The notes under the pieces: generated by a model | Databases searched by the model: none | What the model saw: only the letters and a program-made list of their open reading frames with translations | What the model was told of the DNA's origin: nothing | Source: Planctomycetota bacterium | GTDB taxonomy: Bacteria; Planctomycetota; J058 | Assembly (NCBI GenBank): GCA_016765095.1 | Contig: JAESQQ010000178.1 | Coordinates: 1 to 38,284, forward strand | Direction: 5' to 3' | DNA length: 38,284 nucleotides | Shown: in pieces, positions 1-38,284 of the stretch | Layout: each line of letters begins with the position of its first letter | Numbering within the stretch: position 1 is the stretch's first letter | Made by a program: the position numbers and the translations under genes

Positions 1-2
1 AC

Positions 3-1688
3 TACGCCTCGAAGCTCCCCCCCGCCGAGCCGGAGGACATAAACGCGATCGTGGAGGGCGTGAACTCCATGGCCGGGGCGATCGCGACTCGCGAGGAGGA
101 GCTTCGTCAAGGCGAGGAGCAGCTCCGCTACGCGCTCTCGGCCGCCCAGGGCGGTGTCTGGGACTGGAACGTCCACGACGGAAGTGTCTACTTCTCGCAA
201 GCCTGGAAGGCGATGCTGGGCTACGAGGACGACGAAGTGGAGAACTCCTTCGAGGCCTGGGAGCAGCTCATGCACGCCGACGACCTCCCTGCCGCCCAAG
301 CCGCGATCAAGGAACACCTCGAGGGCAGGACCGACCACTACATTCTCGAGCACCGTCTGCTCTGCAAGGACGGGAACTACCGCTGGATCGCGGCCCGCGG
401 AAGGTTGATCAGTCGGACGCCTGAGGGGGATCCCCTCCGGTTCGTGGGTACGCACACCGACATCACAAAGCAGATTTCAGTGGCCGAGGAGCTGCGGAGT
501 GCGAAGGATGCAGCCGAACAGGCGACGCGCGCCAAGGACGAGTTCTTGGCCAACATGAGCCATGAGATCCGAACACCCCTCAACGGAATCCTCGGCTTGA
601 CCAACCAGCTCCTCGACACGGACTTGACCAAGACACAGCGAGACTTCGCGCAGACCGTGCAGGGATCTGGGGACTGCTTGCTCGCGATCGTGAACGACAT
701 CCTGGACTTTTCGCGGATCGAGTCGGGGGCGCTCTCGATCGTAGAAGTGCCCTTTGACCCCCGGGACATGTGCCGCCAGATCGAGCTCCTCCTGAGCAGC
801 CAGCTCGAGGAGCGAGGGCTCCGAATGAAGGTCAATGTCGCCACCGACCTCCCCCCAGCGCTGCGGGGGGACCCTGGCCGGATTCGCCAGATCCTGCTCA
901 ACCTGCTGGGGAACGCGATCAAGTTCTCGGACCGCGGTCAGATCGATTTGACCCTGACGAGCAACCTCGAGGCTGACGGACGCGCCCGACTGCGCTACGA
1001 GGTCCGGGACAGCGGAATCGGAGTCCCCGCAGACGCGATCGAGCACCTCTTCTCCCGGTTCTCGCAAGTCGACTCTTCGAGCACGCGCACCCGAAGCGGC
1101 ACCGGCCTCGGACTGGCGATCTGCAAAGGACTCGTCGAACTCATGGGCGGAGAGATCGGCGCCGAGAGTGAACTGGGGCGCGGCTCCACCTTCTGGGTCG
1201 AGCTGGTCCTCAAGCCCTGCCTAGCGATCGCCGTGGCGGCGCCTCCTCCCGCTCGAGCTGACGAGGAGCCCCTAGAGGGCCCAGGAGTGCCTAGGACTCG
1301 AGTCTTGTTGGCTGAGGACAACCGGGTGAACGCGCTGGTCGCCGAGGCCCTCCTTTACCGGCTCAACGTGGAAGTCGACACGGTCAGAGACGGGAAGGCG
1401 GCCCTCGAAGCGCTGGAGCGGGAGACCTACGGACTCGTGCTCCTAGACGTGCAAATGCCTGTATTGGACGGCTTGCAGACCGCCGCTGAGATTCGTCGGC
1501 GAGAAGAGCACGAGGGGGCGTCAGAACGAATCCCAATCGTGGCGCTGACCGCCAGCGCACTGCCCACGGATCAGCAGCGCTGCTTGGACGCCGGAATGGA
1601 CGACTTCCTCGCCAAGCCCCTGACCTTCGCCAGCCTGTCCGCCACCCTGAGTCCTTGGCTCGAGCGGCATCACGAAGCTGAGGTCTAG
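3..1688 (+). CDS. HAMP-PAS hybrid histidine kinase, 5' end outside the window
   Basis: A membrane sensor kinase that would autophosphorylate on His and pass phosphate to its own receiver. The frame is open to the window edge, and the residues before the GTG at 51 (AEPEDINAIVEGVNSMAGAI) look like the second helix of a HAMP domain, so the sensor and membrane segments lie upstream and no true start is visible. Then come a PAS_3-like domain (about 125-475), HisKA with NMSHEIRTPLNG (His codon near 561), an ATPase domain with N box (LLNLLGNAIKFSD), G1 (DSGIGVP) and G2 (GTGLGLAI), and a C-terminal receiver with acidic pocket AEDN, phospho-Asp in LLDVQMP and Lys in LAKPL. It is convergent with a binding-protein gene 24 bp away. 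Function class is certain; the signal sensed is unknown. Confidence 0.93.
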   Translation, partial: YASKLPPAEPEDINAIVEGVNSMAGAIATREEELRQGEEQLRYALSAAQGGVWDWNVHDGSVYFSQAWKAMLGYEDDEVENSFEAWEQLMHADDLPAAQAAIKEHLEGRTDHYILEHRLLCKDGNYRWIAARGRLISRTPEGDPLRFVGTHTDITKQISVAEELRSAKDAAEQATRAKDEFLANMSHEIRTPLNGILGLTNQLLDTDLTKTQRDFAQTVQGSGDCLLAIVNDILDFSRIESGALSIVEVPFDPRDMCRQIELLLSSQLEERGLRMKVNVATDLPPALRGDPGRIRQILLNLLGNAIKFSDRGQIDLTLTSNLEADGRARLRYEVRDSGIGVPADAIEHLFSRFSQVDSSSTRTRSGTGLGLAICKGLVELMGGEIGAESELGRGSTFWVELVLKPCLAIAVAAPPPARADEEPLEGPGVPRTRVLLAEDNRVNALVAEALLYRLNVEVDTVRDGKAALEALERETYGLVLLDVQMPVLDGLQTAAEIRRREEHEGASERIPIVALTASALPTDQQRCLDAGMDDFLAKPLTFASLSATLSPWLERHHEAEV

Positions 1689-1692
1689 CGCC

Positions 1693-1710
1693 GGCGACCG
1701 ACGCGTCGCC
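1693..1710. terminator. Short inverted repeat between convergent genes
   Basis: GGCGAC (1693-1698) and GTCGCC (1705-1710) form a 6-bp stem over a 6-nt loop in the 24-bp gap between two convergent stop codons. There is no T-tract, so a role as a bidirectional terminator rests on position only. Confidence 0.3.
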
Positions 1711-1712
1711 GA

Positions 1713-2888
1713 TTACTTCCGACCGAGTTTGACGAGCGTCTCGGTCGGATCAAAGGTATAGGCCCCCGTGGGCTGGGTGAGCGAGCGGAACTCGAACTTG
1801 CTCCAGTCGGCTGCGCCGATCGCGAGAGCGAACCGATCCAGGTTCTTCTTGGTGATCGGCCCCATCGGGGTGAGGAAGTTGAGCTGCTTGTCGGCGGAAT
1901 CGTTCCCCTTGAAGTAGTCATGGAGGAGGACCATTACCCAGCCGCCTTCCATGAAGTGGCCGCCGATCGTCACGTAGAGGTCGCCTGAGCGGACCGCCTC
2001 GAGAGCCTCGCGGGTCCAATCGAACCCGCCCAGGAGGACGTCCTCGCCAGGCTTTCGTCCCAGCGCGCGAACGCTCTCCATAGCACCCAGAGCCAAGGGA
2101 TCGCTCGCCCCCCACACCACCGCCGTCTCGGGGAAGCGCTTGAGCAACACCTCGGCCTTTCGCCGCCCCTCCTCGCGGCTCCAGTCCGTCGGTACGACCT
2201 GGTGCAGAACGACATCATCATGGCCAGCGACTGCCCGTTTGAGCCCGAGGACGCGTTCGCTAGAGCCGGCATCCGAGACGATCCCGGCGAGCGCGATCAT
2301 GTGGACTTTCCCGTCGGCCCCCGCCAAGCCGCGCCGCTTGGCTTCGTCAATCAGGAGGCAGGCCAGTGAGTAGCCGGCGCCGTTGCCGTCTGACTCCATG
2401 TTCCCGATCCAGTGCGTGTAACGTCCTCTCGGGACGCCGCAGCTCTCGCCTACGCCAGCGTTGACCATGAAGGCCGGGACCCCCCCCTCGTTGGCGATCT
2501 TGAGCAGGTCCGCGCCGCACTCCTTGAAGTTCTGGAACACCACTGCGTCAACGCGCCCCTCGCCAGTCGTGGCTCGACGGACCTGCTCTTTCATGAGCTC
2601 GCGGTTGTTGTTCGCCAGGTGGACTTCGAGCTTCAACCCGAGCTGCTTGGAGGCGGCCTCCATGAAGCCGAGGAAGTCCCGCCAAAAGAGGTCCTTGTGG
2701 GGAATGAACATAGCCACTCGCTTGACGCCTGAGCTGGGTGTAGCTCGCGCCGTAACGCTGGGACTGGCTGTGGGACTGGCTGTGGGACTGGCAGTGGGAG
2801 TCGTCCCGGGTGTCTTTGCCGGTTGTTGCGGACAGCCGGCGAGGGTCAGGGCCACGACCCCGAGCGCGAGCCCAGTCGGGTAGTTCAT
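1713..2888 (-). CDS. Lipoprotein periplasmic sugar-type binding protein (Peripla_BP_4-like)
   Basis: A 391-residue solute-binding protein of the ribose/galactose/LuxP/TorT fold. A lipobox (LTLAGC, Cys19) ends the signal peptide; a linker made of TASP repeats (residues about 31-45) tethers the two-lobe binding domain, which starts at VKRVAMFIPHKDLFW. Family-like segments include VDAVVFQNF, AVVWGASDPLALGAMESV and LLGGFDWT. The ATG at 2888 is supported by AAGGAGA just upstream. It lies 9 bp after the desaturase stop on the same strand, so they are probably co-transcribed. No ABC permease or ATPase is nearby, and the convergent neighbour is a HAMP hybrid kinase. That fits a sensory binding protein of the LuxP/TorT kind rather than a transporter part, but this is inference from context. 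Confidence 0.85.
   Translation of the reverse strand: MNYPTGLALGVVALTLAGCPQQPAKTPGTTPTASPTASPTASPSVTARATPSSGVKRVAMFIPHKDLFWRDFLGFMEAASKQLGLKLEVHLANNNRELMKEQVRRATTGEGRVDAVVFQNFKECGADLLKIANEGGVPAFMVNAGVGESCGVPRGRYTHWIGNMESDGNGAGYSLACLLIDEAKRRGLAGADGKVHMIALAGIVSDAGSSERVLGLKRAVAGHDDVVLHQVVPTDWSREEGRRKAEVLLKRFPETAVVWGASDPLALGAMESVRALGRKPGEDVLLGGFDWTREALEAVRSGDLYVTIGGHFMEGGWVMVLLHDYFKGNDSADKQLNFLTPMGPITKKNLDRFALAIGAADWSKFEFRSLTQPTGAYTFDPTETLVKLGRK
2760..2795. repeat. 12-bp in-frame tandem repeat, three copies
   Basis: GGGACTGGCTGT occurs twice, followed by the one-mismatch copy GGGACTGGCAGT. It encodes TASP units of the linker between lipid anchor and binding domain on the minus strand. Copy number is likely to vary between strains without breaking the frame. 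Confidence 0.85.
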
Positions 2889-2897
2889 TGTCTCTCC

Positions 2898-4031
2898 TTA
2901 GGCGGCCGCGCGGCCGCTGTCCGATTCGATCTCGTAGAGCCCTAGCTCCACGTCGTGGCGCAAGAAAGGGGTCGTCCTGATCCAGGCCATTTCGGACCAG
3001 GTCAGGGGCATCTCCTGACAGTAGTCCGGGAAGGCCTCGTGCAACGCAGCGTTGGCTTGCTTGAGGCGATACCAGGGGATCGTCGTGCAGACGTGGTGTG
3101 GCAAGTGAATGTTTATGTTCAGCACCAGCCACTCGTACCACCCTGGCAGCCGGTAGTTGTAGCTCGAGGCCACCTGCGCTCGGGTTGGCGACCAGGACTT
3201 CTCCTCGTAGAGCAGACTCTGCTCACTCGCGTGACCGATCGTGACCAAGATCGAGCCAATGATCCCCGAGAAGGCGAGCGGGATCGCGTGCAGCTTGAGC
3301 AGGGGCCAGAGTCCCCACTGCCAGTAAATGAGGGCGTAGATCGAGAGACTGCAGGCCAACATCAGCGCGCTGGAGAGGAGCAACCCCCAGCGCTCTTGGG
3401 CGTAGCGCTCCTCACCGAGCATTCCGCGCACGGCGACGGCTCGCCGGACGGTGTTGCGCCCGATCCAGAAGAAGATCCCAAATGGCAGCGCGTAGCCGAG
3501 CTTGACGGCGAAGTCGCGGCGCCAGGTGAGCGCCCCAAACTCCTCGCGGGTCACCAAGTTGGCCGCCCAATCCACGTCCTGGCCCTTGAGTTGGGTGTGC
3601 CGGTGGTGGTGATCGTGCGTCAGCTTCCAAACGCGAGGGGCGTTGAAGAGGGGGGAGAGGCAGAGCGTTCCCACGAGCCGATTGACCCAGCCTCGCCGCG
3701 AGAAGGCGTGGTGCTCTGCGTCGTGGCCGATCAGGAAGTAGCCGACGAGCACACTTCCGTAGACGAACCACATCACGACCAGCGCTGGGATCTCCCAGAG
3801 GAGAGCCCAGCCTGGATCCAAGGGCAAGACGACGAGGATCGCCAGACAAGCGGCGGCCAGGAGGCTGACTCGTGCCAGCGTCAGCCAGGCTCGCCAGGGC
3901 GTCGGCTTGAGACATTCAGGTGGGATTGCGCGGCGGACTTCGGTCAAGTTCACGCCCTTGGAGGCGAGCTGCTCGGCGATTGCCTTTGTCGGCAAGCCAG
4001 TGTGAAGACGAGTGGCTGGGGGCGGGGTCAT
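2898..4031 (-). CDS. Membrane fatty-acid desaturase / hydroxylase family protein
   Basis: A di-iron membrane enzyme that oxidises acyl chains, or possibly carotenoids. Its 377 residues carry the three histidine boxes in the expected order: HDAEHH (103-108), HDHHHRH (139-145) and HLPHH (309-313), with hydrophobic segments at about 55-75, 78-100, 180-192 and 215-265. Box spacing and the HLPHHVCTTIPWYRL segment suit the omega/acyl-lipid desaturase branch; substrate and regiochemistry cannot be told. It is the first gene of a two-gene unit with the binding protein. No strong ribosome site precedes ATG 4031. A four-codon frame (ATGCTCCTATGA, 4039-4028) overlaps the start codon and could couple initiation; this may be chance. 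Confidence 0.9.
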   Translation of the reverse strand: MTPPPATRLHTGLPTKAIAEQLASKGVNLTEVRRAIPPECLKPTPWRAWLTLARVSLLAAACLAILVVLPLDPGWALLWEIPALVVMWFVYGSVLVGYFLIGHDAEHHAFSRRGWVNRLVGTLCLSPLFNAPRVWKLTHDHHHRHTQLKGQDVDWAANLVTREEFGALTWRRDFAVKLGYALPFGIFFWIGRNTVRRAVAVRGMLGEERYAQERWGLLLSSALMLACSLSIYALIYWQWGLWPLLKLHAIPLAFSGIIGSILVTIGHASEQSLLYEEKSWSPTRAQVASSYNYRLPGWYEWLVLNINIHLPHHVCTTIPWYRLKQANAALHEAFPDYCQEMPLTWSEMAWIRTTPFLRHDVELGLYEIESDSGRAAA

Positions 4032-4134
4032 AGGAGCATCTGAACCAGCGGGGCCCTGCCAAGCAAGCGCCCAGGGAGAGCTGGCGCGCGAGCCGGCCTC
4101 GTGACTCCCGTTCTGTTTCCAGAGTGAGTACGAA

Positions 4135-4164
4135 AGCAGCCCAGGGCTGAGGCCCTGGGCTGCT
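4135..4164 (-). terminator. Strong hairpin terminator after the cytochrome gene
   Basis: A perfect 13-bp stem (AGCAGCCCAGGGC at 4135-4147 with its complement at 4152-4164) closes a 4-nt loop, 23 bp after the cytochrome TAG. On the minus strand it is followed by TTCG, a weak U-run. It also separates the cytochrome from the desaturase operon, whose start is about 100 bp further on. Confidence 0.75.
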
Positions 4165-4187
4165 CGAGCGAATGGAGGTTTCGTTCG

Positions 4188-6173
4188 CTAAAGCGACTTC
4201 AGGTACTCGATCAGGTCCATTCGCTCACGAGCCGAGAGCCCGCGCCCGATCACGCCGGGGCCGCGTGCGCCGTCGCGGAACTCGTGGCCCGCGTTCGAGT
4301 TTCCGATCTTGCTCGTGTCGAGCAGGAACGTCCCAGGAGCGTCGGGCAAGCTCTTGAGTCCGACTTTCTCCGCGTCAAAGACCTGCTTGGGGCCGAGGCG
4401 GAAGGTCGCCTTCCGCTCAGCCACGGGGCTCAAGAGCTCGTAGAGGTTGAGGACCGAGCCGTTGTGGAGGAAGGGACCCGTGGCCCAGACACCGTCGAGC
4501 GGACGAGCGCGATAGGCCAAGGGCGCGCGGTAGTCGTTGGGCCGACCCCCCGTGATCTCCCTCTCCTGGGCGGGCGTCAAGCGGAGCTCGGCGAACTGAC
4601 GGTTCATGACGCCGTCGGTGAAGGTCTTGAGCGCGTCGCCGCCCGAGATCACGCCTAGGTTCAAGCTGCCCGTGTCGACCTGCCGGAGGCTGAACAGGGT
4701 CGCCGCCATGGGGTCGGTGCCAATGTCTGAGAGTCCGTAGACCTTCACGTCGTAGTTGCGCACTCCGTAGGCGTCGGGGGCGGTCATCCCCAAGTCGTGG
4801 CAGCTGGCGCAGTTTTGGCGATAGAGCCGGCGACCGCGGCGCCACTGGCGAGCCTCTATGAACCCAGGCCACTTCGGCGCAGCGATCGCAGCGCGGGCCT
4901 TCTCGGCCTCGTGCAGCACGCGAATGTCTGCTCCGGTCTTATACAGGTCGGGGTCGGTCGGGGTGGTCACGATCGGGGTCGCGCCACTGGCCATGGCCGC
5001 AGCCAGGTTCCGCCCCAGGGGCTGAGTGATCGAGCCGTTGTATTGGACCCAGTTGAGCTTGGTGATTCCCCACATGTGAGGCAAGCGGACGGGACCGTTG
5101 GCGATCGTCAGGTTGCTGAGGGCCAAGCCGCCGAACAGGTTGTTGCCGCCTCCCGTCAGGGCGTCGAGGCGGCCGAAGCCCTCCTCGACTGCGGTGTCGA
5201 GGCCGAACGCCTTCGCGGCGTCGCTCTTGGCCTTGCCCGCTTGGAGCAAGCCACCGAGGTGTTGTCCGAGAGCGGCGGCCGCAGCGGGATCGTGGTTCGC
5301 GCCAAGCACCCGAGTCGCGAAGCGCTGGAACTTGGCCGGATCCATGGCCGTGGCTCCCATGGCCTGGCCGAGGGTCGTGCGGAACGAGCCGAGGTTGACG
5401 TTCGCGCGTCCGCCTTCAATCCGCAGGGGTTTGCCGTTGAACTCGACTTCAGCCGTGTGACAGGCCGCGCAGTTGAGGCCGACGGTCTTGACCTGCGTGA
5501 CCGGGTCGGTCTTGGTCGCGAAGCCGACGGGGAGCCGATCTGGGTTGGGGGCGCCGCTGGTGTCTGCGAGGAAGCCGAAGGCCGCCATTGAGTTCTCTCC
5601 GCTCAGCAGCTCCTGGCTGGTCGGGCGCTCGAGCGCCATGAACCAGGCGTAGGGGAGCGTCACGATCCCAATGTCGCTCCGGTGCCAGGCCGCTCGTTGG
5701 GCGGCGGTCCAGCCTGGATCGGGAGCGGTCGGATCCAAGGTTCCCGTGGCCGTGGCCACCGCGATCCTGCGATGCGAAGCGCGGAGGGTGACGGTTGCGG
5801 TGTCCTGCGTGACGACGATCTGCAGCTCCTGGCGGTGGGATCCCCGCACAGCCACTCGGGCGCGTCCGTTGCGAAGCCGACCCCGCCCGGTGAGTTGAGC
5901 GGTGGTTCCATCCGCGAAGGTCATTCGGAGCCTGAACCGGGCCATGCTGCTCGGGAGCCGGTAGCGCACTTGCAGCGAGCCTGTGAAGGAGCCGACCCGG
6001 GCGTAGGTTCCCGTGAGCACGTAGTTGACGGTTCGAGTGCTCGTCGACGTGCGGTGACGCTCTTGGGCGCTCCCGGCTGGCTCGTTCGCGAAGGCAGGGG
6101 CGGCGACCATAGCGGCCAGGCCGATCCCGAGGGCTAGAGTTTGGGCGGGGAGTCCTCTTGGGGCTCGCTTCAT
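4188..6173 (-). CDS. Exported di-heme c-type cytochrome (RoxA / cytochrome c peroxidase-like superfamily)
   Basis: A 661-residue exported heme protein. The start at ATG 6173 is fixed by GAGG five bases upstream and by a signal peptide (MKRAPRG..., cleavage near AFA-NE at 29-31); an upstream in-frame start would put 22 residues before it. Residues about 45-145 form a beta-rich domain with charged strands. Two heme-binding motifs follow: CAACH (235-239) and CASCH (455-459), about 220 residues apart, and the C-terminal part has the FLHNGSVLNLYELL segment common in di-heme peroxidase-like proteins. Size and heme spacing remind me of the rubber-oxygenase RoxA group rather than short CcpA/MauG enzymes, but oxygenase or peroxidase activity cannot be assigned. 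It is monocistronic, ended by the hairpin at 4135-4164, and divergent from cheB. Confidence 0.85.
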   Translation of the reverse strand: MKRAPRGLPAQTLALGIGLAAMVAAPAFANEPAGSAQERHRTSTSTRTVNYVLTGTYARVGSFTGSLQVRYRLPSSMARFRLRMTFADGTTAQLTGRGRLRNGRARVAVRGSHRQELQIVVTQDTATVTLRASHRRIAVATATGTLDPTAPDPGWTAAQRAAWHRSDIGIVTLPYAWFMALERPTSQELLSGENSMAAFGFLADTSGAPNPDRLPVGFATKTDPVTQVKTVGLNCAACHTAEVEFNGKPLRIEGGRANVNLGSFRTTLGQAMGATAMDPAKFQRFATRVLGANHDPAAAAALGQHLGGLLQAGKAKSDAAKAFGLDTAVEEGFGRLDALTGGGNNLFGGLALSNLTIANGPVRLPHMWGITKLNWVQYNGSITQPLGRNLAAAMASGATPIVTTPTDPDLYKTGADIRVLHEAEKARAAIAAPKWPGFIEARQWRRGRRLYRQNCASCHDLGMTAPDAYGVRNYDVKVYGLSDIGTDPMAATLFSLRQVDTGSLNLGVISGGDALKTFTDGVMNRQFAELRLTPAQEREITGGRPNDYRAPLAYRARPLDGVWATGPFLHNGSVLNLYELLSPVAERKATFRLGPKQVFDAEKVGLKSLPDAPGTFLLDTSKIGNSNAGHEFRDGARGPGVIGRGLSARERMDLIEYLKSL

Positions 6174-6287
6174 GAATTCCTCGACGTGTTTGGGGGTCAG
6201 CGCATGGCACGTCCGGCCTGCGCAGCATTCATGACGCACCGCGCAAAAAAACGGGCCGAGGGGTGGTTCTTCGTAACCTCATTTGTT

Positions 6288-6304
6288 TTGACGCACTGCG
6301 CCAA
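6288..6304. promoter_or_regulatory. Operator-like palindrome TTGACGC-N3-GCGCCAA
   Basis: TTGACGCACTGCGCCAA is a near-perfect inverted repeat (6 of 7 arm pairs). It matches the perfect palindrome at 23103-23119 in 15 of 17 positions. A weaker relative, ATGACGCACCGCGCAAA, sits 57 bp away at 6231-6247. The arrangement suggests a dimeric regulator acting on the cytochrome and/or cheB; no cognate regulator is seen in the window. Confidence 0.4.
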
Positions 6305-6339
6305 GATTGGCCCGGTTTGGACGACGGCGCGCCGGGTAG

Positions 6340-6357
6340 CTGAGAGAGATCTCTCAG
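6340..6357. promoter_or_regulatory. 18-bp palindrome, possible operator
   Basis: CTGAGAGAGATCTCTCAG has perfect 8-bp arms around a GA centre. It lies in the divergent region, 167 bp before the cytochrome start and 216 bp before cheB. Confidence 0.4.
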
Positions 6358-6527
6358 ATTCCGGGAATAGGGGACCTGTCGCCTGTTTGCGACGGTCGGA
6401 AACGCGGAGGGCGATCGCGGATCTCATAGGTGAGGAGGAAGGCAGGAGCACGACTGCAGGAGTGCTCGCCCGGCCACGCAAGAACACCGGACGCTCTCCC
6501 GTAGGTGTGCCTGACCCCTTCCGGGTC

Positions 6528-6533
6528 TACAAT
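6528..6533 (+). promoter_or_regulatory. Possible -10 element of cheB
   Basis: TACAAT matches the sigma-70 -10 consensus in five of six positions and lies 39 bp before the cheB ATG. No good -35 hexamer precedes it. Instead a small hairpin GACCC-cttcc-GGGTC (6513-6527) abuts it. Confidence 0.3.
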
Positions 6534-6572
6534 CGGTGTTTGTCAGGGTGCTTTCGGATTGATCGCGAGAAG

Positions 6573-7646
6573 ATGAGTTCGCCCCACCGAATCCTAGTCG
6601 TTGACGATTCGAGCGCGATGCGGCAGCTGCTCAAGCTCGCGCTCACCGACCTTCCGGATGTAGAGGTCGTGGGCACCGCGTCCAGCGGCGACCTCGCGTT
6701 GCGGCGAATCGAGTTTCTCCGCCCTGACTTGATCACGCTCGATATCGAGATGCCGGGGCTCGGGGGCTTGGAGACCCTGTCGCAGATCCGTGAGGATCAC
6801 CCCACCATCCGGGTTCTGATCGTCAGTAGCCTGACCAAGCGTGGCGCGCTCGTGACCCTCGACGCCCTCTCCCGCGGGGCAAGCGACTATGTGTCGAAGC
6901 CACAAGTCAGTTCGCCCGAGGAGGGAGTCCTGGCTTTGCGGAAGGAGCTCGTCCCTCGAATCCGCTCGCTCTGCGGCCCCTCCGAGGACCTACCTAGGCA
7001 CGTCGTGGAGCAGGCACGACGCACACCGACCGCCACCTGGAGGATCAGATCCCGACGCCCGGAGGTCATCGTCGTTGCCTCCTCCACGGGGGGGCCGCCG
7101 GCGCTAGGGAAGTTTCTGTCAGGGTTGCCCGAGAGTTTTCCGTGTCCGATCCTCGTCGTCCAGCACATGCCGAAGGTGTTCACGGGTCCCTTCGCCGAGC
7201 GCCTCAACAGTCAGATGCCGCTCCACGTGCGTGAGGCCGTGGCGGGGGCTAAGCCCCTCGCCGGTCAGGTCTGGATCGCCCCAGGCGACTCGCACCTCTT
7301 GCTCGAGCGTGGTGGCGACGGGCTACGGCTCGCGCTCAGCGACGCTCCACAGGTCAACTTCTGCCGACCTGCCGCCGATCTGCTCTTCGAGTCCTCTGCC
7401 GACGCCTGTCCGGGCCAAGTCCTAGGAGTTGTCCTGACCGGAATGGGGTGCGACGGCTCGGCCGGAGCCGCTCGCATTCGCGAAGACGGGGGACGAGTCC
7501 TCGTTCAAGACGAGGCAACCTCGGTGGTGTGGGGCATGCCCGGCAACGTAGCTCGCGCGGGTCACGCCAGCGAGATCCTGCCCCTCGAACGACTCGCGGC
7601 TCGCCTCGTCGAACTGGCCCCCCGCACCTGCTCCTTGGACACATAA
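6573..7646 (+). CDS. cheB: CheB, chemotaxis receptor glutamate methylesterase/deamidase
   Basis: Removes methyl groups from receptor glutamates and so adapts the chemosensory pathway. Its 357 residues comprise an N-terminal receiver with DD at 11-12, phospho-Asp57 in LDIEMP and Lys in VSKP, then a CheB methylesterase domain with the catalytic triad Ser171 (ASSTGG), His198 (VQHMP) and Asp294 (GMGCDG). ATG 6573 is chosen because the receiver begins directly after it; the frame is open far upstream, but that part is not protein-like and has no ribosome site. It is transcribed towards the rest of the che genes and stops 7 bp from the stop of the kinase-CheX gene, so it is controlled apart from the main operon. 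Confidence 0.95.
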   Translation: MSSPHRILVVDDSSAMRQLLKLALTDLPDVEVVGTASSGDLALRRIEFLRPDLITLDIEMPGLGGLETLSQIREDHPTIRVLIVSSLTKRGALVTLDALSRGASDYVSKPQVSSPEEGVLALRKELVPRIRSLCGPSEDLPRHVVEQARRTPTATWRIRSRRPEVIVVASSTGGPPALGKFLSGLPESFPCPILVVQHMPKVFTGPFAERLNSQMPLHVREAVAGAKPLAGQVWIAPGDSHLLLERGGDGLRLALSDAPQVNFCRPAADLLFESSADACPGQVLGVVLTGMGCDGSAGAARIREDGGRVLVQDEATSVVWGMPGNVARAGHASEILPLERLAARLVELAPRTCSLDT

Positions 7647-7653
7647 AGCTGGT

Positions 7654-9333
7654 CTAGGCAGGCAAGACCGCGAGGCCGATCAACTCGCTGCGCCAGCGAC
7701 CGCCTACCGCGATGAGCGCACCTTCGATAGCCTCGCCCCCAGGAACGAGGGGCAGCGACATTTCTGTGGGCTGGGGGAGAAGCTTCTTGAGCTGCCCCGC
7801 GACGATGTTTGCGATCTCCGCCACCGCGTCTTCAAGATCTTCTTGTTCCAGTTCAGAGGCGGCGAGGCCTAGGAAGGAAGCCCCCAGGCGCCGCGCGACC
7901 CCTTCGCTGCACTCGACCAGAATGCGTCCATTCCAGGCGCCCTCGAGGTCGATCGCGGCGCGAGTTGCGGCCTTGGGCCAGGCGTCAGGCATCGAGATCG
8001 GGTCCAGGTCCACTCCCAGCATGGTTCCTACCTCTTGCAAGATGCGGAACACCTCGGGGGGGGCCAAGCTGCGCAGGTGTGATCCAAGCCGCTGGTTTGC
8101 CGAGAGAGCGTGGAGGAGAGCCGCTGCGTTTCGATATCTTTGGTCGGCCTTCAAGTGAACGAGCCTTGCCAGCACGGCACCCAAGGCAGGGTCAAGCTCG
8201 GACGGGATCGGCGGAGATACGTCGCTAAGCCGTCTGATCAGCGCGATCCCGGTTAGCTCTCGGAAGGGGCGCTCGCCTGTGGCCGCAAAGAGGAGGGTCA
8301 CCCCCAGAGAGTAGAGGTCCGAGCGGTGATCCACCTTCCTCCCGAGCATGTATTCAGGAGCCATGTAGCCGGCCGAGCCACAGATCTCATGAGGACCCGT
8401 TAGCCCCTCGTAGCTCGGGTCGCGCGAGAGCCCAAAGCCGACCAGCACAGGCTGGCGAATGTCCCCCTCGCGGAGAATGACGTTTTGGGGGTTGAGGTCT
8501 CGGTGAACGATTTGGGCCGCGTGAATGTCGACGAGCGCGCGTGCGGCTCCTCCCAGAAACTGGATCAACTCTCGCTCCTCGAGAGGGCCGTGCTCGGCTA
8601 CGTATTCGGTCAAGGTAGGGCCCGGGACGTATTCGAGGGCAAGCCAAGAGTGTCGCCCCTGCTCACCGCAATCGCGGAGGCGCGCCACGTACGGCGAGCA
8701 GAGCGCAGACAAGCAGGCGACCTCGCCCTCAAAGCGCTTGCGCTGGTCGGGCGAGGGGGTCGGCACGACCTTGAGCGCCACTCGACGCTCGTGGGCTGGG
8801 TCCCAGCCTTCGAGCACCACTCCGTAGCCCCCACGTCCGATCACGCGCAGGACCTCGTATCCCCCCAGGGCTCGAGGCACGTTCCAACTCGCCGTCCCGA
8901 CCACCGGGTCGTGGGCGAGACCTTTCTGCCGAACACGCAGGGCGTGGAGACACCTCCCGACCAGCTCCTCGAGCGAGAAGGGTTTGGTCAGGCAGTCGCT
9001 CGCCCCCGCTTCTAGCGCTGCGACCACGTCTTCGCTCCTGTCCTGTGAGCAGAGGGCTACGATCGGGAACCGATCCGCGTCTTTCGAGGACTGTATGGAG
9101 CGGATCAGGTCTAGAGCCTCTGGGCTCGCCACGGCAACGACAGCAAGGGCGGGGGTCTCTCGCGCCAAGACGGCGCTCGCGCCCGCACAATCGTGGGCGC
9201 TGAGGACCAGCGCTCCACGCTTGCCGAGCGCGCGTCCGATCACGCGGCGAGCAGTCCGATCTCCGTCCATGACCAGCGCCCGCCAGCCCTTTGGCAGGAG
9301 GGTCGTGGCGGTCTCCTCCTTGGGAGGCGGCAC
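7654..9333 (-). CDS. Receiver-Ser/Thr protein kinase-CheX fusion protein
   Basis: A 559-residue three-part signalling protein. Residues 16-130 are receiver-like: MDGD (22-25) and Lys117 (TKPF) remain, but the phospho-acceptor position is hydrophobic (LAVVAVAS). Residues 158-410 are a protein kinase with GRGGYG loop, Lys188 (VALK), Glu204, HRDLNPQN (277-284) and APE, but GFG (299-301) replaces DFG, losing the Mg-binding Asp. Residues about 430-559 resemble the CheX/CheC phosphatase fold, with the expected E..N pair (Glu506, Asn509 in EIANIVAG). It is the last gene of the che operon, starting with GTG 6 bp after the receptor gene. I infer a scaffold or regulator that dephosphorylates a receiver through CheX; whether the kinase is active is open. 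Confidence 0.82.
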   Translation of the reverse strand: MPPPKEETATTLLPKGWRALVMDGDRTARRVIGRALGKRGALVLSAHDCAGASAVLARETPALAVVAVASPEALDLIRSIQSSKDADRFPIVALCSQDRSEDVVAALEAGASDCLTKPFSLEELVGRCLHALRVRQKGLAHDPVVGTASWNVPRALGGYEVLRVIGRGGYGVVLEGWDPAHERRVALKVVPTPSPDQRKRFEGEVACLSALCSPYVARLRDCGEQGRHSWLALEYVPGPTLTEYVAEHGPLEERELIQFLGGAARALVDIHAAQIVHRDLNPQNVILREGDIRQPVLVGFGLSRDPSYEGLTGPHEICGSAGYMAPEYMLGRKVDHRSDLYSLGVTLLFAATGERPFRELTGIALIRRLSDVSPPIPSELDPALGAVLARLVHLKADQRYRNAAALLHALSANQRLGSHLRSLAPPEVFRILQEVGTMLGVDLDPISMPDAWPKAATRAAIDLEGAWNGRILVECSEGVARRLGASFLGLAASELEQEDLEDAVAEIANIVAGQLKKLLPQPTEMSLPLVPGGEAIEGALIAVGGRWRSELIGLAVLPA

Positions 9334-9339
9334 GCCTTG

Positions 9340-11325
9340 CTATCTCTCGAGGACGGCGACGCTCGCTTCGTGCCCTTGCAGCCTTCCGACGAGCCCCTCA
9401 AGGCTCGACGCCAAGCCGGTGATGACCTCAGCTGCTTGGAGGGTCTCGTTGGCAGCGGTCGACGTGTTGCCCGCTGCGTTGGTCACTGCCTCGATCTTGG
9501 TCGCGATCTGGCCCGTTCCTTGGGCGGCTGCCCGAACACTGCGGGAGATCTCAGCAGTCGTGCTGCTTTGCTGTTCCACGGCCGTCGCGATCGCGGTTTG
9601 GAGGTCGGCGATCTTGTCAATCACCTCGGAGATCCCGGCGATCGCTTGCACGGCTTCCCGGGTGTCGCCCTGAATCGCCTCGATCTTGGAGCTGATGTCC
9701 TCGCTCGCGGTCGCGGTCTCCTTCGCCAACTCCTTGACCTCGTTGGCAACGACGGCGAAGCCCTTGCCTGCTTCGCCCGCACGAGCCGCCTCGATCGTGG
9801 CATTGAGTGCCAGGAGCTTGGTCTGCTGAGCGATCGAGGTAATGACCTTCATCACGTTCCCGATCTCGACGCCGCTTTGGCCGAGCCTCGCGATCGTGTC
9901 TTTGGTGAGCTGCGCCCCGTCAACGGCCTGGCCAGCCACGCTGGCCGCCGTGGTCGCGTTCTTGGCGATTTCCCGAATGCTCGCGTTGAGCTCCTCGGCA
10001 GCCGCCGCGACGGCTCGCACGCTGGAATCTACCTCCTGAGCAGCCGCCGCGACTTCTTGGCTCAGCTCTCGCGTCGAGGCAGCCTCCCCGCTCATTTGGC
10101 TGCCGATTCCCCCGAGCTGGTCACAGGACACGGTGATCTCGGCCGTGTTCTCAGTCAGCTCCTTGGCGACCTGGAGCATTGACTCACGCATCAAGACCTG
10201 CTCGGTCACGTCCTGAGCGAACTTGACGACCTTGAAGGGATTGCCGTCCAACCCCAGGATCGGGGTGTAGGTCGCCTGGATGTAGACTTTGTCACCCGAT
10301 CGATTGATCCGCGTGAATTCGCCTGAGCGGAACTCGCCCCGGTTCAAGGAGTCCCAAAACTCCCTGTATTTCGCGCTGCGGCGCGTCTCCTCGTCCACGA
10401 ACATGCTGTGGTGGCGCCCCTCGACGGCTGCCGCGCGGTAGCCGAGGACGTTCAAGAACAGGTCGTTGGCCTTCACGATCGTCCCGTCAAGCTTGAACTC
10501 GATCACGGCTTGGGACCGGTGGATTCCGTCTATTTGTCCCGCGAAGTCAACATTTCGGGTCTTCTCCGCCGTGATATCCGTGGCGTATTTGACGACCTTG
10601 ATCGGTCGACCCCGGAGGTCTCGAATCGGGGTGTAGGTCGCTTGGATCCACACGTCTCGACCGTCCTTGGAGACCCGGCAGAACTCGCCCTGCTGGTGCT
10701 CCCCGCGATTCAGCTTGGCCCAGAACTCCTTGTAGTCGGCGCCCCCATGGGCCCCGGCCTCGACGAAGAGCCGGTGGTGCTGCCCGACCACCTCTTCGCT
10801 CCGGTAGCCCAGCGTGTCCAAGAAGTTCTGGTTGGCCTGCAAGATCGTGCCGTCCATCGCGAACTCGATCACGGCTTGCGACCGGCTGATCGCCTCGATT
10901 TGCCCGGAGAAATTCATGGCGCGGGCCTTCTCCGCCGTGATATCCGTGGCGTATTTGACGACCTTCAAGAGGCGCCCCGTCTTTGCGTCACGAAGCGGCG
11001 TGTAGGTCGCCTGAATCCAAACGTCCTTCCCCCCCTTGCCGAGCCGACGGAACTCACCCTGCTGGTGATCGCCCCGATTCAGGCGATCCCAGAAGTCCGA
11101 ATACTCCGCGCTTCGCTGATACTCGTCTTCGACGAAGATCCGGTGATGCTTACCCAAGATTTCGGCGCTGGAGTAGCCCATGGCTTGCAAAAAGATGTCG
11201 TTCGCGCGCAAAATAGTCCCGTCAAGTGAGAACTCGATCACACCTTGAGTTCGCTCGATGGCGGCCTTAATGGCCTCCAGCTCTGCAACGTCCGCCTCGG
11301 ACTTACCCTTTCCTTGATCAGCCAT
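9340..11325 (-). CDS. Soluble methyl-accepting chemotaxis protein with three PAS domains
   Basis: A cytoplasmic chemoreceptor of 661 residues with no membrane segment. Three tandem PAS domains (about 25-133, 147-255 and 269-377) are near-copies at roughly 122-residue spacing, each with GTI(L/V)xAN...F, YxxFWxxLNRG and VWIQATYTP-like blocks and each closing with a DIT/DVT segment. A classical signalling domain follows (about 395-650) with hairpin tip [20 protein letters not shown]. It would control CheA from an internal cue such as redox state or a ligand; PAS resemblance to BdlA/Aer2-type receptors is from memory. It lies between cheR and the kinase-CheX gene and is probably their direct partner. 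Confidence 0.95.
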
Positions 11326-11397
11326 GTATCCGCACCTGCCGCCCAGCGGCTATCTGTAGAGTGATTTGGTTTTCTCGACGCCTGTGAGCGAGTCGAT

Positions 11398-12225
11398 TCA
11401 CTCGTCCAACACGTAGACCACGCTTCCGGCCACGTGTCGGGGGATCCACTGCGAGTCGAGGAGGAGTGTGGTCTCGGGGCTGCCGAGGAGGAGGAATCCG
11501 TCCGGACGCAGCGCCCGGCGCATTCGCTCGAGGACCCTGATCTTCTCTTCGATATCGAAGTAGATCAGGACGTTGCGGACCAAGATCACGTCGAAGAGGG
11601 GGGACGGAGGCCAAGGACCCAGCAGGTTGATCCGCTCGAAGCACACTCGCTCTCGATAAGAGGCCTTGAACTCGAACTCTCGCTCGTGGGAGTCGAAATA
11701 CTTCAGCAACAAGGCCCCAGGCAGGCCCCGGTTGACTTCGTACCGTGAATAGCGAGCGAGGCGGGCGCGGTCCAGCGCCTCCGTGGAGACGTCTGAGGCG
11801 AGCAACTCGACCTCCCAGCCTCCCAGCCGCTCCTTGAAGTGCTCTTCGAGCAGGAGGACCAAGCTGTAGGGTTCCTGCCCGTAGGAGCAAGCTGCTGACC
11901 AAATCCGGAGCGTGCGCTCGGACTGCCGGCGTTCGATCAGCTCGGGGATCAACTCCTCGCGGAGGGCCTGAAAGGGAGCCCAGTCGCGAAAGAACGAGGT
12001 CTCGTGGTTGAGGATCGACTCGACGACCTCCTCCTGCAGAGAGGGGTCGCCCATCGCTCGCGCGACCAACTCGTCGCCCGTCCCCGGGTGACGCTTGAGG
12101 AGATTCGTCAAGCGAAAGCCGACGTAGTGCTCCTTGTCCTCTCCGAGGCTGAAGCCGGTCGCCGCTTGGACCCAGTCCCGCACGACGCGGTAGCTCGCGG
12201 GGGAGATGTAAGGCACGTCTGTCAA
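11398..12225 (-). CDS. cheR: CheR, chemotaxis receptor methyltransferase
   Basis: Transfers methyl groups from S-adenosylmethionine to receptor glutamates. The 275 residues show an all-helical N-terminal domain, then the family blocks NHETSFFRD, WSAACSYGQEPYSL (SAM loop), LLASDVSTEAL and VRNVLIYFD. The start is uncertain: TTG at 12225 lies 9 bp after the upstream stop and gives MTDVPYISP; GTG at 12216 is nearly as good. Neither has a strong ribosome site. It is followed after 72 bp by the receptor gene. Confidence 0.94.
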   Translation of the reverse strand: MTDVPYISPASYRVVRDWVQAATGFSLGEDKEHYVGFRLTNLLKRHPGTGDELVARAMGDPSLQEEVVESILNHETSFFRDWAPFQALREELIPELIERRQSERTLRIWSAACSYGQEPYSLVLLLEEHFKERLGGWEVELLASDVSTEALDRARLARYSRYEVNRGLPGALLLKYFDSHEREFEFKASYRERVCFERINLLGPWPPSPLFDVILVRNVLIYFDIEEKIRVLERMRRALRPDGFLLLGSPETTLLLDSQWIPRHVAGSVVYVLDE

Positions 12226-12234
12226 CCGACGCGC

Positions 12235-12999
12235 TCAACTCGCCATGCCCAGCAGGCGTAGCTTCTCGACGATCGCCTGCTGATCGAAGGGCTTGAGGAT
12301 CACCTCGTCTGCGCCGGCTTCCAAGACCCGTCGAACCTGGTCCATATCGGTTTCGGAGGTCACGAGCACAATCGGCATTCGTGCCAGGGCCGGCTCCCGC
12401 CCTCGACACTCAATGACGAACTCTAGGCCGTTCATTTCGGGCATGTGGAGATCGACGAGCGCGACTCGGACAGGTTCGCTTGAAGCCTCGAGTTGGGCCA
12501 AGGCTTCCTTCCCGTGCACGGCCGTCTCGACGTCGTATCCAAGCGAAGACAGGATTCGGCTCAGGAGGCGACGCATGGCTCGCGAGTCGTCGATCACCAT
12601 CGCGCGACCGCGCGTGAGGGCTGGGCGCTCTATCAAGTGGCTGCGAACCTGACGCACCAATCGTACCGGGTCGAAGGGCGAGGCCTTGCGAATGAAGCCG
12701 TGCGCCCCGCAGTCTTCGACGAGCTTCTCGAGCGCTTCGGACTCAAGACCGGAGAAGAAAACAAGCTGGCACCCCGCCGCGAAATCGAAGCGCTGCAGAG
12801 TAGACACGATCTGCCCCCCACCAAGACCAGGCATCCCGACGTCCATGAGCACGAGGTCGGGGCACTCTTGCCGAAGCAGCGTCGCGGTCTCGATCGGGTT
12901 GGTGGTCGTCACGACTCGATAACCAGCGCGCTGGAGCGCGCTAGAGGCCAACTCCAGGACTGCTTTGCTGTCGTCGACGATCAGGATGGTGGCGGCCAT
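12235..12999 (-). CDS. Dual-receiver (REC-REC) response regulator
   Basis: A 254-residue protein made only of two receiver domains. The first (4-120) has DD, phospho-Asp in LVLMDVGMP and Lys in FIRKASP; the second (about 130-252) has DD, VALVDLHMP and ILKPF, so both look phosphorylatable. The ATG at 12999 overlaps the cheW stop (TAATG), implying translational coupling; the upstream extension of the frame is not protein-like. It is a paralogue of the REC-REC gene at 15721-16485, and the two flank cheA-cheW. With no single-domain CheY here, these are the likely phosphate acceptors of CheA, one perhaps acting as a phosphate sink. Confidence 0.92.
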   Translation of the reverse strand: MAATILIVDDSKAVLELASSALQRAGYRVVTTTNPIETATLLRQECPDLVLMDVGMPGLGGGQIVSTLQRFDFAAGCQLVFFSGLESEALEKLVEDCGAHGFIRKASPFDPVRLVRQVRSHLIERPALTRGRAMVIDDSRAMRRLLSRILSSLGYDVETAVHGKEALAQLEASSEPVRVALVDLHMPEMNGLEFVIECRGREPALARMPIVLVTSETDMDQVRRVLEAGADEVILKPFDQQAIVEKLRLLGMAS

Positions 13000-13463
13000 T
13001 AGGCGATTGCCCCTTCGACGGCAGCGGTCGCGAAGGCCCGCTCGATCAACCCGGAAGCGTCGAGTTCGACCAACAGGCGATGCTCGAGCTTGAAGACCGC
13101 AGAACACACCGAGCGCAGGTCCTCGCGGAGGGTCGCCGGAGGGTCCTCCCCAGCTGCGTCTACGACGCCGACGACGTCCCCGATGTCATCCACGAGCAGG
13201 CTGAATCCCTCCCCGCGCAGGACCAAATTCATAGGCGCTTGGCCTGGGGGTCCGGCCTTCATGCCTAGGATCGTCCGGAGGTCTAGGGCGGTCACGATCT
13301 GCCCGCGGAGATTGATCAGCCCCCGGACTGCGGTGGGAGCCAGGGGAATACGGGTCAAGGCTTGAGCCCGCAGGACCTCCTGGACGTCGGCCACTGGGAG
13401 CGCTAGGTAGAGGTCGTCTAGGGCAAAGGTACAGAGCTGTCGCTCGCTGGTGTCTTCGCTCAT
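12999..13463 (-). CDS. cheW: CheW coupling protein
   Basis: Bridges CheA to the chemoreceptor. Its 154 residues form a single CheW domain with FALDDLYLALPVADVQEV, IPLAPTAVRGLINLRGQIV and ALDLRTILG. The ATG at 13463 overlaps the cheA stop as ATGA and is preceded by GGAG at 7 bp, which decides this start over a TTG four codons upstream. It overlaps the next gene by one base. The receptor, CheA and CheW are thus made from one transcript. Confidence 0.95.
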   Translation of the reverse strand: MSEDTSERQLCTFALDDLYLALPVADVQEVLRAQALTRIPLAPTAVRGLINLRGQIVTALDLRTILGMKAGPPGQAPMNLVLRGEGFSLLVDDIGDVVGVVDAAGEDPPATLREDLRSVCSAVFKLEHRLLVELDASGLIERAFATAAVEGAIA

Positions 13464-15719
13464 GCGCCGCTCCAACTCAAGAGGGGTCGACTGTCCGCTT
13501 TGGCGAGGAGGATCTCGAGGTCGAGCACCTCTGCGATCTGGCCGTTGATAACGGCTGTTGAGCTGACTCCTGGACGCGTGCTGGGTCCCGAGTCGCAGGT
13601 GGACAAATCCGTAGAGACGATATCGGTGACTTCATCGACGACGACTCCCACCAGCTGCCCAGCAGACTCGTAGACCACCACACTCAGGGTGTCAACTTCA
13701 GCTATGGATCTCGGAGCCCGGGGCTGGCGGGTGCTGTAGCCCGAGGCCGCGAGATCGCTCTGGGACTCCGCAAAGAGCAGATCCTCAAGGAAGAGAAGGC
13801 GCAGGATCTGGCCGCGATACTGGACCAACATCCCTCCTCCGGCGAGTTCGACCTCATCACGTGAGAACTCCTCTAGGCGCGCGACCGATGAGAGTTGGAG
13901 GGCCAAGACCCCGCCCCCTCGCTCTCGGAGGAGCAGATAGGGTTGCTCATTGCTCGTGGCTTGAGCAACGCTGGCGCCGCGGCCCAGACCCTCAGAGCTA
14001 ATCACCGCGAGTTCGCAATGACGGCCAATGCCAGCCACGTCCAAGATCAAGGAGACGCGTCCGTCTCCAAGTACCGTCGCGCCCGCATAGAGGGAGAGAT
14101 GCCGAAGCTGGCGCCCGAGGGGTTTTACGACGATTTCCTCGGTGTCACCGATGTGTTCGACGATGAGGCCAAAGGAGCCGGCGTCGTGCTGAACCACGAC
14201 CACGTTGACCTCTTCGGTTCGGACGTGCTTCGAAGAGCCGAGCTGAAGCGCCCCTGCCAAGTCGACCAAGGGCAAAAGCACGTCTCGGAGCCGGTGGAAC
14301 GGCGCCTGATCAATGTACTCCACTTCTTCAGGCTTCAAGCACACCAACTCTTGGAGGTTGGCCTGCGGAATCGCGTAGCGCTCCTGCGCGCTCGTGACCA
14401 AGAGCGCCGGCACGATCGCCAAGGTCAACGGGATTCGCATTGCGAACGTCGTTCCTCGCCTCAGCGGCGAGTCGATCTCGATCGAGCCGCCGATCAACTC
14501 GATGTTGGTCTTGACGACATCCAGCCCGACTCCGCGTCCCGAGAGGTTGGTCACTCGGTTGGCGGTGGAGATCCCAGGCCTGAACGCAAGCTGGAGAAGC
14601 TCTCGATCGCTGAGGCGCTCGACCTGCGCACTCCCCAGGAACCCCGCCTCTACCGCCCGACGCGCGAGGGCTGCGGGGTCGATTCCGCGCCCGTCGTCGC
14701 TAACGACCACGTGCACGTAGCCGCCCTCATGAAACGCGCGCAGGCGCAAGGTCCCGTGCGCTGGCTTGCCTTGACTCCTCCGCTCTTCGGGTCGCTCCAA
14801 ACCGTGGTCAATCGCGTTGCGGATCAAGTGCACGAGCGGGTCGCCGATCGCCTGGAGTACGCTCCGGTCGAGTTCGGTGTCGTCGCCCTCGGTTTCGAAC
14901 ACGACCTCCTTCTGACAGGATTGAGCCACGTCCCGCACGTAGCGGGGCAGCTTGTTCCAGAGATGGCTGATCGGCTGCATGCGGGTCTTCATGACCTGCT
15001 CTTGCAGTTCGCTCGTGATGAAGCCTAGGCGCTGGCTGGCGGCCATCAGGATCGCGTCGTTGCGGGAGCTCGTCTCGCGTTGAAGTTGGTTGCGAACCAG
15101 GACCAACTCGCCGACGGTGTCCATCAAGCGGTCGAGGAGGTCGACGTCGAGGCGAACGGTCCTGTCTTCTCCGCCCAAGACGGTTTCGGGGCCAGTCTCC
15201 CCTCGCTCTGGTGGCTCTGGGTCCTCTAGGGGTGGGGTCAGCTCCGCCGCTGGCGCAGGGGGCTCGACCTCGACTGACGGCGCCGGAGGTGGATCCTCGA
15301 GGGGAGCTGCGGGAGCGCTCCTGGCAGACTTCGGTTCCGGGCAAAAGGCTGCGATTTCGGCACGCAGTTCGACGAAGTCCTCTTCTCCCTCGTCGCGGTC
15401 TGACTCGACTCGCCCAAGGACTGCGCGCACCGCGTCGGAGAGGGCCAGCAAGACGTTGATCTGCTCCGTCGTCGACTCCAGGCCTTCGTCGCGGATCGCG
15501 CACAGGAGGGACTCGCCGCAGTGCGCGAGACTCTCGAGGCGCGTATAGCCAGCCCAAGACCCCAGCTGTCCCCTTCAGGGTGTGCAGGACACGAAGCATG
15601 CCTCCCACCATGGAGACGTCGCTCGAGTCATTCTCGAACGCGATCAGGTCTAGGTCGAGACGCTGGAGGCCCTCATGACTCTCGGCCAGGAACTCTCGAA
15701 TGACCGGCTCCAGGTCCAC
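13460..15719 (-). CDS. cheA: CheA, chemotaxis histidine kinase, frameshifted in the HPt domain
   Basis: The kinase core of the pathway. Domains: histidine phosphotransfer (LRVLHTLKGTAG, about 15690-15480), Pro/Glu-rich linker, dimerisation helix pair (LLDRLMDTVGELVLVRNQL), ATPase with HLIRNAIDHGLE, VVSDDGRGID and GRGVGLDVV, then two tandem CheW-like domains. No P2 domain is evident. The frame breaks at a GGCT duplication (AGCCAGCC on the plus strand, 15547-15554): before it GVLG, after it YTRLESLAHCGES in another frame. Removing one 4-bp copy joins them smoothly and gives 751 residues. As written, the kinase core has no good independent start: the first candidate is TTG near 15451. GTG 15719, one base after the upstream stop, is the likely start. 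Either a real lesion or an assembly error. Confidence 0.88.
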
Positions 15720-15720
15720 G

Positions 15721-16485
15721 CTAGGCCCCCATAGCCCGGATGCGGTCAACGATCGTCGCCTTGTCCACCGGCTTGTTCAGGTAGCCACAAGCGCCCGCCG
15801 CGAGCACGGCTTGGATTCGCTTCGCATCGCGGACGGCGGTGACGAGCAACACAGGAATGTGCTGGAAGTCTGGCTGCTTGCGCATCGCCACGATCAACTC
15901 CAGCCCGTCCATTTCCGGCATCTCCAGGTCGACGATCGCGAACTGGGGCTTCTTCTCTCGCAGATGCTCCAGCGCTTCGCGCCCGTCTGCCGCGCAGGTG
16001 ACGTCGTAGCCTTGCTCACGAAGCATCAGCGCGAGCAAGATTCGGATCGCTCGGGAGTCGTCGACGACGAGGACGTCTGGCCGGACGGTGCTCGTGAGCG
16101 GAGCTAAGAGCAGGCGGCCGACGGCGGCCACCAGGGACTCTGGGCTCAGAGGCGCCGCCTTGTGAATGTAGCCGTGAGCTCCAACCGACTCCGCCCGGAT
16201 GGCTAGCTCGGCCTCGCTGACCGACGCTGAGAAGAGCACCATTCGGATCCCCTCGGTGGAGCCGAAGCGGTTCAGGGTTGCTACCACGTCTGTGCCTGAG
16301 ATCGCAGGCATTTGGATGTCCATCAGGACCATGTCGGGCGCCTCGGTGCGAACGAGGCCAGCGACTGCGATCGGATTGGTCGAGGTCACGACGCTGTAGC
16401 CCGCCTCTTCGAGGATCCCACCCGCAAACGCGAGGATCGCCTTGCTATCGTCGACGATGAGGATTTTCTCCCTGCTGCGGCTCAT
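15721..16485 (-). CDS. Dual-receiver (REC-REC) response regulator, first gene of the che operon
   Basis: Two receivers in 254 residues, closely similar in plan to the paralogue at 12235-12999. The first has VDDSKA, VLMDIQMP and IHKAAP; the second has VDDSRA, AIVDLEMPEMDG and LNKPV, so both phospho-Asp residues are kept. ATG 16485 follows GAGG at about 9 bp. It ends one base before the cheA GTG. There is no output domain, so it must act by protein contact, for instance on a motor, the kinase-CheX protein or CheA itself. Confidence 0.93.
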   Translation of the reverse strand: MSRSREKILIVDDSKAILAFAGGILEEAGYSVVTSTNPIAVAGLVRTEAPDMVLMDIQMPAISGTDVVATLNRFGSTEGIRMVLFSASVSEAELAIRAESVGAHGYIHKAAPLSPESLVAAVGRLLLAPLTSTVRPDVLVVDDSRAIRILLALMLREQGYDVTCAADGREALEHLREKKPQFAIVDLEMPEMDGLELIVAMRKQPDFQHIPVLLVTAVRDAKRIQAVLAAGACGYLNKPVDKATIVDRIRAMGA

Positions 16486-16816
16486 CGCGAACGCCTCGGG
16501 GCCCCAAGAAGTCCAGAGAGGACGAAAAACGAGAGCGCCGGTGAGGAACGAAGTTGCTCCGCTCCGACCCAGCCTCGACTCAAAACTAGCTCTGTTCTGT
16601 TTGTAACCAACACCCTCTCCCGATCCGACTTCCGGCCCATCTAAACTTCCCTAGCGAGTGGCTCCGGAAGCGTAGCCAGGTTGTGTAGTGTCAGCCACTG
16701 TTTCTAAGCGAAGGCGCTGGAGGCCACTAGGTAGTTGGCCGCGGCGTGTTTTGCCTTGCGAGGACACTTTCGCCCTGAGCCCAGCGCGACGCGGCCCGGC
16801 TTCAGTTCTGAGTTCT

Positions 16817-17005
16817 GATTCCCAACGCGCTCTTGCGTTGTGCCCAGGAGGGATTGTCGGAGCGCGGAGTCAATACTTTGCCTTTGAGGCGATGACCGTG
16901 GCCCAAGCGGGTGGCGGCGTGGACTAATCCCGCAAGTGGTGGCCCATCGGTGGGGGCGGGACTTATGGCCGAGTCGCGTTCAGATTTGCAACGAAGCGAG
17001 CAGGG
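16817..17005. repeat. Tandem repeat unit, copy 1
   Basis: It begins GATTCCCAACGCGCTCTTGC and ends with AACGAAGCGAGCAGGG. It is highly similar by eye to copy 2 at 195-bp offset, with scattered substitutions and small indels. It contains a CTCTTG...CAGGAG imperfect stem. Confidence 0.85.
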
Positions 17006-17011
17006 TCGTCG

Positions 17012-17197
17012 GATTCCCAAGGCGCTCTTGCGTTGTGCCCAAGAGGGATTGGTGGAGCGTGGAGTCAATAGTCTCGCTTGAGGCGCTGACCGGGCCCAAG
17101 GGGGGGGCCGCGTGGGCTGCTCCCGCAAGTGGTCGCCCCCTCGGTGGGGGCGGGACTTGTGGCCGAGACGTTCAGATCTGCAACGAAGCGAGCAGGG
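17012..17197. repeat. Tandem repeat unit, copy 2
   Basis: Second copy of the unit. Inside it, CTCTTG and CAAGAG form a perfect 6-bp stem around a 9-nt loop, and GCCCCC-TCGGT-GGGGGC forms a strong G+C hairpin. These arms are less perfect in copy 1, so a structured DNA or RNA role is possible. Not related to any gene in the window. Confidence 0.85.
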
Positions 17198-17385
17198 AGT
17201 GATTCGGACGGGAACGAACCGTTGCAGGGGTTGTCGGATCCTCTGCACCACGACTGTCTCTCTCGGGACTTCTTTGCCGCGCGCCCTTCCGTGACCCGTG
17301 ACCGAACAAGCGAAAACGAGTCGCGTGGAGAGTCACGCTTCTGGCCTACCGATGTGCTCTTCGGCGATAGGCCGGCAGCCCTAAC

Positions 17386-18252
17386 TCAACGGTTGGGCTG
17401 AGTGGACCCGCGGTCCCTGAGTCCACCACGGAGGGCGTCGAGGATTCCCTTTGCTGGACGCTGGGCTGGATTTGGCTTGGTTTCTGCGGCAGGGCTGGCT
17501 GGGTTGGCCGTGCTCGCCCCGCGGAACTGGTTGGCTAAGGTGCGGAGCAGGCGCACCTGGTCGGCGTCGGCGGAGGACGTTAGGAGGAAGCTCTCCCGCT
17601 CCCCGAGAGTCAGCGAGGTGCTTAACCCCGCCTCGCGGGCTCGCCCGGCGGCGGCTCGAAGCGCGGCGTCAAGTTCTGGGTTCTTGAGGTGCGAGACGAT
17701 CGCGACCGAGTCGTTTCGTCCCAAGAAGAGCGCGGTGAAATCGGGGGACCTCGGCGCGTGGGGAAGCCCACTCCAGCCCGCCCTCAGGACCCGTCCGAGC
17801 CATTCAGGGTCGCGGACGCTGGGCCCGCTGACGATCAGGACTTGCTTGCCGAGGACTTGAATCGCCCGGGCGGCCTCTCGAGTGCCGAGGTTGGCGACGC
17901 GGAGCGCATAGTCTTGCGCCGCTTCGACGCTCCGGAAGCGGAGGCGTCGCAGGGTGTCGTCACCGTATATGAGGAAAGCGACGCCTCTGCTTTGTCCCTG
18001 TCCATTTCCCGTTGCGAGGGGATAGGTTTGCTCGATTGAACTCACCCTGGGAATAAACCGACGGATCCCGAGCGCGGTCGCGAAGCCTTGGACGTAGTCC
18101 CGCTCTTGCTGAGTCGCCGCCTCGCGAGACCAACTCGTCGAGATTTCGACGGGCCGCCGGTCCGCGTTGCCTGCGATTCGGTCCAAGGCGCTCTGAGCGT
18201 GGGCGAGGGTTCCAATCAGGAGGAGAAGAGGAGTCAGGGTCTTGGGTGTCAC
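17386..18252 (-). CDS. Exported protein of unknown function
   Basis: A 288-residue secreted protein that I do not recognise. GTG 18252 is chosen because a clean signal peptide follows (TPKTLTPLLLLIGTLAHAQ, cleavage after AHA); the frame extends upstream but codes nothing signal-like. The mature part has two alpha/beta-looking segments with RGVAFLIYGDDTLRRL..., VLGKQVLIVSGPSV and ESFLLTSSADADQVRLLRTLANQF, then a Pro-rich tail (AETKPNPAQRPAKG). No Cys, metal or catalytic motif stands out. It is alone and divergent from the beta-propeller-like gene, sharing a 228-bp upstream region. Confidence 0.75.
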   Translation of the reverse strand: MTPKTLTPLLLLIGTLAHAQSALDRIAGNADRRPVEISTSWSREAATQQERDYVQGFATALGIRRFIPRVSSIEQTYPLATGNGQGQSRGVAFLIYGDDTLRRLRFRSVEAAQDYALRVANLGTREAARAIQVLGKQVLIVSGPSVRDPEWLGRVLRAGWSGLPHAPRSPDFTALFLGRNDSVAIVSHLKNPELDAALRAAAGRAREAGLSTSLTLGERESFLLTSSADADQVRLLRTLANQFRGASTANPASPAAETKPNPAQRPAKGILDALRGGLRDRGSTQPNR

Positions 18253-18480
18253 GGCTGCCGTCTCTTTCGTTGCGCAAAACCCCTGGGCAAGTCCCTCGCC
18301 AGCGCTAACTCCCTTCGCCGTGTCCGATCCGACGCAGTTCCGTCCCAGGTTGACGGTGGGCCTTAAACGCATTCGACGCAAGGGTTTCCGTTCGTTTCAA
18401 GAGGCCGGAAAAGCGTCGGGAAGTCGACGCCTATGGGCGGCGGCGGCGGGCGGTCGCTTTGAGGCGAGTAGACTGGCGTC

Positions 18481-19146
18481 GTGAACAAGCCGAGCACGAA
18501 GAAGAGTCGAACTGCAAAGAGGAAGCGATCGCGGTTGGTCGTCGCGCCCAAGGCCAAGCCAAGGCGCCGTCGCGGAGGCGTGCGCCTGCTCTACGTCGGC
18601 ACCCGGGGCGTCGTGCGCGCGGTCAGTCAGAGCACGGGGCGCAAGGTGTGGGGGATCAGCCTCCCGGGCACCGGCTACGAGCTGGTCAGCCTCCTTCACA
18701 CAGGCGACTTGCTCCTGGCGGGATCCCGGGGTTGCTTGTTCGGGCTCGACGCGCGGACTGGCCAGATCCGCTGGAAGAACGAGCTGAGAGGCATGCAGTA
18801 CGGGAGTATGCAGCTCGCGACCGAGTCCGACTCGTCGCTGGTCTTCGTCGGGATCTACGGACACGTCGTCGCGATCAGCAAGAGATCGGGTCGCAAGAAG
18901 TGGCAAGTCAGCTTGCCCAGGACCGGCTACGCGATCGTGAGCGTCGTCAGCGAAGGCGGCCGCGTCCTGGCTGGCTCGAAGGGTCTCCTGTTTGGGATAG
19001 ACCCCAGGCGGGGCCAGATCGAGTGGACGAATCGGTTGAAGGGCCTGGGATACGAGCACCTGGCCTTGGCCGGGGCTCAGCACACGAACAGCAACGAGTT
19101 GGTGCAGATCCAGCAGGCCGCAGCGGCCGCACAGCCGCAGTCCTAA
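18481..19146 (+). CDS. Small PQQ-type beta-propeller-like repeat protein
   Basis: A 221-residue protein with PQQ/quinoprotein-like blades: VRAVSQSTGRKVWGISLPGTGYELVS, CLFGLDARTGQIRWKNEL, HVVAISKRSGRKKWQVSLPRTGYA and LLFGIDPRRGQIEWTNRL. Only about four blades fit, too few for a closed seven- or eight-blade propeller, so it may oligomerise. The first 33 residues are very basic (KKSRTAKRKRSR, KPRRRRGG) and there is no signal peptide, unusual for this class and suggestive of binding nucleic acid or membrane phosphates. GTG 18481 has no clear ribosome site. The next gene starts 9 bp later, so they form an operon. Confidence 0.8.
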   Translation: MNKPSTKKSRTAKRKRSRLVVAPKAKPRRRRGGVRLLYVGTRGVVRAVSQSTGRKVWGISLPGTGYELVSLLHTGDLLLAGSRGCLFGLDARTGQIRWKNELRGMQYGSMQLATESDSSLVFVGIYGHVVAISKRSGRKKWQVSLPRTGYAIVSVVSEGGRVLAGSKGLLFGIDPRRGQIEWTNRLKGLGYEHLALAGAQHTNSNELVQIQQAAAAAQPQS

Positions 19147-19155
19147 AGGAGGCCC

Positions 19156-20619
19156 GTGAAGAGCGAAGTCAAAGCAGCGCTGCTGTTCGCGCTCGTGGCG
19201 CTGACGGTGCTTCTAGTGTTCTGGGTGAGCGACCGAAGGCCTCCCCCCTCTCCCTCGGTCAGCCCTCTTGGCCAACTCGACCCTCCGGAGGCCCTGACGC
19301 CTGGGGAGGCTTCGGGCCCGACTCCACCCGCGGCCTCACCGACTTCGCCGATCCACACGCTGGAGGCGAGCACTCTGCCTACGCCGCCGAAGCGTGGCGT
19401 CGCGACTCGAACGCAGCAGTCCAAAACCCTGGAGAGAGCGATCGCGGCCGAGGCCTCGCTCGAGGGGACGGTCGTCGGGCCGGGCGGAGGTCCGGTCGCG
19501 ACGAAGGTCTATGTGTTCGAGGTAGTCCCGAGTCTGAGCGCCGTCTCTGACTACGGAGGTCAGACGCCGCCGGAGGTGGAAGCGGTGGCACGCTGGATTA
19601 GCCGCAACCGGGGGGATCTCCTCGCGGTTACGTCCTCCGACGAAGCCGGCCACTTCAGCTTCAGCCACGAGGGGCTCGATCGCCTCGAGGTCGTCTTGGT
19701 GGCTGCGGCCGAGGAGGGAGTCGGGGTCCTCCGCCGGAGATTTGGGGGACAAGACCCCGTGCTAGTCCTCGAGGCACGCCACTCGCTGCGCGTCGCGGTC
19801 GTGACTCAGCGGGACCTCGCGGGTGCCAGCCTCCAACTCGAAATCGGGCGAGCCCGTGCGATCCCGTTTCCCGCGCTGGACCTGCAGGGGGCGACTCGCT
19901 TGGAGCTTCCGTCCCACCTCTCCTCGGGGGGGGTGCTTCGTCTCGAGCAGCCGGGTTGGTTTTCCCTGACGCGAGACCTCGGTCGGACCGAACTCGCGGG
20001 TGGCCAGGTGACCTGGCCCGTGCCGGTCGACCTCTTCGGCCTGCGCGGGAGGGTCCAAGGTCCAGGGGGAGCCCCTTGGGTCGGGGGGAAGGTGGAGCTC
20101 TCTTGCCAAGCTGAGCCGTTGGGGGACAAGTGGAATCGTCTCTGGATTTCGACCGACTCCGAGGGCGCTTTCCTGGGGCGAGGATTCCCACCCGCCCAGC
20201 CTGTCAAACTGCGGATCGCCGGAAGTCGCAAGCACGCCTACTACGTCACGAAGACCGTGGCTGGCGGACCGCCGCTCAGGATTCAGCTGCTCGCTCCGAG
20301 CGTCCTGCGGATTCGAGTCAAGCGCTTTGAGGGAGACGTAGACGCAATCGAAACCCATTGGAAGCTACAGCGCAGGGAGGGCGAGCGCTGGAAGGACATC
20401 GATCCACTCCTGTATGGCCGCGCCCACAGGGGCTGGCCGGGTTCCCCCGAGAGCGACTCCCTCGAGCGCCGCTTCGGACTTCGAATCGGCAGAAACGAGA
20501 TCCTGGGCTTGCCCCCGGGAAGATACCGCGTGTCGCTCGTGGGCTTTGGAGGGAACCAGGCGAACCCGGTCGAGGTCGAACTCCCACCCGGGGGAAGCGC
20601 GGTGTGCGTGCTGGGGTGA
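19156..20619 (+). CDS. Membrane-anchored protein with carboxypeptidase-regulatory-like domains, 3' end likely frameshifted
   Basis: 487 residues: a short N-terminus, one membrane segment (8-24), a Pro/Thr-rich spacer (29-80), then a beta-rich extracytoplasmic part with repeated transthyretin-like units (LEGTVVGPGGGPVATKVYVFE, LRGRVQGPGGAPWVGGKVEL and GLPPGRYRVSLVGFG) typical of carboxypeptidase-regulatory-like modules. The GTG start is strongly supported by AAAGGAGG (19145-19152). The stop at 20617-20619 falls directly after a module edge; protein-like sequence continues in other frames to about 20865 (next entry), so the native protein was probably about 80 residues longer. Function unknown; a surface protein of an envelope system is likely. 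Confidence 0.82.
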   Translation: MKSEVKAALLFALVALTVLLVFWVSDRRPPPSPSVSPLGQLDPPEALTPGEASGPTPPAASPTSPIHTLEASTLPTPPKRGVATRTQQSKTLERAIAAEASLEGTVVGPGGGPVATKVYVFEVVPSLSAVSDYGGQTPPEVEAVARWISRNRGDLLAVTSSDEAGHFSFSHEGLDRLEVVLVAAAEEGVGVLRRRFGGQDPVLVLEARHSLRVAVVTQRDLAGASLQLEIGRARAIPFPALDLQGATRLELPSHLSSGGVLRLEQPGWFSLTRDLGRTELAGGQVTWPVPVDLFGLRGRVQGPGGAPWVGGKVELSCQAEPLGDKWNRLWISTDSEGAFLGRGFPPAQPVKLRIAGSRKHAYYVTKTVAGGPPLRIQLLAPSVLRIRVKRFEGDVDAIETHWKLQRREGERWKDIDPLLYGRAHRGWPGSPESDSLERRFGLRIGRNEILGLPPGRYRVSLVGFGGNQANPVEVELPPGGSAVCVLG

Positions 20620-20869
20620 GGGAGAAGCCCGAGACCATCTTCCGAGTCTGCTGGCGAGCCCGGGAGCCGACCTCGGCGGTCAGAGCGTGCGAATCACCTA
20701 CAGGTTGGGCACCGCTGAGGCCATGCACAGCCGGGCGCTCGACGCCTGCGGAGGGTTCACGCTACGAGTCCGATTCACCGAGGCGGTCAAGGCCCGGATC
20801 TTGGTCCCCGGGTTGCGCCTAAGCGCCGAAACCACATTCGACCCTGAGGCTCCTGACCTCGGCACGGTC
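20620..20869 (+). pseudogene. Out-of-frame continuation of the preceding gene
   Basis: After the TGA at 20617, another plus-strand frame encodes GADLGGQSVRITYRLGTAEA, ACGGFTLRVRFTEAVKARI and LVPGLRLSAETTFDPEAPDL, which has the beta-strand pattern and high G+C third positions of the preceding gene. A short stretch just after the stop (VREKPETIFRV) reads well in the third frame, so two indels may be needed to join them. It abuts the stop of the convergent gene at 20870. Confidence 0.5.
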
Positions 20870-22576
20870 CTAGCGGAACCTGTCTCGAAGGCGACCCAGA
20901 AAGCCCCTGTTCTCGACGTCCAGCTTCGACTTCTGGGCCTTGAGGTGTTCGGCGCGGCTGAGGGCCGTGGCGTCGAGGTAGGCGAGCTGCCGGTCGACCA
21001 AGCGCATCGCTGCGCGATGGATCCGAGCGTTGGCCTCGGCGCTGCCGGGTGCGACGCCGCCGGTCTCCTTTTCGAAGGTCTCACGCCAGAGACGGATCGC
21101 GGTGACCGTGCGCGCCCACGCGAGCTCGGACAGCTTCCAGATCTTGCGCACGTGCTTGTTCTTGGTGGTGTGGGCGGTCACGAATTGAAGCGGGTCCTGG
21201 TCGAACCCGAAGCGGGCTCCTCGGCGCAGACTCTTGACGCTGATCTCGCGGATCGCCTCGTAGCAAGCCTTCGCCTCCGGAGCCGAAGCTTCGATCATGG
21301 CGTCGGCGATCGCCTTCGCGAAAGGCGTGCTCCCGGCGGGCTGAGTCGCGAGACCGGCCGAGCGGAGCCTCGCTCGGCAGGTCTTCTCGAAGGCTGCGTC
21401 GCCCTTTCGGGCGGCGGCGATCAAGTGCTTGATCTCAGGCAGGGCCTCCGCTCCTCGCCCGGAGCGGATCAAGTCGCGGCTCGTCAGATACTGGTTCTGA
21501 ACGAAGGCCTCCAGGAGCCGGTGCTGGCTGCCGACGATCACGTTGACCGTTCCGACCAACCCAGGCCGGCGAGGCTCGTGGCCTAGGGCGAAGAGCACGC
21601 GCGGGTCGGCCTCACTCGAGCGGCGCCCTCCGATCAAGGCGGCGGCCGTGTTGACTTGGTCGGGGGTCAGGGAGGTGGGCGCTATAAAGCCGCCGTCGGC
21701 GAGGCTCTGCCGCCGCTTGCCGAAGCGCTTGAGTCGCGTGCCGGTGTAGGCGATCGCGGCGTCGATCAGGAACTTGTGCGTCCCGAGCTGGGTGCAGTGG
21801 ATCTGATTCCCGAGGTCCTCGATCCCGTGCAGGCTGTGTCCGCCGTAGGTCAGCGCGAGCCACTCGGACCCCTCTCCTCCCCAGAGCTGAGCGATCAGGG
21901 CCAGCTCTGCGTAGGTCTGGGAATACTCAGGGGCGGAGCCTGCGGGCTGAGGAGGGCGCGCGAACTGCTCTGGGCGACGAATCGAGCTGATCAGGCTGCT
22001 GCTCTTCTTGCCCGTCCGAAGGGTCGCGCCGTGGGCGTGCCAGCGGCTGGCGATACCGATCCGCTGACCCGTGACTCTGGGGTCGTAGGGCAGGGCGCGC
22101 CCGTAGGCGTCGAGTTGAACCTGACCGTTCTGCACGAAGAACCTGTCTTCGTTGCGACCGTCTTCGTCGGGGTCGCAGGACGCGGCGCGGACAATGCTCC
22201 TCGCGTCGGGCCCGCGATTCGAGGGCACGGTGTCGATTCCGACGACTTGCTTGAAGGGGTTGAGCCCAAGGAACTCCTTGAAGGCGGCGCTGTCGAAGCG
22301 GTCGAGGGTTGGCCAGCGGGCCTTGAAGCGGGGGGCGTGGCTGGCGTGAGTCCAGACCACGCCTCGGAAGACCTCGAGCTGCTTCACCGAGGGTGCGGTG
22401 ACCAAGCGGCTCGGGGCGGGGCCCACCCTCGGCTGCCCTGGAGGCGCGTCGACGGCGTAGTCGAAGAAGTCGCGGTGGACCTCTCCGCCGAACCCGCTCG
22501 CCTGGAGGGGCAAGATCCCCACCAGCAGTAGGAGCCCAACGCGAAAGCTCCGTGGGACTCTGGTCTTGGGTCGCAT
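20870..22576 (-). CDS. Exported zinc phospholipase C / P1-nuclease-like protein
   Basis: A 568-residue exported protein with an N-terminal signal (FRVGLLLLVGILPLQASG) followed by FGGEVHRDF, with His34 near the mature N-terminus as in this fold. The block GHSLHGIEDLGNQIH (246-260) has the H...D.....H spacing of zinc-dependent phospholipase C/P1 nuclease metal sites. The C-terminal 300 residues are mostly helical and not recognised. Metal site and fold are inferred from pattern only; substrate unknown. ATG 22576 directly precedes the signal peptide. It is the downstream neighbour of a disrupted small membrane protein on the same strand. Confidence 0.65.
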   Translation of the reverse strand: MRPKTRVPRSFRVGLLLLVGILPLQASGFGGEVHRDFFDYAVDAPPGQPRVGPAPSRLVTAPSVKQLEVFRGVVWTHASHAPRFKARWPTLDRFDSAAFKEFLGLNPFKQVVGIDTVPSNRGPDARSIVRAASCDPDEDGRNEDRFFVQNGQVQLDAYGRALPYDPRVTGQRIGIASRWHAHGATLRTGKKSSSLISSIRRPEQFARPPQPAGSAPEYSQTYAELALIAQLWGGEGSEWLALTYGGHSLHGIEDLGNQIHCTQLGTHKFLIDAAIAYTGTRLKRFGKRRQSLADGGFIAPTSLTPDQVNTAAALIGGRRSSEADPRVLFALGHEPRRPGLVGTVNVIVGSQHRLLEAFVQNQYLTSRDLIRSGRGAEALPEIKHLIAAARKGDAAFEKTCRARLRSAGLATQPAGSTPFAKAIADAMIEASAPEAKACYEAIREISVKSLRRGARFGFDQDPLQFVTAHTTKNKHVRKIWKLSELAWARTVTAIRLWRETFEKETGGVAPGSAEANARIHRAAMRLVDRQLAYLDATALSRAEHLKAQKSKLDVENRGFLGRLRDRFR

Positions 22577-22591
22577 CGTGTCAGCCTCTCG

Positions 22592-22610
22592 GAGCCCAAT
22601 GGGCGGGCTC
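22592..22610. terminator. Short inverted repeat
   Basis: GAGCCC (22592-22597) pairs with GGGCTC (22605-22610) over a 7-nt loop, between the small membrane protein and the phospholipase-like gene. No T-tract is present, so it may be an attenuator-like hairpin or nothing. Confidence 0.2.
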
Positions 22611-22621
22611 GGGCCGGTAGG

Positions 22622-23010
22622 TTACGAAACGGTTGCGTCGGTCGCAGGGCTTTCAGCCTGTAGCGGACACGAAGCGCCCGCGGAGCTAGGGAGCTGGAGC
22701 TCGACCCGAGGAAGTCGAGCGAGCGCTGTAGCGAGGTGGGTCACTTGCGCCATGCGCGAGTTGAGGGTCGCGATCGCTCTCGAACGGTCACGATCGGACT
22801 GTTTCGGGTCCTCGGGGGGATCCCGGGGCGCGGGGCCGATTGGGTGCCCGGTGCGAGCTTGCTCCAGCATGCCGACAGGCCCAGCACGATCGGCGTGAGC
22901 AGGAGCAAGGGCCCCATGCACCGGATCCAGAGGGCGATCCCGACGACGAGCACCACGAGCCACTCTGGAAAAATGTTGAAGTGCATGCAGGCCAGGGTTG
23001 GGTCAATCAT
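22622..23010 (-). pseudogene. Small membrane protein with probable homopolymer frameshift
   Basis: ATG 23010 has a near-ideal ribosome site (AGGAGG, 6 bp spacing). The start encodes MIDPTLACMHFNIFPEWLVV and a hydrophobic segment (LVVLVVGIALWIR then GPLLLLTPIVLGLSAC), then ...APRPGIPP. In that frame it ends as an implausible Arg-rich tail at 22741. In the next frame, EDPKQSDRDRSRAIATL and RMAQVTHLATALARLPRVEL continue with better codon bias to TAA at 22622. Adding one C to the C6 run near 22825 joins the two into a 129-residue protein with two membrane segments and a soluble tail. Function unknown. Confidence 0.55.
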
Positions 23011-23093
23011 GGTCACCTCCTCTCTATGAACTGGACCGAACACGTCTCGCGCCAGGCCTAAGTCCTTTGCTAGAGGCGAGGTCGTGGGGATTC

Positions 23094-23128
23094 GTTAGCG
23101 CCTTGACGCTCTGCGTCAACGCGCTGAC
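23094..23128. promoter_or_regulatory. Long inverted repeat containing the TTGACGC palindrome
   Basis: TTGACGC-TCT-GCGTCAA (23103-23119) is a perfect 7-bp-arm palindrome. Outer arms GTTAGCG (23094-23100) and CGCTGAC (23122-23128) extend it with one G-T pair. The core matches the site at 6288-6304. It lies about 85 bp upstream of the small membrane gene, after the remnant kinase stop, so it may be an operator or a terminator hairpin. Confidence 0.4.
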
Positions 23129-23233
23129 AGCGGACTCCGACGAATCCGTCGCTCGGCGTGACCTGTGGCGCCTCCAGCCTCTCGGTCGCGGCTGATCTGG
23201 CGGCCGGCGTGCTCGAGGCACGTCGAGCACTCC

Positions 23234-24116
23234 CTAGTCGAGGAACCGATTCAGCTGACGCTTGAGGACGTCTGGAATGAAGGTCTTCTGAAGGAAGCCC
23301 TTGGCGCCTACCTCCTTGGCGATCCTGCGCAGCTTGGAGGCGTCGTCGGCGGAAAACAGGACGATCGAGAGGTTGCTCGGTCCTTTGCTTGTCCTGAGCG
23401 GTCTGCAAGTAGGCAGCTGCGGCCTCTCGGGTCTTCTCGGCGAGCGCGACCTCGTCTTCCGTAAACGAACCGGACCGACCCAGCGCCAGGATCGCCACCA
23501 GAGTCCCCTGCCAACTGAGCGGAACGAAGAGGACCGACTCGAGCTCGACGACACCGATTCCGGTCTGGAGCTGAATCGGATCATCCGAGACCTTCCTCAG
23601 AGTGCACCGCTCGCTCCGAGCAGCCTCCCCGACCATCCCTTCGCCGAGCTCGAACCTATCGGGGAGCGAGGACTGGGGCGAGAGCGCGTGGCCGGCCTGG
23701 AGCGTCAGCACGCCGTCGCTCTGCACGTAGATCGCACCCAGCGTAGCTCAGAGGTCAGCGCCTGACCGATCGCGATCACGTGACGAGTGGCGACCTCGCC
23801 CGGGCGCAGGAGCGCGAACGCAATCGGCACAAAGCTGATCGCGCCGCCCAGGAGGATCGCCGCCCACACGTGAACGTGCGAGGTGGCCATGGGCCCGCTC
23901 CAGGTCTGCGGCGACACCCAGAGTGCGACCGCGATCCCCGCGATGAACTGAATCCCCATCAGGGCCGCGAACATGCGATCCGTCCGGGCGTGGAGCCGCT
24001 GAAGGTCGGTCTCGAAGATGAACTCTGCCCGTGTGTTAACTGTCACAGGAGCGGCCCCTTGGTCGAGCAAGAGGCGGTCGAGCAATCGCTGATTGACCCG
24101 CGGATCGAGCAGCCAT
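23234..24116 (-). pseudogene. Remnant of a membrane sensor kinase: membrane, GAF and receiver pieces
   Basis: Three fragments survive in order but not in one frame. (1) About 24080-23755: VTVNTRAEFIFETDLQRLH, then membrane segments (MGIQFIAGIAVALWV, HVWAAILLGGAISFVPIAFA) and ATRHVIAIGQALTS, the N-terminus of a known class of membrane hybrid kinases, cut where the GGRIETHFH region should follow. (2) About 23750-23400: a GAF domain (GAIYVQSDGVLTLQAGHAL, LFVPLSWQGTLVAILAL). (3) 23365-23234: the second half of a receiver (SIVLFSADDASKLRRIA, KGFLQKTF) without its phospho-Asp. HisKA and ATPase domains are gone. The likely original ATG at 24116 is also off-frame by one base. Large deletions make a sequencing error an insufficient explanation. 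Confidence 0.75.
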
Positions 24117-24703
24117 AAGTCGGCGCTGAGTCCAGGGCTGGGTCGCCGCCGCGCAGGAGGTCCAGGACCGCGTCACCCCTTCGTGTCCACGCGAAGCCGT
24201 GATTCCACCGCTGAAGCGAAGGGCCCCGGTCTCGTCGTAGCAGACTAGGTGCCCAGAGGTCCCGGCTCCGAATCGCCTCGCCTCGCCTCGACGCCGCCTG
24301 GGTCGGTCCGCAGCGTGACGCCCGGAATCCGCGCAGCCTGCTCCCAGAGGTCGCTGTGCGCCCAGGAGTCCGCCTCGGAGTCGGGCCGATAGAACACGGC
24401 TTCGACCGGAACCCTCCAGCCGGCTCGAGTCAGCAAACGAGCCAGCTCGCTGAGGGAAGCCCGAGTGCAGGGGCAGCGCGGGTGGGCGAAGAAGACGACG
24501 CGAATGCCAGTGTCGGGAGGAGGGAGGGCCGTCTCACGGCCCGGCCAAACGGTGGGCGCAGGAGTGGACTCGCCCTCGGTCGCCCCGTACTCAGCAAGCG
24601 CGATCATCCCCCCTGCGATCACTAGCAGCCAAACCGTCACAAGCGCGACAGATCCGGGTGTGCCAATGGACCGGGGGGGTGCAGGTTGGGTCGGTGGGGG
24701 CAT
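24109..24703 (-). pseudogene. RedB-like thioredoxin-fold membrane protein, frameshifted
   Basis: ATG 24703 starts a protein with one membrane segment (VALVTVWLLVIAGGMIALAEYG) and an exposed thioredoxin-like part with FFAHPRCPCTRASLSELARL, where CPC marks the redox site, and VEAVFYRPDSEADSWAHSDL. After GGVEARR the frame breaks at three copies of CGCCT (24274-24288); with two copies it would read on as FGAGTSGHLVCYDETGALRF and SGGITASRGHEG, as in RedB-like proteins. A second break near 24171-24181 precedes DAVLDLLRGGDPALDSAPTYGC. In other genomes I recall RedB being followed by a membrane kinase of the type in the previous entry, matching this order. RedB identity is by memory of family motifs. 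Confidence 0.7.
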
Positions 24704-24714
24704 TGAGATGGAGA

Positions 24715-24840
24715 TTAGCGAGGACGGTAGAGGGTCACCCCAGTTAGCGCGAAAGTACCAAGAATCGCCGAAGTCAAACCCAAGCCCGGTCGCCAGGCGA
24801 CAGGTATGGAGGCGGGGCCAAAGTGCCTCGGGGGGGGCCT
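24715..24840 (-). pseudogene. C-terminal fragment of a membrane protein
   Basis: The end of a minus-strand frame reads GLGLTSAILGTFALTGVTLYRPR, one membrane helix with a basic end, and stops 11 bp before the RedB-like ATG, as the last part of an upstream operon gene might. Nothing convincing lies before it, so it is probably a remnant. Confidence 0.3.
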
Positions 24841-24902
24841 AGTAAGGCGGAGGAGCGAGGAAGTCTCCAGCTGAGTGCCCTTAGCGCCTTCGACGCCGCT
24901 CG

Positions 24903-26492
24903 TCAGCCCGTGTTGGACTGAGTGAGTGACTTGCAATCCGAGGCGGGCCCAAGGACCTCCCGGATCGCGGCGAGGAGCGCGTCGACGGGATAGGGTTTGG
25001 CGAGGAACGTGACGTGCTCACCGAGCCGCTCAGCCTGGAGCGGGGTCTCACCCAGGTGCCCCGACGTACAGATGACGGGGAGCTCTGGCCGCTCGGCTAG
25101 CAGGGCTTCGGCCAGCTCGAGGCCGCTTTTGCCAGGGAGGCCGACGTCGGTCAGGAGGAGGTCGTAGTGCGTGGTTGGGACTTCCAGGGCTTCTTCGGCG
25201 TTGGCCGCCACGATCACGTCATAGCCTCCGAACTCGAGTGCTCGCTGGAAGACCGCGCGGACCATCGGGTCGTCCTCGACGACCAGGACGCTGTTGGCCG
25301 CTGGCTCTCGACTCGTCGCGCGGACGGGGGTCTCGTTCTTCTCCCCACCGCCGAGGGGGAGGTAGACCCCTACGGTAGTCCCGGGCTCTGAGTCGCTCGT
25401 GACGACTATTCCCCCGTGGGCTTGTCCCAGAATGCCGTGGCAGGTCGCGAGGCCAAGGCCGGTTCCTCCGTGGCAATTCTTGCCTCTCAACTTGGTCGTG
25501 AACAGGGGTTCGAACAGGCGAGCTGTGGCCTCGGGAGACATTCCGCAGCCGTCGTCGGAGACAAGGATCTCCGCGTAAGCCCCGTCCGCGAGTCCGGCGG
25601 GGTTCGCGTCGGCCCCAGCGAGGCGGGCGGCTTGGATCGAGACTCGGATCAGGCCGCCCCCGGGTCCTACGGCGTCGGAGGCGTTGCTGACTAGGTTCAC
25701 GAGCACCCGGTCCAGCTGGACTGGGTCGATCAGGACGACCAGCTCTTGAGCGGAGCTCGGTTCGGGGGGGAGGTCCAGCCGGGTGTTCTCGTTGAGGAGC
25801 CCCTCTAGGAGGGGTCGCGCTTCTCGAATCGCGCGGGTCGCGTCGATCCAGCGCGGGGACACGTGCTGGCGGCCGGCGAAGGTGAGCAGTTGGGAAGTGA
25901 GGTCCGCGGCTCTGCGGCTGGCCTGCAGGATGGTCTCGACTTCATTCGTGGCCGGAGTCTTCATTCGGAGCCGAAGGTGGTCCGCCGATCCCATGATCAC
26001 GGTCAAGAGGTTGTTGAAGTCGTGGGCGATCCCACCAGCCAGGCGGCCGATCGCTTCGAGTTGAAGACTCTGGCGGAGTTGACTCTCCAACGCCTTGCGC
26101 TCGGTGACGTCCTGGGTGATCCCCATCAGGCGCGCCGGAAGGCCTGCGCTCTCTTCAATCGGAACGAAGTTCGAACTGACGATCCTCCCGGTGGTTGTCG
26201 TGAACTCGAACTCCGAGAGCTTCCCTGCCAGCGCCTCTTGGAGCAGGTGCCTGATTCGGGGCAGGTCCTCCTCACAGACGACGGAGAGGTAATCGAGACC
26301 GACGATCTCGCACTCGTTGACGACGTCCATCATTTCTAGGCCGGCCGGGTTCATGGAGCAGAGGTTGCCCTCGGCGTCGATCTCGTGAATGCAATAAGGC
26401 GAGTGCGCGACCAGCGCGGCGTAGCGCTGTCCTTGGGCCAAGAGATTCCGATCTCGTTCGGAGGTGGGATCTGCCGGGGGACCGTCTGCCAT
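24903..26492 (-). CDS. PAS hybrid histidine kinase with C-terminal receiver
   Basis: A soluble 529-residue sensor kinase. PAS domain at 22-130 (SPYCIHEIDAEGNLCSMNPAG, MGITQDVTERK); HisKA with LAGGIAHDFNNLLTVIMG (His157); ATPase domain with LVNLVSNASDAVG, VSDDGCGM and GGTGLGLATCHGI; receiver (about 405-520) with VVEDD, phospho-Asp in LLLTDVGLPGKSG and AKPYP. The HDFNN type phosphorylation site is typical of NtrB-like hybrid kinases. There is no membrane segment. It is the only intact gene in a decayed stretch; no partner regulator is adjacent, so it likely passes phosphate to a regulator elsewhere. The ribosome site at ATG 26492 is weak. Confidence 0.93.
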   Translation of the reverse strand: MADGPPADPTSERDRNLLAQGQRYAALVAHSPYCIHEIDAEGNLCSMNPAGLEMMDVVNECEIVGLDYLSVVCEEDLPRIRHLLQEALAGKLSEFEFTTTTGRIVSSNFVPIEESAGLPARLMGITQDVTERKALESQLRQSLQLEAIGRLAGGIAHDFNNLLTVIMGSADHLRLRMKTPATNEVETILQASRRAADLTSQLLTFAGRQHVSPRWIDATRAIREARPLLEGLLNENTRLDLPPEPSSAQELVVLIDPVQLDRVLVNLVSNASDAVGPGGGLIRVSIQAARLAGADANPAGLADGAYAEILVSDDGCGMSPEATARLFEPLFTTKLRGKNCHGGTGLGLATCHGILGQAHGGIVVTSDSEPGTTVGVYLPLGGGEKNETPVRATSREPAANSVLVVEDDPMVRAVFQRALEFGGYDVIVAANAEEALEVPTTHYDLLLTDVGLPGKSGLELAEALLAERPELPVICTSGHLGETPLQAERLGEHVTFLAKPYPVDALLAAIREVLGPASDCKSLTQSNTG

Positions 26493-26552
26493 GAAGCTAG
26501 CCTGCCAGATGCCTTCCCCTGGCGGAAGAGCGACGACGTCAGGGCCGGGCCC

Positions 26553-26667
26553 CTACTGCTTCTTCAGCTCAGCGATTTCCGCCAACATGGACTCCACCTC
26601 ACGCAAGGCCTTCTTGACGGTTCGGCACCCTAGCCTTGTATCCAGGCGCGGCCTGGGCCTGGTCATG
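26553..26667 (-). other. Short open frame with coiled-coil-like end, possible gene remnant
   Basis: 37 codons ending TVKKALREVESMLAEIAELKKQ then TAG, 60 bp before the hybrid kinase start. The amphipathic end looks like a real protein terminus, but the front is Arg/Pro-rich and lacks a ribosome site. Confidence 0.25.
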
Positions 26668-27556
26668 GATCGCGGGGAGGAGGTGCTCTGCTGGCTGGGT
26701 GAGCTAGGCTTGGGGGGTGGCTCCGCTACCTCAAATCCCGGGATATGTCCTCGAGCGATAGATCGGGCGGGGTGGGTCTGGGGTCGTCTATGTGGGCCAC
26801 GACGAGGCCGGAGAGCGAGTTGCAATCAAACTCCTCCTCCGGCGCCGCAGCGTGAGCACCCTCGTTCATGAGCGGTTTCGCCGGGAGTGCCTGACCCAAG
26901 GCGAGCTCGGGCGACAGGCTGGCTTCGTTCCGCTTCTCGACGCGGGGGTTTGCGATCAGGGGCCGCCGCGAGGCGAGCGGTGGGCGTGGTCTGGTGTGGC
27001 TCTCGCTGGCGGTCGGCGGGTTGGCTTTAGTCGCCGTCGCAATTGCAGCCCTCACGCTGCGACCGCGCGACCGCCTCGCGTCGGACGTCAGGCGAAGACG
27101 CCCTGGCTCGCGTTGACGGACGAGGGGTCGCTCGACCTCTGGAGCCTCGACGCAAAAGGTGCCTCGAGTCAGACTCGAATCGGGAGTCACGACAAGGCCA
27201 ACCTGATCGCGCTCTCGCCGGACGGGAACTTCGCGGCCAGCGGCGACATTGAGGAAGGGGTCGTCGCGATCTACGACACCCAGGTCGCGGAGGACACGAT
27301 CGTGCAAACCGTAAGGCTGGACGCCCCGCTTCGGCAACTGCAGTTCACCTCCGATGGCTATCTGCTCGCGCTGAGCGCGGCTCGGCTCATGTGGCTCCGT
27401 CCCCGAGCGAAGACGCTCGCCCACTCGATCGCGATCCCGGGCCCGGTGGGGCAAACCAGCGTGACCGATCCCGCCGGGCGATTCGTGGTCGCGCTCGTCG
27501 AGGACGGGACCTCGTTGCGGGTGGTCTCGACCGACGGTGGCCCAGGGGGCCGCTAA
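26665..27556 (+). pseudogene. Remnant of a Ser/Thr protein kinase-WD40 protein
   Basis: The kinase N-lobe is readable from about 26711: PQIPGYVLER, an in-frame TAG (26759-26761), then IGRGGSGVVYVGHDEAGERV with AIKLLL and HERFRRECLTQGELG. The rest of the kinase, including HRD and DFG, is missing. In another frame a membrane helix follows (LSLAVGGLALVAVAIAALTL, 26990-27053). From about 27096 in the first frame come WD40-like blades (WLALTDEGSLDLWSLDAK, ANLIALSPDGNFAASGD, RQLQFTSDGYLLAL), ending abruptly at 27556. The upstream ATG at 26665 is separated by a break near a G6 run. So: nonsense codon, internal deletion, frameshift and 3' loss of a planctomycete-style receptor kinase. Confidence 0.75.
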
Positions 27557-27702
27557 GTGCTGGGCTCGTCCCCGCCGGGCCGGGCGCCGGAGCCGGCGGC
27601 CCGTCGTTCTGGGCCTCTGACTCCGGCGGGAATCCTAGGAGCATCCACTCGAGGATGTCGAGGGACGTCGCCCGCGATCGGGCGCCCCTCGTGCGTCAGC
27701 CC

Positions 27703-28173
27703 TCAGTCGTCGTCGCCGGTGATGTCGACGAAGAGCGAGACCACGGCGGATACGCAACACAGCAGGCCAAGGATCGCGCCGATGTCGGTCCAGAAGTCCA
27801 GGGGCCCCTCGTATTTGTGGCTGTCGGCAGGGGACTCCGCGTCGACGTGGACCTGCATGCGCCCGCCCTGCCAGCTCTTGGGGTGGTTTTCCAGGAAGGT
27901 CTGACCCTCGTAGGTCTTTCCCTCGAATTCGTACGTGTAGGTCACGTCGTAGATCGTCATATCGACGCCCTTCACCGTCGCGTTCTTGGTCTTGAACTCG
28001 GGATCGAGGCGGGCGGTGACCGGAGTCAGGCTCGACTTGAAGTCAACTCTCCAGGCGTCTATCGCCCTGCCCAGTCCGTAGAGGCCGGCGCCGAACACCA
28101 GCATGAAGAAGAACATGAGGATGCGCTCCTTGAGCGAATAGGGGGCTTTGGCTTCCGTCTCGTCCGGTTCCAT
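27703..28173 (-). CDS. DUF3592-like two-helix membrane protein
   Basis: 156 residues: a charged N-terminus, one membrane helix (about 14-34, ILMFFFMLVFGAGLYGL), an exported beta-rich domain (VTARLDPEFKTKNATVKG, YDVTYTYEFEGKTYEGQTFL) and a second helix (GAILGLLCCVSAVVSLFV) with an acidic end. This matches the DUF3592 layout. ATG 28173 is chosen because GAGG sits six bases before it; a GTG four codons upstream is less well spaced. Function of the family is unknown. Confidence 0.75.
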   Translation of the reverse strand: MEPDETEAKAPYSLKERILMFFFMLVFGAGLYGLGRAIDAWRVDFKSSLTPVTARLDPEFKTKNATVKGVDMTIYDVTYTYEFEGKTYEGQTFLENHPKSWQGGRMQVHVDAESPADSHKYEGPLDFWTDIGAILGLLCCVSAVVSLFVDITGDDD

Positions 28174-28257
28174 CCAGGTCCTCACTTCCTCCAGATCACT
28201 ATCTGGCGGGCTGATAGCGTAGACGCTCGCGACTAGGACTCTACTCGGCGGAGAGCC

Positions 28258-30684
28258 TCAGTCTCGCGAGGGGGGTTCCTTTGCGACCTCGGCTACGCGC
28301 GCTGGGCTCCAGGGCTCGCGCGCCAAGAAGACCTCGGCCAGATCGCCGGAGAAGGGCCACCACTCGCCGTCAAGGAACCCGCTCCCGAGTTGCGCGAAGG
28401 CGGGGTCGTCGCGCTCAAGGCCGCACTCTCCCAAGGGCGCTCCGTCGAGGTAGACCCGCAGATCGGCTCGCCCGAAGCTCAGCGCCAGATGGTGCCAGGC
28501 GCCGTCGTTGTGGCCTGGCGAACTCGAGACCACTGCGTCGCCGCCGGCAACCCTTAATCGGCCCTCGGCGTCTAGGGACACCAACAGCCCGCTCGCAAGC
28601 GGCGTCTGGCTCAGAGGCGCTGACTGGCGAGCCAGGAGGACTCCGGCCTGCTGGCCGCGGAACCAAGCGCTGAGGGTCAGGGATTCGCGCCGGCAGAGGA
28701 CGAGGTCCGGGAAGGGGCGAGCCGACTCCGTACCGGCGAAGCTGGCCGTGCCAAACAGGAGATACTCGCGCCAGGACTCCGACTTGGTTCGCGGTCCGAG
28801 GAGGGCCACCGAGCCGAGCCGCAGGCGCTCAACGAAGTGCTCTTGCGACCCGTCAAAGAGCGGGCCAGCCATGGGGAGACCGTAGGACTCCCATTCCTCG
28901 AAGGCCTCCTTGTCGATCAGCAGGCAGGGGCGATCGCTCTCGAGCAGCCGCGTGAGGGTCTCGCTCTGGCGGGCCTCAGAGAGCAGGGAGGAGCAGCTGA
29001 CGTTCGACCCCGTGGGCGGAGCGATGCCCGTCCAAAAGTGGAAGGAGCCTTGGCCGGGGAGGGAGGTGAACGTCGCGCTGTGGGCGCGCAGGTTCTGGAC
29101 GATCCAGTGCAGCCGCGCGACCTCGCGATGACGGAACCGGAGCTGGGTCGCGCCGGGGAGGTTGAGCGGCCATCGCTGCTGGCGAAATGCGAGGAGCTCA
29201 CTCGGCGGCGACCTCAACGCGAAGTGCAGGAACGCGATCAGCGCGAGGGCGGCTCCGACTCGGCTGAGAAGGCGGGCGCGGGCTGAGGCCGTCGGCGACT
29301 TGAGCGACCCGAGCACGTCCTGAAGCGAGATCGCTCCGGCGGGCAGCAGGAACACCGATGCCCAGAGCACCTGGGAGCCTGCGACCGGATAGGCCACAAG
29401 GGCTTGGAACATCGCGCACAGGACGAGGGCCACCCGCGCTAGGGAGGGGGCGGATCCCTCCCTCCTCGGCGAGGGGATCAGCAAGATCCACGCGAAGGGC
29501 AGGGCGGAGAAGAGCATGGCTTTGCCGACATCCCAGGGTGAGAGGAGGCAGAGCGGCAGAATGCAGCCCACGAGCCCGAACGTGAGCCTTAGCACCAAGA
29601 CCAGCGGCTTGCGGTAGGAGTCGGGTCCCCACAGGAGGCACGCCAACGCCGCCGTGGCCGTCACCAGATACAAGAGCGGGGGAAAGGGCAGGGTGCTGGG
29701 CGACGCGATCTTGCTGGAGAAGGCTATCGGCTCAACGATCACGGCCTTCCAGATCGCGACCGGACTCGAACCACTCAGGCAGGTGATCGCCAGGATCACA
29801 AGGCACCCAGCGACGAAGGCGATCAGTGCCCAGAGCACGCTCCGCTCTTCGACGCGCTCAGGCGCTGGGCTCCGCTTGAGCGCAAGGAGCGCTAGCGCCG
29901 TACTCCAGCTGACCAGGAGAGCGTGAGAGAAGAACCATCCATCCCCGAGGCGGTTGCGCATCAGGATCCACGGCAAGAGCACCCCGGCCAGCGCGACTCC
30001 CCAGCCGATCCGCTCCCAAACCGATCGGCGCGGCAAAAAGTGGATCAGTGTCAACACGAGACCAAAGCCGAGGAGGCCCCCCAAGTTGATCTTCGTCAGC
30101 ACGAGCGTCGAGAGCAGGAGGCCGATCCCAACCGGGACAGCGCGCGGGAAGCGCTTGAGGGGCACGCAACACAACAGGAGCGCCGCGCACCCCAGGACGA
30201 GGCCCAGCTCCTGAGGGTGGCCTGGCCCGCTGTTGAGTCCCTCCCCGAGCAGGAAGGTGTTCATAGCAGCGACGATGGCAAGCAAGTGCGACTTGGTTCG
30301 GGCAAACACGAAGAGCCCGATCAGCCCGAATGCGAGCATTCGATACCCCAGGGTCAAGGCGCGGTTGTTGTCGTGAGTGACCTTCTGGCCGGTCAGGCCG
30401 TAGTAGGCCCCCTTGCTGAGATACGAGGCGGGGCCGTAGTTGGAGTAGATCTCCTCGTAGAGGGCACCCTTCCCTTCGACGAACTGCGCGACGGAGATCA
30501 TCACGTAGCCTTCGTCGTCGTAGGTGCGGAAGTCCGAGTAGATCCCGACGTAGCCTTCAAGGGCGCAAGGGACGGCGACCACCGCGAGCAGAACGAAGAA
30601 TCCCAGCCAGGCCGCCAGAGGGCGCTTCTTGGGAGGAGCGGCGCTAGTCGCCGTCACGTCCTCGGGCTCGGGCTGGGGGTCCAT
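28258..30684 (-). CDS. Polytopic GT39/ArnT-like membrane protein with C-terminal LamG-like domain
   Basis: 808 residues. About a dozen hydrophobic helices (30-530) begin with one followed by an exported loop TYDDEGY (55-60), the Asp-Asp placement expected of polyprenyl-phosphate-sugar glycosyltransferases of the GT39/ArnT type; a similar tract GPASYLSKGAYYGLTG follows. An exported segment (about 535-640) leads to a concanavalin/LamG-like domain near the end (LTLSAWFRGQQAGVLLARQ, GAWHHLALSFGRADLRVYL). The fusion puts a carbohydrate- or protein-binding lectin fold on a membrane transferase. ATG 30684 is preceded by AGGA at 8 bp, while an upstream frame start has no such site. Donor and acceptor are unknown. 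Confidence 0.72.
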   Translation of the reverse strand: MDPQPEPEDVTATSAAPPKKRPLAAWLGFFVLLAVVAVPCALEGYVGIYSDFRTYDDEGYVMISVAQFVEGKGALYEEIYSNYGPASYLSKGAYYGLTGQKVTHDNNRALTLGYRMLAFGLIGLFVFARTKSHLLAIVAAMNTFLLGEGLNSGPGHPQELGLVLGCAALLLCCVPLKRFPRAVPVGIGLLLSTLVLTKINLGGLLGFGLVLTLIHFLPRRSVWERIGWGVALAGVLLPWILMRNRLGDGWFFSHALLVSWSTALALLALKRSPAPERVEERSVLWALIAFVAGCLVILAITCLSGSSPVAIWKAVIVEPIAFSSKIASPSTLPFPPLLYLVTATAALACLLWGPDSYRKPLVLVLRLTFGLVGCILPLCLLSPWDVGKAMLFSALPFAWILLIPSPRREGSAPSLARVALVLCAMFQALVAYPVAGSQVLWASVFLLPAGAISLQDVLGSLKSPTASARARLLSRVGAALALIAFLHFALRSPPSELLAFRQQRWPLNLPGATQLRFRHREVARLHWIVQNLRAHSATFTSLPGQGSFHFWTGIAPPTGSNVSCSSLLSEARQSETLTRLLESDRPCLLIDKEAFEEWESYGLPMAGPLFDGSQEHFVERLRLGSVALLGPRTKSESWREYLLFGTASFAGTESARPFPDLVLCRRESLTLSAWFRGQQAGVLLARQSAPLSQTPLASGLLVSLDAEGRLRVAGGDAVVSSSPGHNDGAWHHLALSFGRADLRVYLDGAPLGECGLERDDPAFAQLGSGFLDGEWWPFSGDLAEVFLAREPWSPARVAEVAKEPPSRD

Positions 30685-30801
30685 TAGGCGTCCTGCGATC
30701 GGGGGCGCATTGTGTCGGCAACCCTGCTCGCCATCCACTCGCGCGGCCTCGTTCGTCAATTCGGCCCGCCAACTGATGGATCAACGGAGGACGCCCACTA
30801 G

Positions 30802-31659
30802 CTAGGTCTCTCCGAGGGTTCCAATCCGCTGTCCAAGGACGCAGGCCGTCCCGGGCGGCTGGAACTCGAGTTCGACGAGTCCTGGGGTCGCGACGAGGAC
30901 GACCGTCGACCCGAAACAGAACTCGCCGACCTCATCTCCCTTGGCGAGCTCCACCGGCGGGTCGTGTCGTTCTTCGCGGGTTCCGTTGCGGACGTTGGTC
31001 GTGAGGTCGCTGTAGGTCAAATGGACCTTGCCCACGACGGTCGCCCCGACGGGAATGTAGGCCAACTTTCCCTCGCCGACCTCGAACGTCGAGACGATGC
31101 GTTCGTTCTGCGCAAAGAGTCCGTCCACGCCGTAGACGCCGACCGTGTTGACAGGCCACAAGGTTCCTGGGAGGTAGCGGGAGTGCGTCACGCGGACGTC
31201 GCAAGGGCTGTGGAACCGGTGATAGTCCTTGGGTGAGAGATAGAGCGTCGCGAAGTGCCCGCCCTCGTAGGCCTGGGCCTCCTCCTCGTTGCCTAGAAGC
31301 TCTGCCAGGCTGTAGGGGCGCCCCTTGACCTGCAGGAGCTGCCCCTTCTCTATGGTCCCAGACGCCCCCCAGGCGCCGTCGCAGGGAGACACGAAGGCGT
31401 CGCCAACCGGGTCTATGGGCCGAGCACCTTCCTTGAGTTGACGGACGAAGAACTCCTGCATCGAGCGGAAAAAAGTCAGCGGCTCGCGGACCTCCTCCAT
31501 GTTGACGCCCCAAGTCCAGGCGTAGCAGCGCAGCTGCAGGCGCAGCAGGGGCCCTGGCCAGCGAATGCTCGCGAACCAACCGCCGATCTTCGAAACCAGG
31601 TTCTTGGGCAAGAGCCAGAGGAACCACAGGAGGGCCCGTCGGGACGGTCCGAGTCGCAT
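30802..31659 (-). CDS. psd: Phosphatidylserine decarboxylase proenzyme
   Basis: Makes phosphatidylethanolamine from phosphatidylserine at the inner membrane. The 285-residue product has an N-terminal membrane-associated part, SPCDGAWG (Asp of the triad), KDYHRFHSPCD (His residues), and the self-cleavage site FCFGSTVV, where Gly-Ser gives the pyruvoyl group. ATG 31659 is chosen since MRLGPSRRALLWF is the first protein-like start; 60 upstream codons in the frame are not. It is a single gene; the partner phosphatidylserine synthase is not in the window. Confidence 0.93.
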   Translation of the reverse strand: MRLGPSRRALLWFLWLLPKNLVSKIGGWFASIRWPGPLLRLQLRCYAWTWGVNMEEVREPLTFFRSMQEFFVRQLKEGARPIDPVGDAFVSPCDGAWGASGTIEKGQLLQVKGRPYSLAELLGNEEEAQAYEGGHFATLYLSPKDYHRFHSPCDVRVTHSRYLPGTLWPVNTVGVYGVDGLFAQNERIVSTFEVGEGKLAYIPVGATVVGKVHLTYSDLTTNVRNGTREERHDPPVELAKGDEVGEFCFGSTVVLVATPGLVELEFQPPGTACVLGQRIGTLGET

Positions 31660-31858
31660 CACATCCCCAGTCGCAGGCGCCCAGCATAGTCGGCGACGCT
31701 CGGATTCCGCAGTCGGGGGGGTGGCTGATTGCGGCAGCCTAAACGGGAACCAAGGGTGGCGATCGGGCCTCTGGAGATTCTCGGAGGTGGGCGGGAGGCA
31801 CGCTCGGGCGCAGCTTGTGGGACCCACTGGCGTCAGCATGATCGGCGCTCCTCCCGAC

Positions 31859-32752
31859 CTACTTGGTCTGCCAGTTCAGACTGCGGTCGATCACGATCTC
31901 GGAGTCCGTCTTGTCCTCCTTGGAGGTGGGCGCCGCCCCATGCGAGTAGTGACGCTGGATCTTGAGCTTCCCTGCGAGCGAGAGCTGAAGCGCGCCTCGC
32001 TCCAAAGTAAGGGTTGCCTGGGCCTCAAGGCTTGTTGTGGCGTCGAGGTTCCACCCGGGGTTCTGTTGCTCAACTGGCGCGGCGAAGGTCAACTTGAGGG
32101 TCAGGCCGACGACGGCCTTCCCCCCATGAGCAGCCTCCTTGAGTTCTGCTTCAAGCGTCCCCTTCGTGATCTTGAGGTGCGCGATTCGCCCCCAGGCCTG
32201 AGCTCCCAGGAGCGCAGGGGCCGCCTCGCCTAGGGGCGCACTCCAGGTCGTGCCGACGGTGACCTTCTCCTTGGGCAGGAGAGCCTGGAGTGAGTGGGCA
32301 AGAGGCCAGGTCAGGGCGGAGTGGACCGTGGCTATGGCCCCACCGACCGACGCCAAGACCTTCCCACCGCGATCGCGGTCGAGGGTGATCTGCTTTCCCT
32401 CCGAAGGGAGCGTCTGCTCAACGAGGCGCTCGGCTTTCCTGATAGCGCCAGGAGGTGGCAGCATTCGCACCCTCGAGCGGGGAGCGAGGCGACGGGCCTT
32501 GAGGACTGAAACGCCCTCAGCAGTGCGAACGAAGTCGAACGCAAGGCGCCGTTTGGTGGTCGTCGAGTAGACACGCCCAGGCCGAGCGGCGAATACGGTC
32601 TCGACGTGTTCCTCGAGCGCCGCCCGCTCGCTGACATGCGTCGCGCGGCTGGGCAGCTCGAGCTTGACCGAAGGTGGAGAGGCCCAGGCTTGGCTCGCAC
32701 TCGCCAGTAGGCAGGCGTAGCTGAGCACGACGCACATGACTGCAGTCTTCAT
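31859..32752 (-). CDS. Exported protein of unknown function
   Basis: 297 residues starting with a clear signal peptide (MKTAVMCVVLSYACLLASAS, cleavage near AWA). ATG 32752 is confirmed by GAGG at five bases; about 106 codons of upstream open frame are spurious. The mature protein is basic and rich in beta strands: RLAFDFVRTAEGVSVLKARR, VTVGTTWSAPLGEAAP and ATTSLEAQATLTLERGALQL. This resembles exported planctomycete proteins that sum two measured quantities, but I recognise no named family with confidence. It shares a 162-bp divergent region with the aldolase. Confidence 0.75.
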   Translation of the reverse strand: MKTAVMCVVLSYACLLASASQAWASPPSVKLELPSRATHVSERAALEEHVETVFAARPGRVYSTTTKRRLAFDFVRTAEGVSVLKARRLAPRSRVRMLPPPGAIRKAERLVEQTLPSEGKQITLDRDRGGKVLASVGGAIATVHSALTWPLAHSLQALLPKEKVTVGTTWSAPLGEAAPALLGAQAWGRIAHLKITKGTLEAELKEAAHGGKAVVGLTLKLTFAAPVEQQNPGWNLDATTSLEAQATLTLERGALQLSLAGKLKIQRHYSHGAAPTSKEDKTDSEIVIDRSLNWQTK

Positions 32753-32914
32753 GAATCCTCGGTGGGTCTTGGAGAGCTCAGGATAGGAGACTGGGCGCAG
32801 GGGGGTCGACTTTGCGACTACGAACGGTGCGGCGAAGGTCTCACCGGCTTGCGAGTTCCTCGGCCGATGGCCTGAACGGTTGACCCTTCGTGCGCGCCTT
32901 TCGATACTCGCGCC

Positions 32915-34024
32915 ATGAACCCACCCGACGACGAGGCCCTCCTCCGCCAGCGACGACACGCCCTCCGCGCGAGTTCCCTGCACCTTCACGGGCATGGGCC
33001 TGAGAGCCAGGCTGCGGAGCTTGAGCGGGTCGTGGCCCACGTGAGAGAGCACGATCTGGAGAGGGATCACTACGGGACGGGTGCCGTGATCGAGGACTTC
33101 GAGGCGGAGGTCGCGACCTTGTTGGGCATGGAGTCAGCCAGCTTCATGCCCAGTGGGTGCATGGCCCAGCCGATTGCGTTGAGGATTTGGGCCGAACGGG
33201 CAGAGAATTTCAACACCGCGTTCCACGCGACTTCGCACCTGGAGTTGCACGAGAACCATGGGTACCGGGAGCTGCACGGGCTGCAATCGCACCTCCTCGG
33301 CGACCCGGGGCGTCCGACCCTGGCTGCTGACCTCGACGGTCTGCCGGAGCTCTCGAGCCTGCTCGTCGAGTTGCCCGCGCGCGAGATCGGCGGTCAACTC
33401 CCAAGCTGGGAGCAGCTGCTCGAACTGGTCGAGGCAGCACGGAGGCGCGGGACTCGAGTGCACCTCGACGGCGCTCGGTTGTGGGAGGCGCAGGCCGCCT
33501 ATGGGCGTCCCTTCCCCGAGCTGTGCGCGCTCTTCGACTCGGTCTACGTGTCCTTCTACAAGGGGATCGGGGCGCTCCCTGGGGCCATGCTCCTCGGCCC
33601 AGCGGACTTCATTCAGGAGGCCAACCTTTGGCGTCGGCGCCAGGGCGGGACGCTGTATTCGGTGCTCCCCAATGTCGTCTCGGCCCAGATGCGCCTCGCC
33701 GCGCAGATCGAGCGAATGCCTCGCTTCCACGAGCGCGCGCTTGAGGTTGCGACCCAGTGGAGCGGCCTGTCCGGAGTGAGCGTCCTTCCCAACCCGCCTC
33801 AGGTGAACATGTTCCACCTGCTGTTTGCAGGCCAGGCCGAGACGCTCGAGCTCGCCCGCGACGCGATCGCCGAGGAGCACGGGGTGTGGCTGTTTGGGGG
33901 GCTCAAGACCTCCGACGAGGGGGCTCGCACCGAGATCGCGATCGGGAACGCGTCACTCGAGATCTCGCACGACCAACTCGGCCAGGCGCTGCTTCATTTC
34001 GGCGAGCTCCTCGGGGCGTCCTGA
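32915..34024 (+). CDS. PLP-dependent threonine aldolase (beta-eliminating lyase fold)
   Basis: Cleaves threonine/allo-threonine to glycine and acetaldehyde, or acts on another beta-hydroxy amino acid. The 369 residues show YGTGAVIEDFE near the N-terminus, the pyridine-nitrogen Asp185 in HLDGARLWEA and the Schiff-base Lys216 in SFYKGIGALPGA, where the family has SxSKGLGAP. FPSG-type phosphate contact is FMPSG (78-81). ATG 32915 is the first good start, with no strong ribosome site. Substrate range cannot be judged. Confidence 0.92.
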   Translation: MNPPDDEALLRQRRHALRASSLHLHGHGPESQAAELERVVAHVREHDLERDHYGTGAVIEDFEAEVATLLGMESASFMPSGCMAQPIALRIWAERAENFNTAFHATSHLELHENHGYRELHGLQSHLLGDPGRPTLAADLDGLPELSSLLVELPAREIGGQLPSWEQLLELVEAARRRGTRVHLDGARLWEAQAAYGRPFPELCALFDSVYVSFYKGIGALPGAMLLGPADFIQEANLWRRRQGGTLYSVLPNVVSAQMRLAAQIERMPRFHERALEVATQWSGLSGVSVLPNPPQVNMFHLLFAGQAETLELARDAIAEEHGVWLFGGLKTSDEGARTEIAIGNASLEISHDQLGQALLHFGELLGAS

Positions 34025-34050
34025 GCTAGAAAGCCGTCGAGGAGTCCGGG

Positions 34051-34141
34051 GGCTCTCCAGCCTGTGGGGAGACTCGAACTCCGGCGCTCACCATTTGACG
34101 AGGAGCCTCCCCAGCCAGGTCGCCAACGCGCGCTCTCCAGC
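34051..34141. repeat. Pair of 11-bp direct repeats, 80 bp apart
   Basis: GCTCTCCAGCC occurs at 34051-34061 and 34131-34141 in the gap between aldolase and redoxin. The minus strand between them holds a tRNA T-arm-like segment (GGAGTTCGAGTCTCC) but no complete cloverleaf. Confidence 0.5.
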
Positions 34142-34237
34142 CCGGGGATTGCCCACCCGCGCCGGAGAGGCCACAGTCCGACGTCCCCCTTGTCCAGGCG
34201 TTATCGTGCTGGGAGTCTCGGAACACGGAGAAACTTT

Positions 34238-34990
34238 ATGACGCGCATCTTGAGCCTCGCGCTCCTTTGCCTGGTCCTGCCTTCGCCGGCGGCCGCGCAG
34301 GAATCGACCCCCCAGGCTCCCCCCCGAGCGAAGCTCGGCAAACCCGCCCCCGACTTCAGCCTGACCGATCTCAATGGCAAGACCCACCGACTGAGCGACT
34401 ACTCGAAGGCCAAGAAAGTCGTGGTCCTCGAGTGGTTCAACCCCGGCTGCCCGTCTGTGAAGAAGGCTCACAGCAAGGGGATCATGACCGCCATCGCCAA
34501 GAAGTACAAGGACAAGGGCGTGGTGTGGCTGGCGATCAACTCTGGCGGCTCAGGCAAGCAAGGGCACGGCGTAGCCGTCAACAAGGCTGGCGCCAAGCGC
34601 TGGAGCATCGCCTACCCGATTCTCCCCGACGAGAAAGGGACCGTCGGGCGGATGTACCAGGCCAAGGTCACTCCACACCTCTACGTCGTGGACGCCACCG
34701 GGAAGCTCGTCTACAAGGGCGCGGTCGACAACCGTCGGGAGCCGAACACGCCCGAGTACGTCGGCTACGTTGAGCAGGCCGTGATCGCCGCCCTAAAGGG
34801 AAAGCCAGTCGCGACGCCCAAGACCCGCGCCTATGGCTGAAGCGTCAAGTACGGGGCCCCGGTCAGGGAGCCCGCCCAGGTCAAGCCCAAGGTCGTTCTT
34901 AGCGACGAGAAGCGCGAAGAGCTGCTCGAGAAGATGAGGGAGCGCCGGCGCAAGTCGCTCGAGAAGGCGAAGGCCGAGGAGAAGAAGTAG
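34238..34990 (+). CDS. Exported redoxin / thioredoxin-fold protein, candidate selenoprotein with in-frame TGA
   Basis: An exported AhpC/TSA-redoxin-like protein. ATG 34238 follows GGAG at 8 bp and starts a signal peptide (MTRILSLALLCLVLPSPAAA). The fold has KPAPDFSLTDLNGKTHRLSD, then WFNPGCPSVKK with Cys71, GVVWLAINSGG and VTPHLYVVDATGKLVYKGAV. The frame meets TGA at codon 201 (34838-34840), right after KTRAYG, and goes on with SVKYGAPVREPAQVKPKVV and a Lys/Glu-rich helix to TAG (34988-34990), with almost all third positions G or C. I recall homologues with GCSVKY here, so TGA stands at a Cys position. With Cys71 as the only other mature thiol, a Cys71-Sec201 pair is plausible. Alternative: a recent Cys-to-stop mutation giving 200 residues. 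Confidence 0.8.
34854..34873 (+). promoter_or_regulatory. Candidate bacterial SECIS hairpin
   Basis: Starting 14 nt after the TGA, GGGC-CCC (34854-34860) pairs with GGG-A-GCCC (34866-34873), with one bulged A at 34869, and the loop is GGUCA (34861-34865). The GGUC loop is 21-24 nt after UGA; in E. coli fdhF I recall GGUC at 19-22. The strand is also coding, as expected of bacterial SECIS. The stretch GGGGCCCC (34853-34860) could pair with itself instead, so the fold needs testing. Confidence 0.45.
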
Positions 34991-35290
34991 AGGAGGAAGG
35001 GCTGCGCCTTTATGAGGGGGAGCCTGGGTGACGTTGGGCTTCGACCGGGACCCGTGCTCGGCTTGGCATCCAGGAAGGCTCTTGGAGGACTCCGGGGTGT
35101 CCGTTCAATCGGAGTCCTCAGCTAGTCCGTCCGACTGGCGGGACCCGTCCGAGGGCTATGCAGCTCAGACGGGCCAACGCCTTAGACCTCGAGCGACACC
35201 CTCTGGCCAACGGCCTACGGCTTGCGACTCCGATCGCCAAGGTCTGGTCGACGCGGTTGGCGAAGAACGTCTCGCACGTTCGCGCGCCGG
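34991..35290. other. 300-bp gap between convergent redoxin and Ser/Thr kinase genes
   Basis: Contains a strong hairpin at 35085-35119 and, from 35158, a plus-strand open frame with coding-like third positions (MQLRRANALDLERHPLANGL...), which runs into the antisense of the kinase gene. It has no ribosome site; possibly the front of a gene cut off by the neighbour. I do not call it. Confidence 0.5.
35085..35119. terminator. Perfect 10-bp hairpin between convergent genes
   Basis: GAGGACTCCG (35085-35094) and CGGAGTCCTC (35110-35119) form a perfect stem over a 15-nt loop, 95 bp after the redoxin TAG. No U-run follows, so termination would be of a non-canonical type; a protein-binding site is the alternative. 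Confidence 0.45.
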
Positions 35291-38113
35291 TCACTTGCCC
35301 TTGTCCGACTCCAAGAACTTCACGACCTTCGCGACTCCCTCTTGGTTGAATGTGGACAGATCCACAATCCGTTTGATCTCACGAGGGAGGTCTTGAGTCC
35401 TGAGCGCTCTGGTCAAGGCCCGCCACTGGCGTTGCGCGCCCGGAAAGCTGCCAACTCCTCGCATACGGAAAGCGATCTCCCCAACCGAGAGCGCGAGCCA
35501 CGTGAGTCGCGCCCGGTCGAGCAGCCTCACCCGAGGCCCGACGAGCCTTCTCGCGACGACCTCGAGCACCGCGTCGGTCAGAGGCTTCTCCTCCCGGGCG
35601 ACCCAGCTCACCTCCAGGAGTCGACTCGTCTCGCCGACGCTGATATCCAGGGCCGCAACCAAATGCGCCTTCAGTTGGCTGCGCAGGTCCCCTCGCTCGG
35701 TCTCGGTCAGCCCCAGGCCGAGGTCAGTTAGCGTGAGGTAGAGGGCCCACGCGAAATCAGCGCGCCAAGGCTCAGGGTGGCCTGCCGCCACGTTGGCGAA
35801 CTCCCTGAAGTAGCCCACCGCAGCCATGGGATCCCCGCCAGCGAGGCTGGAGCGTGCAAGGGCGAGCTTCAGCAGCACGCGGAGATCCTCATAGGTCTTG
35901 TAGAAGAGGACTTGCTGGCAGGCCTGATCCTCGCGACAGGCCCGAATCGCGGCGGGATCCTCCGCGATCGCCTGGATTCGTGGCGCCAAGGCCAAGAGCG
36001 CGTCCCGGGCTCGGCGTCCTCGCGCAACGTCCTCTGTGGACTGAGCGAGACCTGCGAAAGTCGGCTCGGCGTTGTAGAGCGACCACAGGGCCCAAAAGGT
36101 CCGCAGCGGCTCGGCCTGGCGCCGGCCGAACGCCTCGATTGTCGCCACCGCGCGGGCCCGCGCTCGCCTCGACAGGCGCACCCCGCGGACGGCGTAACTC
36201 CCGACAACGCGAAGATCGTCGGGTCGAAGCGCGAGATACTGTTCGGTCAATTGCGCAATCCGCGCGGCGTGGGGCGTGCCGCCCAATACGGACCTTGAAC
36301 TGGCCACTCGCCGGGTCACCCTCAAGAGCGCGTCCTCCTCCGAGAGCGCCAGGTATCTCGCTACGACTACGAAGGGCTCTAGCTCCCTCGCGAGTTCGAG
36401 CTGCAAGCCGCGATTGCGGGGGATCTCGGCATCCAAAAGCCAGAATTCCTCTCGAACTCTATGCACAGAAAAGCCCGACACCCGGGCTCGGGCCAGACCC
36501 CGGTTTGCATAGCTCTCCAGGACAACCCGCAGCGCGGTCGGGATCGCCACCCCTTCGCGAAAGAGATCCGCCAGCCCAGCCACGCTTCGAGCTCGAAAGA
36601 AGCGCTGCCACTTGGGGAGCGCGGCCCAGAGCTGGCGTTCCTGGGGGAGCGATCGTCCGAGGGCGCTGAGGTCCTGTTCCCCGAGGCTTCCCTCCCGCGC
36701 GCAGAGGCTCGCCGCGCGGCGAGTCAACTCGCGCCAGGGAGCGCCCTCAAGAAGTGCCTCGGCCTGGAGGAAGCGCCGCAACGCTTGCCGGCTCTTCCCC
36801 TCCAGGAGCAAGGTCCGGCCGTGAAGCAGGCGCCAGTCTGAGAAAACTCCGCCTCGCCTCAGCGCTGCCCGGAGCAACCGCCCGGCAGCCTTGAGTTCGA
36901 CCGCGTTCGTGCTCCAGCGCGCCCGCCGGAGGCCGGTCAAGAACTCGGCTCGACCTCCCTGGCCAGGGTGCTCTCCCAAGATCAGGAGCGCCGCCTCGAC
37001 CGCGGGCTCGTCGTCCGCGGAGATCGCGACGAGCGCCCGCGCGAAAGCGAGGTCGGGGTCCTTGGGGCCTAGAACCGCCTCCCACTCGGCGAGAGCGTCC
37101 GCCAGGGACGCGAAGCTGGGCTCGGCTTGAGGCGATAGGCGCGAGCGGATCTCGGTCTCCGCAGCTTCTCGCGCGGCGCCGCGCGCCTGGTGCTGGTAGA
37201 CCGCACCTGCGCTGACTAGCGCCAGCAGGACCATGAGAGCGCTAGTGAGGCCCTTGGCCAATGGGAAGGATCTCGCCGAGCGGGCGGGCTCGACACCCTC
37301 CCGAAGGGCGACCAACGCAACCCCCAAGGCTGCCAGGGAGGGATAGCGAGCCTGGGGGTCCTTCTCCAAGCAGCGCAGCACGATGGCTTCGAACCCGGGC
37401 CCGACCTCCGCGAGTTCGCTTGGAGGAACCGGCGCCTGCTCGCGCGTTGCGACCAGGATCTCGACCAGGCTACTCCCCCCGATCGGGGGGAGGCCCGTCG
37501 TCGCCGCGTAGAGCAAGGCTCCCATTCCGTAGACGTCGGTCAAGGGGGTCGAGTCCTGGCCCCTCCCGCTCGCTTGCTCGGGCGCCCAGAAACCAGGCGT
37601 TCCTTGGAGCACGCCCGTCTTCGAGAGCTGCACTGAGGCCTCAACCGAGAGGTCCTTCGTCAACCCGAAGTCGGTCAGCAGGTAGAGACCCTGCTCGGCG
37701 CAGAGCACATTGTCTGGTTTGAGGTCGCGGTGCAGAATCCCCTCGGCGTGTGCCACGCTGAGGGCCTCGCAGAGTTGCAGGCCGAGGCTGGTGGCCTCCT
37801 CGCTCGAGAGCGTGCCCCGGCTCCGCAGACGATCCTCGAGGCTCCCCCCGCTGACCCGTGGCATCGCGAACCAAGGGACCTTCCCCTCCGCGCCAACGTC
37901 GAGGATCTCGATCAGGCCCGGGTGCCTGAGGGCGCGCAGGGTCTGGATCTCTCGCCGGAATCGGCGTGAGACGGCTTCGCTGACGCCCTCGGCGAGAGTC
38001 TTGATCGCGACCTCTGAGCCCTGCGAGTCTCGCGCGGCGTAGACGACGGCCATTCCCCCTGAGCCCAGGACTTCGTAGGCGGTGTATGGACCAAACTGAC
38101 TCGACACTGGCAT
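35291..38113 (-). CDS. Transmembrane Ser/Thr protein kinase with large C-terminal helical extension
   Basis: 940 residues. The kinase domain (12-270) is complete: GSGGMA loop, Lys38 (VAIK), HRDLKPDN (129-135, catalytic Asp130), DFG (148-150), GTPGFWAPE. One membrane helix (287-306, LTSALMVLLALVSAGAVYQ) separates it from a roughly 630-residue, exported, Arg/Ala/Leu-rich helical part resembling TPR-like repeats (ALAEWEAVLGPKDPDLAFARA, YFREFANVAAGHPEP). This PknB-like layout with an extracytoplasmic repeat sensor is common in planctomycetes. ATG 38113 directly precedes the kinase domain; the 52 codons of open frame before it are not protein-like. Substrates are unknown. Confidence 0.9.
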   Translation of the reverse strand: MPVSSQFGPYTAYEVLGSGGMAVVYAARDSQGSEVAIKTLAEGVSEAVSRRFRREIQTLRALRHPGLIEILDVGAEGKVPWFAMPRVSGGSLEDRLRSRGTLSSEEATSLGLQLCEALSVAHAEGILHRDLKPDNVLCAEQGLYLLTDFGLTKDLSVEASVQLSKTGVLQGTPGFWAPEQASGRGQDSTPLTDVYGMGALLYAATTGLPPIGGSSLVEILVATREQAPVPPSELAEVGPGFEAIVLRCLEKDPQARYPSLAALGVALVALREGVEPARSARSFPLAKGLTSALMVLLALVSAGAVYQHQARGAAREAAETEIRSRLSPQAEPSFASLADALAEWEAVLGPKDPDLAFARALVAISADDEPAVEAALLILGEHPGQGGRAEFLTGLRRARWSTNAVELKAAGRLLRAALRRGGVFSDWRLLHGRTLLLEGKSRQALRRFLQAEALLEGAPWRELTRRAASLCAREGSLGEQDLSALGRSLPQERQLWAALPKWQRFFRARSVAGLADLFREGVAIPTALRVVLESYANRGLARARVSGFSVHRVREEFWLLDAEIPRNRGLQLELARELEPFVVVARYLALSEEDALLRVTRRVASSRSVLGGTPHAARIAQLTEQYLALRPDDLRVVGSYAVRGVRLSRRARARAVATIEAFGRRQAEPLRTFWALWSLYNAEPTFAGLAQSTEDVARGRRARDALLALAPRIQAIAEDPAAIRACREDQACQQVLFYKTYEDLRVLLKLALARSSLAGGDPMAAVGYFREFANVAAGHPEPWRADFAWALYLTLTDLGLGLTETERGDLRSQLKAHLVAALDISVGETSRLLEVSWVAREEKPLTDAVLEVVARRLVGPRVRLLDRARLTWLALSVGEIAFRMRGVGSFPGAQRQWRALTRALRTQDLPREIKRIVDLSTFNQEGVAKVVKFLESDKGK

Positions 38114-38284
38114 GGCTACACAGTCTCCCAGGCCCGTCCAACGCTGGCGACCTCTCGATGGGTGCCCATCTCTTACTGACGGAGTCTGCAAGGGTTTACG
38201 ACGCGCCAGGGCACCGTCCGGAGCAAATTGGTCATGAGGCAATGAGGCAACGCTGAGGGGCCTGTTCATGGACGACGTAACGCT

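Follow-up and report, generated by a model that had tools for sequence, protein, structure and literature searches.

A REC-kinase-CheX fusion at the end of a planctomycete chemosensory operon: a predicted phosphatase joined to a likely pseudokinase

What does a protein that carries a receiver, a Hanks-type Ser/Thr kinase and a CheX-like domain in a single chain do at the end of a chemosensory operon? The question is raised by a gene, here called RKX, in a contig of a Planctomycetota bacterium; the window, i.e., the whole stretch of DNA that was analysed, is 38,284 nt long. RKX is encoded on the minus strand; its GTG start is at 9333 and its stop codon ends at 7654. The initial annotation had placed it within a chemosensory operon and directly after the receptor gene, and both statements hold: 6 bases separate the end of the receptor gene from the start of RKX, and the genes for CheA, CheW, CheR and the REC-REC proteins lie on the same strand in the order REC-REC, CheA, CheW, REC-REC, CheR, three-PAS receptor and RKX. 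The features of this region are as follows.

6573-7646, plus strand: CheB (REC and methylesterase), convergent with RKX
7654-9333, minus strand: RKX, the REC-kinase-CheX fusion gene, 559 aa, GTG start
9340-11325, minus strand: chemoreceptor with three PAS domains and MCPsignal, 661 aa (Pfam)
11398-12225, minus strand: CheR methyltransferase; CheX comes directly after it in most relatives compared
12235-12999, minus strand: REC-REC protein 1, candidate client, both acceptor Asp and Lys kept
12999-13475, minus strand: CheW (Pfam)
13460-15451, minus strand: CheA body, with dimerisation, HATPase and two CheW-like domains (Pfam)
15539-15725, minus strand: Hpt domain of CheA, in a frame that differs from that of the body (apparent frameshift)
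15721-16485, minus strand: REC-REC protein 2, candidate client, both acceptor Asp and Lys kept

The apparent frameshift between the Hpt domain and the body of CheA (near 15540, minus strand) is either real or an assembly error. Beyond CheB, the minus strand carries genes for a RoxA-like cytochrome c and a fatty acid desaturase, at 4188-6239 and 2898-4031, respectively. A partial FliM-like match (42.1 bits) was found in G000 (contig C743:14049-14381, L130), so that a flagellar motor is a possible output of the che system.

The proposed three-module architecture was borne out, as the receiver, kinase and CheX modules of RKX each gave a Pfam match above the curated cut-off. GC content and third-position GC are even over the three modules and close to the values of the neighbouring genes, and therefore give no hint of an assembly join. 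With a frame that is open throughout, an even composition and che genes on both sides, an assembly chimera is ruled out. RKX is represented by one sequence from a draft genome, and a search for a close orthologue, for selection tests on the fusion, found none.

The C-terminal module was examined by the domain search and structure prediction that the initial annotation had suggested for its CheC/CheX assignment.

7657-8064, minus strand: CheX phosphatase domain, about residues 424-559 (Pfam, alignment, profile and fold)
7807-7818, minus strand: CheX catalytic pair E506-x-x-N509 (DAVAEIANIVAG) (CheX alignment)

Pfam CheX (PF13690) matches residues 459-533 with 53.2 bits, against a cut-off of 27. 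Folded alone, this part of the protein gave a predicted structure with a mean pLDDT of 91.2, and the 12 best fold matches in the PDB were all solved CheX or CheX/CheC-like structures, including 3hzh, the CheX-CheY complex of B. burgdorferi. A profile made from a 34-sequence CheX alignment of relatives had the solved CheX proteins 3hm4, 3h4y and 6vpw as its best matches. As far as prediction goes, these matches rule out a fold other than CheC/CheX. The Glu and Asn that had been recognised as the pair of the CheC/CheX/FliY phosphatases are E506 and N509, and both are invariant in the 34-sequence alignment. In these phosphatases, the water that attacks the phospho-Asp is oriented by the Asn, and the receiver Lys is the partner of the acidic residue (PMC3035606). 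Compared with most CheX proteins, RKX has a shorter segment after the catalytic helix, which might affect dimerisation. The statement that CheZ and a separate CheC are absent also stands: no CheC, CheZ or further CheX was matched in the genome, making the CheX of RKX the sole one in an assembly that is 84% complete.

The receiver and kinase modules present a different picture.

8959-9276, minus strand: receiver domain (residues 20-125), a pseudo-receiver (Pfam 42.0 bits, motifs, pLDDT mostly above 90)
8110-8859, minus strand: Hanks Ser/Thr kinase domain (residues 159-408) (Pfam, motifs and fold matches)
8482-8505, minus strand: catalytic loop HRDLNPQN, with Asn281 for the Lys of HRDxK (motif comparison)
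8431-8439, minus strand: GFG instead of DFG (Gly299) (motif comparison, 54 kinases)

The match to Response_reg exceeds the cut-off of 30.2 bits. A phosphorylatable receiver has an acceptor Asp together with an acidic pair and a Lys; in RKX the acceptor is Ala67, the acidic pair reads D23-G24 and the Thr/Ser site is Cys95, with Lys117 kept. This loss of the acceptor is shared with ten other REC-kinase receivers, the Asp being present in 29 of the 40 compared. The kinase domain scores 134 bits against a Pkinase cut-off of 31.7, and the bacterial kinases PknA/PknB are among its best fold matches. Much of what marks an active kinase is present in addition to profile and fold, namely the Gly loop, beta3 Lys188, alphaC Glu204 and HRD Asp279, along with Asn284 and the APE motif; the metal-binding DFG Asp and the catalytic-loop Lys are missing. 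The former is found in 53 of 54 related kinases, RKX alone having Gly, and the latter in 44 of the 54. In a full-length model, the receiver and kinase were mostly predicted with high confidence, with a pTM of 0.55 at which the arrangement of the domains is not fixed, and the CheX part, for which the model had no aligned rows, came out poorly; an alignment that mixed RKX with REC-kinases and CheX was left out of the analysis, as its single-domain CheX rows appeared to fall on kinase columns.

With Ala67 in the receiver and GFG in the kinase, neither module looks fit for normal phosphotransfer. The initial annotation overlooked that both modules lack key catalytic residues; its idea that eukaryote-like kinase signalling and control of a two-component phosphate pool are joined in one polypeptide is not supported in that form. 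The retention of structural kinase motifs alongside the loss of catalytic ones points to a preserved fold and possible nucleotide binding, rather than to general decay. The kinase of RKX is likely to be a pseudokinase, for which nucleotide binding is plausible. A sequencing error as the source of the GFG is unlikely, because several separate catalytic positions are altered in two domains while structural ones are kept. RKX is thus best read as a phosphatase that is tethered or gated by a pseudo-receiver together with a pseudokinase or an atypical kinase of the CASK type.

CASK has GFG and is active, which makes the loss of kinase activity in RKX uncertain. If the RKX kinase were still active, whether in the manner of CASK, independently of metal or with another metal, it could phosphorylate its own CheX domain, a REC-REC protein or another Che protein, and RKX would be a true kinase-phosphatase hybrid. 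It does have an undamaged Gly loop, beta3 Lys and HRD Asp. CASK combines GFG with an intact Gly loop (PMC2639636, Table 1), kinase activity is said to be best predicted by an intact Gly loop and VAIK Lys (PMC4718504), and the independent CheX-kinase fusions described below mostly keep DFG/DLG and HRD. However, the change of the DFG Asp to Gly is confined to RKX among the kinases compared and comes with loss of the catalytic Lys; VRK3, which likewise has GFG, is inactive, although its Gly loop is also degraded (PMC2639636), and CASK is an atypical kinase that binds ATP only in the millimolar range (PMC4718504). An active RKX kinase is therefore considered unlikely, although it is the strongest of the alternatives.

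REC-kinase paralogues are numerous in the genome that carries RKX, and the RKX kinase falls inside a lineage-specific REC-kinase clade (bootstrap/SH-aLRT 100/99). The members of this family resemble RKX in having a receiver followed by a Hanks kinase, but differ in that none of those examined has a CheX, and in that the DFG Asp is kept throughout and the acceptor Asp mostly so. A cluster of several REC-kinase genes in the same genome (L071, L072; contig C531) includes some genes without the receiver acceptor Asp and with an intact kinase. In eight che loci of relatives, CheX is a separate gene in every case. It follows cheR directly in seven of them, including that of a same-genus genome (L052), and in the eighth (L044) it lies one receiver gene further away. 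RKX therefore takes the place of the operon's own phosphatase, and the simplest history is that the cheX of the operon was fused behind a REC-kinase gene, with ordinary kinase catalysis lost afterwards. A same-order genome offers another kinase-che link, without fusion: a Hanks kinase gene next to those for CheW and CheA, all on one strand (L175:2-4753, minus strand).

Alternatively, the REC-kinase part could be a decaying passenger, i.e., a redundant copy joined to cheX by deletion or rearrangement, with CheX alone of importance. The catalytic residues lost in two modules would fit this, as would the somewhat long branch of RKX in the kinase tree (0.95, against a median of 0.58) and the occurrence of the architecture in only one of 12 genomes of its class, the others having no full-length relative of RKX. 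Against it, the 559-codon frame is open and uniform in coding composition, the kinase has lost specific catalytic motifs and kept its structural ones, both folds are predicted with high confidence, and che operons elsewhere hold CheX-kinase fusions of independent origin. A passenger is accordingly judged improbable, and a shade less likely than an active kinase.

The initial annotation had called for a search for other REC-kinase-CheX fusions and asked whether they always sit in che clusters. The survey covered one phylum, with 392 genomes scanned using the CheX of RKX and a CheX profile searched against two further classes (154 and 23 genomes). The full RKX protein gave only one match against genome contigs, a kinase from an unrelated genome. 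Many of the long 'open frames' around CheX matches were non-coding extensions, and the check for kinases took in, among the matches listed, most CheX matches whose frame stays open over about 350 aa or more. The CheX of RKX alone, used as a query, overlooked the seven fusions of family f14, in another class of the same phylum, that the profile searches recovered, a second CheX profile run over the 392 genomes adding two of the seven. Their frames have CheX at the N-terminus and a Hanks kinase at the C-terminus.

L133:1511-3703, plus strand: f14 CheX-kinase fusion
L134:2568-4577, plus strand: f14 CheX-kinase fusion
L135:964-2418, minus strand: f14 CheX-kinase fusion
L136:2660-4324, plus strand: f14 CheX-kinase fusion
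L137:3549-5219, plus strand: f14 CheX-kinase fusion
L172:961-2820, plus strand: f14 CheX-kinase fusion
L173:7379-9223, minus strand: f14 CheX-kinase fusion

Pfam was run on five of the f14 fusions and placed CheX above the cut-off in four (L135 with 27.4 bits), L134 reaching 26.9 against 27. Four of the seven directly follow a receiver gene, and two are found in complete che operons (L141 = G220, L142 = G079). The Glu/Asn pair is kept in five and changed in L172 and L173. The catalytic motifs of the kinases (DFG/DLG, HRD) are intact in most, L133 being a clear exception with HGN for HRD. Like RKX, the f14 proteins hold CheX and a Hanks kinase in one polypeptide, but with CheX first, the kinase last and no receiver in the chain. 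RKX differs from the f14 fusions both in domain order and in kinase clade, their kinases forming a clade of their own (98/85), and a shared origin is ruled out by the different supported clades of the kinases. Separate clades and opposite orders indicate that the CheX-kinase fusion arose at least twice. Among the 12 genomes of its class, RKX is the only protein of its kind.

Other CheX fusions were seen in the survey. CheX and a receiver are fused, in both orders, at L023:1393-2460 (plus), L055:5868-6812 (minus), L093:973-2238 (minus) and L096:655-1782 (plus), and L041 has two CheX/receiver fusions in tandem (1258-3858 and 3408-4772, both plus). CheW-CheX proteins occur in two f45 genomes (L046:3106-4599, plus; L047:4001-5146, minus). 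A single frame at L107:709-2844 (minus) has CheX followed by Hpt and a CheA kinase domain, resembling reported CheA-CheX fusions.

That the CheX of RKX is a receiver-binding adaptor rather than a phosphatase, recruiting the REC-kinase module to phosphorylated REC-REC proteins, is very improbable: CheX naturally binds phosphorylated receivers and some kinase-fused CheX domains of the other lineage (L172, L173) have lost the catalytic pair, but RKX keeps it and no other phosphatase of the CheX, CheC or CheZ families was found in its genome at 84% completeness.

The reading of RKX as the operon's phosphatase, with a REC-kinase part that docks and gates as a pseudo-receiver and pseudokinase, is held to be somewhat better than an even prospect. 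The CheX domain would act on a phosphorylated receiver by placing Glu506 and Asn509 in its active site, and would thereby speed the loss of the phosphate that CheA had put there. Its clients would most likely be the two REC-REC proteins, as the initial annotation had supposed; the proposal is a reasonable one, since the acceptor Asp and the active-site Lys can be read from the sequences of all four of their receivers, with the clients themselves, like the phosphatase activity and the gating, being inferred. The N-terminal part, derived from the lineage-specific REC-Ser/Thr-kinase family, would no longer be an ordinary receiver or Mg-dependent kinase. The pseudo-receiver may serve as a binding surface and the kinase fold as a switch that binds a nucleotide or partner and so positions or gates CheX, both acting through binding and not through phosphotransfer.

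A wider proposal is possible, and is put forward more tentatively. Kinase-coupled CheX proteins may form an undescribed class of chemosensory phosphatase with at least two origins, in which a Hanks kinase or pseudokinase responds to a signal (nucleotide, partner or phosphorylation) and determines the CheX activity by which the pool of chemotaxis phosphate is drained; in RKX, a switch of pseudo-receiver and pseudokinase would have this role. The second lineage, with its opposite order and working-looking kinases, suggests that kinase modules have been recruited repeatedly to control the CheX switch. If this is correct, then RKX is a bacterial pseudokinase controlling a two-component phosphatase. 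In two independent lineages with opposite domain orders, a kinase fold is built into the phosphatase that ends a chemosensory signal. It thus becomes directly testable whether a eukaryote-type kinase, or one that has lost catalysis, can set the rate at which a chemotaxis signal decays, and RKX itself is a clear candidate for a bacterial pseudokinase with an enzyme output that can be measured.

Where Hanks kinases are known to act on two-component systems, they mostly do so by phosphorylating regulators or histidine kinases. The initial annotation knew of no described system with the architecture of RKX; the literature on CheX with Hanks or Ser/Thr kinases, in a search that covered mainly open-access papers, held no report of such a fusion in either order, although CheX-kinase fusions do exist beyond this locus. 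The solved CheX proteins (PF13690; T. maritima 1squ/1xko and B. burgdorferi 3hzh) share with RKX the predicted fold, the Glu-x-x-Asn helix and a place in a che operon, but are single-domain proteins of about 150-170 aa, whereas the CheX of RKX is the C-terminus of 559 aa, after a receiver and a kinase. CheA-CheC/CheX fusions have been described in Leptospirae (PMC10782961), and these, like RKX, combine a CheX-type phosphatase with a kinase in a chemosensory pathway; their partner is the histidine kinase CheA, and that of RKX a Hanks kinase. For the separate modules there are precedents of function, though not relatives of the whole protein. FrzS has no acceptor Asp in its pseudo-receiver, as in RKX, and yet works, through its output face and without Asp phosphorylation (PMC1974792). 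CASK shares its GFG with the RKX kinase (PMC2639636, PMC4718504), and allosteric regulation or scaffolding is the role of pseudokinases such as STRAD and TRIB (PMC4718504).

Follow-up and report, generated by a model that had tools for sequence, protein, structure and literature searches.

CheA histidine kinases nearly always carry their own phosphotransfer (Hpt, P1) domain, which is present in 98.3% of CheA sequences, with CheA3/CheA4 given as a unique case in the available text of that study (PMC10782961). In Rhodobacter sphaeroides, CheA4 is a P1-less kinase that phosphorylates CheA3 in trans, so that a split kinase works (PMC3591291, available text). Two other described systems resemble the locus reported here in the form of its lesion. 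At the lacI hotspot, CTGG units are gained and lost in a three-copy array (PMC3485313, available text). In the GeneTack catalogue, singleton frameshifts validated by BLASTp are expected, according to the part of the report available, to be sequencing errors and not genuine indels (PMC3711429).

The cheA gene analyzed in this study shares features with each of these systems. As in CheA3/CheA4, its kinase core has no usable P1 and would need one in trans; however, a search of its contig revealed no partner Hpt gene, and the break falls within P1 rather than between domains. Like lacI, it gained a 4-nt unit that breaks the frame (CTGG is a rotation of GGCT), but lacI had three copies before mutation, whereas the ancestor of this cheA probably had one. 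Like the GeneTack singletons, its frameshift has homology and Pfam support and is absent from the relatives examined; it was found without GeneTack, and choosing between an indel and an error is as difficult here as in that catalogue. We regard a recent loss-of-function indel, i.e., a real mutation of an ordinary kind rather than a genetic switch, as the probable explanation.

Organization of the chemosensory gene cluster

The window is the whole of contig C920 (38,284 bases), which belongs to a fragmented assembly (8.57 Mb; 987 contigs; 84% complete). Its che operon is encoded on the minus strand in the order REC-REC, cheA, cheW, REC-REC, cheR, PAS-MCP, and REC-kinase-CheX, with cheB convergent (Table 1). 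Apart from cheA, the genes have the expected domains in single open frames on Pfam searches, which bears out an earlier sequence-only reading that the rest of the operon is intact. The best non-self match listed for the REC-kinase-CheX fusion was 38% identical (14 genomes, the window's own included).

TABLE 1 Coordinates of the che operon and of the broken genes in the window
Feature	Position	Strand	Basis or remark
CheB, receiver and methylesterase, convergent	6141–7646	+	Pfam
Receiver-Ser/Thr kinase-CheX fusion, one protein	7654–9333	−	Pfam
Chemoreceptor, three PAS stretches and MCP signaling domain	9340–11325	−	Pfam
CheR methyltransferase	11398–12225	−	Expected domain
Protein with two receiver domains	12235–13107	−	Pfam
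CheW	12999–13475	−	Pfam
cheA remainder from YTRLESLAHCGES: Hpt end, linker, H-kinase_dim, HATPase_c, two CheW stretches	13460–15547	−	Pfam
GGCTGGCT, GGCT twice head to tail, frame break	15547–15554	−	+4 nt versus relatives
cheA 5' part, GTG start to LHTLKGTAGVLG, 56 codons, first Hpt half	15552–15719	−	Pfam Hpt, 28 bits
REC-REC, two response-regulator receiver domains, upstream of cheA	15721–16485	−	Pfam
Membrane histidine-kinase gene, reduced, ending in a REC fragment	23234–24085	−	Compared with G001 orthologue
Thioredoxin-like gene, broken	24040–24838	−	A single open frame spans the break in the orthologues of G001 and G006

A frame change inside the phosphotransfer domain

The cheA gene runs from a GTG at 15719, one base beyond the TAG codon that ends the upstream REC-REC gene, to a stop at 13460, and its frame changes at GGCTGGCT. 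On its plus strand, the window contains a single instance of the plus-strand form of this repeat, AGCCAGCC, at the very position where a GGCT duplication had been reported, and four instances of GGCTGGCT. The H-box LHTLKGTAGVLG lies in the first frame and YTRLESLAHCGES in the second, which is open to 13460 (703 aa, counting from 15571) and includes the kinase and CheW domains. Subtraction of 4 nt from the length of the gene leaves 752 codons with the stop (i.e., 751 aa), in agreement with the whole 751-codon gene that had been predicted to result from the removal of one copy.

Read across the break, the Hpt domain scored 51 bits against Pfam (profile positions 3 to 83 of 84); the left part alone scored 28 bits (positions 3 to 44 of 84), and the right part alone gave no Hpt match. 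The break therefore lies within the phosphotransfer domain, as the sequence-only reading had placed it, and P1 is complete only across both frames. H-kinase_dim, HATPase_c, and CheW are present in the order that characterizes CheA, and a whole Hpt in frame with the kinase is what this copy lacks. In phmmer comparisons with solved CheA chains, the kinase core of the second frame aligned (e.g., 1b3q, 3ja6, and 6s1k). Judged from its sequence, this cheA is a frameshifted gene: its two frames together match a single family from one end to the other, and it has more bases than its relatives. The third-position G+C content of the second frame is 0.75, within the range of the 16 genes measured (0.74 to 0.84), which suggests little decay since the break.

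Comparison with related CheA genes

The spacing from the H-box to the histidine of the next helix is 46 nt in the window cheA, as against 42 nt in every one of the 35 relative blocks, which are fixed 42-nt slices from 34 loci, each one ending in a His codon; the window copy thus has 4 nt extra. Loci with an H-box that were left out of this comparison are L001 and L034 (the window itself), L044, and L050 to L054, and a spurious minus-strand row of L021 was removed by the filter of the script. Four Hpt modules among the omitted loci (one in L050, one in L053, and both in L052) appear by eye to be four residues longer, in frame. A 4-nt tandem pair at the junction was found in 0 of the 35 blocks; two blocks have a tandem pair elsewhere, with a unit of 5 nt in one (L036) and of 4 nt in the other (L037). 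All 35 blocks read through in one frame, so that recoding is not conserved among them, which argues against programmed frameshifting as a way for the gene to function as it stands.

The CheAs of three other bacteria (G069/L035, G048/L036, and G014/L037) align at residues 6 to 685–690 of the 703-aa second frame with 46 to 47% identity; these proteins read through Hpt, whereas the window copy goes out of frame inside it. Across the 32 named loci, identity to the window CheA is 30 to 47%. The best-scoring match in the other 97 genomes is 47% identical, the highest identity listed is 49% (G006; residues 119 to 692, part of the protein), and the best match in G001, a member of the same genus, reaches 46%. 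None of these 97 genomes thus offers a close sibling orthologue for dating the break or comparing its copy number. The che operon (6141 to 16485) may be accessory, given that CheA identity is at most 49% among the matches listed from the 97 genomes, while the phosphatidylserine decarboxylase on the same contig (30802 to 31839) is 78 and 81% identical in the orthologues of G001 and G005.

Predicted consequences for the pathway

Translation from the GTG at 15719 would run through the first half of P1 and then out of frame as far as a stop codon at 14808–14810. The phospho-accepting histidine is retained in this first part. Since the second half of the P1 helix bundle is missing, autophosphorylation and phosphotransfer should be lost, and we would expect no phosphotransfer from the broken CheA. 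The first second-frame start codons past the break are TTG at 15451 and GTG at 15430, with Shine-Dalgarno matches of 4/6 and 2/6. A late restart at the TTG, whose ribosome site is weak, would at best yield a P1-less kinase.

Such a kinase might phosphorylate another Hpt protein in trans, as in R. sphaeroides (PMC3591291, available text), and Hpt, HATPase, and CheW matches are all present in each of two additional CheA-type proteins of the genome. One of them (on C634) is adjoined by MCP, CheB, and CheR genes; in the other (on C282), the CheW match is partial and the dimerization match falls just below the cut-off. However, there was no match to Hpt outside the broken cheA among the window open reading frames scanned or on the contig, and hence no separate Hpt gene of the same operon was found; in the available part of PMC10782961, CheA sequences that lack Hpt either lie at a contig end or have Hpt encoded by its own gene within the operon. 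With the poor restart sites and the single frame of the relatives also against it, a gene that functions as it stands, whether by programmed frameshifting or as a split CheA, seems very unlikely. The two other CheA-type proteins, having their own Hpt, make the loss of one CheA plausible.

Other lesions on the contig

The thioredoxin-like gene is broken by a gain of 5 nt inside an (AGGCG)x3 array, AGGCGAGGCGAGGCG, at about 24273 to 24277. Positions 172 and 173 of its G001 orthologue align to 24278 and 24272, with 5 nt between them; the G006 orthologue shows the same step at positions 164/165, and the alignment of G002 likewise resumes at 24272. By eye, a second frame change lies near 24175. The histidine-kinase gene adjoins this gene in the window, as in G001. 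Its alignment with the G001 orthologue extends to position 111 (23744) and resumes at position 268 (23702), with about 430 nt lost, and it has probably undergone a second, larger deletion as well. The REC fragment at its end matches profile positions 61 to 109 of 111 with 19.8 bits, below the cut-off.

These lesions bear on the possibility that the frameshift is an artefact of assembly or sequencing, or a rare strain allele chosen by the assembler, with GGCT present once and cheA intact in the living population. The fragmentation of the assembly speaks for this, as do the presence of a single lesion in an otherwise well-kept cheA and operon and the expectation that GeneTack singletons are errors. 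A loss of about 430 nt is no base-call error and points to real decay, although it could be a mis-join. A tandem gain of 4 nt differs from the usual error in calling a single base, and we count this against an artefact. Together with the deletion in its neighbor, the second gain of a tandem unit on the contig (+5 nt) favors a real lesion over a lone error, and we consider the artefact or minority allele possible yet rather unlikely.

Frequency of tandem pairs and of frame-breaking sites

Tandem pairs of 4 nt are common, with 214 in the window and 1 per 184 positions in 560 kb of sampled coding DNA from the genome. In this coding DNA, 3,022 pairs were seen at k=4 against a mean of 2,764 in synonymous shuffles, 958 against 700 at k=5, and 37 against 11 at k=8. 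The excess is clearer for the longer pairs (k=5 and k=8) than for k=4, and it indicates that such duplications do arise in this genome. A 4-nt pair alone is trivial and is notable only because it matches the frame break of cheA in place, length, and direction; we estimate the chance of a pair falling on the break at a few per cent, taking the rate of 1/184 over a junction of about 12 nt.

Prompted by the 5-nt lesion, we surveyed the 4-, 5-, 7-, and 8-nt tandem sites of 61 genome stretches (696 kb, including the window) by skipping one unit and scoring the coding gain against an equal number of random sites; sites within about 300 nt of the ends were left out. The cheA GGCT site had the largest gain of the 2,612 4-nt sites (11.9, with a frame-change penalty of 12 in the model), and the best of the 2,612 random sites gained 11.5. 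Gains of >4, >6, >8, and >10 were obtained at 23, 16, 12, and 6 tandem sites versus 22, 13, 8, and 4 random sites, respectively. For the longer units, gains of >8 numbered 7 versus 6 at k=5 (777 sites), 1 versus 0 at k=7 (53 sites), and 0 versus 0 at k=8 (25 sites). The site of the 5-nt lesion was absent from the best six k=5 sites. Thus, frame-breaking tandem pairs show no clear excess in the 696 kb, and the survey gives no indication of a switch system or of a systematic artefact.

The survey is relevant to the proposal that the repeat is phase variable, i.e., that GGCT slips from one copy to two and back and thereby turns the chemosensory kinase on and off. A two-copy 4-nt unit can revert, the remainder of cheA is open, and CTGG units do slip in the three-copy array of lacI (PMC3485313, available text). 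The GGCT repeat has two copies only, without a multicopy tract; no relative block has a 4-nt pair at the junction, and the cheA region is present once in the assembly. We therefore judge phase variation improbable. A minimal form, in which one-to-two-copy slippage of GGCT within the phosphotransfer domain lets a subpopulation silence one chemosensory pathway reversibly, is more improbable still. A switchable cheA was absent from the titles among the matches listed for cheA phase variation, cheA tetranucleotide repeats, and reversible tandem duplications, and a literature search for a 4-bp cheA duplication in experimental evolution found nothing. If the copy number varied within a clone, this would be an unusually small contingency switch.

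Of the three alternatives offered by the sequence-only reading (i.e., lesion, assembly error, and switchable repeat), the duplication lesion is tentatively favored over the assembly error, and the switch is the least likely. Under the favored loss-of-function indel, replication or repair would have duplicated GGCT in the P1-coding region of an ancestral cheA with one copy, shifting the frame after codon 56. The mutation would be real and recent, and the chemosensory system would be off. We suggest that this cheA be annotated as frameshifted and that, for this assembly, the cluster be taken as functional only after the reads have been checked.

Composition survey and additional genome features

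A composition-based survey for frame breaks outside the window gave 18 candidate transitions in 657.6 kb, many of which appear by eye to be gene overlaps or repeat regions. Within the window, it found cheA and the kinase/REC remnant and missed the thioredoxin-like gene. The same survey yielded 14 and 19 rows, respectively, in G001 and G005 (72% GC), which were mostly taken as gene junctions and do not serve as a control. Among five candidate broken pairs searched against Pfam, both halves matched one family in two (PhoX in L076 and a short-chain dehydrogenase in L090), and only one half was matched in the other three (L117, L120, and L128). The PhoX gene (L076:12365–14097, plus strand) lacks about 74 profile positions at the frame change and the short-chain dehydrogenase gene (L090:17102–17859, plus strand) about 18 to 22; both have the appearance of internal deletions. 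In a Ser/Thr kinase gene (L120:4775–6167, minus strand), CTGGCTGG lies near a +1 frame change that was detected by composition only, with no Pfam family match past the break.

PSD1 domains are typical of Planctomycetota; Pfam PSD1 was matched in this genome and in 0 of 14 control genomes, so that the bacterium probably belongs to this phylum. The genome also has two flagellin matches, on contig C743.
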